A stretch of 64,000 nt of DNA from the NCBI RefSeq assembly GCF_004331435.1, contig NZ_SJKA01000002.1, positions 124,001 through 188,000 of the forward strand, read 5' to 3'. Positions 1 through 64,000 of this stretch are shown in pieces. Every line of letters begins with the position of its first letter. Position 1 is the stretch's first letter. The notes beneath the pieces are model-generated. The model was not told where the DNA came from and did no database searches. It saw nothing but the letters and a program-made list of their open reading frames with translations. The position numbers were made by a program, and so were the translations under genes. This DNA comes from Kribbella sindirgiensis. Its GTDB lineage: Bacteria > Actinomycetota > Actinomycetes > Propionibacteriales > Kribbellaceae.

Positions 1-1
1 C

Positions 2-958
2 CCGGTACGGCGCGGACTCCGCGATCTGCTCACCCGCGACCACAAGGCCGTGCACGCCGTCGACGACGTCCGGTTGACGCTGCGCCGGGGCCGGGTGACC
101 GCGCTGGTCGGCGAGTCCGGTTCGGGCAAGTCCACCGTCGCGCGGCTGCTGGCCCAGTTGTACGGGCGCACGTCCGGCGAGATCCGCCTGCACGGGGAAC
201 CGATCACCGTGCACGGCGGCCGGAAGTTCCGGGCGTACGCGCGCCGTGTGCAGATGATCTTCCAGGACCCGTTCGCCTCGCTGAACCCGACGCACACCGT
301 GCGGTACCACCTGACCCGGTCGCTGCGTATCCACGGCCGGGCCGGCGACCTGGAGGAGAACCTCCGCGATCTGCTGAACCAGGTCCAGCTCACTCCCCCG
401 GAACGCTATCTCGACAAGTTTCCGCACGAGCTTTCCGGCGGTCAGCGGCAGCGCGTGTCGATCGCCCGCGCCCTCGGCGCGGACCCCGAGGCGCTGCTCG
501 CCGACGAGCCGGTCTCGATGCTGGACGTGTCGATCCGCCTCGGCGTCCTGAACCTGCTGCGGGACCTGAAGGAACGGCTCAACCTCGCGATCCTCTACAT
601 CACCCACGACATCGCCTCGGCCCGGTACTTCGCCGACGAGACGCTGGTGATGTACGCCGGCCGGATGGTCGAGGGCGGCGACTCCGAGACCGTCACGCAG
701 CACCCCGCGCACCCGTACACCCGGCTGCTGATCGAGAGCGCGCCGGACCCCGATCGCCTCGGCGAGTTGAGCAAGCCCGAGGACCAGGCCGGCGGCGAAC
801 CGCCCAGCCTGATCGCGCCGCCGAGCGGCTGCCGGTTCAACCCGCGCTGCGTGCACGCGATGCCCAAGTGCTCGACCGATCTCCCGCCCCGCTTCGAGCT
901 CCCTACTGCGGGCCATTGGGCCGCCTGCTGGCTTTACGAGGAGGGGGCGGCGAAGTGA
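2..958 (+). CDS. Oligopeptide-type ABC transporter ATP-binding protein (DppF/OppF-like), 5' partial
   Basis: The reading frame is open to the window edge, so the true start lies upstream; probably only a few residues are missing. It is one of two ATPases energising an oligopeptide-type importer at the inner face of the membrane. Visible motifs are Walker [10 protein letters not shown], signature [15 protein letters not shown], Walker [12 protein letters not shown] and the switch histidine in ITHD. The C-terminal part has the Cys-containing oligopeptide/dipeptide transporter tail (CRFNPRC). The stop overlaps the next start as GTGA. Position at the head of an operon ending in a GH1 beta-glucosidase suggests that the cargo is a beta-glucoside or oligosaccharide rather than a peptide; that is inference. 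Confidence 0.93.
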
Positions 959-1935
959 AGTTTCTCCTGCAGCGGTTGGTGTTCTACGTCTTCACGGCGT
1001 GGGCGGCACTGACCATCAACTTCTTCATCCCGCGGATGATCCCGGGCGACCCGGTGACGTCGCTGATCAACAAGTTCCAGGGCCAGATGAGCACCGACGC
1101 GATCAACTCGCTGTACGTGCTGTTCGGCCTGGACAAGAACGCGTCGCTCTGGAGCCAGTACGTCGACTACTGGGGCCAGGTGTTCCGCGGTGACCTCGGG
1201 CTGTCGTTCACGTTCTTCCCGACGCCGGTCGCGGAGATCCTCCGGCAGAGCCTGCCGTGGACGATCGCGCTGGTCGGCATCACCACGTTCGCCAGCTTCA
1301 TGATCGGTACGTCGCTGGGCGTCCTGGCGGGCTGGCGGCGCGGGTCGGTGATGGACGGACTGTTGCCGGTGACAACGTTCCTGTCGTCGATCCCGTACTT
1401 CTGGCTCGGTCTGCTGGCGATCACGCTGCTCGCCGGACCGGACAGCTTCTTCCCGTCGTCCGGCGGTTACGAACCGGGGCTGGTGCCGTCGTGGAACGCC
1501 GAGTTCATCGGCAGCGCCGTCCAGCACAGCCTGCTGCCGGCGATCACGATCCTGATCTCGTCGGTGAGCGGCTGGATCCTGACCATGCGGAACATGATGG
1601 TGACGGTGGCCTCCGAGGACTACATCACCGTCGCGCACGCCAAGGGGCTGCCCGAGCGCCGGGTGATGGTCAGCTACGCGGCCCGGAACGCGCTGCTGCC
1701 GAACGTTTCCGGGTTCGCGCTGTCGCTCGGCTTCATCGTCGGCGGCACGCTCCTGGTGGAGATCGTCTTCTCCTACCCGGGCATCGGCTACAACCTGTTC
1801 CAGGCCGTCGGCGCGAAGGACTACCCACTGATGCAGGGCGTCTTCCTGGTCATCACCTTGTCGGTGCTCGTCGCCAACCTGCTGGCCGACGTCGCCTATC
1901 TGCTGCTCGATCCGCGCACCCGGAAGGAGGGCTGA
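955..1935 (+). CDS. ABC transporter permease, DppB/OppB type
   Basis: A 326-residue inner-membrane permease. The GTG at 955 is chosen because it overlaps the previous stop as GTGA and gives the family-typical N-terminus [13 protein letters not shown], a membrane helix, followed by the conserved PGDP motif. About six hydrophobic segments and the EAA loop region near residues 220-245 are visible. It should pair with the next permease to form the channel of an oligopeptide-type importer. A longer in-frame start at 868 would overlap the ATPase gene by 90 bases and is not needed. Confidence 0.93.
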
Positions 1936-1937
1936 CG

Positions 1938-2969
1938 ATGTCCGCACCAACCTCCACCATCACCGCGGTCACACCCGAAGGACCTGAGGTCGCGGCCGCA
2001 CCGGCGAAGCGCCGCCGGTTGCGGTTCGTCGCGAACCCGAAGGCCGCCACCGGCCTGGTCGTGCTCGCGTTCTTCTGCCTGATCGCGATCATCGGCCCGT
2101 GGATCGCGCCGTTCGACCCGTCCGCCCGCAGCAGCGACCTGATCCAGGCGCCGTCCGGCAAGCACTGGTTCGGTACGACGCACCTCGGCCAGGACATCTT
2201 CAGCCAGGTGCTCGTCGGGACCCGCGGCGTGATGTTCGTCGGCCTGCTGGCCGGTCTGGTCGCGACCGCGTTGTCGATCCTGATCGGCGTCAGCGCGGGC
2301 TTCCTCGGCGGCGCCGCGGACGACAGCCTGTCCGCGTTGTCCAACGTTTTCCTGGTGATTCCGGCGCTCCCGCTGATCATCATCGTCGCGTCGACGATCC
2401 CGTCCGCCGGTGATCTCATGGTCGCCTTGGTCATCGGGCTGACGTCGTGGGCCTGGGGCGCCCGGGTGCTGCGGGCGCAAACGCTTTCTTTGCGGCGGCG
2501 GGACTACGTCGAGGCCGCGCGGGCGACCGGTGAGAGCACCTGGCGGATCATCACGTTCGAGATCATGCCGAACCTGACCGCGATCATCGCGTCCGGTTTC
2601 GTCGGCACGGTGATCTTCGCGGTGATGTCCGAGATCACGCTGGCCTTCATCGGGATCTCGACGATCTCCGAGTGGAACTGGGGCACGATCCTGTTCTGGG
2701 CCCAATCGCAGCAGGCGCTGGCCCAGGGCGCGTGGTGGTGGTTCGTCCCGGCCGGGCTGGCGATCGCGATCCTCGGTACGGCGCTGTCGCTGATCAACTT
2801 CGGCATCGACGAGTTCGTCAGCCCGCGGTTGCGCAGCAGCGGTCACACGCGCATCAAGACCAAGGACGGGCACTCGGTGCGGATGCGGGTCGGCTTCACC
2901 CCCGTCCTGTCGTCGAAGCAGGCGCCGGTGACTCCCGTCGTACGCCGTGAGCAGGAGGAGGTCGCGTGA
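1938..2969 (+). CDS. ABC transporter permease, DppC/OppC type
   Basis: A 343-residue permease. The ATG at 1938 follows the upstream stop by two bases and is preceded by GGAGGG. It has a soluble N-terminal stretch of about 35 residues, a first membrane helix followed by the family motif APFDP, the HWFGTTHLGQD segment typical of DppC proteins, and five further membrane segments. The EAA loop (EAARATGES) sits near residues 195-205. The C-terminus carries an extra basic hydrophilic tail of about 40 residues, longer than usual. The stop overlaps the next start as GTGA. Confidence 0.93.
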   Translation: MSAPTSTITAVTPEGPEVAAAPAKRRRLRFVANPKAATGLVVLAFFCLIAIIGPWIAPFDPSARSSDLIQAPSGKHWFGTTHLGQDIFSQVLVGTRGVMFVGLLAGLVATALSILIGVSAGFLGGAADDSLSALSNVFLVIPALPLIIIVASTIPSAGDLMVALVIGLTSWAWGARVLRAQTLSLRRRDYVEAARATGESTWRIITFEIMPNLTAIIASGFVGTVIFAVMSEITLAFIGISTISEWNWGTILFWAQSQQALAQGAWWWFVPAGLAIAILGTALSLINFGIDEFVSPRLRSSGHTRIKTKDGHSVRMRVGFTPVLSSKQAPVTPVVRREQEEVA

Positions 2970-3964
2970 AGGCACCCGTGCTGGAGATCAAGAACTTCCA
3001 CGTCGACTACGGTCTCGGGGACGAAGCGGTGCAGGCGGTGCGGGACGTCACGCTGACGTTGCATCGCGGCGAGGTGCTCGGGCTGGCCGGCGAGAGCGGT
3101 AGCGGGAAGTCGACGCTGGCGTACGGCGTGACGCGGCTGCTGCCGCCGCCCGGCGTGATCAGCGGCGGGTCCGTGGTCTACCACCCCGCGTCGGGTGATC
3201 CGTACGACGTGATGGCGCTGACCGACGCGGAACTCCGGGCGTTCCGGTGGGCCGAGACGTCGATCGTGTTCCAGGGCGCGATGAACTCGCTGAACCCGGT
3301 GCACAAGGTCTCCACCCAGATGCTCGACGTGATCAAGGCGCACGAGCCGCAACTGTCACCGCAGGCCCGGATCGCCCGCGCTCAGGAAATGCTGAAACTA
3401 GTCGGGATTTCCGCGGACCGGATGGACGCGTACCCGCACCAACTGTCCGGCGGCATGCGGCAGCGGGTGATGATCGGGATGGCGCTCGTCCTCGAGCCGC
3501 AGGTCGTGATCATGGACGAGCCGACTACCGCGCTGGACGTGGTCATGCAGCGGCAGATCCTCGCGCAGCTGGTCGAGCTGCGCGAGCGGCTCGGGTTCTC
3601 GGTGCTGTTCATCACCCACGACCTGTCGCTGCTGGTCGAGTTCTCGGACCGGATCGCGATCATGTACGGCGGCCGCATCGTCGAGGAGGCCCGCTCGAAG
3701 GACCTCTACACCGACAGCCTGCACCCCTACAGCGAGGGCCTGCTCAAGTCCTTCCCGGCCCTGCGGGGAGAACGGCGCGAGCTGTCCGGGATCCCTGGTT
3801 CGCCGCCCGATCTTCGCGGCATGCCGACGGGATGTTCGTTCCACCCGAGATGCCCGCAGGCGTTCGACCGCTGCTCGACCGAGATCCCGGTGCTGGGGAT
3901 CCCGTCGGCCCGCAACGACCCCCACCGATCTGTCGCGTGCTGGCTCCCCGGCCGCACAGCCTAG
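2966..3964 (+). CDS. Oligopeptide-type ABC transporter ATP-binding protein (DppD/OppD-like)
   Basis: This is the second ATPase of the importer, 332 residues. Walker [10 protein letters not shown], signature LSGGMRQRVMIGMAL, Walker B VIMDEPTTALD and the ITHD switch are intact. The C-terminal oligopeptide/dipeptide tail has the paired cysteines of CSFHPRCPQAFDRC, which in this family can be linked to an iron-sulfur centre; that role here is not shown. The GTG start overlaps the permease stop. The gene order F-B-C-D with a glycosidase next to it is characteristic of sugar-dedicated members of this transporter family. Confidence 0.93.
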   Translation: MKAPVLEIKNFHVDYGLGDEAVQAVRDVTLTLHRGEVLGLAGESGSGKSTLAYGVTRLLPPPGVISGGSVVYHPASGDPYDVMALTDAELRAFRWAETSIVFQGAMNSLNPVHKVSTQMLDVIKAHEPQLSPQARIARAQEMLKLVGISADRMDAYPHQLSGGMRQRVMIGMALVLEPQVVIMDEPTTALDVVMQRQILAQLVELRERLGFSVLFITHDLSLLVEFSDRIAIMYGGRIVEEARSKDLYTDSLHPYSEGLLKSFPALRGERRELSGIPGSPPDLRGMPTGCSFHPRCPQAFDRCSTEIPVLGIPSARNDPHRSVACWLPGRTA

Positions 3965-3974
3965 AAAGGCGAAC

Positions 3975-5357
3975 ATGAGCACTCCTGAGGCCCTCATCGG
4001 GCGGCTCCCGGCCACCTTCCGCTGGGGCGTCGCGACGTCGGCGTACCAGATCGAGGGCGCGATCGCGGAGGACGGCCGGACGCCGTCGATCTGGGACACG
4101 TACTGCCGGGTGCCGGGAGCGATCGACAACGGCGACGTGGGCGACATCGCCTGCGACCACTACCACCGGATGCCGCAGGACGTCGCCCTGATCAAGGACC
4201 TCGGTCTGGACACGTACCGGTTCTCGGTGGCGTGGCCGCGGGTCCAGCCGCGCGGCAAGGGCCAGGTGAACCCGGCCGGGATCGGGTTCTACGACCGCCT
4301 CGTCGACGAGCTGCTTGCCCAGGGCATCGACCCGTGGGTGACGCTGTACCACTGGGACCTGCCGCAGGAGCTCGAGGACGCGGGCGGCTGGCCGGTGCGC
4401 GACACGGCGTACCGGTTCGCGGAGTACTCGATGCTGGTGTTCGACGCGTTGCAGGACCGGGTCGACACCTGGACGACGCTGAACGAACCGTGGTGCTCGG
4501 CGATGCTCGGCTACGCGTACGGCGCGCACGCCCCGGGGCGGCGCGAGTACCCGGCCGCGATCGCCGCCGTCCATCATCTGCTGCTCGGGCACGGGCTCGC
4601 GACGTCGCAGATGCGGGCGGCGGCACCGCGCAAGCTCGACATCGGCATCACGCTGAACGTCGCGACGTCGTACCCCGCGTCGGACGCCGCGCCCGACGTC
4701 GACGCAGCGCGGCGTGCGGACGGGATGGGCCGGCGGATCTACCTCGACCCACTCGTCCACGGGCACTACCCGGCCGACGTGGTCGCGGACCTCGCCCGCG
4801 AAGGCGTCGAGCTGCCGATCGAGGACGGCGACCTGGAGATCATCTCCGCTCCTATCGATGTGCTGGGCGTGAACTACTACTTCAGTCAGAAGTTCACCGG
4901 GTACGCCGAGGACGGCAGCACCGTCGACGCTCAGGGCCTTCCGGTCAGTCGCGACGTACCGCTGGGCAAGCCGCGCACCGCGATGGACTGGGAGATCGTC
5001 CCCGAAGGCTTTACCGATCTGTTGCTGAGCATCGCCCGTGACTACCCCGGCCTCCCGATGGTCATCACCGAGAACGGCTCCGCCTTCGACGACGTGGCCG
5101 ACGAGAACGGCTACGTCGACGACACCGACCGAACGGCGTACTTCACGTCCCACCTGAACGCAGTCGCCGACGCCATCGCCCAGGGCGCCGACATCCGCGG
5201 CTACCTCGCCTGGTCCCTGATGGACAACTTCGAATGGGCCTACGGCTACGTCAAACGCTTCGGCATCATCCGCGTCGACTACGACACCCAGAAACGCACC
5301 CCGAAGGCGAGTGCGCAGTACCTGAAGGAGCTCGCCGAGCGGCACCGGAGCCAGTAG
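3975..5357 (+). CDS. GH1 beta-glucosidase
   Basis: A 460-residue family 1 glycoside hydrolase without a signal peptide, so cytoplasmic. It cleaves terminal beta-linked glucose or related sugars by a retaining mechanism. The acid/base glutamate is E171 in TLNEPW and the nucleophile E366 in VITENG. The N-terminal FRWGVATSAYQIEGA signature is intact and the length is normal. The ATG at 3975 follows GAAAGG and lies 10 bases after the ABC ATPase stop, so it is the last gene of the importer operon. Together they import and hydrolyse beta-glucosides such as cello-oligosaccharides, although the substrate is not fixed by the sequence. Confidence 0.95.
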   Translation: MSTPEALIGRLPATFRWGVATSAYQIEGAIAEDGRTPSIWDTYCRVPGAIDNGDVGDIACDHYHRMPQDVALIKDLGLDTYRFSVAWPRVQPRGKGQVNPAGIGFYDRLVDELLAQGIDPWVTLYHWDLPQELEDAGGWPVRDTAYRFAEYSMLVFDALQDRVDTWTTLNEPWCSAMLGYAYGAHAPGRREYPAAIAAVHHLLLGHGLATSQMRAAAPRKLDIGITLNVATSYPASDAAPDVDAARRADGMGRRIYLDPLVHGHYPADVVADLAREGVELPIEDGDLEIISAPIDVLGVNYYFSQKFTGYAEDGSTVDAQGLPVSRDVPLGKPRTAMDWEIVPEGFTDLLLSIARDYPGLPMVITENGSAFDDVADENGYVDDTDRTAYFTSHLNAVADAIAQGADIRGYLAWSLMDNFEWAYGYVKRFGIIRVDYDTQKRTPKASAQYLKELAERHRSQ

Positions 5358-5379
5358 CCGGGCAAATGTGGAGAACTCG

Positions 5380-5397
5380 TGGAGATCGTGGTCTCCA
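5380..5397. other. Small inverted repeat after the beta-glucosidase operon
   Basis: TGGAGA at 5380-5385 pairs perfectly with TCTCCA at 5392-5397 around a 6-base loop, 22 bases after the beta-glucosidase stop. It has no T-run, so it is a weak terminator at best, or an operator for the following oxidoreductase. Confidence 0.3.
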
Positions 5398-5469
5398 TGA
5401 GCCCTCCAAGTTTCGGGGTGCCGGGCGGCGGAGAGTCGGACCCATCACTTGAGGATGGGGGCGGGGACG

Positions 5470-6606
5470 ATGTACGACGTGGTGGTGGTCGGGGCCCGGT
5501 GCGCCGGGGCTGCGACCGCGATGTTGCTGGCCGGGACCGGCCGCGACGTGGTGATGGTCGACAAGGCACGGCTGCCGAGCGACACGGTGTCGACTCACGG
5601 GCTGCTGCGCGGCGGCGTGGTGCAGCTGTCGCGCTGGGGCCTGCTCGACCGCGTGTTCGCGACCGGTGCGCCGGCGATCACGCAGGTGCTCTTCGACATC
5701 GAGGGGGACTCGAAGGTACGGCGGATCAAACAGCGGGCCGGCGTGGACAGCCTGGTCGCACCGCGCCGGTACGTGCTGGACGAACTCCTCGCGGACGCCG
5801 CCGTGGAGTCGGGCGCGGAACTCCGTACCGGGGTGACCGTGACCGGACTGCTGCGCTCGGACGACGGCCGGGTCGCCGGCGTGACCGGCCATGATGCGAA
5901 CGGCGGCCAGGTCGAACTGCCCGCCCGCCTCGTGATCGGTGCGGACGGTCGCCGGTCACGGATGGCCGGCCTCTTCGGCGCCGAGAAGCTCGAGCAGTTC
6001 ACCTCGCCGTGCGCCGTCTTCTACACGTACGTCTCGGGTCTCGCACCGGATACCTACGCGTTCCACATCGGGAAAGACACGTTCGCCGGCGTCTTCCCGA
6101 CCAACGACGCCGCCTGCGTCTGGCTGATCCGGCCCACCCCGCTGCTCGAACCGATCCGGACGGCGGGCTCCCACCGGTCGAAGGCCTTCGTCGAACAACT
6201 CGACCTACTCGTTCCCGAACTCGGCGAACGAGTGCGCGCCGGCCGCATCACCGAACGACTCCGCGGTACGGCGAACCTGCCGAACTACCGCCGTCGATCC
6301 CACGGTCCGGGGTGGGCCCTGGTCGGTGACGCCGGCTACCACCGGGACCCGATCACCGGGCACGGCATCACCGACGCCTTCCGGGACGCCGAACTACTGG
6401 CGACCGCCGTCGACCAGGACGACCTGCCGTCGTACGAGGAGACCCGGGACGTGATGGCTCGCGAGGTCTTCGACCTGACCCGCGCCCTGACCGCCTTCCC
6501 GGCACCGGAGCGCTTCGTCGAGCTGCAACTGCAGCTCAGCGAGGCGCTCGAACGCGAGGCCGACGCGCTCGCCTCGTTTCCAGAACTCACCGCACTTGCC
6601 GCTTGA
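5470..6606 (+). CDS. FAD-dependent oxidoreductase (aromatic-hydroxylase / geranylgeranyl-reductase-like)
   Basis: A 378-residue flavoprotein. The N-terminal Rossmann motif is VVVVGARCAGAATAM, with GARCAG replacing the usual GxGxxG, as seen in geranylgeranyl-reductase-like members. The second FAD motif is LVGDAGYHRDPITGHGIT around residues 285-300, and a DG motif (VIGADGRRSRMAGL) sits near 156-170. The ATG at 5470 is preferred because it starts right at the flavin fold after a G-rich ribosome binding site; in-frame starts at 5449 and 5455 would add only a few residues. It is followed after 13 bases by an OsmC gene, probably co-transcribed. The substrate is unknown. Confidence 0.85.
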   Translation: MYDVVVVGARCAGAATAMLLAGTGRDVVMVDKARLPSDTVSTHGLLRGGVVQLSRWGLLDRVFATGAPAITQVLFDIEGDSKVRRIKQRAGVDSLVAPRRYVLDELLADAAVESGAELRTGVTVTGLLRSDDGRVAGVTGHDANGGQVELPARLVIGADGRRSRMAGLFGAEKLEQFTSPCAVFYTYVSGLAPDTYAFHIGKDTFAGVFPTNDAACVWLIRPTPLLEPIRTAGSHRSKAFVEQLDLLVPELGERVRAGRITERLRGTANLPNYRRRSHGPGWALVGDAGYHRDPITGHGITDAFRDAELLATAVDQDDLPSYEETRDVMAREVFDLTRALTAFPAPERFVELQLQLSEALEREADALASFPELTALAA

Positions 6607-6619
6607 GAGGACCAGCACC

Positions 6620-7189
6620 ATGACCGCAACCACGACCGACCAGGGCCGCAACGGTGTCGACGTCGCCACGTTGTTCGCGACGCTCGACGCCGTCAAGGCG
6701 CAGCCGGAGATCGCCCGCTTCCAGTTCCGCGCCACCAACCGGTGGATCAGCGGCACCCACAACCGCGGCACGATCAACGGGTACTACGGAGCCGGCCAGG
6801 AGAACACGCGTCCTGCCGACTTCACCTTCGACGCCGACCACCCGCCGGTACTGGTCGGCGGCGACAACGGCCCGACCCCGGCCGAGCACCTGCTGCACGC
6901 CCTCGCCGCGTGCCTGACGGCAGGCCTGGCCAACATCGCGTCGGCGCGCGGCATCGACCTCGAGGAGGTCACGTCGACGGTCGAGGGCGACATCAACCTG
7001 CTCGGCATCCTCGGGCTCGACCCCGAGGTCCGCAACGGATACGAGGCGATCCGCGTCGTGTTCCACGTCAAGGGCGACGCCGAGGCGGAGAAGCTCCGCG
7101 CCCTCGTCGACCAGTCCCGCAACCGCTCGGCGGTGTACGACGTGATCACCCACGGCGTACCGGTATCGATCGACGTCGCGACCGCCTGA
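6620..7189 (+). CDS. OsmC family protein, single-cysteine variant
   Basis: A 189-residue OsmC/Ohr-fold protein. The family hallmark around the first reactive cysteine is clear (GPTPAEHLLHALAACLTAG, C98). Ohr/OsmC enzymes reduce organic hydroperoxides with two cysteines, but the position of the second cysteine, near residue 170, is serine in SRNRSAVYD. It may therefore not be a classical two-Cys peroxidase. The length includes an N-terminal extension of about 40 residues common in actinobacterial members. It is likely in an operon with the upstream flavoprotein, so a redox function is reasonable inference. Confidence 0.88.
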   Translation: MTATTTDQGRNGVDVATLFATLDAVKAQPEIARFQFRATNRWISGTHNRGTINGYYGAGQENTRPADFTFDADHPPVLVGGDNGPTPAEHLLHALAACLTAGLANIASARGIDLEEVTSTVEGDINLLGILGLDPEVRNGYEAIRVVFHVKGDAEAEKLRALVDQSRNRSAVYDVITHGVPVSIDVATA

Positions 7190-7203
7190 GAGGGCGTCTG
7201 AGC

Positions 7204-8736
7204 TCACCGCGGCGCGCGGAACACGTTTTCGGCGACCGGCTCCGTCGCGATCCCCGAGCCGGCCAGCAGATCGCGCACCCCCGAGGTCAGCCACACCGAC
7301 CCCGGGGGTGCGTCGTCGGCCAGGCCGATCGCGACCTGTACGCCGTACGCGTCGAGCTCGAGTTCGTCCTTGGGTACTTCGGCGATCGCGATACCGAGCC
7401 GATCGCCGTCCCGCAACTGCGCGAGCCCCGCGCGCACCGCAGTGGCCGGACCGTCGAACAGCACCACCGGCCGGCCGGCCGGACCGACGCGGCGACGGCC
7501 ACCCGCCGCGGACAAGCCGGCCACCACATCGTCCGACCGGTGGCCGGCCGGTGCGACGACCGCGGCGAGCGCCAGGGGACGCGCCGCCGGACCGGGAAGG
7601 TCGCGCAGGAACACCTCGATCGCGTCGAGGATCTGATCCGGGTTGCCGGAGACGAAGTGGTCGTTGCCCTCCAGCTGCTCGAACCGCGCGCCGGGGACGC
7701 GATCGGCGATGTACCGCGAACCGCCGATGTCGACGAGCGCGTCGCCGGACCGGTGCAGGACCAGCGTCGGAACCCGGACTGCGGGCAGCGCGTCGCGGAC
7801 GTCCACGAGCGAGTTCATGTCCATCAGCGCCCGCACGGTCGACGGTGTCGCGGACGCACGCATCCGCTGTGCCCACCAGCGCTGCATCGGCTCGTCCGCC
7901 GACGGGCAGCGCAGCAGCATGTCGGCTTCCCAGTCCCACTTGTTCACGAGGAGTTCGGTGTACGTCTCCCGCTCCTCCTGGGGTTGCGCCCACGGATAGT
8001 CCTCGGACCACACCCGCTTGGCATAGGTGCCGTACAGGACCAGTCCGGCCACCCGATCCGGGTGCGCGGCGGCGCACAGGACCGACATCGGGCCGCCCTC
8101 GGAGTACCCGACCAGCACCGCCCGGCGCGAACCGACCGCGTCCATCACCGCGAGGACGTCGTGCATCCGCGTCTCGACGTCGGGGATGCCGGACGGCCGG
8201 TCCGACATCCCGGTCCCGCGCTTGTCGAAACGGATCAGCCGCCCGAAGGACCCGAGCCGGTGCAGGAAGTGCGCGTGCCGGGGATCCGCCCAGTCGAGTT
8301 CGAGATGCGAGATGAAACCCGACACCAGCACGATGTCGAGATCGCCGCCGCCGGTCACCTGGTACGCGATGTGGAGCCCGTCGCTGACCGTGTACCTGAT
8401 CGGCTCGCTCGGCCGCAGACCCGGCTGCGTCTCGACCGGAGCGACGAACCGGTAGCCGCGGCCGTGCAGCGTGCGGATCATCCGCTGGCTGTGACCGTCG
8501 TCCCCCAGCGCCCGCCGAATCTGCTTGATCCGGCTGGTGACGGCCGTCTCGCTGACGAAGCGACCACCCCAGACGCTGTCCATCAGTTCCTCTTTCGGAA
8601 CCACCCGGTCACGGTGCGAGACGAGATACGCCAGCACGTCGAACGCCTGCGGCTCCAGCGGCACAGGCGACCCACCCCGCCGTACCTCGAACAACGCCGG
8701 GTCGAACTCGAGATCCCCACCAAACCCAAGCACCAC
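7204..8736 (-). CDS. Winged-helix / alpha-beta hydrolase / degenerate cyclase-domain fusion regulator
   Basis: A 510-residue three-part protein. Residues 1-105 form an OmpR-type winged helix (FDVLAYLVSHRDRVV, SRIKQIRRALGDDG, RTLHGRGYRFVAPVE). Residues about 112-385 are an alpha/beta hydrolase with nucleophile elbow VGYSEGGPM, an acidic residue in HRSGDALVD and a late histidine in GNDHFVSGN. Residues about 390-510 resemble the C-terminal half of class III adenylate cyclase domains found on actinobacterial hydrolase fusions (LFDGPATAVRAGL, SGVRDLLAGSGIA), but the metal-binding half is absent. The start is GTG with GGAGAG upstream. There is no receiver domain, so it may sense a ligand through the hydrolase fold. 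Confidence 0.85.
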   Translation of the reverse strand: MVLGFGGDLEFDPALFEVRRGGSPVPLEPQAFDVLAYLVSHRDRVVPKEELMDSVWGGRFVSETAVTSRIKQIRRALGDDGHSQRMIRTLHGRGYRFVAPVETQPGLRPSEPIRYTVSDGLHIAYQVTGGGDLDIVLVSGFISHLELDWADPRHAHFLHRLGSFGRLIRFDKRGTGMSDRPSGIPDVETRMHDVLAVMDAVGSRRAVLVGYSEGGPMSVLCAAAHPDRVAGLVLYGTYAKRVWSEDYPWAQPQEERETYTELLVNKWDWEADMLLRCPSADEPMQRWWAQRMRASATPSTVRALMDMNSLVDVRDALPAVRVPTLVLHRSGDALVDIGGSRYIADRVPGARFEQLEGNDHFVSGNPDQILDAIEVFLRDLPGPAARPLALAAVVAPAGHRSDDVVAGLSAAGGRRRVGPAGRPVVLFDGPATAVRAGLAQLRDGDRLGIAIAEVPKDELELDAYGVQVAIGLADDAPPGSVWLTSGVRDLLAGSGIATEPVAENVFRAPR

Positions 8737-8758
8737 TCTCCGAACTATGCCGGGTCAG

Positions 8759-9553
8759 CTACCCGAAGTCAGCCAGTCGCAGCTCGACTCCGAGGTCTTC
8801 GACGCGCTTGCGGGTGTCGTCGGAGAGCTCGGTGTCGGTGATGATCACGTCCAGCTCCTCCAGATCCGCCACCTGGAACTTAGAAGTGGTGCCGTACTTT
8901 GTGCTGTCCGCTAAGAGAACCGTGCTGGTCGCGGACGCCAGCGCGGCGCGTTTCAGCTCCACCTTGTCGAGGGTCGGCGCGCTCACCCCGCGGGAGATGC
9001 TCCACGCTCCCGTGCTGAGGAAGAACAGGTCCAGGTTGATCGCGGACAGCGTCGCCGCGGCGAGCCTGCCGCTGCTCGACGCACTCTCCTTGTCGACGGC
9101 CCCGCCGGTGTGGATCACCGCGACGTCCGGTACGTCGAACAGCGCGGTGACGGCATAGAAGTCGTTGGTGACGACGGTGAGATCGCGCCGCCCGACGAGG
9201 TGCGGGACCACCGACTCACACGTCGTACCGGCGTCGAGGTAGATCACCATGCCGTCGGTGACCAGCTCAGCGGCCGCGGCGGCGATCGAGCGTTTCCGCG
9301 GCAGCTCGAGAACCGCACGCTGCCGGCGTTCCTGGGGCGGCACCTGGCCGGCCGTCCCGGCGAGCCGGACGCCGCCCTGCACGGACACGACCTGGCCGGA
9401 CGCCTCCAGCGCCGCGATATCCCGCCGGACCGTCATGTGCGAGACCCCGAGGTGATCGGTCAGCGCCCGCGTGCTCAGTACGCCGTCGCGGCGCAGCAAC
9501 TGGAGCACCCGCTGGTGCCGCTGCTCCGGAATCAAAGGCCCCGTGCTCTCCAT
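8759..9553 (-). CDS. DeoR/GlpR-family transcriptional repressor
   Basis: A 264-residue DeoR-type regulator. Residues 8-62 are the winged helix-turn-helix (QRHQRVLQLLRRDG, HLGVSHMTVRRDIAALE). The C-terminal sugar-phosphate sensor domain shows the family motifs YLDAGTTCESVV and VLLADSTKYG. It is divergent from the KDPG-type aldolase gene, and the 69-base gap has two inverted repeats likely to be its operators. It probably responds to a sugar-acid phosphate and represses the aldolase/MFS/kinase genes. Confidence 0.92.
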   Translation of the reverse strand: MESTGPLIPEQRHQRVLQLLRRDGVLSTRALTDHLGVSHMTVRRDIAALEASGQVVSVQGGVRLAGTAGQVPPQERRQRAVLELPRKRSIAAAAAELVTDGMVIYLDAGTTCESVVPHLVGRRDLTVVTNDFYAVTALFDVPDVAVIHTGGAVDKESASSSGRLAAATLSAINLDLFFLSTGAWSISRGVSAPTLDKVELKRAALASATSTVLLADSTKYGTTSKFQVADLEELDVIITDTELSDDTRKRVEDLGVELRLADFG

Positions 9554-9572
9554 GATCAGAACTTAACAGATC

Positions 9573-9631
9573 TTCACATCACCTGTTGACGGATGTGAAT
9601 CACCGAAATAATCTGTGAAACCATGTTCACA
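9573..9631. promoter_or_regulatory. Double operator-like dyads between DeoR gene and aldolase
   Basis: There are two inverted repeats built from the same half-site. TTCACATC at 9573-9580 pairs with GATGTGAA at 9592-9599, and TGTGAA at 9614-9619 pairs with TTCACA at 9626-9631, which surrounds the aldolase ATG at 9623. Shared TTCACA half-sites next to a divergent DeoR gene suggest that the repressor binds both, the second blocking the start region. Confidence 0.7.
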
Positions 9632-10264
9632 AAGTTGCAACGACTTCAGGCCATCGCCGACACAGGCGTGGTCCTGATCGTCCGGCTCGACGACGCCGAG
9701 GAGGCCTACCAGGTCGCCACGGCGGCGATCGCGGGCGGCATCCGGGCGCTGGAGATCACCTACTCCGTCCCGAACGCCCTGCGGATCATCGAGCGGCTCG
9801 CCTCCGAGCACCCCGACGTCGTCGTCGGCGCGGGCACCGTGCTGGACGCGCAGGCGGCGTACGCCGCGATCCAGGCCGGCGCGCAACTCCTGGTCAGCCC
9901 GAACCTCAGCCCCGAGATGCTCGCGGTCGCCAACCGCTACCAGGCGGTCTCGATCAGCGGCGCGTTCACCCCGACCGAGATCGTCAACTCGGCCGAGGCC
10001 GGCGCGGACCTGGTCAAGCTGTTCCCGGCCGAGGTCCTTGGACCCCAGTACGTGAAATCGGTGCTGGCCCCGCTCGGCCACATCCCGGTCGCGCCGACCG
10101 GCGGGGTCACGCCGGAGAACGTCGGCGAATGGTTCGCCGCCGGTGTCTCCGCGGTCGGCGTCGGCAGCTTCGTGACCAAGGCCGAGCACGCGCCGGGCGA
10201 CTACGAACCGGTGGCGATCGCCGCCAAAACCTTCCTCGCCGCCGTCGACCAGGCGCGCACGTAA
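9623..10264 (+). CDS. KDPG/KDPGal-type aldolase
   Basis: A 213-residue class I aldolase of the KDPG (2-dehydro-3-deoxy-phosphogluconate/galactonate) family, cleaving the phosphorylated keto-deoxy sugar acid to pyruvate and glyceraldehyde 3-phosphate. The Schiff-base lysine is K132 in LVKLFPAE and the catalytic glutamate E44 in ALEITYS. The GAGTVLD and GGVTPENV phosphate-site motifs are present. The ATG sits inside an operator-like dyad. It heads a cluster with an MFS transporter and a kinase, so this is probably a sugar-acid catabolic unit, distinct from the second aldolase at 27.5 kb. Confidence 0.92.
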   Translation: MFTKLQRLQAIADTGVVLIVRLDDAEEAYQVATAAIAGGIRALEITYSVPNALRIIERLASEHPDVVVGAGTVLDAQAAYAAIQAGAQLLVSPNLSPEMLAVANRYQAVSISGAFTPTEIVNSAEAGADLVKLFPAEVLGPQYVKSVLAPLGHIPVAPTGGVTPENVGEWFAAGVSAVGVGSFVTKAEHAPGDYEPVAIAAKTFLAAVDQART

Positions 10265-10276
10265 ACCCACTTCGTT

Positions 10277-10320
10277 GCGTCCGAAGAAGTGGCGAGACAT
10301 CCCTCCAGTTCTTCGGACGC
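10277..10320. repeat. 12-bp perfect inverted repeat between aldolase and transporter
   Basis: GCGTCCGAAGAA at 10277-10288 is mirrored by TTCTTCGGACGC at 10309-10320 with a 20-base spacer. There is no T-run. Located between the aldolase stop and the MFS gene, it could be a weak terminator/attenuator, a processing hairpin, or an operator giving the transporter its own control. Confidence 0.5.
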
Positions 10321-10350
10321 TAGCGGACACCCCTCCCTAGGAGCACCGCC

Positions 10351-11637
10351 ATGCTGGACTCAACTCAAGGCGCAGTCGCACCGACGGCTGCTCGGACCGG
10401 ACCGACCCGCGTGCGGTGGTTCTTCATCGGCCTGCTGGTCATCGGCGGCGTCGTCAACTACCTCGACCGGGGCACGCTCGGCGTCGCGAACACGACGATC
10501 GCCGCGGATCTCGGCCTGAACACGATCGAGATGGGCGTGCTGCTGTCGGCGTTCGCCTGGCCGTACGCGATCGCCAACCTGCCGGCCGGATACCTGGTGG
10601 ACCGGTTCGGCGCGAAGGCGATGTACGCGTGGGCCGCGGGCCTGTGGTCGGTGATCACGATCATCACCGGCTTCGCGCGCAGCTTCTCCTTCCTGTACGC
10701 CGCCCGCGTGGCCCTCGGGATCGCGGAGTCGCCGTTCTTCACCTCCGGCCTCAAGGTCTCCCAGCGCTGGTTCCACAAGGACGAGCGGTCGCTGCCGCTG
10801 TCGCTGATCAACACCGGATCGCAGATCGCCAACGCGATCGCACCGCCGCTGCTGACGTTCCTGATGCTGACGATGAGCTGGCAGGGCATGTTCGTGGTGG
10901 TCGGCGCCTTCGGCCTGATCGTGGTGGCGGTCTGGATGAAGCTGTACCGCAACCCGACGGCCGCCGAGGAGGCCGCGATCAAGGGCCTCGGCGAGGAGGC
11001 CGCCGCCGAACGGCAGGCCGCGAAGGGCTCCTGGGGTTCGCTGCTCAAGCAACGCAACACCTGGTTCATGGTGATCGGTGCCTTCGGCATCTTCTACACC
11101 GTCTGGGTCTACCTGACCTGGCTGCCCGGCTACCTGCACACCAGCCGCGGGTTCAGCCTGACCAAGACGGGCTGGATCGGCGCACTCCCGTTTCTGTGCG
11201 GCATCGTCGGCGTCCTGACCGGCGGGCTGATCTCCGCGTGGGCGATCAAGCGCGGCGCCCGGACGCTCACGGCGCGGAAGATCCCGATCGTCGGCGGCGC
11301 GGTGCTCGCCGCGGCCGCGGTCCTGCCGGTCGCGTTCGTGCAGAGCGACGTACTGAGCATCACGCTGCTGTGCGTCGGGTACTTCGCGGCGCAGATCCCG
11401 ATCGGCGTGATCTGGACCCTGGCGTCGGACCTGGCGAAGCCCGCGCAGGTCGCGTCGCTGGGCGCCATCCAGAACTTCGGCGGCTTCCTCGGCGCGGCGC
11501 TCGCCCCGACCGTCACCGGCTTCATTCTCGATGCCACCGGCAACAACTACAGCCTGGTCTTCATCGTCGGCGGCGCACTGCTGCTGGTGGGCGCGACGTC
11601 GTACGGTGTGTTCGTGAAGGAACGTCGTGACTCCTAG
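10351..11637 (+). CDS. MFS transporter, ACS (sugar-acid/anion:cation symporter) type
   Basis: A 428-residue major facilitator with 12 predicted membrane helices in two bundles separated by a charged loop (residues about 190-225). The first-helix motif NYLDRGTLGVAN and the loop 2-3 motif GYLVDRFGAK are typical of the ACS family, which carries hexuronates, galactonate, glucarate and similar acids by proton symport. The ATG is preceded by AGGAG. Its place between an aldolase for keto-deoxy sugar-acid phosphates and a P-loop kinase supports sugar-acid import. The stop overlaps the kinase start by 11 bases. Confidence 0.92.
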   Translation: MLDSTQGAVAPTAARTGPTRVRWFFIGLLVIGGVVNYLDRGTLGVANTTIAADLGLNTIEMGVLLSAFAWPYAIANLPAGYLVDRFGAKAMYAWAAGLWSVITIITGFARSFSFLYAARVALGIAESPFFTSGLKVSQRWFHKDERSLPLSLINTGSQIANAIAPPLLTFLMLTMSWQGMFVVVGAFGLIVVAVWMKLYRNPTAAEEAAIKGLGEEAAAERQAAKGSWGSLLKQRNTWFMVIGAFGIFYTVWVYLTWLPGYLHTSRGFSLTKTGWIGALPFLCGIVGVLTGGLISAWAIKRGARTLTARKIPIVGGAVLAAAAVLPVAFVQSDVLSITLLCVGYFAAQIPIGVIWTLASDLAKPAQVASLGAIQNFGGFLGAALAPTVTGFILDATGNNYSLVFIVGGALLLVGATSYGVFVKERRDS

Positions 11638-12196
11638 GGTCTTCTTCGTGATCGGGCCGGCCGGCTCCGGGAAATCCACCGTGAGCCGGCAGCTGGCCCG
11701 GCGGTACGCCGCGACGTATCTGGACAAGGACACCGTGGCGACGTCCTTCACCGAGCTGCTGCTCGAGCAGAACGGTTCGGACAAGAACGACCGGGACCAC
11801 AACGCGTTCTACCAGGCGGCGATCCTGCCGCTGGAGTACGCGACACTGCTCCGGCTCTGCGCCGACAACCTCGACGTCGGGTGTTCCGTCGTACTGGATG
11901 CTCCGTTCGGCCGGTTCTTCGGCGATCGTGAGTACCTGCTGAAGGCGACCACCGGGTGGCCGGAGGCGCAGCTCATTGTCGTTCACGTCACCGCAGAAGG
12001 CCCGGTCGTCCAAGACCGGGTCGCGCGCCGTGGCTATGCCCGGGACACCTGGAAACTCGCGCACTGGGACGAGTTCTGGACCGGTGCGCAGACATCGTGC
12101 GACTGGGAGGGCGCCCTTCACATCCTCCTCGACAACTCCGCCGGCACGCTGGACCTGTCTGGTTTCGACGCGGCGCTCGCTGACCTGATGACCTAG
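11627..12196 (+). CDS. P-loop kinase (AAA_33 / gluconate-kinase-like)
   Basis: A 189-residue P-loop protein with Walker A GPAGSGKST at residues 9-17 and a single core domain of the size of gluconate and shikimate kinases. DKDTV near residue 33 fits the acidic substrate/Mg position of gluconate-kinase-like enzymes. The GTG start overlaps the MFS gene by 11 bases, so it is translationally coupled. It probably phosphorylates the sugar acid handled by this cluster, but family assignment is not certain. Its TAG stop (12194-12196) is formed by the CTAG boundary of the adjacent MITE-like element, so the original C-terminus may have been different. Confidence 0.8.
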   Translation: MTPRVFFVIGPAGSGKSTVSRQLARRYAATYLDKDTVATSFTELLLEQNGSDKNDRDHNAFYQAAILPLEYATLLRLCADNLDVGCSVVLDAPFGRFFGDREYLLKATTGWPEAQLIVVHVTAEGPVVQDRVARRGYARDTWKLAHWDEFWTGAQTSCDWEGALHILLDNSAGTLDLSGFDAALADLMT

Positions 12197-12360
12197 TGTC
12201 CTGAGTCGGAAGTTCGGCGAGAGATTTCGGTGGTCAGGTGCGTGCATCGGGGTGCTTGGTCAGTGGCCTCGATGCGGAGCATCGTGGGCGCTGGGCAAGT
12301 GCCGCGAGGTGCGTGCCTGGGCGCCGAAAGCGCCGTCGAACTTCCGACTCAGGACACTAG
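12193..12360. mobile_element. MITE-like element with 24-bp perfect terminal inverted repeats
   Basis: The 24 bases at 12193-12216 are the exact reverse complement of 12337-12360; the core is TGTCCTGAGTCGGAAGTTCG. Both ends carry CTAG, so the target duplication is TA (IS630/Tc1-like) or CTAG (IS5-like). The interior is about 120 bases with no gene, holding a small hairpin (CGATGC/GCATCG near 12269-12283) and two copies of GGTGCGTGC. It is therefore a non-autonomous element. It lies between two convergent genes and supplies the TAG stop of both. Confidence 0.85.
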
Positions 12361-13031
12361 TGGGTGGTGCCGCCGGCGACGATCTGCTCGGCGATCACCC
12401 GGAGCTTCACGTTTCCGTCCTGGGACAGCCTGGTGAGGAAGGCGAAGGCGCGGTCGTCGGTGAGCTGGTAGCGCTCCATGACGATTCCGACCGCGTTGCC
12501 GATCAGGCCCCGGGTGCGCACGGCCTCCTGCAGGTTGTGGATCTCCCGGGCGTAATCGATCGCCGTCGCGGCCTGGTGCTGGAAGAGCCGGCCGATCGCA
12601 CCGAGATCGCTGAACGCACCGGGCTCGCGGGCATACAGGTTCAGTGCCCCCCGCGACTTCGAAGCCTCGAAGAGCCGGATGCCGGCCTGGGCCTCGATAC
12701 CGGCGGCAACTGCTGTCACGGCGTAGCGCGGGAAGCGCGGATCGTCGTTCAGGTACGGCGACACGACGTGGACGGCATCGGCCGCGGCGTCGTAGCACGG
12801 TCCTTCCCGTAGCTCGTACTGCGCGGCATCGACGCCCCAGAGCAGCTCGTCGGTCGGCGCCACCGTTTCCAGGCGACCGTCGAAGTGCAGCACTGTCATG
12901 CTCGCGTAATCCACCTCCGGCAGCACCTCGACCGCCGCCGCAGTGATGCGCGCGAGCGTATGGTCGAGGTCACCGGGTGTGAGCGCCTTCGACAGGCGCT
13001 CTGCCTGCTCCAGCAACCGTTGCGTGTCCAT
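12357..13031 (-). CDS. GAF-ANTAR regulator
   Basis: A 224-residue protein. Residues about 10-150 are a GAF sensor domain. Residues about 165-215 are an ANTAR RNA-binding domain with NLQEAVRTRGLIGNAVGIVM, the conserved alanine/aromatic helix pattern and the FAFLTRLSQD segment. ANTAR proteins bind paired RNA hairpins and antiterminate transcription. The ATG at 13031 starts at MDTQRLLEQAE; an in-frame GTG at 13055 would add 8 residues. It is divergent from the GH20 hexosaminidase. The stop codon lies in the end of the MITE-like element. Confidence 0.9.
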   Translation of the reverse strand: MDTQRLLEQAERLSKALTPGDLDHTLARITAAAVEVLPEVDYASMTVLHFDGRLETVAPTDELLWGVDAAQYELREGPCYDAAADAVHVVSPYLNDDPRFPRYAVTAVAAGIEAQAGIRLFEASKSRGALNLYAREPGAFSDLGAIGRLFQHQAATAIDYAREIHNLQEAVRTRGLIGNAVGIVMERYQLTDDRAFAFLTRLSQDGNVKLRVIAEQIVAGGTTH

Positions 13032-13115
13032 CTGCGCCCGGTACCCATTGCGCACACGTCCGATGCCGCCGCGAATGACCTGGTGGTCCGCCCGGGTGTG
13101 CCGCAGAATCGTCGG

Positions 13116-14702
13116 ATGACGCTTCCCGTGATCCCCTCACCAGCGACCGCGACCGCCCTCGACGGCACGTTCACGCTGACATCCGCGTCGGGTGTTGTCC
13201 ACTCGGCGGAGCTTGCGGGTCCCGTCGCCCGCTTCGTCGAGGATGTAAGGCTCGACTCCGGCCTCACGCTGACAGGTGACTCCGGCATCACGGTGGAGCT
13301 CAGGCCGGTGGCCGACGTACCGCCGGCCGGTGGTCTGCGCGCCGACGGATCCGAGGTCGACGAACGCCACGGCCTGGAGGTTTCGCCGACCGGGGTGCGG
13401 GTCTGGGGCGCGACGCCGGAGGCAGTCCACCGAGGGCTGACCTCTCTTCGGCAGCTCGTCTCGGCACATCTGCAGGACGGTGCGGCTGTGCTGCCTGCTG
13501 CTCGGATCGTCGACGGGCCTCGGTTTGCGTGGCGTGGGCTGTCGCTCGATGTCGTGCGAACGTTCCACACGCCGGACGAGGTACGGCGTGTGATCGACAT
13601 GCTCGCGTTGTACAAGCTCAACGTGCTGCACCTGCATCTCACGGACGACCAGGGGTGGCGGGTCGAGGTGCCGTCGCGGCCCGCGTTGACCGACGTCGCT
13701 GCGAAGGGTGCCCTCGGCGATCGTCCGGGCGGGTACTACAGCCGGGACGAGCTGGCCGAGCTCGTCGCGTATGCGGCTGAGCGGTACGTGACCGTCGTAC
13801 CCGAGATCGACATCCCGGGGCACACGTCGGCGGTATTCACGGCGTACCCCGAACTGGCCCCGGCCGAGCTCCGCACGATCGAGCTGGGCAACGGTACGTC
13901 GATCCCGCTGAGCGCTCTCGAGCCGGGTCGCCCCGAGACGTGGACGTTCGTCGACGACGTGCTGGACGCGGTCATCCCGCAGTTCCCGCAGAGCGCGTAC
14001 GTACACATCGGCGGCGACGAGACCTGGGGGATGTCGGACGAGGACCACGTGACGTTCGTCGAGAAGGCGGCCGGGCTCGTCCGGGATCGCGGGAAGAAGG
14101 TGGTCGGCTGGCAGGAGATCGCGCGCGCGACACTCGGTTCCGAGGACGTCGTGCAGTTCTGGCTGGACCTCGACATCGACAAGATGGGCGAGAACCCGGA
14201 TGCGCCGACGCCGCCGGAGGAACTGCTGCCGGTGCTGGCCGACGCGCTGCGCAAGGCGAAGTACGACGCTCCGAAAGCCCTCGAGCAGGGCGCGAAGCTG
14301 ATCGTCTCGCCGGTGACCTGGCTGTACTTCGACCGCCCGCACGCCGACACGTCCACCGACGCCGAGCAGGAACAGGCCCGAGTGCGTCTCGGCCTGGAGT
14401 TCTACGGTGCCGCGTCGATCGAGCACGGCGTCTCGTGGGACCCGGTGGACAGCCTGCCCGGCATCGAGAGCGCCGACCAGATCGCCGGCGTCGAGGCCGC
14501 GATCTGGTGCGAGACCATCACCGGCCCCGAGGACCTCGAACTTCTGCTCCTCCCCCGCCTCCCCGGCGCCGCCGAGAAAGCGTGGTCCCACCAGACCGAC
14601 ACCCACTGGCCCGAGTACGCCAGCCGCCTCGCCCAACAATCCCCCACGTGGCGCAACCGCACCTGGACCTGGCTCCACTCAGCCGAGGTGCCCTGGACGT
14701 GA
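13116..14702 (+). CDS. GH20 beta-N-acetylhexosaminidase
   Basis: A 528-residue family 20 glycosidase that removes terminal GlcNAc or GalNAc by substrate-assisted catalysis. The Asp-Glu catalytic pair is in HIGGDETWG (residues about 300-308). Residues about 1-130 are the GH20b N-terminal domain, followed by the barrel beginning at FAWRGLSLDVVRTFH. No signal peptide is visible with the ATG at 13116, so it appears cytoplasmic. No clear ribosome binding site precedes this ATG, so it may be leaderless or start elsewhere. It is convergent with the GH27 gene and separated from it by a hairpin. Confidence 0.93.
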   Translation: MTLPVIPSPATATALDGTFTLTSASGVVHSAELAGPVARFVEDVRLDSGLTLTGDSGITVELRPVADVPPAGGLRADGSEVDERHGLEVSPTGVRVWGATPEAVHRGLTSLRQLVSAHLQDGAAVLPAARIVDGPRFAWRGLSLDVVRTFHTPDEVRRVIDMLALYKLNVLHLHLTDDQGWRVEVPSRPALTDVAAKGALGDRPGGYYSRDELAELVAYAAERYVTVVPEIDIPGHTSAVFTAYPELAPAELRTIELGNGTSIPLSALEPGRPETWTFVDDVLDAVIPQFPQSAYVHIGGDETWGMSDEDHVTFVEKAAGLVRDRGKKVVGWQEIARATLGSEDVVQFWLDLDIDKMGENPDAPTPPEELLPVLADALRKAKYDAPKALEQGAKLIVSPVTWLYFDRPHADTSTDAEQEQARVRLGLEFYGAASIEHGVSWDPVDSLPGIESADQIAGVEAAIWCETITGPEDLELLLLPRLPGAAEKAWSHQTDTHWPEYASRLAQQSPTWRNRTWTWLHSAEVPWT

Positions 14703-14705
14703 CCG

Positions 14706-14766
14706 CACTTTGAGCACCCACCAACCGTTTTTCGCCTCGCTGGATGGTTGACGGGTGCTCAAAGTG
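14706..14766. terminator. Bidirectional terminator-like hairpin
   Basis: CACTTTGAGCACCC at 14706-14719 pairs perfectly with GGGTGCTCAAAGTG at 14753-14766, and CAACC/GGTTG extends the stem inwards. It lies between the convergent GH20 and GH27 genes. A T-run (GTTTTT) is inside the loop rather than after the stem, so it is not a textbook intrinsic terminator. Confidence 0.7.
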
Positions 14767-14775
14767 GGTTGCGGC

Positions 14776-16839
14776 TCAGCAGGTTGCGGTGGGTGCGGCC
14801 CAGTCGGCGCGGTCGTTGTAGCCGCCGTCGCCGGCGTCGCCGACGAGGAGGTCGAGGACGCGTACGCCGGTCAGGTCGACATCGAACTGCTTCGGGGTGA
14901 AGCGGTCGACGGTGCCGCTGTCGAACAGGACCTTGCCGTCGCCGACGACCTGGAACGTCGATGTACCGCCGTCCGGACCGACGTTCCCGACCACGTCGTC
15001 GATGCCGACGGTGCCGGTCAGCCGCGCGCACGACTTGCCGAGGTAGTACCGGATCAGCGACGGGGACGCGACCCCGATCCCGGTGGAGTACGTCGTACCG
15101 GTGAGCTTGATCGGGTTGCCGCCGCCGACGCTCTCGTCGATCGTCGGCGACATCCAGCCGCTGGTCGCCGTGATCCACTGATGATGCGACAACGGCACCG
15201 TCCCGCTCGGTGGTTCGGGCGCGACGACCACCGGGGACAGCACGGTCGTCTGCTTCTGTACGCCGTACCCGATCGCCTGGTACGTCGTCGTCGCGGTCAG
15301 GCTCGCAGTGCCGGGCGGGGCACCGGCAGGGAGCTTCACGGTGAACGCGAACGTGGCTTGCCGGCCGCCTTCGATGAGAGTAGGTGCCTTCGACAACGAC
15401 TTCGCTGTCCAACCGGTGCCACCGGCAACCGTCACTGCCGGGGTGAACACCGGCAGCAACCCATCGTTGCGGACGGCAACCTGCACGGTGAGCTCGTCAC
15501 CACCGGCCACCACCGGCGCCGCACCCTCGGGCTGGGCATCCGTCCCGACCTTCGTCACCTGCGGGATCCCCGCTGTCACATGCGGTACGCCGGGAATTCC
15601 ACGGGCCGGCGCGACGCGGAACAACGCCGTACCGTGGGCCGGAACCGCCGCGCTGATCACCCCACCGCTCTCGGTCACCTTGTTGCTCCAGGCGTTCTTG
15701 AGCGTGAATCGATCGCCACTCAGTCCGACCGCCGACGCGGTGGTGGTGAGCGTCTTCGCGCTGTCGCCCCGGTTGAGCAGTACGACCGCGCGGCTGCCGT
15801 CGGCGAGCCGCTTGACCCACGTCTCCGTCGTACCGGCCGAGCCGACGCGGACCGCCTGGACCGCGGCCTTGTCCTGGTTGATCGCAAGCACGTCCGGATC
15901 GGTCAGCATCCCGATCGTGGTCGCGCTGAGCTTACGGATATCGCTGCCGACGACCAGCGGTGCGGCGGCGACCGCCCACAGCGTGAGCTGCGTACGGAAC
16001 TCCTCGTCGCTCATCCCGAGCTCGGGCGCCAGGTAGTCCGGGTCGCTGAACGCGCCCGGCTTCACGACCTCCGGGTGCCGTGCGTTCGCGTCGTAGTTCC
16101 GCAGTACGTCCTTGAACTTGATGTCGCCCTGGAACCCGACGTCGGTGTACGTACGCCACGACTGCGCAATTTCCGGCGCGTACGACCACGAGTTGATCGA
16201 CTGCTGGGACTCCGGGTAGTTGCCCCAGTCCGGCGACGTCACCGGGTTGCACAGGTTGAAGATCATCGGCCGGTGGCTGGCGTTGTTGCGCAGCGCCTGG
16301 GCGAACTCGGTGAAGACCGTCTTCGGGTCCAGGTTCGCCGCGATGCCGCACAGGTAGTCGACCTTGACCGCGTCGAACCCCCAGGCGGCGAACTGGTCCG
16401 CGTCGCGCTGGTAGTACCCGCCGCTCCCGAGACCGCACTTACCCGGGATGTACGGGCCGGCGTCGGTGTAGATGCCCGCCTTCAGGCCCTTGCTGTGGAT
16501 GTAGTCGACCAGCGGCTTCAGGCCGTTTGGGAACTTGGCCGGGTTCGGCACCAGGTCGCCGGCGTCGCTGCGGGATTGGTCTGCCTGCCAGCCGCCGTCC
16601 AGCCAGACGATGTCGTAGCCGGCCTTCGCGAGGCCGCGGCTCACCAGGGAGTCCGCGACCGACTTGATCGTGTCCTCGGTGAAGTCACCACCGAGTCCGT
16701 AGTAGGTGTTCCAGCCCAGATAGGGCGTCGGGCTGAGGACCGGAGCTGTGGCCTGAGCCGCCACAGCTCCGGTCGTGGTAGTGACCAAGCCGACAGCTAC
16801 AAGAGCCGCCGCGATCACCCCACCGAGGATTCGCCTCAT
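14776..16839 (-). CDS. Secreted GH27 alpha-galactosidase with NEW3 and NPCBM domains
   Basis: A 687-residue secreted enzyme with a Sec signal peptide at residues 1-28 (basic MRR, hydrophobic core, AVAA cut region). The GH27 barrel spans about 35-330: substrate motif DIVWLDGGW, nucleophile Asp in VKVDYLCG, acid/base Asp in AFSDPDYL. A beta-sandwich follows to about 410, then a NEW3-type domain (residues about 430-530) and a C-terminal NPCBM sugar-binding domain (about 540-687). It hydrolyses terminal alpha-galactosyl residues outside the cell. It is the last gene of the alpha-galactoside operon, 28 bases after GH36, so the operon has one external and one internal alpha-galactosidase. Confidence 0.93.
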   Translation of the reverse strand: MRRILGGVIAAALVAVGLVTTTTGAVAAQATAPVLSPTPYLGWNTYYGLGGDFTEDTIKSVADSLVSRGLAKAGYDIVWLDGGWQADQSRSDAGDLVPNPAKFPNGLKPLVDYIHSKGLKAGIYTDAGPYIPGKCGLGSGGYYQRDADQFAAWGFDAVKVDYLCGIAANLDPKTVFTEFAQALRNNASHRPMIFNLCNPVTSPDWGNYPESQQSINSWSYAPEIAQSWRTYTDVGFQGDIKFKDVLRNYDANARHPEVVKPGAFSDPDYLAPELGMSDEEFRTQLTLWAVAAAPLVVGSDIRKLSATTIGMLTDPDVLAINQDKAAVQAVRVGSAGTTETWVKRLADGSRAVVLLNRGDSAKTLTTTASAVGLSGDRFTLKNAWSNKVTESGGVISAAVPAHGTALFRVAPARGIPGVPHVTAGIPQVTKVGTDAQPEGAAPVVAGGDELTVQVAVRNDGLLPVFTPAVTVAGGTGWTAKSLSKAPTLIEGGRQATFAFTVKLPAGAPPGTASLTATTTYQAIGYGVQKQTTVLSPVVVAPEPPSGTVPLSHHQWITATSGWMSPTIDESVGGGNPIKLTGTTYSTGIGVASPSLIRYYLGKSCARLTGTVGIDDVVGNVGPDGGTSTFQVVGDGKVLFDSGTVDRFTPKQFDVDLTGVRVLDLLVGDAGDGGYNDRADWAAPTATC

Positions 16840-16867
16840 GTCATCTTCTTCCGTTGAGCGGAACGGG

Positions 16868-18865
16868 TCAGTCGAGTGCCTCGACGATCAGGCACCGCGA
16901 GTCGGCGGAGTCGTCGAACGCGACCCCGACCTGCAGCAGATAGCTGCCCGGGTGGGTCTCGTTGCCCACCCGGTAGTTCTTCGCCGGATCCAGCCCGGCC
17001 AGCGGCACCCGCCGCGGCCGGGTCGGCAGCGTGCCGCGCACGTTGCCGTCGCCGGTCTCCCACAGGAACACCACGGACTTTCGCGGACCGACGTACTGCA
17101 CGCCGCCCGCCAGCCCGTAGACCTTGCTCTCGGCAATCAACTCCCGAAAGCCCTTGTACTGCTCGATATGACGTGCAGCCGTCTTCAGCTGGTCGTCGGT
17201 CCAGCGCGAGAGATCCGCGCCGATCCCGAGCACACCGGCCATCGCGACATGGAACCGGAAATCGAGCGAGCGCCGCCGACCGTCGTGCGTACCCTCGGCA
17301 TCGGTCACCCACGAACTCATCAGGTGCGGTGCGAACCCGCTCCGGAACCCTTCCTGAATCCGCAGCCGATCCAGCGGCGCCGTGTTGTCACTCGGCCACA
17401 GAGTGTCGACGCGCGAGGCCATCCCCAGATCAACCCGAGCCCCACCGCCGGCACATCCTTCGACGTACACGTCCGGGTGCTGATCCCGCAGCCGATCCAG
17501 AATGCTGTAGAGATTCGCCACCACCAGCCCGTCCAGGTCCCGGCGCTGATCTCCGGAATCCAGCCGCGGCCGGTTGGCGTCCCACTTCAGGTACTTGATG
17601 TCGTACGTCGACAGCAACCGATCGAGCGTGCTCCAGATGAAGTCCGCGACATCGTCCCGGCTCAGATCGAGCAGCAACTGGTTCCGGATCAGAATGGGCC
17701 CCCGCTCCCGATCCGGCGTCCTCAGGATCCACTCCGGATGCTCAGCCGCCAACTGTGACGACGGGCTGACCGACTCGGGCTCGATCCACAACCCGAAGTC
17801 GAGCCCGAGGTCCTTCAACTGCCCGATGAACCTGTCCAGCCCGTCGGGGAACTTGGCCGGATCGACCTCCCAGTCCCCGAGCCCGCCGGTGTCGTCCGAC
17901 CGCCCGACGAACCACCCGTCGTCCACCACGAAAGTCTCAACGCCGATGCTCGCGGCCCGCCGTGCCAGCTCGAGCTGATGCTCCGCCCGAATGTCGAACT
18001 CGGTCGCGAACCACGAGTTGTACAACACCTTCGGCGTACGTCGTCTCGACTGCGTCCGCTCGTACTCGTGGAACACGCGCGCCAGCCCGTCCGCACCCTC
18101 GGCGCTACACGCCCCGACCGCCTTCGGCGACACCCACGTCTCCCCCGGACGCACCGTGATCCCGAGACTCGAAGAGGTACGGCCGGCCTGGATCCGCAGC
18201 AGCCCGGTCGTGTCGACGTCGGCGGTCATCTCCCACGACCCGCTCCACGCCAGCTGGACGCCGTACGCCACCTCACCGTCAACCGCCATGAACGGCGCGT
18301 ACGAGTGCCCGGTGATCCCCTGGGCACTCCCGATCGTGAACCGCCCGCGAGGCAAGGTCACCTCAGCCTGTTGGAACTCGCTGTTCCACTCACCCCACAA
18401 GTACTTGACGGTCGTCCCGGTCGGGATCACGAACCCGGCCGAGTCGTGCCGATGCAAGGTGAGCTCGCCCGTGCCGTCCTTGCGCACCGACACCCACCGC
18501 TCAACCACATCGCCGACGATGCGGTAATGCAGGTCCAGGAGCACTCCCCGCTCGTTGTCGACGAAGGTCAGCTCCAGCTGATCTTCGGAAGCGTCGGCGG
18601 CCCAGAAACCGAAGTCGAGTTCGTCGACGCCGTCCGGGCCGCTCGCGACCAGGTCGACGGGAGCTGTGTAGCGAGACCCGCGGACGGCGTACTCGACCGG
18701 CTCCACGTCCGCCCGCGGCAGGAAGTGCTCGGTGCCGGCGGGAGCAATCGTCGAGGGGCCCTCGGCAACAGCATGCGGGCCCCAGGCAACCAGTTGCGCA
18801 AGCACCCCGTGGCCCGGTACGCCGACGACGTACGACGTCGTCGTACCGCGCAAGGTCCACGTCAT
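16868..18865 (-). CDS. GH36 alpha-galactosidase
   Basis: A 665-residue cytoplasmic family 36 alpha-galactosidase acting on imported melibiose/raffinose-type sugars. The N-terminal beta-supersandwich (1-300) leads into the barrel. The nucleophile Asp is in YLKWDANRP, the acid/base Asp in LWPSDNTAP, with FVVDDGWF and GLWIEPESV also characteristic. The ATG at 18865 overlaps the permease stop as ATGA. It is transcribed with the two permeases and the binding protein. Confidence 0.94.
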   Translation of the reverse strand: MTWTLRGTTTSYVVGVPGHGVLAQLVAWGPHAVAEGPSTIAPAGTEHFLPRADVEPVEYAVRGSRYTAPVDLVASGPDGVDELDFGFWAADASEDQLELTFVDNERGVLLDLHYRIVGDVVERWVSVRKDGTGELTLHRHDSAGFVIPTGTTVKYLWGEWNSEFQQAEVTLPRGRFTIGSAQGITGHSYAPFMAVDGEVAYGVQLAWSGSWEMTADVDTTGLLRIQAGRTSSSLGITVRPGETWVSPKAVGACSAEGADGLARVFHEYERTQSRRRTPKVLYNSWFATEFDIRAEHQLELARRAASIGVETFVVDDGWFVGRSDDTGGLGDWEVDPAKFPDGLDRFIGQLKDLGLDFGLWIEPESVSPSSQLAAEHPEWILRTPDRERGPILIRNQLLLDLSRDDVADFIWSTLDRLLSTYDIKYLKWDANRPRLDSGDQRRDLDGLVVANLYSILDRLRDQHPDVYVEGCAGGGARVDLGMASRVDTLWPSDNTAPLDRLRIQEGFRSGFAPHLMSSWVTDAEGTHDGRRRSLDFRFHVAMAGVLGIGADLSRWTDDQLKTAARHIEQYKGFRELIAESKVYGLAGGVQYVGPRKSVVFLWETGDGNVRGTLPTRPRRVPLAGLDPAKNYRVGNETHPGSYLLQVGVAFDDSADSRCLIVEALD

Positions 18866-19680
18866 CACTTGACGGCTCCAATCGCCAGCCCGCCGACGAA
18901 GTGCTTCTGGAAGCGGAGGAACACCGCCACTGTAGGCACTGCGGCGATCACAGTTCCAGCCGCGATCACGTTCCACGACGACACGAACAGGCCTTGCAGA
19001 CCGAGCAGCGCCGGCGTGACCGGCATCTTCTCGCCGGAGCGGATCACCGTGATCGACCACAGCAGGTCGTTGAAGATCCACGTGAACGACAGCGCCCCTA
19101 GCGCTGCCAGCGCCGGACGGGTCAGCGGCAGGATCACCGCCGAGTAGATCTTCCCCGGCCCGGCCCCGTCGATCGTCGCGGCCTCCTGGATCTCCCGCGG
19201 CAGGTCCCGCATGAACCCGTGCAGCACGAACGTGTAGAACCCGAGCCCGAACCCGACATGGACGGCGATGAGCGCGATCAGCGTGTCGTAGTACCCGATC
19301 AGCTCCACGAACCGCGAGATCGGGATCAGCAGGATCTGCGGCGGCAGCAGGTTCCCCATCAACATCAGCAACAGGATCGTCCGCCGGAACGGGATGCTGT
19401 AGCGCGCCAGCCCGTACGCCGCGACCGACGCCAGCCCGAGGCTCAGCAGGACGGCCGGGATCGTCACCAGCAGGCTGTTGATCAGCGCCCGGAACTCGTC
19501 CGCGTCCTCCCACGCCGACTTGTACGTCGAGAACGTGAACGAGTGCGGCAGCGATCCGAGCCCGTTCGCCGCAACGTCGTCGAACGAACGGAACGAGATC
19601 ACGATCACCCACAGGATCGGCGCCACCCACAGAAACGAGATCAGCCCCATCGCGACGTGGTAACCGGTACGCCGTATCAC
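18865..19680 (-). CDS. Sugar ABC transporter permease, MalG type
   Basis: A 271-residue inner-membrane permease with six membrane segments. The EAA loop (EIQEAATIDGAGPGKIYSAVILP) is near residues 180-202. The start is GTG at 19680, supported by GGGAGGAAAC just upstream and a GTGA overlap with the previous permease; a longer frame upstream lies inside that gene. It forms the channel with the next permease. No ATPase gene is in the cluster, which is usual in actinobacteria, where a shared MsiK-type ATPase serves many sugar importers. Confidence 0.93.
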   Translation of the reverse strand: MIRRTGYHVAMGLISFLWVAPILWVIVISFRSFDDVAANGLGSLPHSFTFSTYKSAWEDADEFRALINSLLVTIPAVLLSLGLASVAAYGLARYSIPFRRTILLLMLMGNLLPPQILLIPISRFVELIGYYDTLIALIAVHVGFGLGFYTFVLHGFMRDLPREIQEAATIDGAGPGKIYSAVILPLTRPALAALGALSFTWIFNDLLWSITVIRSGEKMPVTPALLGLQGLFVSSWNVIAAGTVIAAVPTVAVFLRFQKHFVGGLAIGAVK

Positions 19681-20600
19681 GTTTCCTCCCGGAAGGCGCG
19701 GATCAGGTAGCCGAGGATGACGGCCAGGGCGAGGACGAAGATCACCACGGCCAGCGCGGACGCGTACCCGAGCTGGGTGGACTGGAACGCGGTCGAGTAC
19801 ATGTACGTGCTGAGCAGCTCGGACGAGTGGTACGGGCCGCCCTTCGTCATCGACCAGACGATGTCGAAGGACCGCAGCGAGTCGATCACGATCACCGACA
19901 GGACGACCGAGTTCACGCCCTTGAGCTGCGGGATCGTGACGTACCGGGTGCGCTGCCAGGCGGACGCGCCATCGACCTTCGCGGCCTCGTAGAGCGCGGG
20001 GTCGACCGCCTTCAGGCCGGCCAGGTACAGCACCATCACGTACCCGATCTGGCGCCACAGGGCCGGCACGATCACGGCGTACAGCGCGGTGTCCGGGTCG
20101 GCCAGCCACGGGCGGATGAAGTTGCCCAGGCCAACGGTCCGGAACACCGTGTCGACAAGTCCGTCCGGCTGGTAGAACACCCGCCAGATCAGCGCGGTCA
20201 CCACCAGGCTGAAGACCACCGGCGTGAACAGCGCGGCCCGGTAGATCCCGACACCGCGCCGCTCCTTCTGCAGCAGCAACGCCATCCCGAACCCGCCGAC
20301 CACACTCAGCCCACCGAACAGCACCAGCCAGATCGCGGTGTTCTTCAAAGCGGTCCGGAAGATCGGATCCGACACCATGTCGGAAAAGTTGCCCAACCCC
20401 ACGAACCGAGGCGCCGACAACCCGTCCCAACTGGTCAACGCCAACCAGAACCCCTGCACTGCAGGCCAAAACACCCACACAGCCTCAACAACAAACGGCA
20501 CTAGCACGAACGCCAGAATGAGAGGAGAGACCCGCCGCGTACGACGTTTTCCGAACGCCGAACCGCTTCGGCTCCGGGTCTCCACAGCTGTGGCTGTCAC
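19677..20600 (-). CDS. Sugar ABC transporter permease, MalF type
   Basis: A 307-residue permease with a basic N-terminus (KRRTRRVSP) and six membrane helices. The EAA loop (YEAAKVDGASAWQRTRYVTIP) is near residues 210-230. The GTG at 20600 overlaps the binding-protein stop as GTGA and the 3' end overlaps the next permease in the same way, so all three transporter genes are translationally coupled. Confidence 0.93.
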   Translation of the reverse strand: MTATAVETRSRSGSAFGKRRTRRVSPLILAFVLVPFVVEAVWVFWPAVQGFWLALTSWDGLSAPRFVGLGNFSDMVSDPIFRTALKNTAIWLVLFGGLSVVGGFGMALLLQKERRGVGIYRAALFTPVVFSLVVTALIWRVFYQPDGLVDTVFRTVGLGNFIRPWLADPDTALYAVIVPALWRQIGYVMVLYLAGLKAVDPALYEAAKVDGASAWQRTRYVTIPQLKGVNSVVLSVIVIDSLRSFDIVWSMTKGGPYHSSELLSTYMYSTAFQSTQLGYASALAVVIFVLALAVILGYLIRAFREET

Positions 20601-21880
20601 GCCTTGAAGACCTTCTGGGCTGCTGCCTGCCAGTCGGCGAGGATCTTGTCGATCTGGTCGGGCTTGTCGAGGAACTTGGTGAGGGCGGCGTCGGCGGTCG
20701 GCTGGAGGGCGTCGCTGGAGTCGCGGTTGAAGAACTGGGTGATCTCGGCGGCGCCTTCGATCATCGCCTTGCCCTTCCGCACCAGCGGGGTGTCCGCCGA
20801 CTTCCCGTCCGGGTTCGCCGGAATCGCCGTACCGGAAGAGTTCTGCACGTAGATCTCCTGCGCCTCGGCCGTCGCCAGCCAGGTCAGGAACTTCTTCGTA
20901 CCGTCGACGTCCTGCACCTTCTTCGAGGCGAAGTACCCGTCCGTCGGCGCCTCCTCGGCCACCGGTACGGCCGGATCGATGATCGGGAACTGGAAGAAGT
21001 CGATGTCGTCCAGCGCGTCCTTCGGCGCCGAGTCCGCGAAGAACGTCCCGATCAGGAACATCCCGGTCTTCCCCGCGAGCAGCGCCGACGTCGCCTCCTG
21101 GAACGGGAACGACTTCCCCTTCGGGTCGAAGTACGGCAGCACCTCGCGCCACTTCGTGAAGACCGCCTTCACCTTCGGGTCGGTGAAGTTCCCCTGGCCG
21201 GCCAGCAGTTGCCGGTGGAACGGCGCGCCGTTGATCCGGATGTTCAGGTAGTCGAACCACGCCGACGCCACCCACGGGGTGTCGCCGAGCCCGATCCCGA
21301 TCGGCGGAATCCCCTTGCTCTGGATCGTCTTGCACACGGCGACGAACTCGGCCCAGGTCTTCGGCGGCGTCACGCCCCACTTGGCGAAGTTCGACTTCCG
21401 GTAGAACATGCCCCACCAGTAGTAGCTGGTCGGGACGAAGATCTTCTGCCCGGCGCTGCTCGTGGACAGCGTCTGCATCGCCTTCGAGTAGTTGCCCATC
21501 GAGTCCCAGACGCTCGAGACGTCGAGCAGCAGGTCCTTCTTCGCGTACGAGTCCGCGACCGAGCCGGCGTACCAGGTGTAGACGTCCGGCGGGTTCGCCG
21601 AGGTCAGGTACGTCGGCAGCTGGGTCCGGAAGATCTCCGACGCGACCGTGTTCAGCTTGACCTGGGATCCGCCGGTCTTGTTGTACGCGGCAACGAGTTT
21701 CTCCATCGCGGCCTTCGCCTGCTCGCTGGACAGGTTCGACTGCAGCGCCAGCTCACCAGAGGCCGCGCTGCCGCTGCCCGGACTCTTCGACGATGTCGCG
21801 CACCCGGGAACCAGGGTGGCTGCGCCGAGCAGCCCGAGTCCCTTGAGGAAAGTCCGCCGATCCGCTGCCAATGCAGTCAT
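20597..21880 (-). CDS. Sugar ABC transporter substrate-binding lipoprotein
   Basis: A 427-residue extracellular solute-binding protein (family 1), first gene of the alpha-galactoside operon. The N-terminus has a twin-arginine motif DRRTFLKG followed by a hydrophobic stretch and lipobox LVPGC (Cys near residue 26), so it is probably a Tat-exported lipoprotein. The fold is the usual two-lobed sugar-binding type. With the two permeases, GH36 and GH27 downstream, raffinose- or melibiose-like sugars are the likely ligands. Confidence 0.93.
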   Translation of the reverse strand: MTALAADRRTFLKGLGLLGAATLVPGCATSSKSPGSGSAASGELALQSNLSSEQAKAAMEKLVAAYNKTGGSQVKLNTVASEIFRTQLPTYLTSANPPDVYTWYAGSVADSYAKKDLLLDVSSVWDSMGNYSKAMQTLSTSSAGQKIFVPTSYYWWGMFYRKSNFAKWGVTPPKTWAEFVAVCKTIQSKGIPPIGIGLGDTPWVASAWFDYLNIRINGAPFHRQLLAGQGNFTDPKVKAVFTKWREVLPYFDPKGKSFPFQEATSALLAGKTGMFLIGTFFADSAPKDALDDIDFFQFPIIDPAVPVAEEAPTDGYFASKKVQDVDGTKKFLTWLATAEAQEIYVQNSSGTAIPANPDGKSADTPLVRKGKAMIEGAAEITQFFNRDSSDALQPTADAALTKFLDKPDQIDKILADWQAAAQKVFKA

Positions 21881-21979
21881 GCCCGAACTCCTGAGCTCTG
21901 CCCGGCCGGCGATGCCAGACGGGTAAGTGGTGTGTTGCGGACGATCTTGCGGCGACGCATCGCAGCTGTCAATATTAAT

Positions 21980-22029
21980 TCGTAAATTACGAGCAAATCG
22001 CTTGACCGGGTACTACCTGTCACGGTCAA
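21980..22029. promoter_or_regulatory. AT-rich divergent control region with two dyads
   Basis: The gap between the binding-protein gene and the SDR gene is unusually AT-rich around 21967-22000. It holds the near-perfect palindrome TCGTAA-A-TTACGA at 21980-21992 and the inverted repeat TTGACCG (22002-22008) / CGGTCAA (22023-22029). The two dyads may serve different regulators for the two divergent operons; the GntR protein encoded at 22840 is one candidate. Confidence 0.6.
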
Positions 22030-22105
22030 CTGGTGGCTCGTTCATCGTTGGAACCTGCCTGCCTCCGTGCTTGGGTAGGACCTCGGCTTCTGGAGGAGGC
22101 GGCAC

Positions 22106-22828
22106 GTGCGGCTGGCTGGGCGGGTGATCGTGGTGACCGGGGCCGCGTCGGGAATCGGCGCGGCCTGCGCCGAACGCGCGCAGACCGAGGGCGCACAGGT
22201 GGTGCAGGTCGACGTCCATCCCTGCAAGGACGTGCCGGGCAAGGCGATCAGCGTCGTCGGCGACGTCTCGTCGCAGGACACCTGGGCGGAGGTCCGGTCC
22301 CGCGGCCGGGACGAGTTCGGCCCGATCGACGGTCTGGTCAGCAACGCGGTCGTCGTCGACGTGAAACCGGCCCACGAACTGTCACCGCTGTCCTGGCAGC
22401 GTCAGCTCGACGTCAACCTGACCTCGGCGTTCCTCGGCTTCCAGGCGCTGTACGACGACCTCGTCGCGAACGCCGGCTCCGTCGTCCTCGTCTCGTCGGT
22501 GCACGCCATCGCGGGCCTGCCCGGACATCCGGCGTACGCCGCGACGAAGGGCGCACTGATCTCGCTCGGACGCCAGCTCGCGGTCGAGTACGGCCGCTCG
22601 ATCCGGGTGAACACCGTGCTTCCGGGGCCGATCGTAACCGCGATGTGGGACCGGGTCGATGCCGAAGGACGTGAACGCAGCGCGCAGGCGACCGCGCTCG
22701 GGCGGCTCGGGCAGCCGGACGAGGTCGCGCAGGCCGTCGCGTTCCTGTTGTCCCACGAGGCGTCGTACGTGACCGCCACCAGCCTGGTGGTCGATGGCGG
22801 ATGGTCCGCAACGAAGGACTCGGCGTGA
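22106..22828 (+). CDS. SDR family dehydrogenase (probable galactose/sugar dehydrogenase)
   Basis: A 240-residue classical short-chain dehydrogenase. The cofactor motif is VTGAASGIGAAC (residues 9-20); the acidic D after the second strand (VVQVDVHP) favours NAD. The catalytic Ser, Tyr and Lys are in LVSSVHA and YAATKGAL. The GTG start follows GGAGGAGG. It is first in an operon with a GntR regulator, galactonate dehydratase and mutarotase-like gene, so oxidation of galactose (or a galactonate precursor) is the likely role; the substrate is inferred from context. Confidence 0.9.
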   Translation: MRLAGRVIVVTGAASGIGAACAERAQTEGAQVVQVDVHPCKDVPGKAISVVGDVSSQDTWAEVRSRGRDEFGPIDGLVSNAVVVDVKPAHELSPLSWQRQLDVNLTSAFLGFQALYDDLVANAGSVVLVSSVHAIAGLPGHPAYAATKGALISLGRQLAVEYGRSIRVNTVLPGPIVTAMWDRVDAEGRERSAQATALGRLGQPDEVAQAVAFLLSHEASYVTATSLVVDGGWSATKDSA

Positions 22829-22839
22829 GGGAGAGCGGT

Positions 22840-23598
22840 ATGACGGGGATTCAGCGCGGGGTTTCGCGAGGGCTGCACGGGCAGATCGTCGAGGTGATGG
22901 CGCAGCGCATCCTGTCCGGGCAGATCCCGGAGGGCGCGACCATCAACGTGACCGAACTGCAGGCCGACCTCGGCGTCAGCCTGACCGCCGTCCGGGAGGC
23001 GCTGAAGGTGCTGACGGCGAAGGGCCTGGTCGACGCGCGGCAGAAGCGCGGCACGTTCGTCCGCCCGCGCTCGGACTGGAACCTGCTCGACGCGGACATG
23101 ATCCGCTGGCACTTCAAGGACGCCGACGTACGGCCCGAGCTGCTCGAGGAACTGCACGAGGTCCGCGGGATCGTCGAGCCGGCCGCGGCCCGGCTGGCCG
23201 CGCTGCGCTCGGACGACGCGGACCTTGCGGCACTCGACGCGGCGCTCGCGGGGATGGAGTCCGCCGGTGACAACCTCGCCGCGGCGGCCGCGGACCTCGC
23301 GTTCCATCGCGCGCTGCTGGCGGCGACAGGCAACGAACTGCTGACCAAGATGGAAGTGATCATGGAGACCGGGCTCGCGGATCGCGACCGGCTGGTGCAC
23401 AGGGTCAAGCCGTCGGACGACCCGGTGCCGAGCCACCGGCGCGTCGTGGACGCGGTCCGCGCGCACGACCCCGAGGGCGCCGAGCTCGCGATGCGGGAGC
23501 TGCTCGCGAAGGCCGCCGAGGACCTCACCGAGGTCCGCGGCTCGTCCGGGCGCCGTACGTCGGGATCGCGTACGACGGCCCGTGGGCGGCGCCGGTGA
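22840..23598 (+). CDS. GntR-family (FadR/FCD) transcriptional regulator
   Basis: A 252-residue GntR regulator. Residues about 8-75 are the winged helix (MAQRILSGQIPEG, VSLTAVREALKVL, KRGTFVRP). The rest is an all-helical FCD ligand domain with metal-site type residues (DLAFHRALL, PSHRRVVDAV). The ATG at 22840 has GGGAGAG at good distance; an in-frame GTG at 22825 overlaps the SDR stop and is an alternative. The family commonly senses sugar acids, so it probably controls the galactonate genes around it, possibly through the dyads at 21980-22029. Confidence 0.9.
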   Translation: MTGIQRGVSRGLHGQIVEVMAQRILSGQIPEGATINVTELQADLGVSLTAVREALKVLTAKGLVDARQKRGTFVRPRSDWNLLDADMIRWHFKDADVRPELLEELHEVRGIVEPAAARLAALRSDDADLAALDAALAGMESAGDNLAAAAADLAFHRALLAATGNELLTKMEVIMETGLADRDRLVHRVKPSDDPVPSHRRVVDAVRAHDPEGAELAMRELLAKAAEDLTEVRGSSGRRTSGSRTTARGRRR

Positions 23599-24740
23599 AG
23601 ATCGAGAGGATCGAGACGTTCCTGGTCCCGCCGCGCTGGCTGTTCTGCCGGATCGAGACGAGCGACGGTGTGGTCGGGTGGGGCGAGCCGGTCGTCGAAG
23701 GACGCGCCGAGGTCGTCCGGGCCGCGATCGACGTACTGTCGGAGTACCTGATCGGCCAGGATCCGCTGCAGATCGAGCGGCACTGGCAGGTGCTGACGAA
23801 GGGCGGGTTCTACCGCGGCGGGCCGGTGCTGAGCAGCGCGGTCGCCGGGCTCGACCACGCGTTGTGGGACATCGCCGGCAAGGTGTACGGCGCTCCGGTC
23901 GCCGCACTCCTCGGCGGGCGGGTCCGGGATCGGGTCCGGGTCTACGCCTGGGTCGGCGGGGACGAACCGTCCGCGATCGGCGAGTCCGTCGCGGAGCAGG
24001 TCGCGGCCGGGATGACGGCCGTGAAGATGAACGCCAGCGGGCAGATCCAGACCTCGCCGTCCGTTGCCGAGGTCAACGACATCGTCGACCGGCTGGCGGC
24101 CGCGCGGGCGGTCCTGGGCGATTCCCGGGACGTCGCGATCGACCTGCACGGACGGGTCGGCGTGGCCGCGGCGCGGCGGATCCTGCACGCGGTCGAGGAC
24201 CTGCAGCCGATGTTCGTCGAGGAGCCGGTGCTGCCGGAGCAGATGGCGCACCTGTCGTCGGTGGTGGAGGCCTCGACGGTCCCAGTCGCACTCGGCGAGC
24301 GGCTGTACCACCGGGCCGACTTCCTGGCGCCGTTGAACGCCGGCGTCGCGGTCGTGCAGCCCGACGTCTCACACGCCGGCGGGATCTCCGAGCTCCGCCG
24401 GATCGCCGTCCTCGCGGATGCTCATGGCGCGATGCTCGCACCGCACTGCCCACTCGGGCCGATCTCGCTGGCGGCCTCGTTGCAGGTGTCGTTCGCGACG
24501 CCGAACTTCCTGATCCAGGAGCAGAGCCGGGGCATCCACTACAACGTGACCAGCGACCTCACCTCGTACGTCGTGGATCCCGCGCCGTTCGACTGGGTCA
24601 ACGGTCATGCCGAGTGGAATCCCCTGCCCGGCCTGGGAATCACGGTCGACGAGGACGCCGTCCGCGCCGCGGACCGCACCGGCCACACCTGGCGCAACCC
24701 GGTGTGGACCCACGAAGACGGATCCTTCGCCGAATGGTGA
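23595..24740 (+). CDS. dgoD: D-galactonate dehydratase
   Basis: A 381-residue enolase-superfamily dehydratase. It closely follows the DgoD pattern: DLHGRVG, FVEEPVLPEQ, GERLYHRADF, QPDVSHAGGISE, LAPHCPLGPI and QEQSRGIHYN. It removes water from D-galactonate to give 2-dehydro-3-deoxygalactonate, with Mg held by the conserved acidic residues and the His of APHCPLGP in the active site. The GTG start overlaps the regulator stop as GTGA. An aldolase and a PfkB kinase 3 kb downstream complete the pathway. Confidence 0.9.
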   Translation: MKIERIETFLVPPRWLFCRIETSDGVVGWGEPVVEGRAEVVRAAIDVLSEYLIGQDPLQIERHWQVLTKGGFYRGGPVLSSAVAGLDHALWDIAGKVYGAPVAALLGGRVRDRVRVYAWVGGDEPSAIGESVAEQVAAGMTAVKMNASGQIQTSPSVAEVNDIVDRLAAARAVLGDSRDVAIDLHGRVGVAAARRILHAVEDLQPMFVEEPVLPEQMAHLSSVVEASTVPVALGERLYHRADFLAPLNAGVAVVQPDVSHAGGISELRRIAVLADAHGAMLAPHCPLGPISLAASLQVSFATPNFLIQEQSRGIHYNVTSDLTSYVVDPAPFDWVNGHAEWNPLPGLGITVDEDAVRAADRTGHTWRNPVWTHEDGSFAEW

Positions 24741-25537
24741 CCCACCAGCCGAACCGGACGGTGACGGTCGATCCCACCGACGGCGGCCGCTGGACCTCGC
24801 TCCAGCTCGGTGGCCGCGAATGGCTCTGGGCCGGACCCGGCCTGGTGACCGGGCCGCGTACCGGACTCGCCACCTTCATCGACGCGGGCGGTGTCGACGA
24901 ATGCTTCCCCACCGTCCGCGGATTCCCCGACCACGGCGGCTTGTGGAACCAGCCCTGGGACACCTCGGTCACCTACAACGACGCGATCCTCACCAGAGCA
25001 TTCACACCCGGCACCGACACCCTCGCCGTCGACTACCACCTCGAGGCGGTGCCGGGCTATCGGTTCGTGTGGGCCGCACATGCACTCCTCGACTGCGACC
25101 CCGGCGCCATCATCTCCGCAGCGCCCGGGACCGAATGCCGCCTGTATCCCGAGGCGGAGCCGTGGTTGCCGTGGTCCTGGCCGGACGACGACCCGTGGGT
25201 GACTGCCGTCTGGCCGACTCCTCTTGATCTTGGCGTGTTCGGCCCCACCGACGGGACGGCCGCGGGCGCGGTCCTGGTCGACTGCCCGACGGTCTCGGTC
25301 CGCGATCGCGGCGCGGAGCTCACCATGACATTGAGTTGCCCTGGGCAACCAGTCTCCACCGCGCTGTGGCGTAACCAGGGCGGCTTCCCGGCCGATGCGC
25401 CGTACCGGAGTCTCGGGGTCGAGCCGATGCTGGGTCGTGTGTTCGACCTGGCGACAGCCGGCCCGGACGACGCCGCGGTGGTGCCGGCGAGCGGAGAACT
25501 GACCTGGCGGTTGACGCTGTCCGCCAGGTCAGTGTGA
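24734..25537 (+). CDS. Aldose-1-epimerase-like (galactose mutarotase fold) protein
   Basis: A 267-residue protein resembling aldose epimerase-type beta-sandwich proteins, which interconvert alpha and beta sugar anomers. Visible cues are FIDAGGVDECFPTV, GLWNQPWD and the late GVEPMLGR segment. Catalytic His/Glu residues cannot be assigned with confidence. The ATG at 24734 overlaps the dehydratase stop (ATGGTGA), with GTG at 24737 the alternative. As last gene of the galactose oxidation operon it could speed anomer supply to the dehydrogenase. Function is inferred. Confidence 0.72.
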   Translation: MVTHQPNRTVTVDPTDGGRWTSLQLGGREWLWAGPGLVTGPRTGLATFIDAGGVDECFPTVRGFPDHGGLWNQPWDTSVTYNDAILTRAFTPGTDTLAVDYHLEAVPGYRFVWAAHALLDCDPGAIISAAPGTECRLYPEAEPWLPWSWPDDDPWVTAVWPTPLDLGVFGPTDGTAAGAVLVDCPTVSVRDRGAELTMTLSCPGQPVSTALWRNQGGFPADAPYRSLGVEPMLGRVFDLATAGPDDAAVVPASGELTWRLTLSARSV

Positions 25538-25539
25538 TG

Positions 25540-27333
25540 TCACCCGAGGGGCAGATCGAGTACGGCGTTGGGCACCGAGGTGCTGTTCGCGGTACGGATG
25601 CTGTTGAGCTCGGTCGCGGTCAGGGCCCGCTTGTAGAGCCGGACCTCGTCCAGCGAGCCATCGAAGTGGTGCGCGCCGTCCAGGCGTTGCCCGACGTACA
25701 TCTTGAAGGGCCGGCCGGGGCTGACCGATCCGGTCGGGGCCGTGACGCTCGCGGCCTGGGTACCGTCGACCCAGATCGAGAGCGTACCGGCCTTGCGTTG
25801 CAGGGCGACGTGATGCCAGGCGTTGTCGTTGTAGGCCTTCGTGGTCTGGACCGCGGCCGTGTTGCCGCCGGTGGTGATCAGGCCGCGGATGCGACTGTCC
25901 GCGGGCTCGGCGCGCAGCCAGAACTGCGAGAACTCGTTGATGTTGTAGCCCCAGAAGATCGCCTGCGGTGTCGTGCTGGCGCCGTACTTGATCCACGCCA
26001 TCGCGGTGAAGTCACCTGCGCCGACCGCGAGCGACTCGGCGAACGGGAGCTGAATCGCGTCGTCGACGCCGTCGAGATCTCTCGCCTGCCCGAACTTGCC
26101 GGTCACGGCCGTGGTGCCACCGCGCAGGTAACTGTCGTTGTGCAGGCCGGACACATCCGGTGTCGTCGGACCGCCGAGCGGCGCGTCCGGGTGGCCGATG
26201 TCGGTCTCGGTGAAGCGGGCGAAGCGGATCTGGTCACGGGCGTCGACCGTGCCGCCCTCGTACAGCAGACCGATCTCGCCGGTGTCGAGGATCGCCAGGT
26301 CGGAGTACCCGGACCAGTCGCTGGTGATTCGGGTGCCCTCGGCAACGGTTTGCCAGGTCTTACCCTCGTCGAAGCTGGACCTGATCGTCATGTATCTGCG
26401 CCGATCGGGATCCGCGGGCGCCGCGAACAGGAGGCGGTTGTACTTGTCGCCCTGGTCGACTGCACGCAAACGTTGGAGCGACCCTTGGACGACCGGCGTC
26501 GTCAGGCCGGCGATCGTGGCGAACGGCGCGGCAAACGTTTGACCGCCGTCGTTGCTGACCGCGGCCATCCGGCTCGCGCCCGACGTACCGGCGTTGTTGC
26601 GCGCACCGGCGTACACACCGCCGTCGACCTTCTCGACGACGCTGATCTCCTGCGGTGTGGCGTCCGAGCGAAGGTCGGTCGCGCCCTTGTGCCAGGTCTC
26701 GCCGTGGTCGTCGCTGTACACGAGCTGACCGGCGTTCTGGCCGGCGCCGTTGTCGTAGTTGGTGCCCGCGACGAGGCGGCCGGCATGGGCGCCGCGGGTG
26801 AGCTGGATACCGTGCACCGGCCCGGTCGCGTACCAGCCCCAGGCCGGGTCGTCGATCTGGCCGCCGATGTTCTTCGCCGTGCTCCAGGTCTTCCCGTCGT
26901 CGTCACTGACCTGGACGTACGGCGTACGCGGGCGGCTCGTCGTACCGGGGTCCATCGTGCTCAGCAGCACGATCCGGCCCGTCTCGTAGTCGACGATCGG
27001 CGCCGGGTTGCCGCGGGTGGCGACCGCGTTCGGGTCGGTGTCGGTGCCGGAGAGGACCGTCTGGGTCGCCGACCAGGTGCGGCCGTCGTCCTCCGAACGG
27101 CGCAGTACGAGGTCGATCTCCTGGGAGTCCGCGCACCACGCGCGGCGGGCCTCGGCGAACGCGAGCAGCGTGCCGGCCTTGGTCTTCACGATCGCGGGGA
27201 TGCGATAGCAGCCGAATCCGGCGTCCCCTTTGTTGAACAGAACTGTAGTGGTGATGGCAGCTTCGGCGGTTGGTGCCGGGATGGTCAGCGCGGCCAGCGC
27301 GAGGGCCATGAGCAGGGCTTTGAGCTTAGGCAT
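25540..27333 (-). CDS. Secreted exo-alpha-sialidase (GH33) with C-terminal LamG-like domain
   Basis: A 597-residue secreted sialidase. The ATG at 27333 has AGGAGG eight bases upstream and starts the signal peptide (MPKLKALLMALALA, cut near TAEA); ATG 27360 is the alternative. The six-bladed propeller spans about 30-385, with RIP motif CYRIPAI and five Asp boxes (SEDDGRTW, SDDDGKTW, SDDHGETW, SNDGGQTF, SFDEGKTW). The acid/base Asp is probably in ADSQEID and the nucleophile Tyr in SDWSGYSD. Residues about 395-597 form a concanavalin/LamG-like binding domain. It is convergent with the galactonate operon and may expose galactose on sialylated glycans. Confidence 0.92.
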   Translation of the reverse strand: MPKLKALLMALALAALTIPAPTAEAAITTTVLFNKGDAGFGCYRIPAIVKTKAGTLLAFAEARRAWCADSQEIDLVLRRSEDDGRTWSATQTVLSGTDTDPNAVATRGNPAPIVDYETGRIVLLSTMDPGTTSRPRTPYVQVSDDDGKTWSTAKNIGGQIDDPAWGWYATGPVHGIQLTRGAHAGRLVAGTNYDNGAGQNAGQLVYSDDHGETWHKGATDLRSDATPQEISVVEKVDGGVYAGARNNAGTSGASRMAAVSNDGGQTFAAPFATIAGLTTPVVQGSLQRLRAVDQGDKYNRLLFAAPADPDRRRYMTIRSSFDEGKTWQTVAEGTRITSDWSGYSDLAILDTGEIGLLYEGGTVDARDQIRFARFTETDIGHPDAPLGGPTTPDVSGLHNDSYLRGGTTAVTGKFGQARDLDGVDDAIQLPFAESLAVGAGDFTAMAWIKYGASTTPQAIFWGYNINEFSQFWLRAEPADSRIRGLITTGGNTAAVQTTKAYNDNAWHHVALQRKAGTLSIWVDGTQAASVTAPTGSVSPGRPFKMYVGQRLDGAHHFDGSLDEVRLYKRALTATELNSIRTANSTSVPNAVLDLPLG

Positions 27334-27426
27334 GAGCGGATGCCTCCTGAAAGTAAACAACGGGGCGGTTGTCTACTTCGGAATTTAGCCACACATTCGG
27401 CGTCCACGCCAGAGCTCATGGGACGT

Positions 27427-27451
27427 CCTATGTCTGGATCGATCACATAGG
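27427..27451. promoter_or_regulatory. Operator-like inverted repeat upstream of second aldolase
   Basis: CCTATGT at 27427-27433 pairs with ACATAGG at 27445-27451 around an 11-base spacer, ending 9 bases before the aldolase ATG. It does not match the dyads upstream of the SDR gene, so a different regulator may act here. Confidence 0.55.
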
Positions 27452-27460
27452 TTGGGGATT

Positions 27461-28081
27461 ATGGATCTGCTTGCCGAACTCCGGAGCCGGAAACTGCTCG
27501 CGATCATCCGCGCCGACGGGGCGGACACCGCCTTCGCCTGCCTCCAGACCCTCGTCGAGGCCGGCATCACGGCACTCGAGGTCTCGCTCACCACGCCCGG
27601 CGGCATCGAGGCGATCGCGAAGGCGCGGGCGCAGTACGACGCTTCTGTCTTGATCGGTGCCGGCACGGTCGTCACCGCGGCGCAGGCCGACGAGGTCGCC
27701 GCTGCGGGGGCCGACTTCACCGTGACGCCCGCGATCACGCGCGGCGCCCACCGCTCGGTCGAACTCGGCCTGCCGCTGCTGTGCGGCGCGCTCACGCCGA
27801 CCGAGGTGGTGGCCGCTCTGGACCTCGGCGCCACCGCCGTCAAGATCTTCCCCGCCAAGGTCCACGGCCCCGGCTACCTGTCCGAACTCCGCGCACCTCT
27901 CCCCGACGCACCGCTCCTCGCGGTCGGCGGCATCGACGCGGTCTCCGCCCCGAAGTACCTCGCCGCCGGCGCCCTCGCAGTCGGCGTCGGCTCCCCCCTC
28001 CTCGGCGACGCCACCACCGGCGGTTCCCTCTCCGAACTGGCCATCCGAGCCAGCACCTTCCGCACCGCCCTCAACGTCTGA
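27461..28081 (+). CDS. 2-dehydro-3-deoxy-6-phosphogalactonate/gluconate aldolase
   Basis: A 206-residue KDPG-family aldolase. The Schiff-base lysine is K128 in AVKIFPAK and the catalytic glutamate E40 in ALEVSLTT; GAGTVVT and VGGID complete the phosphate site. The ATG at 27461 is preferred over a TTG at 27452. In this neighbourhood it is the likely KDPGal aldolase (DgoA-like) that splits the kinase product to pyruvate and glyceraldehyde 3-phosphate. A large hairpin separates it from the kinase gene. Confidence 0.9.
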   Translation: MDLLAELRSRKLLAIIRADGADTAFACLQTLVEAGITALEVSLTTPGGIEAIAKARAQYDASVLIGAGTVVTAAQADEVAAAGADFTVTPAITRGAHRSVELGLPLLCGALTPTEVVAALDLGATAVKIFPAKVHGPGYLSELRAPLPDAPLLAVGGIDAVSAPKYLAAGALAVGVGSPLLGDATTGGSLSELAIRASTFRTALNV

Positions 28082-28148
28082 CCCCCAAGGAGCCCCCACC
28101 CGTCGAATTTCCCTGGCCCACCAGCCAATTTGCCTGGTTGCCCAGCCA

Positions 28149-28235
28149 ATTTGGCTGGTCCACCCACCAAGTCGGGGGTTCCGGACCCTCCACCACGGTC
28201 CGGAACCCCACATTTGGTGGGTGGACCAGGCAAAT
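28149..28235. repeat. Very long intergenic hairpin (39-nt arms) between aldolase and kinase
   Basis: Bases 28149-28187 and 28197-28235 are complementary at 35 of 39 positions around a 9-base loop. Key blocks are TGGTCCACCCACCAA and GGGGTTCCGGACC. A second copy of the outer block (ATTTGCCTGGT at 28128-28138) also matches the 3' arm exactly, so two alternative folds are possible. The stem is far stronger than needed for termination and has no T-run. It may attenuate or stabilise message between aldolase and kinase, or be an intergenic palindromic repeat. Confidence 0.75.
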
Positions 28236-28312
28236 GGGGCTCGGCTGGGGGACGATGCCGGCCAACGCGGCGATCGGACGGTCGCCCTCGTTGTACTGAA
28301 CGGAGTAACGAA

Positions 28313-29260
28313 ATGACCGAATTGCTGACGTTCGGCGAGACGATGGTGTCGGTGCGGACCGCTCGGCCGATGCGGCTCGGTGGGGACGCGCAGCTCTCGA
28401 TCGCGGGTTCGGAGAGCAACGTGGCGATCGGTGTCGCGCGGCTCGGGCACGACGTCACCTGGCTGAGTGCCGTGGGCAACGACGAGCCGGGGCGGCTGAT
28501 CGAGCGGACGCTGCGTGCCGAGAACGTCGGTACCCGGATCCGGTTCGCCGACGACGCGTTCACCGGGTTCATCGCGTTCGACCAGCCGTCACACGACATC
28601 ACCCGCGTGAGCTACCACCGCCGCGGATCGGCCGCGTCCACTCTCACGCCGGACGAGACTACGGCGGCTATTAGCGCGTTGGCTCCGACCTTGCTCCACG
28701 TCACCGGGATCACGCCCGCACTCTCCGACACAGCACGTGCCGCGACGTTGGCCGCCGTATGCACGGCCTTCGCAGCGGGCATCCAGGTCTCACTCGACGT
28801 GAACTACCGCGCCCGCCTCTGGACCCGCCCCGAAGCAGCCACCGCACTACGCGAACTCCTCCCCCACCTCCACACCGTCTTTGCCTCCGACGACGAACTC
28901 AACCTCCTCACCGACGCCGAAGACCCAGTCGCCGACCTACTCAACACCGTCAACACCGTCGTCGTAACCGCCGGCGGCAAGGGCGCCTGGTCCCACACCA
29001 AAACCACGCCATCGTCTGAGACGCACACGATTCACAGCCCGGCGCTTCCCGTGACTGTTGTCGACAGCATCGGAGCGGGTGACGCGTTCGTCTCCGGCTA
29101 CCTCTCCGCCACCCTCGACAACCTCGCCCCCGACGCCCGCCTCACCCGCGCCACCACCTCAGGCGCCTTCTGCGTCACGGCGTACGGCGACTGGGAATCC
29201 CTCCCCACCCGCCAAGACCTGACCCTCCTGACCCACACCCAAGGCACCGCCCTCCGCTAA
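28313..29260 (+). CDS. PfkB-family sugar kinase (2-dehydro-3-deoxygalactonate/gluconate kinase-like)
   Basis: A 315-residue ribokinase-family kinase. The N-terminal GGDAQLSIAGSESNVAIG region matches the first PfkB signature and DSIGAGDAFVSGYL (about residues 245-258) is the second, with the catalytic base Asp in GAGDAF. The ATG at 28313 follows GGAG. Next to the aldolase it most likely phosphorylates 2-dehydro-3-deoxygalactonate, the dehydratase product. A much longer in-frame extension would run through the hairpin and is not credible. Confidence 0.9.
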   Translation: MTELLTFGETMVSVRTARPMRLGGDAQLSIAGSESNVAIGVARLGHDVTWLSAVGNDEPGRLIERTLRAENVGTRIRFADDAFTGFIAFDQPSHDITRVSYHRRGSAASTLTPDETTAAISALAPTLLHVTGITPALSDTARAATLAAVCTAFAAGIQVSLDVNYRARLWTRPEAATALRELLPHLHTVFASDDELNLLTDAEDPVADLLNTVNTVVVTAGGKGAWSHTKTTPSSETHTIHSPALPVTVVDSIGAGDAFVSGYLSATLDNLAPDARLTRATTSGAFCVTAYGDWESLPTRQDLTLLTHTQGTALR

Positions 29261-29297
29261 CAACCCGCGCCATACCCGCGCCCGGCCCGCGCCCGCT

Positions 29298-29372
29298 CGC
29301 CGACGTGCAGTGCACAGGAAATGGTGGGGGTGGAGGAGAAATAGCCTGTTCAACGGCCCCGCCACGTCGGCG
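29298..29372. repeat. Inverted repeat in the gap after the kinase
   Basis: CGCCGACGTG at 29298-29307 is mirrored by CACGTCGGCG at 29363-29372. It lies in the 188-base gap between the convergent sugar-kinase and DHFR-like genes and may act as a weak terminator. Nothing else is recognised in this gap. Confidence 0.35.
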
Positions 29373-29448
29373 CACTCCCAACAACTGCCAGCCCTCCGGC
29401 GAAGGTTGTCAGCGGCAGTGATTGGGCGATCCGGTCGGCGCAGTTCGC

Positions 29449-30069
29449 CTAGCGTTCCCTGACCGAGTACGTCAGGTGCGTGACCCTTGGCGAGTGTTCG
29501 GCGCGCACCTGCTCCAGGGCGATCCGCCCCGCGTCCACACCCTCGAACAAGCGGATCCCGGAGCCGAACAGCACCGGCGACAACGCAATCGAGAACTCGT
29601 CGATCAACCCGGCGTTCAGGTATTCGAGGATCGTCTCCCCACCACCCGCGATCCGCACGTCACGTTCACCGGCCACCTCACGCGCCTGCTCAAGGGCCGC
29701 CTCGATCCCGTCGTTGACAAAGTGGAACGTCGTACCACCCGGCCGCTCCCACGGGACACGCTTCTCGTGCGTCACCACGAACACCGGCGTATGGAACGGC
29801 GCCTCCTCCGGCCACATCCGCTCGCCGGCGTCGAACATCCGCTTGCCCATCACGGTCGCACCAGTGCGCTCGAACGTCTCCCGCGCGATGTCGTTGTCGC
29901 GCCCCTCCTCACCGCCCTTGCCGAGCTTCAGGTTCTCCCGGAAGAACCGCAACGGAAACACCCACCGCTGCAACTCCATCCACTGCTTCCCCATCAACTC
30001 CTCAGGCGAGTCCGGCGCAATAAACCCGTCCACCGACATGGATACCCCGAAGAACACCTTCCCCGCCAT
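29449..30069 (-). CDS. Dihydrofolate reductase-like (RibD C-terminal) family protein
   Basis: A 206-residue protein of the RibD_C/DHFR-like reductase family. Recognisable parts are the first strand VFFGVSMSVDGFIA, TGATVMGKRMFD and IAGGGETILEYLNAGLIDEF, the NADPH-binding region. Actinobacteria carry many such paralogs of unknown substrate. Its ATG overlaps the SRPBCC stop as ATGA, third gene in an ArsR-led operon. Confidence 0.9.
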   Translation of the reverse strand: MAGKVFFGVSMSVDGFIAPDSPEELMGKQWMELQRWVFPLRFFRENLKLGKGGEEGRDNDIARETFERTGATVMGKRMFDAGERMWPEEAPFHTPVFVVTHEKRVPWERPGGTTFHFVNDGIEAALEQAREVAGERDVRIAGGGETILEYLNAGLIDEFSIALSPVLFGSGIRLFEGVDAGRIALEQVRAEHSPRVTHLTYSVRER

Positions 30070-30587
30070 CAGCCCTCCCCTCGCGAGCTGACGTACGCAG
30101 CCAGCTTGCCCAGCGTCTGCCGACCACCCTCGACCGCGCCATACTTCTCGACCGCCTCATCTCGCAGTTCCTTGGTGCGGAACACCGTACGCATCTCGAG
30201 CCGCGTCGCCCCACCGTCGGACGCGAACGTCAAAACCGATTCAAAGGGATTCGGATCATCGCGGGATTCACCGTGCAGCAACGTGATCCGCTCCGGCGCG
30301 GCGATCTCGGTCCAAGTGATCCACTCGGCGTAAGCCGTCCCGTCCGGCCCGTGCATGACGAAGTCCCACACCCCGTCGACGCGGAACTCGAAGGACCGCG
30401 TGGTCGTGGTGAACCCATCCGGCCCCCACCACTGCGACAGGTGCCGGACCTCGGTGAACGCCTCGAACACCAACTCCCGTGGAGCGTCGATGACCCGCGA
30501 GATCACGATCTCCCGCTCCGCCGTGGCGGTCTGGGCCGGCATCCCTCGCCCTGTCGCGGTCGGCGCTCCCCGTCCCGTTGTGCTCAT
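30069..30587 (-). CDS. SRPBCC/AHSA1 domain protein
   Basis: A 172-residue START-like protein of the AHSA1 type. The core begins at IVISRVIDAPRELVFEAFTE and contains LSQWWGPDGFT, FVMHGPDG and the late helix. A disordered N-terminal stretch of about 25 residues precedes it. These proteins have a hydrophobic ligand cavity and in actinobacteria typically accompany an ArsR repressor, as here (3-base gap upstream). The ligand is unknown. Confidence 0.92.
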   Translation of the reverse strand: MSTTGRGAPTATGRGMPAQTATAEREIVISRVIDAPRELVFEAFTEVRHLSQWWGPDGFTTTTRSFEFRVDGVWDFVMHGPDGTAYAEWITWTEIAAPERITLLHGESRDDPNPFESVLTFASDGGATRLEMRTVFRTKELRDEAVEKYGAVEGGRQTLGKLAAYVSSRGEG

Positions 30588-30590
30588 CAG

Positions 30591-30932
30591 CTATTCCTCC
30601 AGCCGTGTCTGCTTCAGGTCCTGCACGTACGCGTCCAGCCGATCGAAGCTCTCGTTCCAGAACCGCTCGAACCCGCCGACCCACTCGTGGACCGGTCGCA
30701 GCCCGCGGGCGTCCAGGCCGTACAGCCGCTGCTTGCCTGCTTTGCGATCCCGCACCAGTCCGACCTCCCGGAGCACCCGCAGGTGCTTGGACGCCCCCGG
30801 CTGAGTCATCCCCAGCTCCTGGGCCAGCTCGGTCACCGGCCGCTCACCCGCCCGCAGCAGCACCAGGATCTCCCGGCGCTGCGGCTCGGCGATCGCGTTG
30901 AACACGTCCGAGGTCGTCGCTGCCCGTGCCAT
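30591..30932 (-). CDS. ArsR-family transcriptional repressor
   Basis: A 113-residue winged-helix repressor (AIAEPQRREILVLLRAGERPV, MTQPGASKHLRVLREVGLV). There is no cysteine metal site, so it is not a classical arsenic sensor. The ATG at 30932 is preferred; an in-frame start at 30959 would put the coding region over the palindrome TATGCC/GGCATA. It heads the operon with the SRPBCC and DHFR-like genes and probably represses it. Confidence 0.92.
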   Translation of the reverse strand: MARAATTSDVFNAIAEPQRREILVLLRAGERPVTELAQELGMTQPGASKHLRVLREVGLVRDRKAGKQRLYGLDARGLRPVHEWVGGFERFWNESFDRLDAYVQDLKQTRLEE

Positions 30933-30942
30933 CCCGCCATCA

Positions 30943-30960
30943 TATGCCCATAACGGCATA
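30943..30960. promoter_or_regulatory. Operator-like palindrome upstream of ArsR gene
   Basis: TATGCC at 30943-30948 and GGCATA at 30955-30960 form a dyad with a 6-base spacer, 10 bases upstream of the repressor ATG on the minus strand. This is a typical autoregulatory position. Confidence 0.55.
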
Positions 30961-31000
30961 CGTCAACTAAGCCGGTGCACAAAGTGAGTCGGATGGACGG

Positions 31001-31531
31001 TCAGTCGCCTTCGGTGGGGAAGAGGATCGGGCTGAGGAGGTAGCGGGAGCGCTCCGGGGTCGCCTCGTTCGACAGGGCTGGGAGGATCGCGGCGCGCAGG
31101 CCCTCGATCAGTTGGTGCAGTTCGGCTTCGGTCAGCCAGATGCCGTGCTGGCGGTAGCCGACGAGGTCCGCGATCGGGTCGGCTCCGTCGCGCTCGACGT
31201 ACGCGTTGAACTCCGCGACCAGCGCCGCCATCGCCGCGGCGAACCCGCGCCGATGATCCTCGACGGTCAGCTGTTCGAGCTGCTCCGGCGTGATCGACGC
31301 GGACGCGACCCGCAACCGGAAGCGTCGCTCGACGGCGCCCCGCACCCGCCGCTCCTCTGCGACTTCGAGGATGCCACCCTCGGCGAGCAACTCGACATGC
31401 CGGTACAGCGTCGCCTTCGACACGTCCGCGATCCGCTCCCCCAGCTCGGCGGTCGTCAGCCCCCGGCCACCGCGCAGTGCGTGCACGATCCGCAACCGCA
31501 CCGGATGCCCCAGCAGCTCCAACGGACCCAT
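31001..31531 (-). CDS. ArsR-like winged-helix regulator
   Basis: A 176-residue regulator. Residues 1-90 are the winged helix (LLGHPVRLRIVHALRGG, VSKATLYRHVELLAEGGIL); residues 95-176 are a helical C-terminal domain seen in YdhC/HTH_20-type actinobacterial regulators. It is divergent from an alpha/beta hydrolase gene, with a perfect dyad in the 55-base gap, so it probably represses both. Confidence 0.9.
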   Translation of the reverse strand: MGPLELLGHPVRLRIVHALRGGRGLTTAELGERIADVSKATLYRHVELLAEGGILEVAEERRVRGAVERRFRLRVASASITPEQLEQLTVEDHRRGFAAAMAALVAEFNAYVERDGADPIADLVGYRQHGIWLTEAELHQLIEGLRAAILPALSNEATPERSRYLLSPILFPTEGD

Positions 31532-31554
31532 GGCGCAACAATCTCATGCCATGC

Positions 31555-31581
31555 TACCTTTCTCAAATCATGAGAAAGGTA
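31555..31581. promoter_or_regulatory. Perfect 11-bp operator dyad between regulator and hydrolase
   Basis: TACCTTTCTCA at 31555-31565 is the exact reverse complement of TGAGAAAGGTA at 31571-31581, spacer AATCA. It lies 6 bases upstream of the hydrolase ATG and 24 bases from the regulator start. Its 3' arm includes the GAAAGG that acts as ribosome binding site, so binding could block translation initiation sequences as well as the promoter. Confidence 0.75.
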
Positions 31582-31586
31582 AGCCG

Positions 31587-32489
31587 ATGACCTGGACTCC
31601 CCCGCCGTACGCCGATCCGGCCGCGTTCACCGAGCACGACATCACCCTCGACGCGGCCGGCCGAACCGTCCCCGGCACGTTGACGCTACCCGCGCGACCG
31701 ACCGGGCGCGGCGCCGTACTGCTGACCGGCGGTGGTCCGTTCGATCGCGACGAGACCAGTGGACCGAACAAGCCGCTCAAGGACCTCGCCTGGGGCCTGG
31801 CAACGAAGGGCGTCGCGATCCTGCGCTTCGACAAGATCACCGCGAACCGGCCCGAAGCGATGGCCGAGCCGGGGTACACGATGACCGCGGAGTACGTCCC
31901 GCACGGGAGCGCCGCCGTACGGCTGCTCGCCGAGCACGTCGACCAGGTCGTCCTCGTCGGTCACAGCATGGGCGGCAAGATCGCACCGAAGCTCGCCGCC
32001 GAGGAACCGCTGGTCGCCGGCGTCGTGATCATGGCCGGTGACACCCAGCCCATGCAGCATGCGGCCGTCCGCGTCGTGCGCTACCTGATGCAGACGAATC
32101 CCGAGGCCGTACCACCCGAGACCGTCGCGCTCTTCGAACGGCAAGCGGTCGCGGCCGACAACGTGTCACCGGACACCCCGGCCGCGGACCTGCCGTTCGG
32201 CGCACCGGCGTCGTTCTGGCTGGACCAGCGCGCATACGACCCGGTCGAGACGGCCGCGAAGCTCGACGTACCGATCCTCGTCCTGCAAGGCGGTCGCGAC
32301 TACCAGGTCACCGTCACCGACGACCTCCCAGCCTGGCGCGCCGGCCTCCCGAATGCCACGATCACCATCCTCGACGCCGACAACCACGTCTTCTTCGCCG
32401 GCGAGGGTCCGTCGACAATGACCGACTACCAACTCCCCGGCCACCTGGACCCGGCAGTCGTCACGGCCATCGCGGACTGGTTGCCCTAA
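31587..32489 (+). CDS. Alpha/beta hydrolase
   Basis: A 300-residue hydrolase. The nucleophile elbow is VGHSMGGKI (about residues 130-138), the acid is probably in LQGGRDYQVT and the histidine in DADNHVFFAG. It resembles acyl-peptide or dienelactone-type esterases with an N-terminal beta strand pair (HDITLDAAGRTVPGTLTLP). No signal peptide. It is controlled by the divergent winged-helix regulator. The substrate is unknown. Confidence 0.9.
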   Translation: MTWTPPPYADPAAFTEHDITLDAAGRTVPGTLTLPARPTGRGAVLLTGGGPFDRDETSGPNKPLKDLAWGLATKGVAILRFDKITANRPEAMAEPGYTMTAEYVPHGSAAVRLLAEHVDQVVLVGHSMGGKIAPKLAAEEPLVAGVVIMAGDTQPMQHAAVRVVRYLMQTNPEAVPPETVALFERQAVAADNVSPDTPAADLPFGAPASFWLDQRAYDPVETAAKLDVPILVLQGGRDYQVTVTDDLPAWRAGLPNATITILDADNHVFFAGEGPSTMTDYQLPGHLDPAVVTAIADWLP

Positions 32490-33946
32490 GCAAGAAGTGC
32501 CGGGTCGGACTCCAGTTCGCGTTCGGGGTCGAGGGGCAGGACGATCTTGAAGACGGTGCGGCCCGGTTCGGACTCGACGCGGAGGTCGCCGTGGTGTTTC
32601 TTCACGACGATGCGCCAGGAGATGTCGAGGCCCAGGCCGGTGCCTTCGCCGATCGGTTTGGTGGTGAAGAACGGCTCGAAGATGCGGCGCCGGATCTCGT
32701 CGGGGATGCCCGGTCCGGTGTCGCCGATCTCGACGACCGCGTAGGCGCCGTCCCGGCGGGTGCGGATCGTCAGCGTCCCGGATCCGCCCATCGCGCTGAC
32801 CGCGTTGTCGATGATGTTCGTCCACACCTGGTTGAGCTCCGCGGCGTACGCCGGGATCGCGGGCAGCTCGGGATCGAAGTCCTTGACGATCTCGTACCCC
32901 TGCAGCTTGCCGGACATCATCACCAGCGTCGACTTCAGCAGCTCCCGCAGATCGACGGTCTGGTACGGCGCCCGGTCGATCTGCGAGTACTGCTTGGCGG
33001 CGCCGACGAGGGTCGAGATCCGGGTCACGGAGTCGTCGATCTCGTTCATCAGGGACTCGGTGTCGATGGTGTACATCAGCCATCGCACGGCGCCCTCGAG
33101 GTACCTCGGGCCGACCGCGGCCAGCACGTTCTCCATCCACGGCACGTCGAGGCCCGCGGCGGCGAGCACCGGCGCCACGTCCCAGCTGGCCTGGACGTCG
33201 TGGTCGTCGAGCCAGTCCGTCAGCGTGTCCTCGCGGTCGGACAACTCCATCGGCGGGATGTCCTTGTCCTTGTTCTTCTCCAGCCGCTCGACCGCGTCGT
33301 CCTGCAACGCGACGATCTGGTGCAGCTTGGTCGCGTCGAGGGTGCCGTCGGCGAGCATCGCCAGCTTCGACCGCATCCCGGACACCCGCTGCCGCAGGGT
33401 CGCCGCGGCCCGGACCGCGGCGGCGGCCGGGTTGTTCAGCTCGTGGGTCAGACCCGCGGACAAGGAGCCGAGGGCAAGCAACCGCTCGCGCTCCCCGATC
33501 GTCTCGTTGGTCCGGCGCGCACCCATCACGAAGCCCTCGATCAGGTGCACCGCCATCGGGAACCAGGTGTTCATCATCGTCGCCATCGTCTCGGCGCTGA
33601 TCACGAAGAACGCCGACGGCTGGGTCACCTGCATCGTCGCCGTGTACGACTTGTGGTCGTTGGCGCCGAAGAACGCGTTGAACGCACCGGAGTACACCCC
33701 GCGCTGGCCGGTCCGGTTGATCTCCACGAGCTCGCCGTGCGACAGCTTGCAGAGCCGGATCTCGCCGGAGAGCAGGACGTAGCAGCAGGTCGCCTCGTCA
33801 CCCTCGTTGAACACGATCCCGTCGTGCACGTCCTCGACGTACCCGGCGTTGGACAGCCACTCGAGCTGCTCCTCGGTGAGGCTCTCGAAGAGGAACAGCG
33901 TCCGCAGCTCGTCGGGCGTCAGCCGCTTGACAGCTTGATCGGTCAT
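32486..33946 (-). CDS. Histidine kinase with N-terminal cyclic-nucleotide-binding-like domain
   Basis: A 486-residue soluble kinase. Residues about 15-125 are a CAP_ED-type sensor fold (FNEGDEATCCYVLLSGEIRL). The phospho-acceptor is H168 in GLTHELNNP. The ATPase domain (about 350-475) has VWTNIIDNAVSAM, GDTGPGIP, PFFTTKPIGEGTGLGL. No membrane segment. The ATG overlaps the stop of the upstream receiver-reductase gene (ATGA), which makes that protein its likely partner. The CAP-like domain lacks an obvious phosphate-binding cassette, so the ligand may not be cAMP. Confidence 0.92.
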   Translation of the reverse strand: MTDQAVKRLTPDELRTLFLFESLTEEQLEWLSNAGYVEDVHDGIVFNEGDEATCCYVLLSGEIRLCKLSHGELVEINRTGQRGVYSGAFNAFFGANDHKSYTATMQVTQPSAFFVISAETMATMMNTWFPMAVHLIEGFVMGARRTNETIGERERLLALGSLSAGLTHELNNPAAAAVRAAATLRQRVSGMRSKLAMLADGTLDATKLHQIVALQDDAVERLEKNKDKDIPPMELSDREDTLTDWLDDHDVQASWDVAPVLAAAGLDVPWMENVLAAVGPRYLEGAVRWLMYTIDTESLMNEIDDSVTRISTLVGAAKQYSQIDRAPYQTVDLRELLKSTLVMMSGKLQGYEIVKDFDPELPAIPAYAAELNQVWTNIIDNAVSAMGGSGTLTIRTRRDGAYAVVEIGDTGPGIPDEIRRRIFEPFFTTKPIGEGTGLGLDISWRIVVKKHHGDLRVESEPGRTVFKIVLPLDPERELESDPALLA

Positions 33947-35607
33947 CAGAGCATCTCCAGGTATCGGTGCACCAGTGTCACGGCCATCGCTCCGTCGCCG
34001 ACCGCGGAGGCAACCCGCTTCACCGACTCGGCCCGTACGTCGCCCGCGGCGAACACGCCCGGCATACTCGTCTCCAGGTGGTACGGCTCCCGGTCGAGCG
34101 GCCAGCCCGGCGGTCTGCCGTGCAGGTCGGGTCCGGTGAGCACGAAGCCTCGGTCGTCGCGGAGCAGGTCACCGGGCAGCCAGTCCGTCCGCGGGGCCGC
34201 GCCGATGAACACGAACATCCATTCCGTGTTCACCTCACGCTTCTCCCCGGTCTCGCTGTTCAGCAGGGTGAGGTGTTCCAGGTGCTCCGAGCCCATACAG
34301 GAAACGACCTGCGTGCAGGTGTGCACCTCGATGTTGTCGATCCCGTCGATCTGGTCGATGAGGTACGACGACATCGTCGCGGTGAGCGATGGTCCTCTCA
34401 CCAGCATATGCACGCGTTTCGCATGCCTCGAGAAATAGACCGCTGCCTGACCGGCCGAGTTCGCCCCGCCGATGATGTAGACCTCGGCGCCGGCGCACGC
34501 CGGACCCTCGGTGGTGGCCGAGCCGTAGTAGATACCGCGACCGCACAAATCGTCGACACCCGGCGCCTGGAGCGTCCGGTACGAGACGCCGGTCGCCAGG
34601 ATCACCGAGTGCGCCGAGATCTCGCTGCCGTCGGCGAACCGCAGCCGGCGGGCGTTCCCGAGCGTCTCGAGCCCGACGACCTGCCGCGTCGTCAGCAGCT
34701 CGGCCCCGAACCGGACGGCCTGCCGCCGGGCCCGGTCCGTCAGCTGCGCGCCGGACACCCCGTCCGGAAAGCCCAGGTAGTTCTCGATCCGGCTCGACTG
34801 GCCGGCCTGTCCGCCGGTCGCCACCTGCTCGACCAGCACGGTCCGCAGACCCTCGCTGGCGCCGTACACCGCCGCACCGAGGCCCGCCGGGCCACCGCCG
34901 ACCACGACCAGGTCGTAGAAGTCCTTCGCCGGCGCCGTCGACAGACCGACCTTCTGGGCCAGTTCAGCCTCGGACGGCGCGACCATCACCGTGGCGTCGG
35001 GCGTGATCACGACCGGCAGCGTCGTACCGTCCACGTCCGCGGCGTCGAGCAGGCGTCTCGCCTCGTCGTCGTCGACGTTCAGCCAGCGGTACGGGACCGC
35101 GTTGCGGGCGAGGAAGTCGCGGGCCGCGAACGACGGCGCCGACCAGCGGTGCCCGATCACCCGGGTCTCGTCGCCGGACGGCTCCGGGGTCGACCGCCAC
35201 AGGTCGAGCATCGCGTCGACCACCGGATACAGCTTCTCCTCCGGCGGGTTCCACGGCTTCAGCAGGTAGTGGTCCAGGTCGACCACGTTGATCGCCTGGA
35301 TCGCGGCGTCGGTGTCGGCGTACGCCGTCAGCAGCACCCGGCGGGCCAGCGGGAACAGGTCCATCGCGGCCTCGAGGAACTCGATCCCGGACATCTGGGG
35401 CATCCGGTAGTCGGCCAGCAGCAGCGCGACGGGTTCACCACGGAGCTTCAGCTCCTTCAGCGCGTCGAGCGCCTGCACCGGGTTCTCCGCCCGGACGATG
35501 CGGTTCTCCTCGCCGTACCGACGGCGGAGGTCACGGGCGATCGACCGGGAAACGCCGGGATCGTCGTCGACGGTGAGGATCACCGAGCGGGTCGTTGACG
35601 CTGTCAT
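33946..35607 (-). CDS. Response-regulator receiver fused to thioredoxin-reductase-like flavoprotein
   Basis: A 553-residue fusion. Residues 8-130 are a receiver domain with phospho-acceptor D66 (LLADYRMP) and K117 (LLKPW). Residues about 145-225 look like a thioredoxin-type fold without CxxC. From about 228 it is a thioredoxin-reductase-like flavoprotein: GGGPAGLGAA, GGQAGQSSRIENY, ILATGV, a second Rossmann motif IIGGANSAGQAA and FAAGDVR. The redox CxxC of true reductases is replaced (GSATTEGPACAG). The ATG at 35607 is chosen over an in-frame start at 35655 because the receiver fold begins there. It is coupled to the histidine kinase. Confidence 0.92.
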   Translation of the reverse strand: MTASTTRSVILTVDDDPGVSRSIARDLRRRYGEENRIVRAENPVQALDALKELKLRGEPVALLLADYRMPQMSGIEFLEAAMDLFPLARRVLLTAYADTDAAIQAINVVDLDHYLLKPWNPPEEKLYPVVDAMLDLWRSTPEPSGDETRVIGHRWSAPSFAARDFLARNAVPYRWLNVDDDEARRLLDAADVDGTTLPVVITPDATVMVAPSEAELAQKVGLSTAPAKDFYDLVVVGGGPAGLGAAVYGASEGLRTVLVEQVATGGQAGQSSRIENYLGFPDGVSGAQLTDRARRQAVRFGAELLTTRQVVGLETLGNARRLRFADGSEISAHSVILATGVSYRTLQAPGVDDLCGRGIYYGSATTEGPACAGAEVYIIGGANSAGQAAVYFSRHAKRVHMLVRGPSLTATMSSYLIDQIDGIDNIEVHTCTQVVSCMGSEHLEHLTLLNSETGEKREVNTEWMFVFIGAAPRTDWLPGDLLRDDRGFVLTGPDLHGRPPGWPLDREPYHLETSMPGVFAAGDVRAESVKRVASAVGDGAMAVTLVHRYLEML

Positions 35608-35710
35608 GCGTCCTTCATACCAGCGGAACCCTACAAACCGGGATCGGTAATCCACAGGCCCGTGCCCGGTTCGCGAAGGGCTGATTCGCGAACCGGGCGC
35701 GAGGGGCGGC

Positions 35711-37465
35711 CTATGGGAGGGCGTCGAGGTACGGCGCGTGGCTGTTCTGGAACTCCCAGTTGTAGTACTTGTCCCAGTTGATCGACCACGTCATCAGCCC
35801 GCGGAAGCCCGGCGAGGTCCCGCCGCGAAGGCTGTAGCCGCCGCAGTTCTGGCCCTTCACCAAGCAGTCGAGCGCGTCGTGCACGGCTGCCGGGGCGGTG
35901 TAGCCGTTGCCTGCGCTGACCGCCGCCGGGAGCCCGAAACCGATCTGGTCGTCGCGCAGTCCCGGAAACGTCTGACCGGTGTTCGCCACCGGGAAGCCTG
36001 CCTTGACCATGTCCGTCATCGCGATGTGGAAGTCGGCGCCGCCCATGGTGTGGTACTGGTTGTCGAGCCCCATCACCGGGCCGGAGTTGTAGTCCTGGAC
36101 GTGCAGCACGGTCAGCGCGTCGCGCAGCGCGTGGATCACCGGCAGGTACGAGCCGGTCCGATTGTCGCCGCCGCTGGAGCCGCCGTAGAACTGGTAGCCG
36201 ACCTGCACGAAGAACGTCTCCGGCGCCATCGACAGCACGAAGTTCGCGCCGTACCTCGCCTTCAGGGTCTTCAGCGCCGAGATCAGGTTGACGATCACGG
36301 GTGTCGTCGGGTTGCGGAAGTCGGTGTCGCCCACGTTCAGATAGAGCGAGTGTCCTTCGAAGTCGATGTCGAGCCCGTCCAGGCCGTAGCGGTCGATGAT
36401 CGCGCTCACCGAACTGACGAACGCATCCCGGGCCGCGGCGGTGGTCAGCTGCACCTGCCCGTTCGCACCGCCGATCGAGATCAGCACCTTCTTACCCGCG
36501 GCTTGCTTGACCTTGATGGCTGCTGCGAACTCAGCGTCGCTCTCCACGTTCGGGCACTCGCTGACCGGACACCTGTTGAACCTGATGTCCCCCGAGGTGA
36601 CGCTCGTGGGCTCGCCGAAGGCCAGGTTGACGATGTCCCACTGGTCCGGCACGTCAGCCATCCGCACATACCCGGACCCGTTCGCGAAGCTCGCGTGCAG
36701 GTAGCCGATCAACGCATGCTTCGCCAGCCCGGCGCTTGTGCAGCCTGCTGTCCTGGCCGCCACAGCTGCCGACTTGGCCGACTCACCGGCGCTGTTGTAC
36801 GCCGCCACCGAGTAGGAGTGACTGCTGCACGTTGCGAGCCCGCTGACCGTCGCCGTCGTACCAGTGACCGTTTGTACGACGCTCGCACCCTCATAGACGC
36901 GGTAGCCGGTGACGGTGCCCGTGGAGGCCGGCCAACTCAGCTCAATGGACGAGGTGGTGCTGCTGGTGACTGTTGGCGTACCAGGCGCGCTCGGAGCACC
37001 CGGCACACCGCCCGGACCGTCCAGAGTGAAGTCATCGGCCTGGTACGCCGACTGGCCGTACCAACCGTGCACGTAGATCTGTGCGGACGTCTGACTCGCA
37101 CCTGTCGTGAAGGACAGGCTCAGCTGGGTGTAGCTCGGCGCGGCCGGCGTCCAGGTGGAGACGCCGCCCGCGACACCGAGATAGACATACGACCCGCGCA
37201 CCCAGGCCGACAGCGTGTACGCCGTGTTCGGCTGCACCGACACGGTTTGACTGCACTGGGCGTAGTCGGAGCTCGTCACCGCCCCGTTCAGCGCATGCCC
37301 GCCGGTGCGTACCGGCGTACTGACGACAGAGCCGCCAGAGCACGACCAGCCGCTCAGCGTGCCGGTCTCGAAACCGGGGTTGTCCAGAATGTTCGCGGCC
37401 TGCGCAGGCACAGCAATGCCGGCCACCAGAACCCCGAGAACCACCGCAAGCCATCGCATAGCCAT
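35711..37465 (-). CDS. Secreted GH18 chitinase with CBM and fibronectin III domains
   Basis: A 584-residue secreted protein. Signal peptide 1-23 (VLVAGIAVPAQA). Residues about 25-150 are a carbohydrate-binding beta-sandwich of CBM4/16 style (NILDNPGFETGTLSGWSC), about 160-240 a fibronectin III domain, and about 250-584 the GH18 barrel with SIGG and the catalytic DGLDIDFE (DxxDxDxE). It cleaves chitin to chitobiose-type products by substrate-assisted catalysis. The layout is that of actinobacterial ChiC/D-like chitinases. Confidence 0.94.
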   Translation of the reverse strand: MAMRWLAVVLGVLVAGIAVPAQAANILDNPGFETGTLSGWSCSGGSVVSTPVRTGGHALNGAVTSSDYAQCSQTVSVQPNTAYTLSAWVRGSYVYLGVAGGVSTWTPAAPSYTQLSLSFTTGASQTSAQIYVHGWYGQSAYQADDFTLDGPGGVPGAPSAPGTPTVTSSTTSSIELSWPASTGTVTGYRVYEGASVVQTVTGTTATVSGLATCSSHSYSVAAYNSAGESAKSAAVAARTAGCTSAGLAKHALIGYLHASFANGSGYVRMADVPDQWDIVNLAFGEPTSVTSGDIRFNRCPVSECPNVESDAEFAAAIKVKQAAGKKVLISIGGANGQVQLTTAAARDAFVSSVSAIIDRYGLDGLDIDFEGHSLYLNVGDTDFRNPTTPVIVNLISALKTLKARYGANFVLSMAPETFFVQVGYQFYGGSSGGDNRTGSYLPVIHALRDALTVLHVQDYNSGPVMGLDNQYHTMGGADFHIAMTDMVKAGFPVANTGQTFPGLRDDQIGFGLPAAVSAGNGYTAPAAVHDALDCLVKGQNCGGYSLRGGTSPGFRGLMTWSINWDKYYNWEFQNSHAPYLDALP

Positions 37466-37559
37466 TTAGTAGAGATGTTCCATAACTCCTGGTCAATGCG
37501 TGACGACGGCGGGTATCCGACGCTGTCGGGAACCGCCCAGGGGCGAACCTGTCCGACAG

Positions 37560-37907
37560 CTAAGGACCGCAGTCGAGGCAGGGCCACGGACGGCCGCAGC
37601 GTGAGCAGCGGCCATCAGGAGCCGGCGCCGGCAGCCAGACCGTCTGCTCCTGCGGCTCGGGAGGTGGTGCGGCCGGCCGGACCGGCGGCGGGTCGAGCCA
37701 GTGCAGCCGGGTGCCGTCGCCGGCGGCGTGAACCGCCAGCAGTGACTCGATGCCGTCCCAGGTCGAGGTGCTCGACCAGCGGCCGAGCCACCTGAGCGCA
37801 ACGGCACCATCGGACCACTCCGCACCTTCCGCGAGCATCCGGGAACCAGGGGCGGCGATGGGCCGGACCAGACGGAAGAGGCGAGCCTGTCGCTTCAGCG
37901 TGTTCAC
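37560..37907 (-). CDS. Hypothetical protein with C-terminal Cys4 zinc-ribbon-like motif
   Basis: A 115-residue protein, no named family recognised. The body has the pattern VALRWLGRWSSTSTWDGIESLLAVHA found in small actinobacterial proteins of unknown function, then a Pro-rich linker and a terminal CSRCGRPWPCLDC cluster likely to bind zinc. GTG at 37907 is chosen because the in-frame extension upstream (to 38045) would run through a perfect 17-bp palindrome and into the start of the divergent regulator gene. Probably co-regulated with that regulator. Confidence 0.65.
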   Translation of the reverse strand: MNTLKRQARLFRLVRPIAAPGSRMLAEGAEWSDGAVALRWLGRWSSTSTWDGIESLLAVHAAGDGTRLHWLDPPPVRPAAPPPEPQEQTVWLPAPAPDGRCSRCGRPWPCLDCGP

Positions 37908-37945
37908 CTGCTCAGGTTCGCCCAGAACGCAGTGCGCACAACAGG

Positions 37946-37983
37946 TGTGGGCTGTGGGCTGTGGGAACAGCCCACAGCCCACA
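37946..37983. promoter_or_regulatory. 17-bp perfect palindrome between divergent genes
   Basis: TGTGGGCTGTGGGCTGT at 37946-37962 is mirrored exactly at 37967-37983 around a GGGA loop. Each arm contains a tandem TGTGGGC repeat. It lies 39 bases upstream of the Cys4 protein start and 61 bases upstream of the XRE gene. It is followed on + by TTGTTTT, so it could also stop antisense or leader transcription. Confidence 0.65.
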
Positions 37984-38043
37984 TGCCCTTGTTTTCCACG
38001 GTTTTTGTCGGCGAGGGCTTGTAGCTTGTCCGGCACGCACCAC

Positions 38044-39210
38044 ATGAGCTCGAAGCGCGAACGGGGTGGTCCTGTGACCGAGACACCGATTGGGACATCG
38101 TTTGGGACATCGTTCGGCCCGTTGCTGCGGCAGTGCCGGCAGGCGGTCGGTCTGAGCCTGCGCCAACTCGCAGCACGGGTCGGGTACGACCACAGCTATC
38201 TGTCGCAGGTGGAGCGCGGGCAGCGGCCCGGCTCGGCGGACCTGGCCCGGCTCTGCGACCGGGAGCTCGGCACTCAAGGCCGACTGACTGCCGCCTTCGA
38301 GCGAAGGCCCGCCCGCGCGGATCAGCTCCGACCGGAGGCCGACCCGTTGGAGACAGCGTGGCGAGGGCTGGTCGCGACACTCGGTTCCGGCGGACCGAGG
38401 CCCGACGACTTCCGCAGTGTTCCACCGGCCGCACTGCTCCCGGAGCTGGTGCGGCAGATGCAGGGCGCCGACGGTGCGGAGGCAGCCGAGCTGAGCATGC
38501 TGACCGCCGAGACCCTCGCCAGGCTGGGTGAGCGACACACTGCCAGGCGCTGGTGGTGGGCCGCACGCACGGCCGCGGACAGCATCGCCGAAGGCCCGCT
38601 GCCGGCGCTCGTGCGGGCCAGGGACGTCATCACCGGTCTGGCCGAGCGGCGTCCGTTGGCAGAGCTGCTGGAGCTCGCGGACGAATCGATCGCGCTCGAC
38701 CGGCAAGCACCGGGCGCGGCAGGTTGCGTGCCGCGGACAGCGCAGGCGCTCGTCCTTGCCGAGCTCGGGCGGACTCACGAGGCGCACCGTGCCCTGCAGG
38801 AGCTGATCGGCGTCGGCGACGAGCTCACCCCGGAAGCGCGGCCGTACCAGTTGCACTGGGCTGAGGGACGAGTCTGCACCCTGCTGGGGTACGGCACTGC
38901 GGGCTGCGTCCTGCTGGAGCGAGCCAGGGAGCTCTGCCCGGACAGCTGGATCGGCGAACGCGCACGACTCGACCTGTCCCTGGCCGAGTGCCTGGTGGTC
39001 GCGGGCGAGACCGCGGCCGGCCTGGCCACAGCACTCCGGGTCCTGGTCGAGCTGCCGGACGAGTGGCACGACTCCTTCGTGTACGACGCCGGCGATCGCG
39101 TGCTGCACGTCGTACAAGCAGAGCCCGGTGCTGCTGAGTTACGGCAGCTGCTGGCGCGGTCGGCGTACCGGAGTGGTCGGAGTGTGGGCGGCGGGTCGAG
39201 CTGGAGATGA
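38044..39210 (+). CDS. XRE-family regulator with helical-repeat C-terminal domain
   Basis: A 388-residue protein. Residues about 27-80 are the helix-turn-helix (LRQCRQAVGLSLRQLAARVGY, SYLSQVERGQRPG). The remainder is all-helical with TPR-like repeats (LARLGERHTARRWWWAARTAAD, LVLAELGRTHEAHRALQEL). The ATG at 38044 or the GTG at 38074 could be used. A 12-base tandem duplication encodes GTSFGTSFG just before the helix-turn-helix. Divergent from the Cys4 protein, with a large palindrome between. Confidence 0.85.
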   Translation: MSSKRERGGPVTETPIGTSFGTSFGPLLRQCRQAVGLSLRQLAARVGYDHSYLSQVERGQRPGSADLARLCDRELGTQGRLTAAFERRPARADQLRPEADPLETAWRGLVATLGSGGPRPDDFRSVPPAALLPELVRQMQGADGAEAAELSMLTAETLARLGERHTARRWWWAARTAADSIAEGPLPALVRARDVITGLAERRPLAELLELADESIALDRQAPGAAGCVPRTAQALVLAELGRTHEAHRALQELIGVGDELTPEARPYQLHWAEGRVCTLLGYGTAGCVLLERARELCPDSWIGERARLDLSLAECLVVAGETAAGLATALRVLVELPDEWHDSFVYDAGDRVLHVVQAEPGAAELRQLLARSAYRSGRSVGGGSSWR

Positions 39211-39223
39211 GAGCAGGGGTAGC

Positions 39224-40369
39224 GTGCGGCGAGTGACAGGTGAACAGCAGGCAACGGTAGTGACAGACGCGTGGGACTTCGCGGTCGAGCTGCGCAGCGA
39301 TCCGGCCAGTGCGGAGGCCCGGGCGGCCGTGCTTGCGGATCCGGCGTTCGGACAGTCGTTCACCGACCACATGGTCGTCGCGAACTGGACAGTGGACGGC
39401 GGCTGGCAGGGCTCGAAGGTCACGGCGTACGCACCGCTGTCGCTCAGCCCTGCGGCTGCTGTCTTCCACTACTCGCAGGAGATCTTCGAAGGCCTGAAGG
39501 CGTACCGGCACGCGGACGGCTCGGTGTGGGCGTTCCGCCCGGATCGGAACGCCGCCCGGTTCTCGGCGAGCGCGGCGCGGCTCGCGCTACCGCAGGTGCC
39601 GGAGGACGAGTTCGTCGCGGCCCTGCGCGCGCTGGTGACCGTCGACGAGGCCTGGGTCCCGTCGGCCGAGGACGGCGAGACCAGCCTGTACCTGCGGCCG
39701 TACATGATCGCCACCGAAGCCGCCCTGAGCGTCCGGCCCGCTCACGAGGTGTTGTTCGGCGTGATCGCCTCCCCCGCCGGCCCGTACTTCAATACCGGCC
39801 CCAAGCCGGTGTCCATCTGGCTGACCACCTCGACGATCCGGGCAACGCCGGGCGGGACCGGCGCGGCCAAGTGCGGCGGCAACTACGCGTCCAGCCTCGC
39901 CGGCCTGGCCGAAGCGGTCGCGAACGGCTGCGAGCAGGTCGCGTTCGTCGATGCGGTCGAGCACAAGTGGCTCGAGGAGATCGGCAGCATGAACATGTTC
40001 TTCGTGTACGCCGACGGCCGGATCGCGACACCCGAACTGAACGGTTCGATCCTCGAAGGCGTCACCCGGGCGTCGGTGCTCGAGCTCGCCGCCGACCTCG
40101 GCCACCCGGTCGAGGAGCGCCGCATCTCGGCCGACGAGTGGAAGGACGGCGTCCGCTCCGGCGACATCGCCGAGGTCTTCGCCTCCGGCACCGCCGCGGT
40201 CATCACCCCGATCGGCCGCGTCGCCTGGCCCGACGGCGACCTCACCATCGGCGACCACTCCGTCGACCACGGCGTCGGCCCGGTCACCACCAAGATCCGC
40301 ACCACCCTCCTCGACCTCCAGTACGGCCGCACCCCAGACACCCGCAACTGGCTCACCCGCCTGGCCTGA
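39224..40369 (+). CDS. ilvE: Branched-chain amino acid aminotransferase
   Basis: A 381-residue class IV PLP enzyme that transfers amino groups between leucine/isoleucine/valine and 2-oxoglutarate. Family marks: FHYSQEIFEGLKAYR, YLRPYMIATE, the PLP lysine in AAKCGGNYASSLAGLAE, VDAVEHKWLEEIGSMN and EVFASGTAAVITPIG. GTG at 39224 has AGGGG at good spacing; GTG 39233 is an alternative. A DUF1963 gene follows after two bases. Confidence 0.94.
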   Translation: MRRVTGEQQATVVTDAWDFAVELRSDPASAEARAAVLADPAFGQSFTDHMVVANWTVDGGWQGSKVTAYAPLSLSPAAAVFHYSQEIFEGLKAYRHADGSVWAFRPDRNAARFSASAARLALPQVPEDEFVAALRALVTVDEAWVPSAEDGETSLYLRPYMIATEAALSVRPAHEVLFGVIASPAGPYFNTGPKPVSIWLTTSTIRATPGGTGAAKCGGNYASSLAGLAEAVANGCEQVAFVDAVEHKWLEEIGSMNMFFVYADGRIATPELNGSILEGVTRASVLELAADLGHPVEERRISADEWKDGVRSGDIAEVFASGTAAVITPIGRVAWPDGDLTIGDHSVDHGVGPVTTKIRTTLLDLQYGRTPDTRNWLTRLA

Positions 40370-40371
40370 CG

Positions 40372-41577
40372 ATGAACGACCGGTACGACGACCTGATGGC
40401 CCGCCGTCAGGCACTTCTGGACGAGGCAAGGTCTCGGACCGAGGCCATGAAGAACGAGTTCTTTCGGTCGGCAGCACTCGCCTCACGAAGCTGGGGAGCA
40501 AGCGCACCGACCGTCGGGGACAACGGGCAGCTCCGAGTCACGGTCCACGAGCGCGACGAGTACCACCGCGACGTAGAGGTTTACACACTCGTGTCGGAGC
40601 CCGACGGGACGATCTGGCAGACCCCAGTCGAGACAGCGGACGACGATCCCAGCCCTGACCTTCGGGTGCATCAGGGCGAATCGGAGCCGACGTACCACGA
40701 ACTCGCGGAGCTGGCCCGGCACCACCTCGGACCAAGGCTCGCGCAGGCTTGGCTGGAGCATCTGGCTCCGGCCGTTCGGCTCGCCCACGCTCAACCAGGC
40801 GATCTTGTCGTGGGGCAGCTCGGCGGGTTACCGATGCTGCCGATCAACTCCTGGCCTTTCTGGGCCGGACACGGGCCGTTGAGCCACATCATGAGTCTCG
40901 ACTGCGCAAAGCTCGCGCCGATACTGCCGCATCTCGGGTTGCCCGCGTCCGGCCGGCTGTCGTTCTTCTACTTCGACGGACAGTTCGACAACTACCGGTC
41001 GACGGTCGGCACCTGGGATCCCGAGACGATGGAGGGCATTCGGACCCTCTGGTTCGATCGGGAGGCCGACGCGCCGCCAGAACTCACTCCGATCGTCACC
41101 CCGGCGCCCTCCGGGCTGAAGCCCTTTCGCTCGATCGCGCTGACTCCGATCCCGACGCTGACATGGCCGATCTGGGAACACGTGGAGCTCCGTCGATTGT
41201 GGGCCGACCACGGACTCGAGCAGCCCATGCCAGGCCTACCGCCGGAGCCCGTGGACGCGCTCTACGATGCGCTTCACCAGCGTGGGTACGTGGCGCCGAA
41301 CCACCTGGTCGGCGGTCATGCTTTCCCCGAGCAGAGCGCCGTCGAGATGGACCTCGCCATCGGTTCGTTGCATCGCTCCGGCGTGCGCGATATCGACTAC
41401 GAGAGCCCGGAGTTCGAAGAGCACGAGCGTGGCTGGCAACTGCTCCTCCAGGTCGACACCGACGACGATTCGGGCATGATGTGGGGCGACGTCGGAAAGC
41501 TCTACTTCCTGATCCGGCCGGCCGACCTCGAGGCCGGGAACTTCGGTGAGGTTGCCTTTACCTGGCAGTGTGGTTGA
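40372..41577 (+). CDS. DUF1963 (YwqG-like) protein
   Basis: A 401-residue cytoplasmic protein. The C-terminal half matches the DUF1963/YwqG pattern: GLPMLPINSWPFWAG, RLSFFYFDGQ, LVGGHAFPEQS, GWQLLLQVDTDDDSGMMWGDVGKLYFLI and a C-terminal FTWQC. Residues 1-130 are a less conserved charged region. The molecular function of the family is unknown; members are found beside polymorphic-toxin immunity genes, but no toxin is visible here. It is coupled to ilvE by proximity. Confidence 0.85.
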   Translation: MNDRYDDLMARRQALLDEARSRTEAMKNEFFRSAALASRSWGASAPTVGDNGQLRVTVHERDEYHRDVEVYTLVSEPDGTIWQTPVETADDDPSPDLRVHQGESEPTYHELAELARHHLGPRLAQAWLEHLAPAVRLAHAQPGDLVVGQLGGLPMLPINSWPFWAGHGPLSHIMSLDCAKLAPILPHLGLPASGRLSFFYFDGQFDNYRSTVGTWDPETMEGIRTLWFDREADAPPELTPIVTPAPSGLKPFRSIALTPIPTLTWPIWEHVELRRLWADHGLEQPMPGLPPEPVDALYDALHQRGYVAPNHLVGGHAFPEQSAVEMDLAIGSLHRSGVRDIDYESPEFEEHERGWQLLLQVDTDDDSGMMWGDVGKLYFLIRPADLEAGNFGEVAFTWQCG

Positions 41578-41612
41578 CGCGAGTTGTCCCCGGCGCCCGT
41601 TAGTTTGGGTGC

Positions 41613-42575
41613 ATGGCTGGGAAAGCGAAGTCTCCGGCGATTGAGCTCGAGGTTGGCGGGCGGACGGTTCGGGTTTCTAATCCGGACCGGGTGTACTTTC
41701 CCGCGCGTGGTGAGACCAAGCTGGATCTGGTGAAGTACTACCTGTCCGTCGGGGACGGGATCGTCAACGCGCTCCGGGAGCGGCCGTGCATGATGCACCG
41801 GTTCCCGGAAGGTGTCGCGGGCGAGAAGGTGCATCAGAAGCGGCTGCCGCACGGAGCGCCGCCGTGGATGGAGACGGTCCGGGTCAAGTTCCCGCGGTAC
41901 AACCGGACCGCCGACGAGCTGTGCGTCACCGAGATCGCCCACGTCGCCTGGGCGGTGCAGATGTCGACCGTCGAGTTCCACCCGTGGAACTCCCGGCGCG
42001 CCGACACCGAGAAGCCTGACGAGTGGCGCATCGACCTCGACCCGATGCCTGACTGCCCGTTCGATCGGGTACGCCGGGTCGCGCACACCGTCCACGAAGT
42101 ACTCGACGAGCTCGGCGCGGTCGGCTACCCGAAGACCTCCGGCGGCAGCGGCATCCACATCTACGTCCGGGTCGAGCCGGCGTACGGCTTCTCCGACGTA
42201 CGGCGGGCCGCGCTCGCGTTCGCGCGGGAGGTGGAGCGGCGGGCTCCGGACGACGTGACGACCACGTGGTGGCGCAAGGATCGCGACCCACGGCTGGTCT
42301 TCGTGGACTTCAACCAGAACGCCCGCGACCACACGATCGCGGCCGCGTACTCCGTGCGCGGCAACCCCGAAGGCACCGTGTCGACCCCGATCCGCTGGGA
42401 CGAGATCGACGACGTGAACCCGAAGGACTTCACGATCGCGACGGTCCCGCAGCGGTACGCCGAACTCGGCGACCTGCACGCCACGATCGACGACAACGTC
42501 TACTCACTCGACACACTGATCGAGTGGGCCGACCGCGACGAAAGCGAAGGCGCCGAAGCCCCACCCGAGGACTGA
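41613..42575 (+). CDS. Stand-alone LigD-type polymerase/primase domain protein
   Basis: A 320-residue archaeo-eukaryotic-primase-fold protein equivalent to the polymerase domain of LigD. Motifs: RVSNPDRVYFP near the start, catalytic metal-binding DLDP in EWRIDLDPMPD, SGGSGIHIYV and VFVDFNQNARDHTIAAAYS. Such proteins fill gaps or add ribonucleotides in non-homologous end joining. No Ku or ligase gene is beside it in this window, so it may work with partners elsewhere. Confidence 0.93.
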   Translation: MAGKAKSPAIELEVGGRTVRVSNPDRVYFPARGETKLDLVKYYLSVGDGIVNALRERPCMMHRFPEGVAGEKVHQKRLPHGAPPWMETVRVKFPRYNRTADELCVTEIAHVAWAVQMSTVEFHPWNSRRADTEKPDEWRIDLDPMPDCPFDRVRRVAHTVHEVLDELGAVGYPKTSGGSGIHIYVRVEPAYGFSDVRRAALAFAREVERRAPDDVTTTWWRKDRDPRLVFVDFNQNARDHTIAAAYSVRGNPEGTVSTPIRWDEIDDVNPKDFTIATVPQRYAELGDLHATIDDNVYSLDTLIEWADRDESEGAEAPPED

Positions 42576-42586
42576 CCGCGGACCTG

Positions 42587-42672
42587 CACCACTCACCAAC
42601 CTCACCTGCCGAGCCCTGGTGAGGCGCGCCCAAGCGTGACCGCCGCGGGTCAGCCCGGCTTGCTGAGTGGTG
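42587..42672. terminator. Inverted repeat between convergent genes
   Basis: CACCACTCA at 42587-42595 and TGAGTGGTG at 42664-42672 flank a GC-rich 68-base loop between the LigD-type gene and the TetR gene. Weak evidence for a shared terminator; no T-run. Confidence 0.35.
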
Positions 42673-42682
42673 GGCGTCCGCC

Positions 42683-43285
42683 CTACCCCGCCAGCCCGTG
42701 GTGCAGGAGGTTGGTGAGGGTGTCGATGGCTTCCTCGTCGGTGATCGTCTCACCGTTGGACGGGTTGACGACGAGCCAGGTGTAGGCGAAGCCCTCCATC
42801 AGCGCGTTCATCGCGGAGATCATCACCAGCGGTTCGGCCGGCGGGTTCGGCAGATGTGAGAAGTGCTCGATCATGTGTTGGTCGTCGTCCGCCATGATCT
42901 GCTGCAGCCGGCGCCCCAGCTCCGGGTCCACCATCGCGGCCTGCTTCACCGCGACCATCTCCGGCAGATGCGCCTGGTAGAACCGCCAGAACGCCGCCAC
43001 ATGCCACCGGATCGCCGACAGTTTGCTGAAGTCCGCGTCGTGCCCGGCGACATCGACGACCGCCTCGTCGGCGGCCGCGAGCATGTCGCGCAGCAGCGCC
43101 TCGAGCAGCTCTTCCTTGCTCGCGAAGTGGTTGTAGAACGACCCCGTCGCGCGACCCGCCGCCGCGGTGATGTCGGTGATCTTCGTGTTCAGGTACCCGC
43201 GCTCGGCGAAGACCTCGCGCGCGGCCTGCTTCAGCGCCACCTCGGTCCCGGCCGCCCGTTGCCGGCGGCTCACCGTGTCCGTCAC
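42683..43285 (-). CDS. TetR-family repressor (monooxygenase-linked)
   Basis: A 200-residue TetR protein. The DNA-binding helices are in REVFAERGYLNTKITDITAAAGRATGSFYNHFASKEEL (residues about 24-61). The C-terminal ligand domain is helical and not assignable. It is divergent from an FAD monooxygenase gene, with EcoRI-like palindromes in between, so it likely represses that gene until an aromatic or similar ligand binds. Confidence 0.92.
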   Translation of the reverse strand: MTDTVSRRQRAAGTEVALKQAAREVFAERGYLNTKITDITAAAGRATGSFYNHFASKEELLEALLRDMLAAADEAVVDVAGHDADFSKLSAIRWHVAAFWRFYQAHLPEMVAVKQAAMVDPELGRRLQQIMADDDQHMIEHFSHLPNPPAEPLVMISAMNALMEGFAYTWLVVNPSNGETITDEEAIDTLTNLLHHGLAG

Positions 43286-43323
43286 GACGTACCTCCTTGA
43301 CAGCGAACCCTAGCTCTGGGCAA

Positions 43324-43356
43324 ACTGAATCTGAATTCAGTGAATCATAATTCAGT
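43324..43356. promoter_or_regulatory. TetR operator: nested palindromes
   Basis: The perfect palindrome CTGAATTCAG (43331-43340) sits inside the outer pair ACTGAAT (43324-43330) / ATTCAGT (43350-43356), 14 bases before the monooxygenase ATG. The location between divergent TetR and monooxygenase genes fits a repressor site. Confidence 0.65.
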
Positions 43357-43369
43357 CAAGGAGACCACG

Positions 43370-44716
43370 ATGAACGTCCTGATCGCGGGTGCCGGACCGA
43401 CCGGCTTGACCCTCGGGATCGAGCTGGCCCGGCGTGGGATCGCGGTCCGGGTGATCGACAAGGCGACCGAGTTCTTCAACGGATCGCGCGGCGACGGCCT
43501 GCAGCCGCGGACCCTGGAGGTGTTCGAGGACCTCGGCGTCCTCGACGAGGTTCTGGCCCAGAGCCTGCCGATCCCGCTGATGAAGATCGTCATCAGCGGT
43601 CAGCCGTTCGGGGAGCGCCGGATGGCCGACCCGGTCGAACCCACACCGGACATCCCGTACCCGAACGCGCGGATGCTCGGCCAGTCCCGCACCGAGCAGA
43701 TCCTCCGCGACAAACTCGCGGAGTACGGCGTCAGCGTCGAGCTGAACACCGCGATCACCGGCTTCACCCAGACCGCAAGAGAGGTCACCGCCGAGCTGTC
43801 CACCGGCGAGACACTCACCATTGACTACCTGGTCGGCGCCGACGGCGGGAAGAGCTTCGTCCGCAAGCATCTCGGGATCGCCTTCGAGGGCACCACCGAC
43901 GAGTCGATCCGCACGCTGCTCGGCGATGTCGCGGCGGACGGACTCGACCACGAGTACGGCTACTGGTTCGCCTCGAAGGACAACCCGATGGCCGGCATCG
44001 CGATGACTCCGCTGAGCGGCGGCGACCAGTTCCAGTTCGGCGCGCCGCTCGACGGCGACGACGCGGACACCTCGCTCGAAGGCCTGCAGGCGCTGGTCGA
44101 CAAGTACGCCGGCCCGGGTACGGCGAAGCTCCGCGACCTCACCTGGTCGACCGTGTGGCGTCCGAACGTGCGGCTCGCCGCGAAGTTCCGGGTCGGCCGC
44201 GTCTTCATCGCCGGCGACGCCGCCCACGTCCACCCGCCGACCGGCGGCCAGGGCCTGAACACCGGCGTCCAGGACGCGTACAACCTCGGCTGGAAACTCG
44301 CGGACGGTCGCGAAGAGGTCCTGGCGACGTACGAGACCGAGCGCCGGACCAACGCGGAGCGCGTGCTCGGGATCAGCGAGGACCTGATGCAGAAGCACGT
44401 CGACGGCGACGAGTCGGCGCTCGAGCGCGGCGAGAACACCCGCCAGCTGGACGTCTCGTACCGGGACCCGTCGGACACCCGCCCGCTCACCTCGGGCGAC
44501 CGGGCGCCGGACGCACCACTGGTCGATGCCGAAGGCAACAAGGTACGCCTCTTCGAACTGTTCCGCGGCCCACACGAAACCCTGCTGCGCTTCTCCCCCA
44601 CCACCGCACCGACCCACCCGCACTCGGTCGACATCACCTCACCCGAGGCGTTCGCGATCTACCACGCCCAGCCGGGCGACGAGATCCTCATCCGCCCGGA
44701 CGGCTACCTGGCTTAG
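43370..44716 (+). CDS. FAD-dependent monooxygenase (phenol hydroxylase / PgaE-like)
   Basis: A 448-residue group A flavoprotein hydroxylase. Motifs: GAGPTGLTLGIELARRG, the NAD(P)/FAD DG motif VGADGGKSFVRK, and FIAGDAAHVHPPTGGQGLNTGVQDAYNLGWKLA. The C-terminal thioredoxin-like domain is present but short. The ATG at 43370 follows AAGGAG; an in-frame ATG at 43340 lies in the operator. It likely hydroxylates an aromatic compound or drug, under the divergent TetR repressor. Confidence 0.92.
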   Translation: MNVLIAGAGPTGLTLGIELARRGIAVRVIDKATEFFNGSRGDGLQPRTLEVFEDLGVLDEVLAQSLPIPLMKIVISGQPFGERRMADPVEPTPDIPYPNARMLGQSRTEQILRDKLAEYGVSVELNTAITGFTQTAREVTAELSTGETLTIDYLVGADGGKSFVRKHLGIAFEGTTDESIRTLLGDVAADGLDHEYGYWFASKDNPMAGIAMTPLSGGDQFQFGAPLDGDDADTSLEGLQALVDKYAGPGTAKLRDLTWSTVWRPNVRLAAKFRVGRVFIAGDAAHVHPPTGGQGLNTGVQDAYNLGWKLADGREEVLATYETERRTNAERVLGISEDLMQKHVDGDESALERGENTRQLDVSYRDPSDTRPLTSGDRAPDAPLVDAEGNKVRLFELFRGPHETLLRFSPTTAPTHPHSVDITSPEAFAIYHAQPGDEILIRPDGYLA

Positions 44717-44726
44717 GATCCCCAGC

Positions 44727-45353
44727 ATGGATTCAGCCGCTGCCTACGACCGTGCCGTCGAGTTGGCGACCCGCGGGCGGCGGCAGATCCTGGGGATCAC
44801 CGGGGCGCCGGCGGCGGGCAAGTCGACGTACGCCGAACAGCTCGCCGCGAAGCTGACCGCCGACGGGCACAAGGTCGCGCTCGTGCCGATGGACGGATAC
44901 CACCTGGCACAGTCGGTTCTGGAAACCGAAGGACTTGCGGACGTGAAGGGCGCGCCGCACACCTTCGACGGGTACGGCTTCGTCGCGCTCCTCAGGCGGT
45001 TGAAGGAATCACCGGACGAGCAGATCTGGGCGCCGCGCTTCGATCGCAGCATCGAGGACTCGATCGCCGCGAGCATCGGAATCGCGCCGGAGGTCACGCT
45101 GGTTCTGACCGAGGGCAACTACCTGCTGCTCGACGAGGCGCCTTGGTCGACCGTCCGCAGCCTGCTCGATCAGTGCTGGTACGTCGAAGTACCCGAGGAG
45201 CTCCGTCACGCCCGCCTCGAGGCGCGGCATCGGGCGTTCGGCAGATCACCCGAGGAAGCACACGAACGCACGTACGGGTCCGACGAACGCAACGCCCATC
45301 TGATCGCGGCGACGGCCTCGGCGGCCGACGCGATCATCCAACCCGGTCGATGA
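44727..45353 (+). CDS. Uridine-kinase-like P-loop kinase
   Basis: A 208-residue P-loop kinase of the nucleoside/panthothenate-kinase-like superfamily. Walker A GAPAAGKST (residues 24-32), the substrate segment VPMDGYHL, and TEGNYLLLDE are typical of the uridine kinase/YggC/FrcK group that includes sugar kinases. It starts 10 bases after the monooxygenase. Its 3' end overlaps the convergent TetR gene by 20 bases. Nucleoside versus sugar substrate cannot be decided. Confidence 0.85.
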   Translation: MDSAAAYDRAVELATRGRRQILGITGAPAAGKSTYAEQLAAKLTADGHKVALVPMDGYHLAQSVLETEGLADVKGAPHTFDGYGFVALLRRLKESPDEQIWAPRFDRSIEDSIAASIGIAPEVTLVLTEGNYLLLDEAPWSTVRSLLDQCWYVEVPEELRHARLEARHRAFGRSPEEAHERTYGSDERNAHLIAATASAADAIIQPGR

Positions 45354-46071
45354 ACGCGGCGACCCCGTCCAGGTAGAGCTGCAGGCCGAAGTCGAAGTCG
45401 GCCTCGTTGTCCTCCTCGAAGCTCCCCACCTCGTCGAACACCCCGGCCTCGACCGTGCGCACCACCGCCGGATAGACCCGCGGATCCGCGACCTTTCGCA
45501 GCGTCGCCCCGAACCGCCGAAAGGCATCCGGGTTGTCGGCGTAGCCCGCCGCCAGGTCGAACGCCATCCGGATCTGACCCTGCACGTAGGTGATGAGCCC
45601 CATCACCACGCCGACCTTCGCCTCCTCCGGCAGACCGGTGTCCGCCAGTACGCCGAGTGCGGAGTCGAACCAGGCGAGGTTGTTCGGACCGGCCGGCGGA
45701 CCGGAGATCGGCACCTTCGCGTACCACGGGTGCCGCCGGATCGCGGTCAGTACGCCGTCCGCCCAGAACGTCAGCCCGGTCCGCCAGTCGACGCCCTCGG
45801 GCATCGGCTCCGGACGCTCGATCGCGGCGTCGGACATGATCACGAGCAGGTCGTCCTTGCTCTTCACGTGCCGGTACAGCGCCATCGTCGAGTTGCCGAG
45901 CCGCTCGGCGACCCGCGCCATCGAGACGGCGGCGAGGCCTTCGGCGTCGGCGATCGCGATCGCCGACGCGACGATGTCGTCGAGCGTCAGTGACGGTTTC
46001 GGCCCGCGCCGCGGCGTCTCCCGCAGCCGCCACATCAGCGCGACGTCGGCCGGCAGCTCGTTGTTCTCCAC
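45334..46071 (-). CDS. TetR-family repressor with TetR_C_1 domain
   Basis: A 245-residue TetR repressor. N-terminal helices LTLDDIVASAIAIADAEGLAAVSMARVAERLGNSTMALYRHV (residues about 28-70). The C-terminal domain is of the tetracycline-repressor type common with drug exporters. It is divergent from an ABC efflux pump (46154-47837) and has a nested operator between, so it probably regulates the pump in response to a drug. Confidence 0.93.
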   Translation of the reverse strand: MENNELPADVALMWRLRETPRRGPKPSLTLDDIVASAIAIADAEGLAAVSMARVAERLGNSTMALYRHVKSKDDLLVIMSDAAIERPEPMPEGVDWRTGLTFWADGVLTAIRRHPWYAKVPISGPPAGPNNLAWFDSALGVLADTGLPEEAKVGVVMGLITYVQGQIRMAFDLAAGYADNPDAFRRFGATLRKVADPRVYPAVVRTVEAGVFDEVGSFEEDNEADFDFGLQLYLDGVAAFIDRVG

Positions 46072-46096
46072 CGGGTCAGTTTAGGCCTTGCCAACC

Positions 46097-46144
46097 CTTA
46101 CTGCGTACCTGCTACGCTATTTAGCGTATTGGATACGCAGTAAG
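46097..46144. promoter_or_regulatory. Nested TetR operator dyads
   Basis: The outer perfect dyad CTTACTGCGTA (46097-46107) / TACGCAGTAAG (46134-46144) encloses an inner perfect dyad TACGCT (46113-46118) / AGCGTA (46123-46128), both centred near 46120.5. The 3' outer arm abuts the AGGAGGGG ribosome binding site of the ABC gene. Confidence 0.75.
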
Positions 46145-46153
46145 GAGGGGACG

Positions 46154-47053
46154 ATGATCGTCAAGGCGACCGGCTTGCGGAAGTCGTACGGTGCGACCGA
46201 GGTACTGACCGGGGTCGACCTGAGCGTCGCGGAGGGATCGGTGCTCGCGTTACTGGGCCCGAACGGCGCCGGCAAGACCACCACGGTGCGGATCCTGACC
46301 ACACTGACCCGCCCGGATTCCGGTACGGCGACGATCGCGGGGTACGACGTACTTCGCGAACCGGCCCGGGTCCGCGGCGTGATCAGCCTGACCGGGCAGT
46401 ACGCCGCGGTCGACGAGAACCAGACCGGGCGGGAGAACCTGGTGATGGTCGGCCGGCTCATGCACCTCGGCCGGCGGACCGCGCGGCGGCGTACGACGGA
46501 GTTGCTGGAACAGTTCGGGCTCACCGACGCGATGGGCCGGCACGTGAAGACGTACTCCGGCGGCATGCGGCGCAAGCTCGACCTGGCGATGAGCCTGATC
46601 GCGCGGCCACGGGTGATCTTCCTCGACGAGCCGACGACCGGGCTCGACCCGGCCAGCCGGTTCGCGATGTGGGACGCGATCGCGGAACTGGTCCGCGACG
46701 GTACGACGATCCTGCTCACCACGCAGTACCTGGAGGAGGCGGACCGGCTCGCCGACCGGATCGTGCTGCTCGACCACGGCCGGATCGTCGCCAGTGGTAC
46801 TGCGGACGCGCTGAAGACCCAGATCGGTGGCGAGCGGATCGAACTGCGCTTCACCGACGAGGTGCAGCTGCTGAAGGCTGCCGGCGTACTGAACGGAGTG
46901 GTCGACCAACTGGTGCTGAACGTGCCGTCGGACGGTACGGCGGCGCATCTGCACCAGGTCCTCGACGTACTGCGTGACAACGGGCTGATGCCGGAGCGGG
47001 TCTCGTCCCACCGGCCCACGCTCGACGACGTGTTCCTCGCACTGACCGCCTGA
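46154..47053 (+). CDS. ABC efflux ATPase, DrrA type
   Basis: A 299-residue ATPase of the daunorubicin-resistance type. Walker A GPNGAGKTTT, signature YSGGMRRKLDLAMSL, Walker B VIFLDEPTTGLD, and the C-terminal DrrA tail VSSHRPTLDDVFLALT. The ATG at 46154 follows TAAGGAGGGG. With the following permease it forms an export pump for a hydrophobic drug, controlled by the divergent TetR. Confidence 0.94.
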   Translation: MIVKATGLRKSYGATEVLTGVDLSVAEGSVLALLGPNGAGKTTTVRILTTLTRPDSGTATIAGYDVLREPARVRGVISLTGQYAAVDENQTGRENLVMVGRLMHLGRRTARRRTTELLEQFGLTDAMGRHVKTYSGGMRRKLDLAMSLIARPRVIFLDEPTTGLDPASRFAMWDAIAELVRDGTTILLTTQYLEEADRLADRIVLLDHGRIVASGTADALKTQIGGERIELRFTDEVQLLKAAGVLNGVVDQLVLNVPSDGTAAHLHQVLDVLRDNGLMPERVSSHRPTLDDVFLALTA

Positions 47054-47063
47054 GAGGTTGCTG

Positions 47064-47837
47064 ATGTCACACCAAGGAGTCGTCGCCGCCTGCTCGGACG
47101 TGGTGACCATGATCGACCGCAGCGTGCGGCTCGCACGGCGCAACGTCGACACGTTGTTCGTGTCGCTCCTGCTGCCGTTGCTGATGATGGCGTTGTTCGT
47201 CTACGTGTTCGGCGGCGCCATCAACACGGGGACCGAGTACGTGAACTACGTCGTACCGGGGATCCTGCTGCTCACCACCGGGTACGGCGCCTCGTCGACG
47301 GCGATGGTGGTCGCCGACGACATGCACAACGGGATGATCGACCGGCTGCGCTCGCTGCCCATCCACAGCTTCGCCGTACTGACCGGCCATGTCGTCGCGA
47401 GCGTGGCGCGCAACGCGACGTCGACGGCGATCGTCATCGTGGCCTCGCTCGCCATGGGGTTCCGCCCCAACGGCGGCGTGGTGGACTGGCTGGCGGCGAT
47501 CGGGCTGCTGTTGCTGTACGTCGTCGCGCTGTCCTGGCTCGCGGCGGGACTCGGCGTGATCGCCAAGTCGGTGGAGTCGGCCAGCGCGCTCAGCTTCTTC
47601 ATGCTGTTCCTGCCGTACCTGAGCAGCGCGTTCGTACAGCCGGAGACGATGCCGTCCTGGTTGCGGCCGATCAGCGAGCACCAACCGATCACACCGGTGA
47701 TCGAGACCGTCCGCAGCCTGCTGATCGGAACGCCGATGGAGAACAACGGCCGAGTCGCACTCGCGTGGTGTTGTGGTCTGCTCCTGTTCTCCGTCGTCCT
47801 GGCGACTTCGCTGTATCGGAGACGTTCGAACCGCTGA
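47064..47837 (+). CDS. ABC-2 type permease, DrrB type
   Basis: A 257-residue membrane protein with six hydrophobic segments (FVSLLLPLLMMALFVYVFGG, YVVPGILLLTTGYGASSTAMV and others) and the short ISEHQPITPVIE loop typical of DrrB-like exporters. The ATG at 47064 lies 10 bases after the ATPase stop. A membrane partner of the upstream ATPase. Confidence 0.93.
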   Translation: MSHQGVVAACSDVVTMIDRSVRLARRNVDTLFVSLLLPLLMMALFVYVFGGAINTGTEYVNYVVPGILLLTTGYGASSTAMVVADDMHNGMIDRLRSLPIHSFAVLTGHVVASVARNATSTAIVIVASLAMGFRPNGGVVDWLAAIGLLLLYVVALSWLAAGLGVIAKSVESASALSFFMLFLPYLSSAFVQPETMPSWLRPISEHQPITPVIETVRSLLIGTPMENNGRVALAWCCGLLLFSVVLATSLYRRRSNR

Positions 47838-47953
47838 ACGCACTTCTGGTGCCGTTCGACGAAAAGCTGCCGAGAGTGACCCCTTCGTCGGGTTAACGTC
47901 AAAGTCCCCCCCAACGTGTGGTGGTCCCACTCCCCCCGGGACCCACACGGACG

Positions 47954-47987
47954 AGCGCCCCGGTCATCGATCGGGGCGCTTTGTTTT
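47954..47987 (+). terminator. Rho-independent terminator after efflux operon
   Basis: AGCGCCCCG (47954-47962) and CGGGGCGCT (47972-47980) form a perfect 9-bp stem with a 9-base loop followed by TTGTTTT. It is 117 bases after the permease stop. Confidence 0.85.
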
Positions 47988-48072
47988 CCCCGAAATTCTT
48001 TTTGGGAGACGTGTCGAATCCGGCCCCTCTGGTCCGACGTATCAGTAAGAGCGACCAAAGGAGAGGGTCAGA

Positions 48073-48270
48073 ATGAACATCACCACCGACATCCGGAACA
48101 TGATCGTCACCATGCTGGCCTAGGGGAGCCCGGTCTGGTACGTGGCCGGCATGGTCAACATGCGCAGCCACGACGTGTACGTGATCGGCTGCGAGGCCGG
48201 TTACCCCGACAAGGCCAAGCTGCGCCGAGCCGTCTGGGCCGCGCGCAACCGCGTTCCCCAAGCCGCCTGA
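48073..48270 (+). pseudogene. Small ORF interrupted by an in-frame amber codon
   Basis: Starting at ATG 48073, behind the strong ribosome binding site AAAGGAGAGG, the frame reads MNITTDIRNMIVTMLA, hits TAG at 48121-48123, then continues in the same frame for 48 more sense codons (VWYVAGMVNMRSHDVY, GYPDKAKLRRAVWAARN) to TGA at 48268. Third positions after the TAG remain GC-rich, as in real genes here. The simplest reading is a 65-codon gene with a recent nonsense change, for example CAG to TAG. Internal restart at ATG 48151 or read-through are other options. It has a terminator before and after, so it is its own transcription unit. Confidence 0.6.
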
Positions 48271-48289
48271 CTTCCTGTCAGGTCGCTCC

Positions 48290-48333
48290 AGCCGCTGTCT
48301 GCCCCCGTGGCGGACAGCGGCTTTGTTCTGTCT
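48290..48333 (+). terminator. Rho-independent terminator after the small amber ORF
   Basis: AGCCGCTGTC (48290-48299) and GACAGCGGCT (48313-48322) form a 10-bp stem followed by TTGTTCTGTCT, 20 bases after the small ORF's TGA. Confidence 0.85.
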
Positions 48334-48344
48334 AAGGTGACTGT

Positions 48345-49289
48345 GTGGAGGACGTCAGCGTGGTGGACTACCACACGGCCGGGGAGCCGTTCCGGATCGT
48401 GACCTCGGTCGACATCCCGGGAACATCCGTGGCCGACCGTCGCGTCACAGCGCAGTCCTCGGAGGCGATCGACGCCGTACGGCGGTTGCTGGTGAACGAG
48501 CCGCGTGGTCATGCGGACATGTACGGCGGGTTCGTCGTACCGGGTGACGACGACGGCGCCGACTTCGGCGTGGTGTTCTGGCACAAGGACGGGTACTCGA
48601 CCGCGTGCGGGCACGGGACGATCGCGCTGGCGACCTGGGCCGTCGAAACCGGTCTGGTCCAGGCCGGTGACGTCGTCATCGACGTACCGTCGGGACGGGT
48701 GACAGCCCACGTCAGTAGCTCTGGAGTTGCCTTCCGCAACGTCCCGTCGTACGTGCTGAGCCGCGGCGTCCAGGTGTCGACTTCGCGCGGCGACGTGCTG
48801 GCGGACATCAGTTACGGCGGAGCGTTCTACGCCTCGGTCCCCGCTTCCTCGGTCGGTCTGTCGGTCACGCCCTCGTCGTACGCCGACCTGATCGCGATCG
48901 GCCGCGAGATCAAGTGGGCTCTGGACGCGGTCGCCGTCCACCCGACCGATCCGCGGCTCAGCGGTCTGTACGGCACGATCCTGTACGACGATCTCGGGCC
49001 CGCTCACCAACGCAATCTGGCGGTGTTCGCCGATGGAGAGGCCGACCGCTCCCCCTGCGGCTCAGGTACGTCGGCGCGCCTGGCTTTGCTGCACGACGAG
49101 GGCCGTCTGCACACGGGACAGGTCCTGCGCCACGACTCCATCGTCGGGACGACGTTCCTCGGCCGCGTCGTCTCCGAGACACCCGAAGGCGTGGTCACCG
49201 AGGTGCACGGCAGCGCGTACCGCACCGGGACGGCGACGTTCACCGTGGATCCGCGCGACCCGTTGGGCACCGGATTCACGCTGCGCTGA
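48345..49289 (+). CDS. Proline racemase family protein (hydroxyproline/proline epimerase-like)
   Basis: A 314-residue enzyme of the two-base racemase fold. Both catalytic cysteines are present: C88 in STACGHGTIA and C238 in DRSPCGSGTSA, so it should be a racemase/epimerase rather than a trans-3-hydroxyproline dehydratase, which replaces the first Cys by Thr. Substrate (proline or 4-hydroxyproline) is not decided by these motifs. The GTG at 48345 is close behind a terminator; GTG 48360 is an alternative. Confidence 0.9.
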   Translation: MEDVSVVDYHTAGEPFRIVTSVDIPGTSVADRRVTAQSSEAIDAVRRLLVNEPRGHADMYGGFVVPGDDDGADFGVVFWHKDGYSTACGHGTIALATWAVETGLVQAGDVVIDVPSGRVTAHVSSSGVAFRNVPSYVLSRGVQVSTSRGDVLADISYGGAFYASVPASSVGLSVTPSSYADLIAIGREIKWALDAVAVHPTDPRLSGLYGTILYDDLGPAHQRNLAVFADGEADRSPCGSGTSARLALLHDEGRLHTGQVLRHDSIVGTTFLGRVVSETPEGVVTEVHGSAYRTGTATFTVDPRDPLGTGFTLR

Positions 49290-49338
49290 TCTCAGATTGC
49301 GACTCCGCACCGCGGCGCCGGCCGCTAGGTTGGTGCTC

Positions 49339-49662
49339 ATGATCTTCATCACCGCGAAGTTCCGCGTACGGCCCGAGCACGCCGACGACTGGCCGACCAT
49401 CACCGCCGACTTCACCACCGCGACCCGCGCCGAACCAGGCTGCCTGTGGTTCGACTGGTCCCGCTCCGTCGACGACCCGAACGAGTACGTCCTCGTCGAA
49501 GCCTTCGCCGACGACGACGCCGCCACCCACCACGTCACCTCGGCGCACTTCAAGGCCGCCCAGGACCACCTCCCACCCCACCTGGTCGAGACCCCCCGCA
49601 TCGTCAACTTCAAACTCCCCCAGGACAACTGGTCCGAACTCGGCGAACTCGCCGTCAAGTAA
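49339..49662 (+). CDS. Antibiotic biosynthesis monooxygenase (ABM) domain protein
   Basis: A 107-residue ferredoxin-like ABM protein. The pattern IFITAKFRVRPEHADDW, EPGCLWFDWSRSVDDPNEYVLVEAFADDDA and AHFKAAQDHLP is typical of the small quinol monooxygenase/YgiN-like group. ATG at 49339. The substrate is unknown; it may detoxify quinones. It lies 49 bases after the epimerase gene. Confidence 0.92.
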   Translation: MIFITAKFRVRPEHADDWPTITADFTTATRAEPGCLWFDWSRSVDDPNEYVLVEAFADDDAATHHVTSAHFKAAQDHLPPHLVETPRIVNFKLPQDNWSELGELAVK

Positions 49663-49666
49663 CCGG

Positions 49667-49786
49667 ATGAACGGACAGATCGTCTGGGACGCCACTGTGA
49701 CCGGCTGGCGCCGGTTGGCCCAACTGCCGTCAGCAGCTCTGAAGAGCGAGCCCGACTGCTGCGGATGGTCGGCGGCGCTCCAATGA
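49667..49786 (+). CDS. Possible 39-residue peptide, uncertain
   Basis: ATG 49667 reads MNGQIVWDATVTGWRRLAQL and ends after a CCGW segment at TGA 49784. No good ribosome binding site precedes it, although it begins only four bases after the ABM stop. No family is recognised. It is listed because the 251-base gap here has no other gene except the leader ORF at 49850. Confidence 0.25.
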   Translation: MNGQIVWDATVTGWRRLAQLPSAALKSEPDCCGWSAALQ

Positions 49787-49849
49787 CAGCCGAATAACTG
49801 AGAGCTGACTCGGTACTGGGAACAACCCCCCGGGGGCGGAGGACAGGTT

Positions 49850-49909
49850 ATGTATTGTTCGCACGCCCCAGCGCCTGTCCCCAGTCACCGCATCGCGCGT
49901 CGCAAGTGA
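49850..49909 (+). CDS. Putative 19-residue leader peptide upstream of ABC exporters
   Basis: ATG 49850 is preceded by GGAGGA at good spacing and reads MYCSHAPAPVPSHRIARRK, stopping at TGA 49907-49909. The TTG start of the ABC exporter is only four bases further on, and there is no other ATG or GTG in that gene's upstream frame. This arrangement fits translational coupling, or a leader whose translation controls the exporters. It could instead be a small secreted or processed peptide; the sequence does not decide. Confidence 0.45.
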   Translation: MYCSHAPAPVPSHRIARRK

Positions 49910-49913
49910 GGGT

Positions 49914-51761
49914 TTGACACCGCGGGTAGGAGCTGTCACTGTCCTGCGGTGCGGGAAGGGTAAGTATTCACAGCGGTGGCGGCTCCACTCGCCACGAGCG
50001 CTCGCGGTCGTCGTACTGGCGCGTGCGTTCCCACTCCGGTTTGCCTTGCTGCTCGGGTGCATCGTCCTCACCGCGATCTGGCCGGCGATCTTCGCGGCAC
50101 TGGTCGCACACCTGATCACCGTCCTGCCGGCAGTGGCGGAGACGGGCCGCGCGCTCGCCGGGATCGCTCTGGTGCTGGCAGCGCAAGAGGTGACGCGCGC
50201 CGTGTACGAGGTAGCGCGCTGGGCGCTGTACCGGCGGTACGAGGAGTACTTGATCGGCCGCGTGATCCGAGCCGCTCTCGACGCAAGCACCTTGGACATC
50301 TTCGAACGCCCCGACTTGGCCGCCAAGACTGACCGTGCCGTCCGCATCGCGGGCCTCGAGCCCGGGGACCTGGTCGACGGCTTGACCATGAAGTGGCCCC
50401 TGCAAGCTCAGGGCATCGCGGCCGGAGTGTTGGTGGCGACGGTGTCCGTCCCGGCCGCCGCACTCCTTCTCGTGCTCTGGCTCCTCGTCGGCAACAGGCT
50501 GCAGGCGAACATGCGCCGCTCAGATCAGTTCTCCTGGGAGGACGCCGTACATGCCGCGAGCTACACGCACCGGATCGGACTGCGTCCGGAGTGGGCGAAA
50601 GAGGTTCGCATCTTCGGTCTCACCGGTTGGTTGTCGGATCGCTACGGCCGCCAGGCGGCTCGCATTCTCGCGGAGCTCGCCAAGGCCCGCAACGTCGGAC
50701 AGCGCTCGCTGACCATGCTCTTCACCTTGGTTGTCGTGGCCAATGCGACCGTGGTCGCTGGAGCCCTGAGCGGAGATCTCGGCTTAGGCGCCATCGTCCT
50801 GCTGCTGCAAGGCATGCTCGGCATGAGCCTTCTCGCCGATCAATCCGGAGACGATCTCATCGAGTACGGCGCCAGCCGTGTCCCGGTCGTACTCGAACTG
50901 GAACGTCTCGTCGCCGACCACGCCACCCCGCACCCGGGCACCGCCAGTGCGTCAGGACGTCCGACGGAATCGATCGTGTTCGAGGAGGTGACCTTCGGCT
51001 ACCCCGGATCCGGCAAGGTCATCTTCGATCGGCTGAACCTCGAGATCCGGGCGGGTACGTCGCTTGGCGTCGTCGGCCTGAACGGGGCCGGGAAGACAAC
51101 GTTGATCAAGCTCCTCACCGGCCTCGAAGTACCGCAGAGTGGCCGCATCCTCGTCGACGGAACCGATCTCCGCGAACTCGATCAGGAATCCTGGCGGAAG
51201 TCCGTGGCGGCGATCTTCCAGGACTTCATCCGCTACGAGCTGTCCGCGCGGGACAACATCGGTCTCGGAGCAGTTGAGCAGTTGGCGCAGCCATCGACGG
51301 ACGATCAGATCGAGCGCTCCGCCGTACGGGCCGGCGCCGACACCATCCTCGGCAGGCTCCCACAGGGCCTGGATACGACGCTCTCCCCGCGGCTCGACCA
51401 CGGCGTCGACCTCTCGGGTGGACAGTGGCAGCGGATAGCTCTGGCCAGAACACTCATGGCGGTTCAAGGCGGCGCCCGCGTTCTCGTGCTCGACGAACCG
51501 ACCGCTCAACTCGACGTGCGCGCGGAGTCGGACCTCTACAACAGGTTCCTCGACCTCACCTCCGGCTTGACCAGCGTCGTGATCAGCCATCGGTTCTCCA
51601 CGATCCGTCGCTCCCGCCGGATCATCGTGCTCGACGGCGGGCAGGTCACCGAGGACGGCAGCCACGAACGGCTCCTCGCGGCCGGCGGAACCTACGCCCG
51701 CATGTTCCGCAAGCAGGCGATGCGATTCAGCTCCCATGCCGAGGAGAACATCGATGAGTGA
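49914..51761 (+). CDS. ABC exporter (fused membrane and ATPase domains), first subunit
   Basis: A 615-residue half-transporter. Residues about 30-310 are the membrane domain, and 350-600 the ATPase: Walker A GLNGAGKTT, signature LSGGQWQRIALAR, Walker B VLVLDEPTAQLD, H-loop VISHRFSTI. The start is TTG at 49914, just after a short ORF; no ATG or GTG is available near. The GGQWQR signature and pairing with a second half-transporter resemble peptide/lanthipeptide exporters of the RamA/RamB type, but no lanthionine synthetase is nearby, so the cargo is unknown. Confidence 0.9.
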   Translation: MTPRVGAVTVLRCGKGKYSQRWRLHSPRALAVVVLARAFPLRFALLLGCIVLTAIWPAIFAALVAHLITVLPAVAETGRALAGIALVLAAQEVTRAVYEVARWALYRRYEEYLIGRVIRAALDASTLDIFERPDLAAKTDRAVRIAGLEPGDLVDGLTMKWPLQAQGIAAGVLVATVSVPAAALLLVLWLLVGNRLQANMRRSDQFSWEDAVHAASYTHRIGLRPEWAKEVRIFGLTGWLSDRYGRQAARILAELAKARNVGQRSLTMLFTLVVVANATVVAGALSGDLGLGAIVLLLQGMLGMSLLADQSGDDLIEYGASRVPVVLELERLVADHATPHPGTASASGRPTESIVFEEVTFGYPGSGKVIFDRLNLEIRAGTSLGVVGLNGAGKTTLIKLLTGLEVPQSGRILVDGTDLRELDQESWRKSVAAIFQDFIRYELSARDNIGLGAVEQLAQPSTDDQIERSAVRAGADTILGRLPQGLDTTLSPRLDHGVDLSGGQWQRIALARTLMAVQGGARVLVLDEPTAQLDVRAESDLYNRFLDLTSGLTSVVISHRFSTIRRSRRIIVLDGGQVTEDGSHERLLAAGGTYARMFRKQAMRFSSHAEENIDE

Positions 51762-53514
51762 GAACCTGCGCGTCATCACCACGATGCTGCAGATGGCCTG
51801 GCGCGCAGATCGCACAGCGGCGGTGCTTGCGTTCGCACTGGCCGCCCTGCAGGCCGTCACGCAGTCCGCCTACGGGCTGTGGCTGAAGTTCATCGTGGAC
51901 GGCCCCCTTGCAATCGGCGCTGTTGGAGGTGTCATCTCCATCGCCGCCACAGTCGCCATCGCGTACGGCGGCCAGCGGGCCCAGTCTCGGCTGCGCGATC
52001 ACACGCGGTACCTGATGAACGGGCAAATTCTCAACCTCGTCAGTGCTGCGCCGACACTGGAACTCCACGAGAACCCCGAGCATCTGAACGAGCTGTATGC
52101 GTTCCAGCGAGAGGGCTATCAGCTCAGCCAGGTCCTGCCGCGGATGATCGAACTCTGCGCAGTCACCGTGCAGATCATCACGACCGCGGTCCTCATGGTT
52201 CTGGTCGATCCGCTCCTCCTCGCACTCCCGTTGTTCGCGGTGCCGTCACTGCTCATTACCTTCAAGACCAGCCGCATCTTCCGCGAGAGTGGCGAGCGCG
52301 CGGCCGAACCCGGTCGGCTTGCTGAGCATCTTGTGGAGCTGACGGCCACCCCGGGCGGCGCGAAGGAGGTTCGCTTGTTCAGGTTGCAAGCGGAGATGCT
52401 GCGCAGGTTTCAGCGCGCACACCAGCAGATCCGACGCTTCCACGGGCAAGCCCAGCTCCAGGCCGCCGGCTGGAGTCTCGCCGGACGGTTGGTCTTCATC
52501 GCCGGTTACGCGGCTTCCATCGCCTTGGTGGTACGGCGCGTCGCCGTCGGCGAGGCAACTATCGGCGAAGCCGCGCTGATCGCGGTTCTGGCCGGTCAGG
52601 TACTCGGGCTGGTCAGCGGTTCCGGCGAGGTCCTGCAGCTCACGATCCGAGGTCTGGTCGCAGCCAACCGTTTCGTCCGCCTGCAAGACCTCTTCGGTCA
52701 CGCGACGCACTCAGGTGACCGTCCCGTGCCGCAGCGGCTCGAGCACGGCATCTCACTCCGCGACGTTTCCTACCAGTACGACGGCGCAGCACAGCCTTCG
52801 CTCCGGAACATCGACCTGGACCTGCCCGCCGGCTCGACGGTCGCCATCGTCGGCGAGAACGGCGCCGGCAAGTCGACGCTGGTCAAACTCCTCGCCGGCC
52901 TTTACAACCCGACCACCGGCACGATCACGATCGACGCCGAAAATCTCGCCTCGATCGACCGCACCCACTGGCAGGACCGGATCTCCGCCGCGTTCCAGGA
53001 TCACGCCCGCTTCGAACTCCTGGTCCGCGAGGCGGTGGCGCTAGGAGATCTCGAGAACGCTGACAACGATCCGAAGGTTCTTGACGCACTCGAGCGCGCT
53101 GCCGCCACCGACGTACTGACTGCCCTACCCCGCGGCCTCGACACCCAACTCGGCTCAGGCTGGCCCGCCGGCGTGGACCTGTCCGGAGGTCAGTGGCAGA
53201 AGCTAGCGATCGCCAGAGCAATGATGCGCCCAGCCCCCGCCTTGCTACTCCTCGACGAACCCTCAGCAGCCCTGGACCCCGAAACCGAACATCAACTCTT
53301 CGAAGCCTGGACGAACGCCGCACACGCTCTACGGGAACGCGCCGGCACTATCACCGTCCTGGTCTCCCACAGATTCTCCACAGTCCGCATGGCCGACACC
53401 ATCGTCGTCCTGCACCACGGAAAGATCGCAGAACACGGCTCCCACAAAGACCTGCTCCAGAGCAACGGCCTCTACGCCGAACTCTTCAATCTCCAGGCCG
53501 CCGCCTACCGCTAA
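51754..53514 (+). CDS. ABC exporter (fused membrane and ATPase domains), second subunit
   Basis: A 586-residue half-transporter. The membrane domain is at about 10-310, the ATPase at 330-580: Walker A GENGAGKST, signature LSGGQWQKLAIARAM, Walker B LLLLDEPSAALD, H-loop VSHRFSTVR. ATG 51754 has GAGGAG upstream and overlaps the first exporter by 8 bases, so the two probably form a heterodimer. Both catalytic glutamates are present. A strong terminator follows. Confidence 0.93.
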   Translation: MSENLRVITTMLQMAWRADRTAAVLAFALAALQAVTQSAYGLWLKFIVDGPLAIGAVGGVISIAATVAIAYGGQRAQSRLRDHTRYLMNGQILNLVSAAPTLELHENPEHLNELYAFQREGYQLSQVLPRMIELCAVTVQIITTAVLMVLVDPLLLALPLFAVPSLLITFKTSRIFRESGERAAEPGRLAEHLVELTATPGGAKEVRLFRLQAEMLRRFQRAHQQIRRFHGQAQLQAAGWSLAGRLVFIAGYAASIALVVRRVAVGEATIGEAALIAVLAGQVLGLVSGSGEVLQLTIRGLVAANRFVRLQDLFGHATHSGDRPVPQRLEHGISLRDVSYQYDGAAQPSLRNIDLDLPAGSTVAIVGENGAGKSTLVKLLAGLYNPTTGTITIDAENLASIDRTHWQDRISAAFQDHARFELLVREAVALGDLENADNDPKVLDALERAAATDVLTALPRGLDTQLGSGWPAGVDLSGGQWQKLAIARAMMRPAPALLLLDEPSAALDPETEHQLFEAWTNAAHALRERAGTITVLVSHRFSTVRMADTIVVLHHGKIAEHGSHKDLLQSNGLYAELFNLQAAAYR

Positions 53515-53544
53515 GCCAAACCCGCAGGTCAGCCCCACAAAAAC

Positions 53545-53580
53545 GAAGGCCCGGACCTAATGGTCCGGGCCTTCTTTCGT
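53545..53580 (+). terminator. Strong rho-independent terminator after exporter genes
   Basis: GAAGGCCCGGACC (53545-53557) pairs with GGTCCGGGCCTTC (53562-53574) around TAAT, followed by TTTCGT. The stem is 13 bp and perfect. Confidence 0.93.
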
Positions 53581-53581
53581 A

Positions 53582-53833
53582 GTCCTGGGGTCGCTAAATC
53601 TCAACGCCCAGTTCTCGCTCCCAGCGCCTACCAGTCGCTCCCCGGAATCTAGCCGTTCGGCACGTAAACGGCGGATCACGCAGAGTGTCCGGGACGAGGC
53701 GGTTCGTCTCTACGCGTCGGGTCAGACGGCAGTGGAGGTAGCTGAGAGCCTGGCGATCGGGAAGACGACCGTCCTGAAGATCCTGAAGCAGGAGGGTGCG
53801 GTGGTGCGACGACAGGGTCAGCGTCGGCACTAG
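53582..53833 (+). pseudogene. Helix-turn-helix remnant (recombinase/transposase-like C-terminus)
   Basis: An open frame without a usable start codon ends at TAG 53831-53833. Its last 50 codons read as a helix-turn-helix (SVRDEAVRLYASGQTAVEVA, IGKTTVLKILKQEGAVVRR) like the C-terminal DNA-binding part of serine recombinases or transposase-associated proteins. The expected N-terminal part is missing; upstream lies the exporter terminator. It marks the left edge of the accessory island and may be a remnant of the element that brought it in. Confidence 0.55.
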
Positions 53834-53858
53834 GCCGCCCGGTCGTCACCAACACAGG

Positions 53859-54386
53859 GTGAGCACTGAAAGCATCGACAGCGATGCTCTTCGTAGTTGG
53901 CGCGATGTGAAGTTGGACGCCCGCCGACACAACGGTTATGTTGTGTTGGTGATACCTGACTTCACAGCTTCGGGGCTCCTGCCGCCTGGGCTGCACCGTG
54001 CTTCGTGGTCTGAGCTGTGTGCGGGCCTCGGATGGAACGCCCGACGTCAGTCGCTCTTGGAAGGCCTCGGGCGCGCCGCATTGAACCTGCGCCAAGCCGG
54101 AGCGGTGGCCATGTGGGTGGACGGCAGCTTTGCGACCGGCGAGGAGGACCCGAACGATTGGGACGCCGCCTGGGATCCGATGCCAGCAGACTTGAATCAG
54201 GTGGATCCGATACTTCTCGACTCCAGTCCGGACGGTCGCCTCCGGCAGAAGGCCAAGTACGGCGGCGAGCTATTCGCACAGATCGAAGGGAAAACCGGCT
54301 TTCCGTTTCAACTATTTTTTCAACAAACTCGCGACGGAGAAGCCAAAGGAATTGTGTTGTTGAATCTCAGGACGGTGGCCCAATGA
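53859..54386 (+). CDS. Nucleotidyltransferase-like protein (DUF6932-like)
   Basis: A 175-residue protein. The segment MWVDGSFATGEEDPNDWDAAWD (residues about 85-106) has the GS-x(n)-DxD layout of minimal nucleotidyltransferase folds, with D and W around it as in DUF6932-type proteins. GTG 53859 is chosen; GTG 53796 is an in-frame alternative. It overlaps the next gene as ATGA, so the two are coupled, as in toxin-antitoxin style pairs. Function is inference; the sequence shows only the fold hint and coupling. Confidence 0.6.
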   Translation: MSTESIDSDALRSWRDVKLDARRHNGYVVLVIPDFTASGLLPPGLHRASWSELCAGLGWNARRQSLLEGLGRAALNLRQAGAVAMWVDGSFATGEEDPNDWDAAWDPMPADLNQVDPILLDSSPDGRLRQKAKYGGELFAQIEGKTGFPFQLFFQQTRDGEAKGIVLLNLRTVAQ

Positions 54387-55852
54387 TTCGTAATGAGCGG
54401 CAGTATCGAATCATCAGCTCTCAGCGGAAGCATCTTGCCGACGCACTCGACGAGTTGGTGGGCAGCACCTTGACTACTGTCGAGGATGGCACAGACATCG
54501 ACCAAGCGGCCTGGAAAAGCAGGATCGCACGAGACTCCCTTGCTAGCGAGATAGCCTCGCTTGACGAGGAGCTGCAAGAGTACGAGCTGTTGCAACGGGG
54601 TGTCATGCACAGCCTTACAGTGTCATCAGTTCGCGATCTCCCAGATGCCCTTGTCCGGGCTCGCATCGCCAGCGGACTTACCCAGCGCGATCTCGCAGAA
54701 CGCCTCGGGCTAAAGGAGCAGCAAATCCAGAAGTATGAGGCTAACAATTACGCGACCGCGTCACTTCGCAGAATCCAAGAAGTAATGGACGCGCTGGACG
54801 TCAGGTTGGCCGGCGGAATCGATCTTCCTCGAACCGCCACTCCTCTATCTCAACTAAAGACTCGTCTGCGGCAGCTTGGTTTCGATCGGCAGATGATCGA
54901 CAGGCGCCTCATGCGCGACAGTAACGGTATTACAGGAGCTGCTGGAGTCGCACAGATCATTCAGCGTCTATCTCGGCTGCTCGATGTTCCGATGGCTGTA
55001 TTGACATCCGACTCTGAACCGGCGCCGGCTCTAGCGACCGCTGGATGGTTCAAGACCTCACGTTCCGCAGCCCAGCCGGCCCTTGAGGCGTACTCGCGCT
55101 ATGCCGAGGGACTCGCGAAGATCGTGGTCCGCGCCACGGAGGGTCTACAGATCCTTCCGAGGCCCGGCACGGCAAGAGAGATACGCGAAGGCATCGAGAC
55201 TGCTCTTGATGAGTTCGATGTCGACGATGCCGAGCCCGCCATGTCGTCTGCGCTGCTCCTGAAGGCGACGCTGAGGTATGTCAACGGTCTCGGTATCCCT
55301 GTCATCGCTCTGCGCGATCCTGGTGCGTTTCATGGAGCGTGTTTCTTTCACGATGGCCGCCCCGTGATCGTGCTCAAACAGACCACAGACTCGCCGGCCA
55401 GATGGCTAGCCGACCTTCTACACGAACTCGACCACATCCGAAGTGAAACGGGAAGCGGTCTTCGTACATGGATTGAACTTGGTGAGATCAGCGCATGGAA
55501 CGAAGCACCCGAAGAGCAGCATGCGAACGACTTTGCGGCCGATATCCTCTTCTCTGGTCGCGCCGAGCCGGTCGTTAATCAGTGTTTGAGGGCAGCAAAC
55601 GGATCAGTTCAAAGGCTCAAGTCGGTTGTGCGCGACGTGGCTATGCAGGCCGAGGTCCCTCCGGATATCCTCGCCAATTACCTCGCTTACCGCCTCGGCG
55701 AACAGAGGATCAACTGGTGGGGTACGGCGTCGACCTTCCAAGAGTCGGCCAGTTCGTGGCGCATCGTCACCGATGAATTAATCCCACTACTAGATATTGG
55801 CTCCCTAGATGCCGTGGACCGAGAAATTCTGATTGATGCCCTTGCTAGTTAA
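54383..55852 (+). CDS. XRE helix-turn-helix / ImmA-IrrE metallopeptidase protein
   Basis: A 489-residue protein. Residues about 88-140 are an XRE-type helix-turn-helix (VRARIASGLTQRDLAERLGL). The second half is an ImmA/IrrE-type zinc peptidase with HELDH at residues 347-351 in LLHELDHIR and the helix AWNEAPEEQHANDFAADIL. Residues 1-85 are charged and helical. Such proteins regulate mobile elements or stress by cleaving repressors, or act as antitoxins. ATG 54383 overlaps the nucleotidyltransferase-like gene; AT-rich codon use throughout. Confidence 0.88.
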   Translation: MIRNERQYRIISSQRKHLADALDELVGSTLTTVEDGTDIDQAAWKSRIARDSLASEIASLDEELQEYELLQRGVMHSLTVSSVRDLPDALVRARIASGLTQRDLAERLGLKEQQIQKYEANNYATASLRRIQEVMDALDVRLAGGIDLPRTATPLSQLKTRLRQLGFDRQMIDRRLMRDSNGITGAAGVAQIIQRLSRLLDVPMAVLTSDSEPAPALATAGWFKTSRSAAQPALEAYSRYAEGLAKIVVRATEGLQILPRPGTAREIREGIETALDEFDVDDAEPAMSSALLLKATLRYVNGLGIPVIALRDPGAFHGACFFHDGRPVIVLKQTTDSPARWLADLLHELDHIRSETGSGLRTWIELGEISAWNEAPEEQHANDFAADILFSGRAEPVVNQCLRAANGSVQRLKSVVRDVAMQAEVPPDILANYLAYRLGEQRINWWGTASTFQESASSWRIVTDELIPLLDIGSLDAVDREILIDALAS

Positions 55853-55891
55853 CAAGAAGCTACATCACTCAATAGACGAAGGACCGGAACA

Positions 55892-56695
55892 ATGCGCGAG
55901 TTCGAAAGATCGAAACTGAACGATAGATACTGGACAGAGGTCGACCACGGCGACGAGACGCTGCCACTCCCCGCTGTTACTCTGCCGCCTCTCCCTCCAA
56001 AGTGGTCTGCCGAAAAGGCCGATGCGGCAAGGTCTGGTATTTGGAAGCAGCATGAGGAGATCGAAATCAAGTGCACGACCACGATCTGCGACGCCGATCT
56101 TCATTGCTTCAAATTGACAAAGAAGCTGACCAAGCAACTCGTACCGGGCGCCTGTCGCGATTGTGGTGTTCCCTTGGTCTCGCTCGCACGCACCGCTGAG
56201 CGGGACTTGAGCGACATCGACAGCACCTTTGCCGCGATGCAGTTGGAGTGCATTAGGCACTACTTCTGGCACGTGCCGTTCGGAGAGCGGGCTCTGAACT
56301 ACGCTCTCCGCGCCGGCCGCGATCAACTCATGGAGCGGGTGGAGCCGCGAATTCGCTCAGGCATCGGACGGGCTGAGCATCCGCGGGAAGGACGACAGAC
56401 GCCCGTAGCGCCTGATAAGGCCACCGCTCTGGACTACGCGATGCATGCCGTGGCTGCATGCTGTCGTAAGTGTGCCGAGTACTGGCATGGGATCCCGACT
56501 GGCCGCCCGCTCACTGATGACGAGGTTACCTACCTCGAGACGCTCGCAAAGCGCTACCTCGAGGTTCGGTTGCCTGACCTGCCCGCTGGTCCGACCAAGG
56601 TGCCGAGGCGACGAATCGGCGACAACGTTCACCTGCTCGCACCTGCGTCTCGGACCAACAGAGCCGACCAGATCCACCGGGGTCAAGCGTCCTGA
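55892..56695 (+). CDS. Hypothetical protein with two cysteine pairs
   Basis: A 267-residue protein, no family recognised with confidence. CRDCG near residue 88 and CCRKCAEYW near residue 190 are likely paired zinc ligands. Between them is a helical stretch (FAAMQLECIRHYFWHVPFGERALNYALRAGRDQL). ATG 55892 lies 39 bases after the ImmA/IrrE gene, so probably the same operon. Its end overlaps the convergent kinase gene by 13 bases. A nucleic-acid-binding role is possible but not shown. Confidence 0.7.
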   Translation: MREFERSKLNDRYWTEVDHGDETLPLPAVTLPPLPPKWSAEKADAARSGIWKQHEEIEIKCTTTICDADLHCFKLTKKLTKQLVPGACRDCGVPLVSLARTAERDLSDIDSTFAAMQLECIRHYFWHVPFGERALNYALRAGRDQLMERVEPRIRSGIGRAEHPREGRQTPVAPDKATALDYAMHAVAACCRKCAEYWHGIPTGRPLTDDEVTYLETLAKRYLEVRLPDLPAGPTKVPRRRIGDNVHLLAPASRTNRADQIHRGQAS

Positions 56696-57210
56696 CCGCG
56701 AGCAGTCACGTAGCTGAGTACCTTCTGAGCCTCGCCTCTGGCATCTAGTTCACCCGACACTCGAATATCCGCAAGCTCAATAAGCAACGGGATCTCGCTC
56801 TCTACATCATGCCTAAGGATGGTTGGGTCTTCACCCCTCAGCCGAAGTCGTCGCAACTGTTCAGCGCTGGAGACGCGCACACCAACGAGCACGCACGAAT
56901 CTCCACATTGGTCCCTGATACAGTCCAGCGCAGCTCGATGTCGGATGCCGTCCACGATACTTAACGTGGCTCTTGGCGCCATGCGAGCCAGCAGCAAGTT
57001 GACGAACCTCTCCCAACCTCCTCCTGTCAGCGTCTGGCCGGCGTCCTGCATACTCTGCCGCGACATCGGCATGCCCAGCCGACGGACCTCAGCGCGAACC
57101 ACGTCACCAAATGACGCCAGCGTCGCGTGTGGGCACAGGTCTGCCAGTGCGCGGGCTAACGTGCTCTTACCGGACGCGATCTCACCCGTCAGGCAGACGA
57201 AGGAGCTCAT
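56683..57210 (-). CDS. P-loop kinase (UPF0200 / NMP- or dephospho-CoA-kinase-like)
   Basis: A 175-residue P-loop protein. Walker A GEIASGKST at residues 9-17; FGDVVRAEVRRLGMPMSRQSMQDAGQ follows the pattern of archaeal UPF0200 and nucleotide-kinase-like proteins; an LID-like RLRLRGEDP stretch is near 120. It is the last gene of the four-gene minus-strand operon; its ATG overlaps the ASCH stop (ATGA). It probably phosphorylates a nucleotide or similar small molecule; the substrate is unknown. Confidence 0.82.
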   Translation of the reverse strand: MSSFVCLTGEIASGKSTLARALADLCPHATLASFGDVVRAEVRRLGMPMSRQSMQDAGQTLTGGGWERFVNLLLARMAPRATLSIVDGIRHRAALDCIRDQCGDSCVLVGVRVSSAEQLRRLRLRGEDPTILRHDVESEIPLLIELADIRVSGELDARGEAQKVLSYVTARGQDA

Positions 57211-57716
57211 ATGAGTGTCAGCTGCTCATGCTCGTTGCTTGTTGAATGCACATCGAGTGGCACCCACCCGCGGCGATCGGCTTTTGCGATGGGCAGTGGC
57301 GGAAGCTCGACGGGGTTGTTAACTCCAATGAGGGTCGCATAGCGCTTGTCGGATCGCGCCTGCCAAAACTCCTCATCGGCGCAGATGGCGGTGCTGTAGT
57401 CTCGTCGAAGTCGATCCAGCTCGCGGTCGTGCAGCTCAACGAACTCCACCGAAGAAGCAATAAAAGCGCCGACAACTGGTCCGCCTGTCCGCTTTAGCAA
57501 GACAAGGTCACCGACCTTAATCTGCCGGTATGGGGCGATGGCGTGTGAGGAGAACCTCGACTCAATCGTCTTCTGGCCCTCGAAGATGTAGCTGAGAAAT
57601 GGCTCAATCATCACAGCAAGATGAACATTCCGCTTCGACTCGCCAACGAAGGCGGACCACTCTTCGTGGGACCGAGCAGTTTCCAGAAACTGCTGCCAAG
57701 CCATACCAATCTTCAC
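57207..57716 (-). CDS. ASCH domain protein
   Basis: A 169-residue protein. Residues about 31-110 are an ASCH fold (HLAVMIEPFLSYIFEGQKTIESRF, IKVGDLVLLKRTGGPVVGAF), a PUA-like RNA/nucleotide-binding domain; some members act on modified cytidines. ATG at 57716 overlaps the methyltransferase-like stop as ATGA, and its own stop overlaps the kinase start. An internal ATG at 57704 is an alternative start. Confidence 0.85.
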   Translation of the reverse strand: MKIGMAWQQFLETARSHEEWSAFVGESKRNVHLAVMIEPFLSYIFEGQKTIESRFSSHAIAPYRQIKVGDLVLLKRTGGPVVGAFIASSVEFVELHDRELDRLRRDYSTAICADEEFWQARSDKRYATLIGVNNPVELPPLPIAKADRRGWVPLDVHSTSNEHEQLTLI

Positions 57717-58948
57717 TGCCCCGACGTCCTTTCCTGATGCTCCTCTAGCTCTATTTCTAGAATATCATGAAGCTTCTTGGCAATCTCACGATCTATCGCA
57801 AGGCTACCTGCACGATTTAACACGGCACCCAGAGAGAATACGCCAGCATTTAGGTCGTCATTACACAGTCGGAGCAGTTGGCCGATATGTTCAACCGACA
57901 CCAGGCCATAGACTCGGTTTCCACTCGTCCACATACCAACGCGCCCGCGATTGGGGTCGCGCCGGCTGACCGTCGTTAAGATATCCCCGGGAACAAGGGA
58001 CTCTAGATCCGTTTGAGCGTCGCTCTGCCGCAGCTTGACCCGAACCGGTCCGAAGGTGACTTCTTCCCATTTCTCGGATCGCTGATCGCTCAACATCGGT
58101 ATGTGCGTCGCCTCCGCCGTTCGACACAAGACCAAGAGGTCTCCTACTCGCCACGTTGCGGGGATCGTGAACCCTCCGAGCGCATGACGCAGCGATGTCG
58201 ACTCAAAGTGCGGAGTGACGTATCGCACAGCACCGGACTCTACACTCACCAGGGCGAGTCCAAGCGCTGGCAACGCCGCGGTCAACCCGGTTCGCTCGGC
58301 CTCCACTCCTGGGCGCGTACCCATCGACGGCTGGCACAACAGTACGAGGCCACCGAGACGGCACGCGTCAGAAGCGACTCGCAGGAACTGAAGCGTTTCA
58401 TCGAAGTACCATGGCGGATCGGCGATGACGGCGCAGGCATCTACGTGGAGTTGAGTAAGTTCGGCGACGTCCACACCGATTACGAGGCTCTGAGGTCCGA
58501 CTCCGCGGTTGCGAAGGGCACCGATCATCGTCTGGTTTCGGTCAACAAGTATGTGCCGGTGCTGCGAGGTCAGTGCCGACCGCACGAAGGTACTTGGAGC
58601 GCCCAGGTGGACGATAGTCCCTTCCTCGCCAGCCAGCCTCAGAGCCCGACCCGCGAGCATGATTGTCGTTTGCTCGGCAAAGCGCCAATCCGCATCCAGG
58701 GGATGCTCTACGGGCAGATTGCTACCCTCAGCGGAAGGCTTCGCAATGTCGACAGGCGCCAGATTCACCACCTCCATCAAACCGCGACGCGCCAGCTCTT
58801 CGCGCCAAAGCTCAAGAAGTGTCGTTGGGTAGACACCAGGCGACACAGCAAAGACTTCCTCGATATCACGGATAACCACGTTGTCGAGTCCGGCCAGCCA
58901 TGACGCAACCTCAGCACGAAATGTCTCATCTTGGAGATCGATTTGCAT
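57713..58948 (-). CDS. DPPW-motif methyltransferase-like protein
   Basis: A 411-residue protein. VIADPPWYFDET with DPPW at 177-180 is the catalytic motif of amino-methyltransferases acting on DNA or RNA adenine/cytosine. IVHLGAPSTF near 112-121 is a possible SAM-binding strand-loop, and an acid in LVDRNQTM follows. Residues 1-100 and about 300-411 are extra domains without clear family; the C-terminal part could be a target-recognition or regulatory unit. It lies 7 bases after the radical SAM gene. It is not clearly MT-A70 or a restriction-modification enzyme; no restriction nuclease is nearby. Confidence 0.75.
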   Translation of the reverse strand: MQIDLQDETFRAEVASWLAGLDNVVIRDIEEVFAVSPGVYPTTLLELWREELARRGLMEVVNLAPVDIAKPSAEGSNLPVEHPLDADWRFAEQTTIMLAGRALRLAGEEGTIVHLGAPSTFVRSALTSQHRHILVDRNQTMIGALRNRGVGPQSLVIGVDVAELTQLHVDACAVIADPPWYFDETLQFLRVASDACRLGGLVLLCQPSMGTRPGVEAERTGLTAALPALGLALVSVESGAVRYVTPHFESTSLRHALGGFTIPATWRVGDLLVLCRTAEATHIPMLSDQRSEKWEEVTFGPVRVKLRQSDAQTDLESLVPGDILTTVSRRDPNRGRVGMWTSGNRVYGLVSVEHIGQLLRLCNDDLNAGVFSLGAVLNRAGSLAIDREIAKKLHDILEIELEEHQERTSGQ

Positions 58949-58955
58949 TCCACCC

Positions 58956-59960
58956 TCACTCGGCGTGAAGGTTGATCTCGGTCACCGGAAGCGATCGCTG
59001 CTTCTCCGAAAACCTTTCATGGACAATTCGGTTCCATTCCACTATGGCGGCATCTTGATCAATAAGTGCGCGCTGTTCGACCAGACCCACCCTACTGGAA
59101 ACCACTCCGTAGTTTTCGATCCGTAGCGGGACCGTTCGTAGCGGCAGGTTAGGGTGAAGCGACATTAGGCGGTCGAGGAACCGCTCCATGCGACCTTCAA
59201 TATCCACAAGCGTCGGCGTCGTGAACGTAACGTAAGCATAGAGGTCGATACCCAGAGACAGCAGTCTGCCGAACAGCTCGAACTGTCTCTGAAACAGAGA
59301 TGGGTCCGCTTTCGTATTAAAGGCGAAGGAGGTTTCATCATAGCCCTTGAAGCAGCAGACCCGGCCATAGCTTCGATACTGTCTAATCAAGTCCAGCTGA
59401 CTATCGTCCAGATAGCGCCAAAAGTAGTCATTGCTCAGGTTGTCATCAGACCAGAGATACGTTGAGTCCGCCAGGCCCGCATTGATGAGCGATTGCATCA
59501 TCCATGGGACCCACTCCGGAACCAAGTCTGGTTGCCCGCCGGAGCAATCGATCATGCGCGGACGATTCGGCAGGCTCGCGTACATGTCGACCAATTCGTC
59601 TGAAGATACCCATTGTGACCGCGACTCGTTCGCAGACAGTAAGCTAAATGGCACAAAGCAATACCAACATCGCCAGTTGCACGCGGCGTTCTGGAACACC
59701 TGTGCCTCGATGCTGTCCTGGCCAGGCAAGCCGAGCCTCTGGAGCGCTGGGTCGATCGGTAGCGGGTTGTCTGGCCAACCATCCACTGTGGACCGCACAA
59801 AGTGCCGGATTCGGCCCAGGCCGCCGCAGTTGGAAGGTTCAGTTAGGTCATCTTCTTGGGCGCTGTCGCCGATGCGCGAGATCAGGATCCGGTTCGTCGC
59901 GACATCAATCGCCTTCTCACGAAGTCGTGTCGAGTACTCGTCCGTGTCGATGCTGTTCAT
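58956..59960 (-). CDS. Radical SAM enzyme
   Basis: A 334-residue radical SAM protein. The cluster motif is CNWRCWYC (C94, C98, C101: CxxxCxxC). The following SAM-contact motif is unusual, SGGQP instead of GGEP. WSDDNLSNDYFW and FKGYDE resemble the strand ends of a TIM-barrel. The ATG at 59960 follows GGGGGAAGT; a longer in-frame start at 60032 is less likely. It is first gene of the minus operon. It would cleave SAM to a 5'-deoxyadenosyl radical acting on an unknown substrate. Confidence 0.88.
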   Translation of the reverse strand: MNSIDTDEYSTRLREKAIDVATNRILISRIGDSAQEDDLTEPSNCGGLGRIRHFVRSTVDGWPDNPLPIDPALQRLGLPGQDSIEAQVFQNAACNWRCWYCFVPFSLLSANESRSQWVSSDELVDMYASLPNRPRMIDCSGGQPDLVPEWVPWMMQSLINAGLADSTYLWSDDNLSNDYFWRYLDDSQLDLIRQYRSYGRVCCFKGYDETSFAFNTKADPSLFQRQFELFGRLLSLGIDLYAYVTFTTPTLVDIEGRMERFLDRLMSLHPNLPLRTVPLRIENYGVVSSRVGLVEQRALIDQDAAIVEWNRIVHERFSEKQRSLPVTEINLHAE

Positions 59961-60226
59961 ACTTCCCCCGGTGATAGAACTTCTTCCCCAGTGAACAAGA
60001 TGCACCCCGTCACGCTCAGTTGCCAACCCCACGGTCGCAATTGGTGATCGTCAAGAACGTGTCGTGACCTACATCAACGAGCCAGCACCAGTACCGGCTC
60101 GCCAACGCGCTTGGAGCCCTCAGGTCATCGGCTTCCAGTCGAGCCACGGTCGTGGCCCGTGCAGACCGTGCATCAAGCAACGCCGTCCACTGAGCCGCGA
60201 TGGAGCACCTTCGGTAGTGTCGTGGC

Positions 60227-60787
60227 GTGACGGCTGATGGCGGTACAGAATCCACCCTGTGGAAAATCCACGGCGAGCGGCTGATAGACGACACGCGCCG
60301 GCTGCGGTTGAGCATCGCGTCGGTCGAGCTGCCCGATGGTGTCCGCTTCGAGCAGTACGTCCTGCGGATGCCCAAGGCCGCCATGATGGTGGTGCTGGAT
60401 GACAAGCAAGAGAACGTGTTGATGATGTGGCGACACCGCTTCATCATCGACCGCTGGGTCTGGGAGCTGCCGGGCGGCTATGTCGATCCTGACGAGGATC
60501 CAGCCGTGACCGCAGCGCGGGAGGTCGAGGAGGAGACTGGGTGGCGCCCGCGGAACGTCAAACCGCTGGTGGCCCTGCAGCCCTCGGTAGGGACGACGGA
60601 CGCCGAGAACCTGCTGTTCGTGTCGTACGGTGCCGACTACATCGGTGAGCCGGAGGACATCAACGAAGCGGAACGGATCGACTGGGTGCCGCTCGACTCG
60701 GTTCGCGAACGCATCGACACTGGCCAGATCATCGGCGCGGCGTCCCTTGTCGGTCTGCTGCACGTGCTCGCGTTCCAGGCCGGCTGA
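60227..60787 (+). CDS. Nudix hydrolase
   Basis: A 186-residue Nudix protein. The Nudix box GGYVDPDEDPAVTAAREVEEETGW (GX5EX7REUXEEXGU) is complete. The pattern around WELPGG and EDINEAERIDW resembles ADP-ribose/ADP-sugar pyrophosphatases. GTG start at 60227. It is convergent with the following regulator and overlaps it by 59 bases. Confidence 0.93.
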   Translation: MTADGGTESTLWKIHGERLIDDTRRLRLSIASVELPDGVRFEQYVLRMPKAAMMVVLDDKQENVLMMWRHRFIIDRWVWELPGGYVDPDEDPAVTAAREVEEETGWRPRNVKPLVALQPSVGTTDAENLLFVSYGADYIGEPEDINEAERIDWVPLDSVRERIDTGQIIGAASLVGLLHVLAFQAG

Positions 60788-62330
60788 CCTCGTCCAGGGG
60801 TGACACCCCGATCTCGATCATGCTCTCGAAGAGAGAGTCGACCGGTTTGACATTCTGGTACGGCGCTAGGTGCGTGCCGAGGTCCTGCAAATAGCTGGTG
60901 CCGCGCATTGATCGCACCGACGTGGCGAGTGTCGTTGCTTCCATGCCAAGGGCGCAGGACTCCTCGAGCCGACGTTGATCCGCCAGGATGGTAGCGAGCA
61001 AGGCCGTGTTGAACAGACGGCCACGTTCATACCCGTCGGTCATCTCGAGGGATCGGCGGGCGAAGGGTTCGGCATCCGCAGCTAGCCCGAGGTCGCGAAA
61101 CGCGTGTGCGAACTTTGCCGCTAAGTACGCGTGGTCGAAGTAGGTGAGCCACTGTGGTCGCTCTTCAGCGTCCGACCTGTTGAACACGTCCTCCGCGCGG
61201 CTCAGCGCGGCCAGGCAACCGGTCTTGTCGCCCTGCAGCGCGAGACCATGGGCTTCCATGACGGCAGCCTCAGCCTGCAGGAGCCTCGAGCCAGATCGCT
61301 TCGCGCTGTGCTGAGCTGCGAGGGCCAGGTCGACAGCGCTGTCGGGCGCACCATGAAAGGCTGCTTGATGACTCATACCGGCCAACATCTCGCTGGCGAG
61401 CCGCTCATCGTCGGCTTCATGGCAGAGACGCAGCGCCTGACGTAGGTGAGTGTGGCCGTCTCCATGGTGGCCGGTGTCATACGCCATCCAGCCGGCCAAG
61501 TGGTGGAGTTCGGCGGCGGCCGCGAACAAGTCAGATCGGCCTCCGCCCGAGGTGCTCTCCTGCAACAGCGGTGTGACCGTCGAGTTCAGATACGAGGTCA
61601 CAACCGAACGGCTGTGACCGCCGCCGTACCGGTTGTCGAGGCGACGGAAGACCTGGGTCATCTCGCGAATCTCGGTGCTGGCGTCTGGCCGTACACGGCT
61701 GAGGCGCCGGTTCGGGCTGGGCACTGTCCCTGCCAGCAGGCTGGCCCCTACCGCCGTGATGCCGGCGCCGGCCGACTTGATGAACTGCCTCCGATGCACT
61801 CCGTCTCCTTCGGCAGGTGATTGAGCCTGCACGATAGAGCGGCGGTCGGAGCGCGTGTATGCATCGATGCCATCCTGGCCGTCGTCGTAGTCGGCTTGCG
61901 CATGCGGCGCTGTCAGCTCGGCTTGCTCCCCAAAGGTGGCAGGCCGAGCTGTGAGACGAAACCACAGCAGCTGCTCGGGGATGTGCAGTGCCTGAGCCCA
62001 GCGATCGAGCTTGTCGAGGTCCCGCACCGGTGTCGCGCTGCGCTCTATCCGGCTGACCTGCCCCTGGGTCAGTCCGAGCCACTGGCCGACGAGCGCCTGC
62101 GTCGGTTCGGGCCGCAGCAGCTTGCGGTAGGCCACCAGCAGCTTGCCGAAGTGTCGCTCAGCCGCAGCCTCGGCAAGTGCGTCAGCCTCCCAAAAGTCGT
62201 CTGAGAGGCGCGGCGCTTCACGGGTGAGCTCGGGGGCGCGCCGCTGGCACGGTCCACACTGGTCACCGTTGTTGTCCGCCGCCACGTATGCACCGCATGA
62301 AGGACACAGCCGCCGCTGGGAGCGCGTCAC
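60729..62330 (-). CDS. XRE/TPR regulator with zinc ribbon and internal hydrophobic segment
   Basis: A 533-residue protein. CPSCG and CGPC (residues about 8-26) form a likely zinc ribbon. A helix-turn-helix follows (QALVGQWLGLTQGQVSRIERSA, about 75-96). Near residue 185 RRQFIKSAGAGITAVGASLLAG resembles a twin-arginine-type signal or membrane segment. The C-terminal two-thirds are TPR-like helical repeats (LHHLAGWMAYDTGHHGDGHTHLRQAL). GTG 62330 is chosen; an in-frame ATG at 62456 would extend it by 42 residues. Such regulators in actinobacteria are often linked to conjugative or toxin loci. Confidence 0.8.
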   Translation of the reverse strand: MTRSQRRLCPSCGAYVAADNNGDQCGPCQRRAPELTREAPRLSDDFWEADALAEAAAERHFGKLLVAYRKLLRPEPTQALVGQWLGLTQGQVSRIERSATPVRDLDKLDRWAQALHIPEQLLWFRLTARPATFGEQAELTAPHAQADYDDGQDGIDAYTRSDRRSIVQAQSPAEGDGVHRRQFIKSAGAGITAVGASLLAGTVPSPNRRLSRVRPDASTEIREMTQVFRRLDNRYGGGHSRSVVTSYLNSTVTPLLQESTSGGGRSDLFAAAAELHHLAGWMAYDTGHHGDGHTHLRQALRLCHEADDERLASEMLAGMSHQAAFHGAPDSAVDLALAAQHSAKRSGSRLLQAEAAVMEAHGLALQGDKTGCLAALSRAEDVFNRSDAEERPQWLTYFDHAYLAAKFAHAFRDLGLAADAEPFARRSLEMTDGYERGRLFNTALLATILADQRRLEESCALGMEATTLATSVRSMRGTSYLQDLGTHLAPYQNVKPVDSLFESMIEIGVSPLDEVSRPGTRARAADRQGTPRR

Positions 62331-62475
62331 AGGGCCAACACTACCCGTGACGACCTGCCGGTATGCATGGAACGCATATTCCCGGGCGCATATGTATCGC
62401 CGTCGTTTTCCACCACGCAACGTCATTGGATGGTTGTCCTCCGATAACCGACCCAATCGAACGGGGACGTGGGCT

Positions 62476-62568
62476 ATGCATCACCTGATGTGGGGCTTAT
62501 GGATCGCGGCAGCTGCCTGCTACATCGGCATCGTCCGCGACATCGCGCGGGAGGTGCGGGGCGAATGA
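62476..62568 (+). CDS. Small single-pass membrane peptide
   Basis: A 30-residue ORF (MHHLMWGLWIAAAACYIGIV then RDIAREVRGE) with one hydrophobic helix and a basic/acidic tail. It overlaps the next gene as ATGA, which supports translation. Function unknown. Confidence 0.5.
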   Translation: MHHLMWGLWIAAAACYIGIVRDIAREVRGE

Positions 62569-62765
62569 CGACGCTTGCTGATGTCCCGCGATCAACCGAC
62601 CGCCGCGTGCGCGTCTGGTTTGGTGAGCATGTCATCGCGGACTACACCGCCGAGCCGGCGAAAGCTCTCCAATACCAGGCCGGGATGACGCGGCGCTTCG
62701 CCAGCCTTCGCATCACCATCGAGCCGGTCGCTCCCTTGAGAAGCCCAGATGCCGAAGACCGATGA
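62565..62765 (+). CDS. Small hypothetical protein
   Basis: A 66-residue protein (VRVWFGEHVIADYTAEP, beta-rich). ATG 62565 overlaps the membrane peptide stop and its own stop overlaps the next ATG (ATGA), with GGAGGTGCGGGG upstream. No family named. It looks like part of a small-gene operon common near actinobacterial recombinase/toxin loci. Confidence 0.65.
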   Translation: MTTLADVPRSTDRRVRVWFGEHVIADYTAEPAKALQYQAGMTRRFASLRITIEPVAPLRSPDAEDR

Positions 62766-63177
62766 CGAACTCCCGTCTCAGCCGTTGGTGGGCGCGCGTC
62801 TGGCAGCGCCTCAACGACACCTTTCGCCGCTGGCGGGACGAGGGCTGAACGGCTTCTCGGAGGACTTCACCCGACCGCTGCTGCTGGGGTACATGCGCCG
62901 CGATCTGCTGGTCACGGACAGCCAGGTCGAGGAGCTCAAGCGGGAGATGGCCGCATACGCCGAAGTGGAACACTTCACGATGGGCCACATCTATGTCGAG
63001 CAGCCTGATAGCTGGCTCGCCGCATTCGAGGCACTGGCCCAGTCGATCAACCGCTACGACGTGACCGCCGTGGTACTGCCAAGCCTGCTGCACTTCGTAG
63101 GAATCGGCATGCCGACCGATCGACGCGGATGGTTCGAGGAAACCACTGGCGCTCGAGTCCTGGTGCTCAATCCATGA
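62749..63177 (+). CDS. Resolvase-like small protein
   Basis: Up to 142 residues. The core from about residue 46, LLLGYMRRDLLVTDSQVEEL and EALAQSINRYDVTAVVLPSL, resembles the N-terminal catalytic fold of serine recombinases as found in short actinobacterial proteins, but the catalytic Ser of the S-R-V-S type motif is not visible (GYMRRD). It is therefore probably not an active recombinase. ATG 62749 is used here; starts nearer 62845-62893 would avoid overlap with the 28-residue ORF. Confidence 0.55.
   Translation: MPKTDDELPSQPLVGARLAAPQRHLSPLAGRGLNGFSEDFTRPLLLGYMRRDLLVTDSQVEELKREMAAYAEVEHFTMGHIYVEQPDSWLAAFEALAQSINRYDVTAVVLPSLLHFVGIGMPTDRRGWFEETTGARVLVLNP
62762..62848 (+). CDS. Very small Arg/Trp-rich peptide
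   Basis: A 28-residue ORF beginning MTNSRLSRWWARVWQRL and ending in FRRWRDEG at TGA 62846. ATGA overlap with the upstream gene. It overlaps the N-terminal part of the resolvase-like ORF in another frame, so only one of the two starts may be real. Basic, amphipathic. Confidence 0.4.
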   Translation: MTNSRLSRWWARVWQRLNDTFRRWRDEG

Positions 63178-63495
63178 ACCGGTGGGATTGGTGGGGAGTC
63201 GTCCTCAGCCCCTCTCATGTGCAGGGTGATCGCTGCACGCCCACCGGTCCCGTCATCCGGTCCTTGTCCGAGCCCTCTCCTCCCCTGTGGAGGGCTCGGC
63301 CAGGGGTCTCCAACAAGCCGGCTGGCGCGGGACGTGAAGCGAGTCCGTTCTGCGCCAGCCGTTCCAAATGCACCGAGGCCCGGACGGGGTCCTCGGTTCG
63401 GCTGGCCGGATGGCTAGGGCGCAGTGTGCCTGGGCGAGAAGCCGTCCGGTCAGCTTCCCTCTACCCATAACCATCACGAGTGAGGCAGGCGGAAT
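63178..63495. other. 318-base gap with a strong hairpin
   Basis: CCGAGCCCTC (63268-63277) and GAGGGCTCGG (63290-63299) form a 10-bp perfect stem with a 12-base loop, no T-run. An open frame 63174-63470 spans the gap but has no family pattern and codon use unlike its neighbours, so it is not called as a gene. The hairpin may end the small-gene operon. Confidence 0.45.
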
Positions 63496-63756
63496 ATGTC
63501 CCAAGTCGAACAGATGAAGATGCAGCTGCACGGCTTGGCTGACCAGTCGAGGCAGGGCGCGGCCAGCTTGGCCGGGTTTAAGCAGCGCTTCGAGCAATCA
63601 AGCCAACAGGTGCAGGCCCTCATCCGCGGCACTGCGACGCGGGCCGACCAGGACATCGCGGCCATGTTGGAGGCCGCCGCGAAGTCGGTCGACCAAGCCG
63701 TCCAGTCCTTGCAGATCGCCGAAGCCGGATGCCGCAGCTACGCCGACCAGATTTAG
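63496..63756 (+). CDS. WXG100-like helical protein
   Basis: An 86-residue, all-helical, Gln/Ala-rich protein (MSQVEQMKMQLHGLADQSRQ, MLEAAAKSVDQAVQSLQ). The size and heptad-like pattern suggest a WXG100/ESAT-6-type or coiled-coil chaperone-like protein, but no WXG is present. Pairing with the following gene suggests a small secretion or toxin-associated operon. Confidence 0.6.
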   Translation: MSQVEQMKMQLHGLADQSRQGAASLAGFKQRFEQSSQQVQALIRGTATRADQDIAAMLEAAAKSVDQAVQSLQIAEAGCRSYADQI

Positions 63757-63774
63757 CCGGCCGAGGCCGTAGGC

Positions 63775-64000
63775 ATGCCCTCCGAGCTGCAACGCGTCGC
63801 GCAGGAACTGCTCGACGCGTTGAATCAGATCGAGCGCATCGTGCCCTACCTGCATGACCGGGCACAGAAGTACCGCGAGGCCGCAGGATGGGTTGGCAGT
63901 ACCAGTAACAATCCGAGCGCCCGGATGGCGGCGATGCAGCTGGACGAAGCCGCCCGCCGCTGCGAGGAAGCGGCGCACTTCCTGTCTCAAGCACGCCAGC
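63775..64000 (+). CDS. Helical protein, 3' partial (possible N-terminus of a secreted toxin-type protein)
   Basis: ATG 63775 opens a frame to the window end (MPSELQRVAQELLDALNQIE, AAMQLDEAARRCEEAAHFLS). It is strongly helical. Similar N-terminal modules occur at the front of actinobacterial proteins ending in SCP1.201-like deaminase domains, but the C-terminus is outside the window, so this is only a possibility. Confidence 0.6.
   Translation, partial: MPSELQRVAQELLDALNQIERIVPYLHDRAQKYREAAGWVGSTSNNPSARMAAMQLDEAARRCEEAAHFLSQARQ

Follow-up and report, generated by a model that had tools for sequence, protein, structure and literature searches.

Between two convergent genes of a Kribbella genome, we find a 162-bp element that folds over its whole length into a single hairpin, and we put at roughly 60% the probability that it is a non-autonomous mobile hairpin that entered a CTAG at its TA, the stop codons of both genes already overlapping there. 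We place it with the small palindromic mobile elements; no published description of this hairpin family was found in the open-licence PMC literature. What is conserved in this small mobile element is the shape of the hairpin, which can be separated from the sequence of its ends, and in Kribbella its orientation is tied to the replication fork. The case would also show how a mobile element can reside harmlessly within stop codons.

A hairpin spanning the whole element

The window, that is, the whole stretch of 64,000 nucleotides analysed here, carries the element on its + strand at 12196–12357, with G as its first base and C as its last; as this is the better-folding strand, we call it the sense strand. 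The TA on the left (12194–12195) and the TA on the right (12358–12359) would be the two copies of a duplicated target, judged from the empty sites of other copies and from the sequence. Within the element, and all on the + strand, an outer arm at 12196–12219 pairs with its partner at 12334–12357, the family-wide pattern being that the sequence of the arm varies and its complementarity is kept. Further in, the motif AGGTGCGTGC occurs twice as a direct repeat (12236–12245 and 12307–12316), its left copy pairing with the right one through G.T wobbles, and the tip of the hairpin, CGATGCGGAGCATCG, lies at 12270–12284 and is common to the two classes of the element in Kribbella, A and B.

An earlier note on this DNA had described perfect 24-bp inverted repeats with CTAG at both ends, and both are present: CTAG lies at 12193–12196 and 12357–12360, and the repeat is perfect over 24 bp and 96% identical over 27 bp. 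The terminal 19-mer, allowing up to three mismatches, matches the window twice, both times at the element, where shuffled sequences lead one to expect 0.02 matches. The extent given to the feature was incomplete, as a near-perfect hairpin spans the entire 162 bp between the TA duplications; a plain MITE with 24-bp inverted repeats is too small a description. Folded in full, the 168 nucleotides form one hairpin, with an energy of −132.6 kcal/mol (z = −17.9), and none of 200 shuffles is as stable. With DNA parameters, the stretch 12195–12358 reaches −74.3 kcal/mol on the sense strand versus −48.4 kcal/mol on the antisense strand.

Copies in Kribbella and in other actinomycetes

The genome holds four full copies at 95–100% identity, so that the further copies of the terminal repeat asked for as a check do exist, and the 15-base hairpin tip occurs in exact form another 27 times (31 in all). 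The element is non-coding and dispersed, and its copies have moved with target duplication, which upholds its description as a MITE-like inverted-repeat element. The copy at 12196–12357 is, going by its sequence, recently mobile, because it has an identical twin elsewhere in the genome (C44:43754–43921).

A scan of named genomes with a 20-base core returned at least 93 stretches. Among the 80 listed with names, 78 come from Kribbella, one from ‘Streptomyces sp. SID13031’ and one from a Sphingomonadales metagenome-assembled genome, in which the arms do not extend past 7 bp. In the Streptomyces record (L077), an element of the Kribbella type occupies the orthologue of the L137 site; the record may be a mislabelled Kribbella. 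The copies fall into two classes with a common tip, A (GTGTCC...GGACAC, which includes the copy at 12196–12357) and B (GGTCCTGTC... and variants). No terminal repeat is conserved across copies; within a class only the outermost bases are common. A covariance model of class A finds matches in 38 of the 38 Kribbella genomes searched (E ≤ 0.001), with 3–68 matches per genome among the best-scoring ones listed, many of them the two strands of one palindrome.

Under stricter E-value filters than in Kribbella, the same model matches 28 of the 255 non-Kribbella genomes searched in the order (E ≤ 1e-4, best-scoring matches listed) and, of 394 genomes searched at the level of the class, 24 that lie outside the order (E ≤ 1e-5). 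As the model mostly encodes a hairpin, distant matches were read individually. Twenty of the matches listed outside Kribbella were fetched, from five genomes of two other genera, and all are hairpins of 161–164 bp, with GTGCGTGC in both arms in 15 and CTAG at one end at least in 18. At the class level we read 26 loci, of which three belong to this order, leaving out L283 at a contig edge: the better strand lies below −100 kcal/mol in 23 of the 26, CTAG stands at one end at least in 20, and lengths run from 155 to 178. The family is present in some other actinomycetes too, with the same length and anatomy. Plasmid and phage sequences gave no match to the element, and four pattern matches in viral contigs include none with the element hairpin; there, one frame of the motif translates as EVRAWA, which belongs to an open reading frame in L348 and was read by eye in the rest.

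Paired arms covary and wobble favours one strand

The outer-arm sequences differ among copies and their pairing is kept. In a gapped arm comparison (120 of 125 core windows were kept, the other five lying close to locus ends, and 118 of these 120 entered the pair statistics, L145 and L091 having no long arms), the outer arms of 118 aligned hairpins contain 2,473 Watson–Crick, 61 G.T, 5 A.C and 55 other pairs. Over the whole hairpins (n = 118), G.T pairs number 1,213 versus 109 A.C pairs. After near-identical copies were removed from two sets, A1 (30 of 42 copies kept) and A2 (37 of 76), the consensus folds have 70 and 69 pairs, with compensated changes in 38 and 34. Cells with a double change number 287 and 263 versus 70.6 and 58.4 in shuffles and 23–57 with slid partners, the structures having come from the same alignments on which they were tested.

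The inner stem keeps tandem UG/GU wobbles at a regular spacing, because each arm carries one copy of the direct repeat AGGTGCGTGC and the two copies pair with each other; these tandem wobbles and the inner mismatches are conserved across copies. Of 140 copies, 138 have the more stable fold on the sense strand, the mean difference being 20.4 kcal/mol in class A and 15.0 kcal/mol in class B (DNA parameters).

The same pattern holds for copies that have stayed in place. Thirteen orthologous resident pairs, 12 of them matched on both flanks and one on a single flank, and three from one three-species site, show 80 double changes versus 17.6 expected under independence. Leaving out L146/L334, which are highly divergent and may be a replacement, not a resident pair, there are 52 versus about 10 expected. 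One-sided changes in the resident pairs run between Watson–Crick and wobble in 60 cases versus three between Watson–Crick and A.C. At one site the element is resident in three species (L060, L074 and L119) with compensatory arm changes, and the site is empty in L094; these copies closely precede a gene that at its start, judged by eye, resembles NADH-quinone oxidoreductase subunit D.

Probable insertion at TA into a CTAG shared by two stop codons

All-against-all comparison of the loci yielded five orthologous empty sites, with a poor alignment for L158/L100. Two joints are clear. In one, the empty site reads CACGATAGGGG and the filled site CACGATA-[A]GTG...CAC-TAAGG; in the other, the empty site reads ACTAGATG and the filled site CTA-GTG...CAC-TAAATG. 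A TA duplication fits both; among the empty sites, those of L094 and L068 fit TA. In 140 copies (140 of 142 windows were used for the fold, flank and stop statistics; of 57 copies fetched from the genomes G028 and G024, the 31 with a tip close to the core entered), TA adjoins the left end of the element in 74, the right end in 67 and both ends in 40, and G comes first in 132 and C last in 132. We infer that TA is the exact target duplication. A 4-bp CTAG duplication may apply at CTAG sites; at the ATAG site of L094, TA is the better fit as the duplication.

On the left of the element, a P-loop kinase-like gene (11627–12196, + strand, 189 amino acids, Pfam AAA_33) ends in a TAG at 12194–12196, within the CTAG at 12193–12196; on the right, an ANTAR regulator gene (12357–13055, − strand, 232 amino acids, with a GAF_2 match under the Pfam cut-off) ends in a TAG at 12357–12359 on the minus strand, within the CTAG at 12357–12360. 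The sequence thus confirms that both stops sit in the CTAG boundaries, as had been noticed. When the element and one TA are removed in silico, the joined empty site reads GACCTAGTGGG and a CTAG is left, with the kinase still ending at amino acid 189 and the ANTAR protein at amino acid 232. Among homologues without the element, the nearest ANTAR protein (86%) has a last residue that aligns with the last residue here; for the kinase the agreement is only near, the two homologues that the search gave being 191 and 207 amino acids long versus 189 here. At another locus, seen filled (L084) and empty (L068), the adjoining gene ends in LVVRASTARARI followed by TAG in both states. The joined-site ends, the homologue ends and this pair together indicate that both TAG stops most likely pre-dated the insertion, overlapping in one shared CTAG.

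This locus is one of several of its kind: at least one flanking gene has a stop made of the target TA and the first G of the element in 41 of 140 copies, and both do in 5 of 140. As a control, 445 of 17,647 TA dinucleotides of the same loci are gene stops, a figure that counts intragenic TA too, where insertions would be lost. A natural empty site for the kinase/ANTAR locus was looked for and none was found. A strong kinase orthologue is present, among other Kribbella genomes, in two only (G012 and G013), with no ANTAR gene adjoining it in the fetched stretch, and none of the fetched ANTAR relatives has the kinase adjoining.

In Kribbella, orientation follows the replication fork

With the origin placed at dnaA and the terminus assumed at its antipode, 91 of the 92 copies mapped in 10 complete Kribbella genomes have their folding (sense) strand as the leading-strand template. 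In two of these the sense strand is + on the lower-coordinate arm and − on the other (36 of 37 copies in G028 and 20 of 20 in G024), which by fork geometry makes it the leading-strand template; L326, in this set, is a weak copy with its strands nearly tied. In another eight genomes, for which sizes were taken to the nearest 0.1 Mb and of which one is in two contigs, 35 of 35 best-scoring copies fit. In another genus (G248), four of the seven copies listed fit the polarity by model strand, five of the seven having been energy-checked, and in G046 three of three fit, two of them energy-checked. L249, L251 and L253, all from G248, are near-identical and presumably recent, and one of them breaks the Kribbella polarity.

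In this draft genome, GC skew on the + strand of the window is negative in eight of eight bins, and on the sense strand it is negative at 23 of 30 of this genome's own loci, 61 of 79 loci of named genomes and 23 of 31 complete-genome loci. The share of flanking coding bases on the sense strand is 0.51, 0.51 and 0.42 in three sets, and the window has 29 genes on + and 16 on −; with so little strand bias in the flanking genes, the replication reading gains no support from the direction of the genes.

Proposed mechanism and alternatives

We propose that at the ancestral site the TAG stops of the two convergent genes overlapped by 4 bp in CTAG, and that a non-autonomous element whose length hardly varies (162 bp plus the duplicated TA) entered at the TA. 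Neither protein would have changed, because the G at its start and the C at its end rebuilt TAG on both strands; likewise, an insertion into any TAG or TAA stop would give TA+G, again TAG. Arms that vary yet stay paired, wobble confined to one strand and fork-dependent orientation together suggest that a folded single strand is recognised or tolerated. An enzyme would recognise the folded sense strand by the inner AGGTGCGTGC motifs, the tip hairpin and the TA at the ends, and would carry it to TA sites; copies with the folding strand on the lagging-strand template would either never be made or be lost, which could account for the polarity. The searches for IS630-type and Y1 enzymes yielded no transposase or recombinase tied to the element. 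Of the IS630-type DDE_3 domain, this genome has only a fragment at a contig edge, and an IS630 source for the element is not evident; a Y1 (HUH) transposase occurs in one of 38 Kribbella genomes and not in this one, which makes IS200/IS605 or RAYT machinery unlikely.

The TA-type target, inverted ends and many copies would also suit an ordinary double-strand MITE, moved in trans by a transposase that acts on terminal repeats and duplicates TA or CTAG, with the palindrome as an extended terminal repeat; a 433-bp CTAG-flanked palindrome in the genome even has the same outermost bases. We nevertheless regard this as rather doubtful, since widely varying ends that stay paired, wobble on one strand only and fork-dependent orientation in Kribbella are none of them expected if only double-strand end sequence matters. 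Selection on the transcript is the main functional alternative: the hairpin would be kept at gene ends for what it does as RNA, in termination, mRNA stability or processing, a role proposed for the hairpins of ERIC and NEMIS, and mobility would be secondary. The strong RNA fold, the G.U-type conservation and the frequent location at gene stops speak for it. We think it unlikely, however, as orientation tracks the fork, and as tandem genes on either side of a copy are antisense to its sense strand in 30 cases and in the sense direction in 16 (by a rough GC3-based gene caller, with 24 of 118 undecided), so that the better fold is absent from most read-through transcripts. Moreover, where the earlier note had seen a possible bidirectional terminator, the only terminator-like consensus in 11600–13100 lies at 11629–11641 and none at the element, which lacks a T-run, and Rfam 15 has no family above threshold, giving three matches in 11500–13100 of the window, all under the gathering threshold, and none reaching threshold at six element loci.

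Replication itself offers another route to paired arms, as template switching can correct quasi-palindromes and would keep the arms complementary with no selection on the fold. The orthologues do show concerted arm changes, the fully paired double changes outside L146/L334 being 13 of transversion type versus 30 of transition type. Template switching could yield concerted arms, but not inner mismatches and tandem wobbles that are conserved instead of corrected, nor the great excess of G.T over A.C, and we give it little credence. The earlier note had the insertion bring new stops and so redefine both C-termini. Both TAGs do straddle the element boundaries, and elsewhere the element has changed a protein end: between L056 and L055 the left gene end is kept and the right one altered, and in this genome a class B copy (L144, about 1426–1588; G000:C4 about 210668) truncates a Ku-like gene whose reading frame is uninterrupted in its relative L088. 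For the kinase and the ANTAR regulator, however, the joined empty site leaves both ends unaltered. Homologues without the element stop where the ANTAR protein stops and close to where the kinase stops, an outcome that the earlier note had itself named as a refutation, and the claim is very hard to sustain here. The other outcome that it named, a lack of further copies of the repeat, is contradicted by the copies found.

Relation to known systems

Returning to the mobile hairpin that we favour, its hairpin would be handled as single-stranded DNA, as are those of IS200/IS605 and REP/RAYT, which likewise show a replication-strand bias. The polarity of the element is opposite to the lagging-strand-template preference of IS200/IS605, and unlike both systems it has a TA duplication and 37 of its 38 carrier genomes lack a Y1 transposase. 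RUP-like MITEs are mobilised by an IS630 element and share the TA target, whereas this genome has only the IS630-type fragment.

ERIC, Correia/NEMIS and RUP are described as short, non-coding and dispersed near genes, with TA termini, target duplication and a long stem-loop, and with defined terminal repeats of 24, 7 and 9 bp (PMC2229807). As far as this description goes, the Kribbella element is like them in size, TA termini, hairpin, multiple copies and lack of coding, and differs in arms that vary and covary over about 25 bp, in its one-strand wobble and in its fork-following orientation; the passages on the three elements there make no mention of these last features. In integrons, the attC strand that is active when folded stays the one that templates leading-strand synthesis, an arrangement believed to restrict folding (PMC11023631). 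On that account, a folded single strand as the object and its place on the leading-strand template are common to both, but the Kribbella element is solitary, about 164 bp long and flanked by TA duplications. The main text of a 2024 review of prokaryotic MITEs contains neither the word Actinobacteria nor the word Streptomyces (PMC10969869).

We tentatively raise the possibility of an actinomycete-wide mobile class in which a non-HUH enzyme reads a folded single strand, the ends are largely free in sequence and the fork dictates orientation. If true, attC-like logic would extend to solitary transposable elements whose G/C ends rebuild TAG on landing in a stop codon. Arm covariation and fork polarity make the handling of bacterial palindromic repeats as folded single strands testable.

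Related palindromes

Two further palindromes of this genome stand apart from the full copies. At L026 (about 1411–1589; G000:C44 about 437563), a shortened hairpin has a single AGGTGCGTGC, as if the part between the repeats had been deleted. At L043 (1497–1929; G000:C50 about 391799–392223), a second type of CTAG-flanked palindrome, of 433 nucleotides, folds at −358.5 kcal/mol; its outermost bases resemble the class A ends, similar ends occur at L038/L045 and L028/L041, and palindromes of this type possibly share their moving machinery with the hairpin element.
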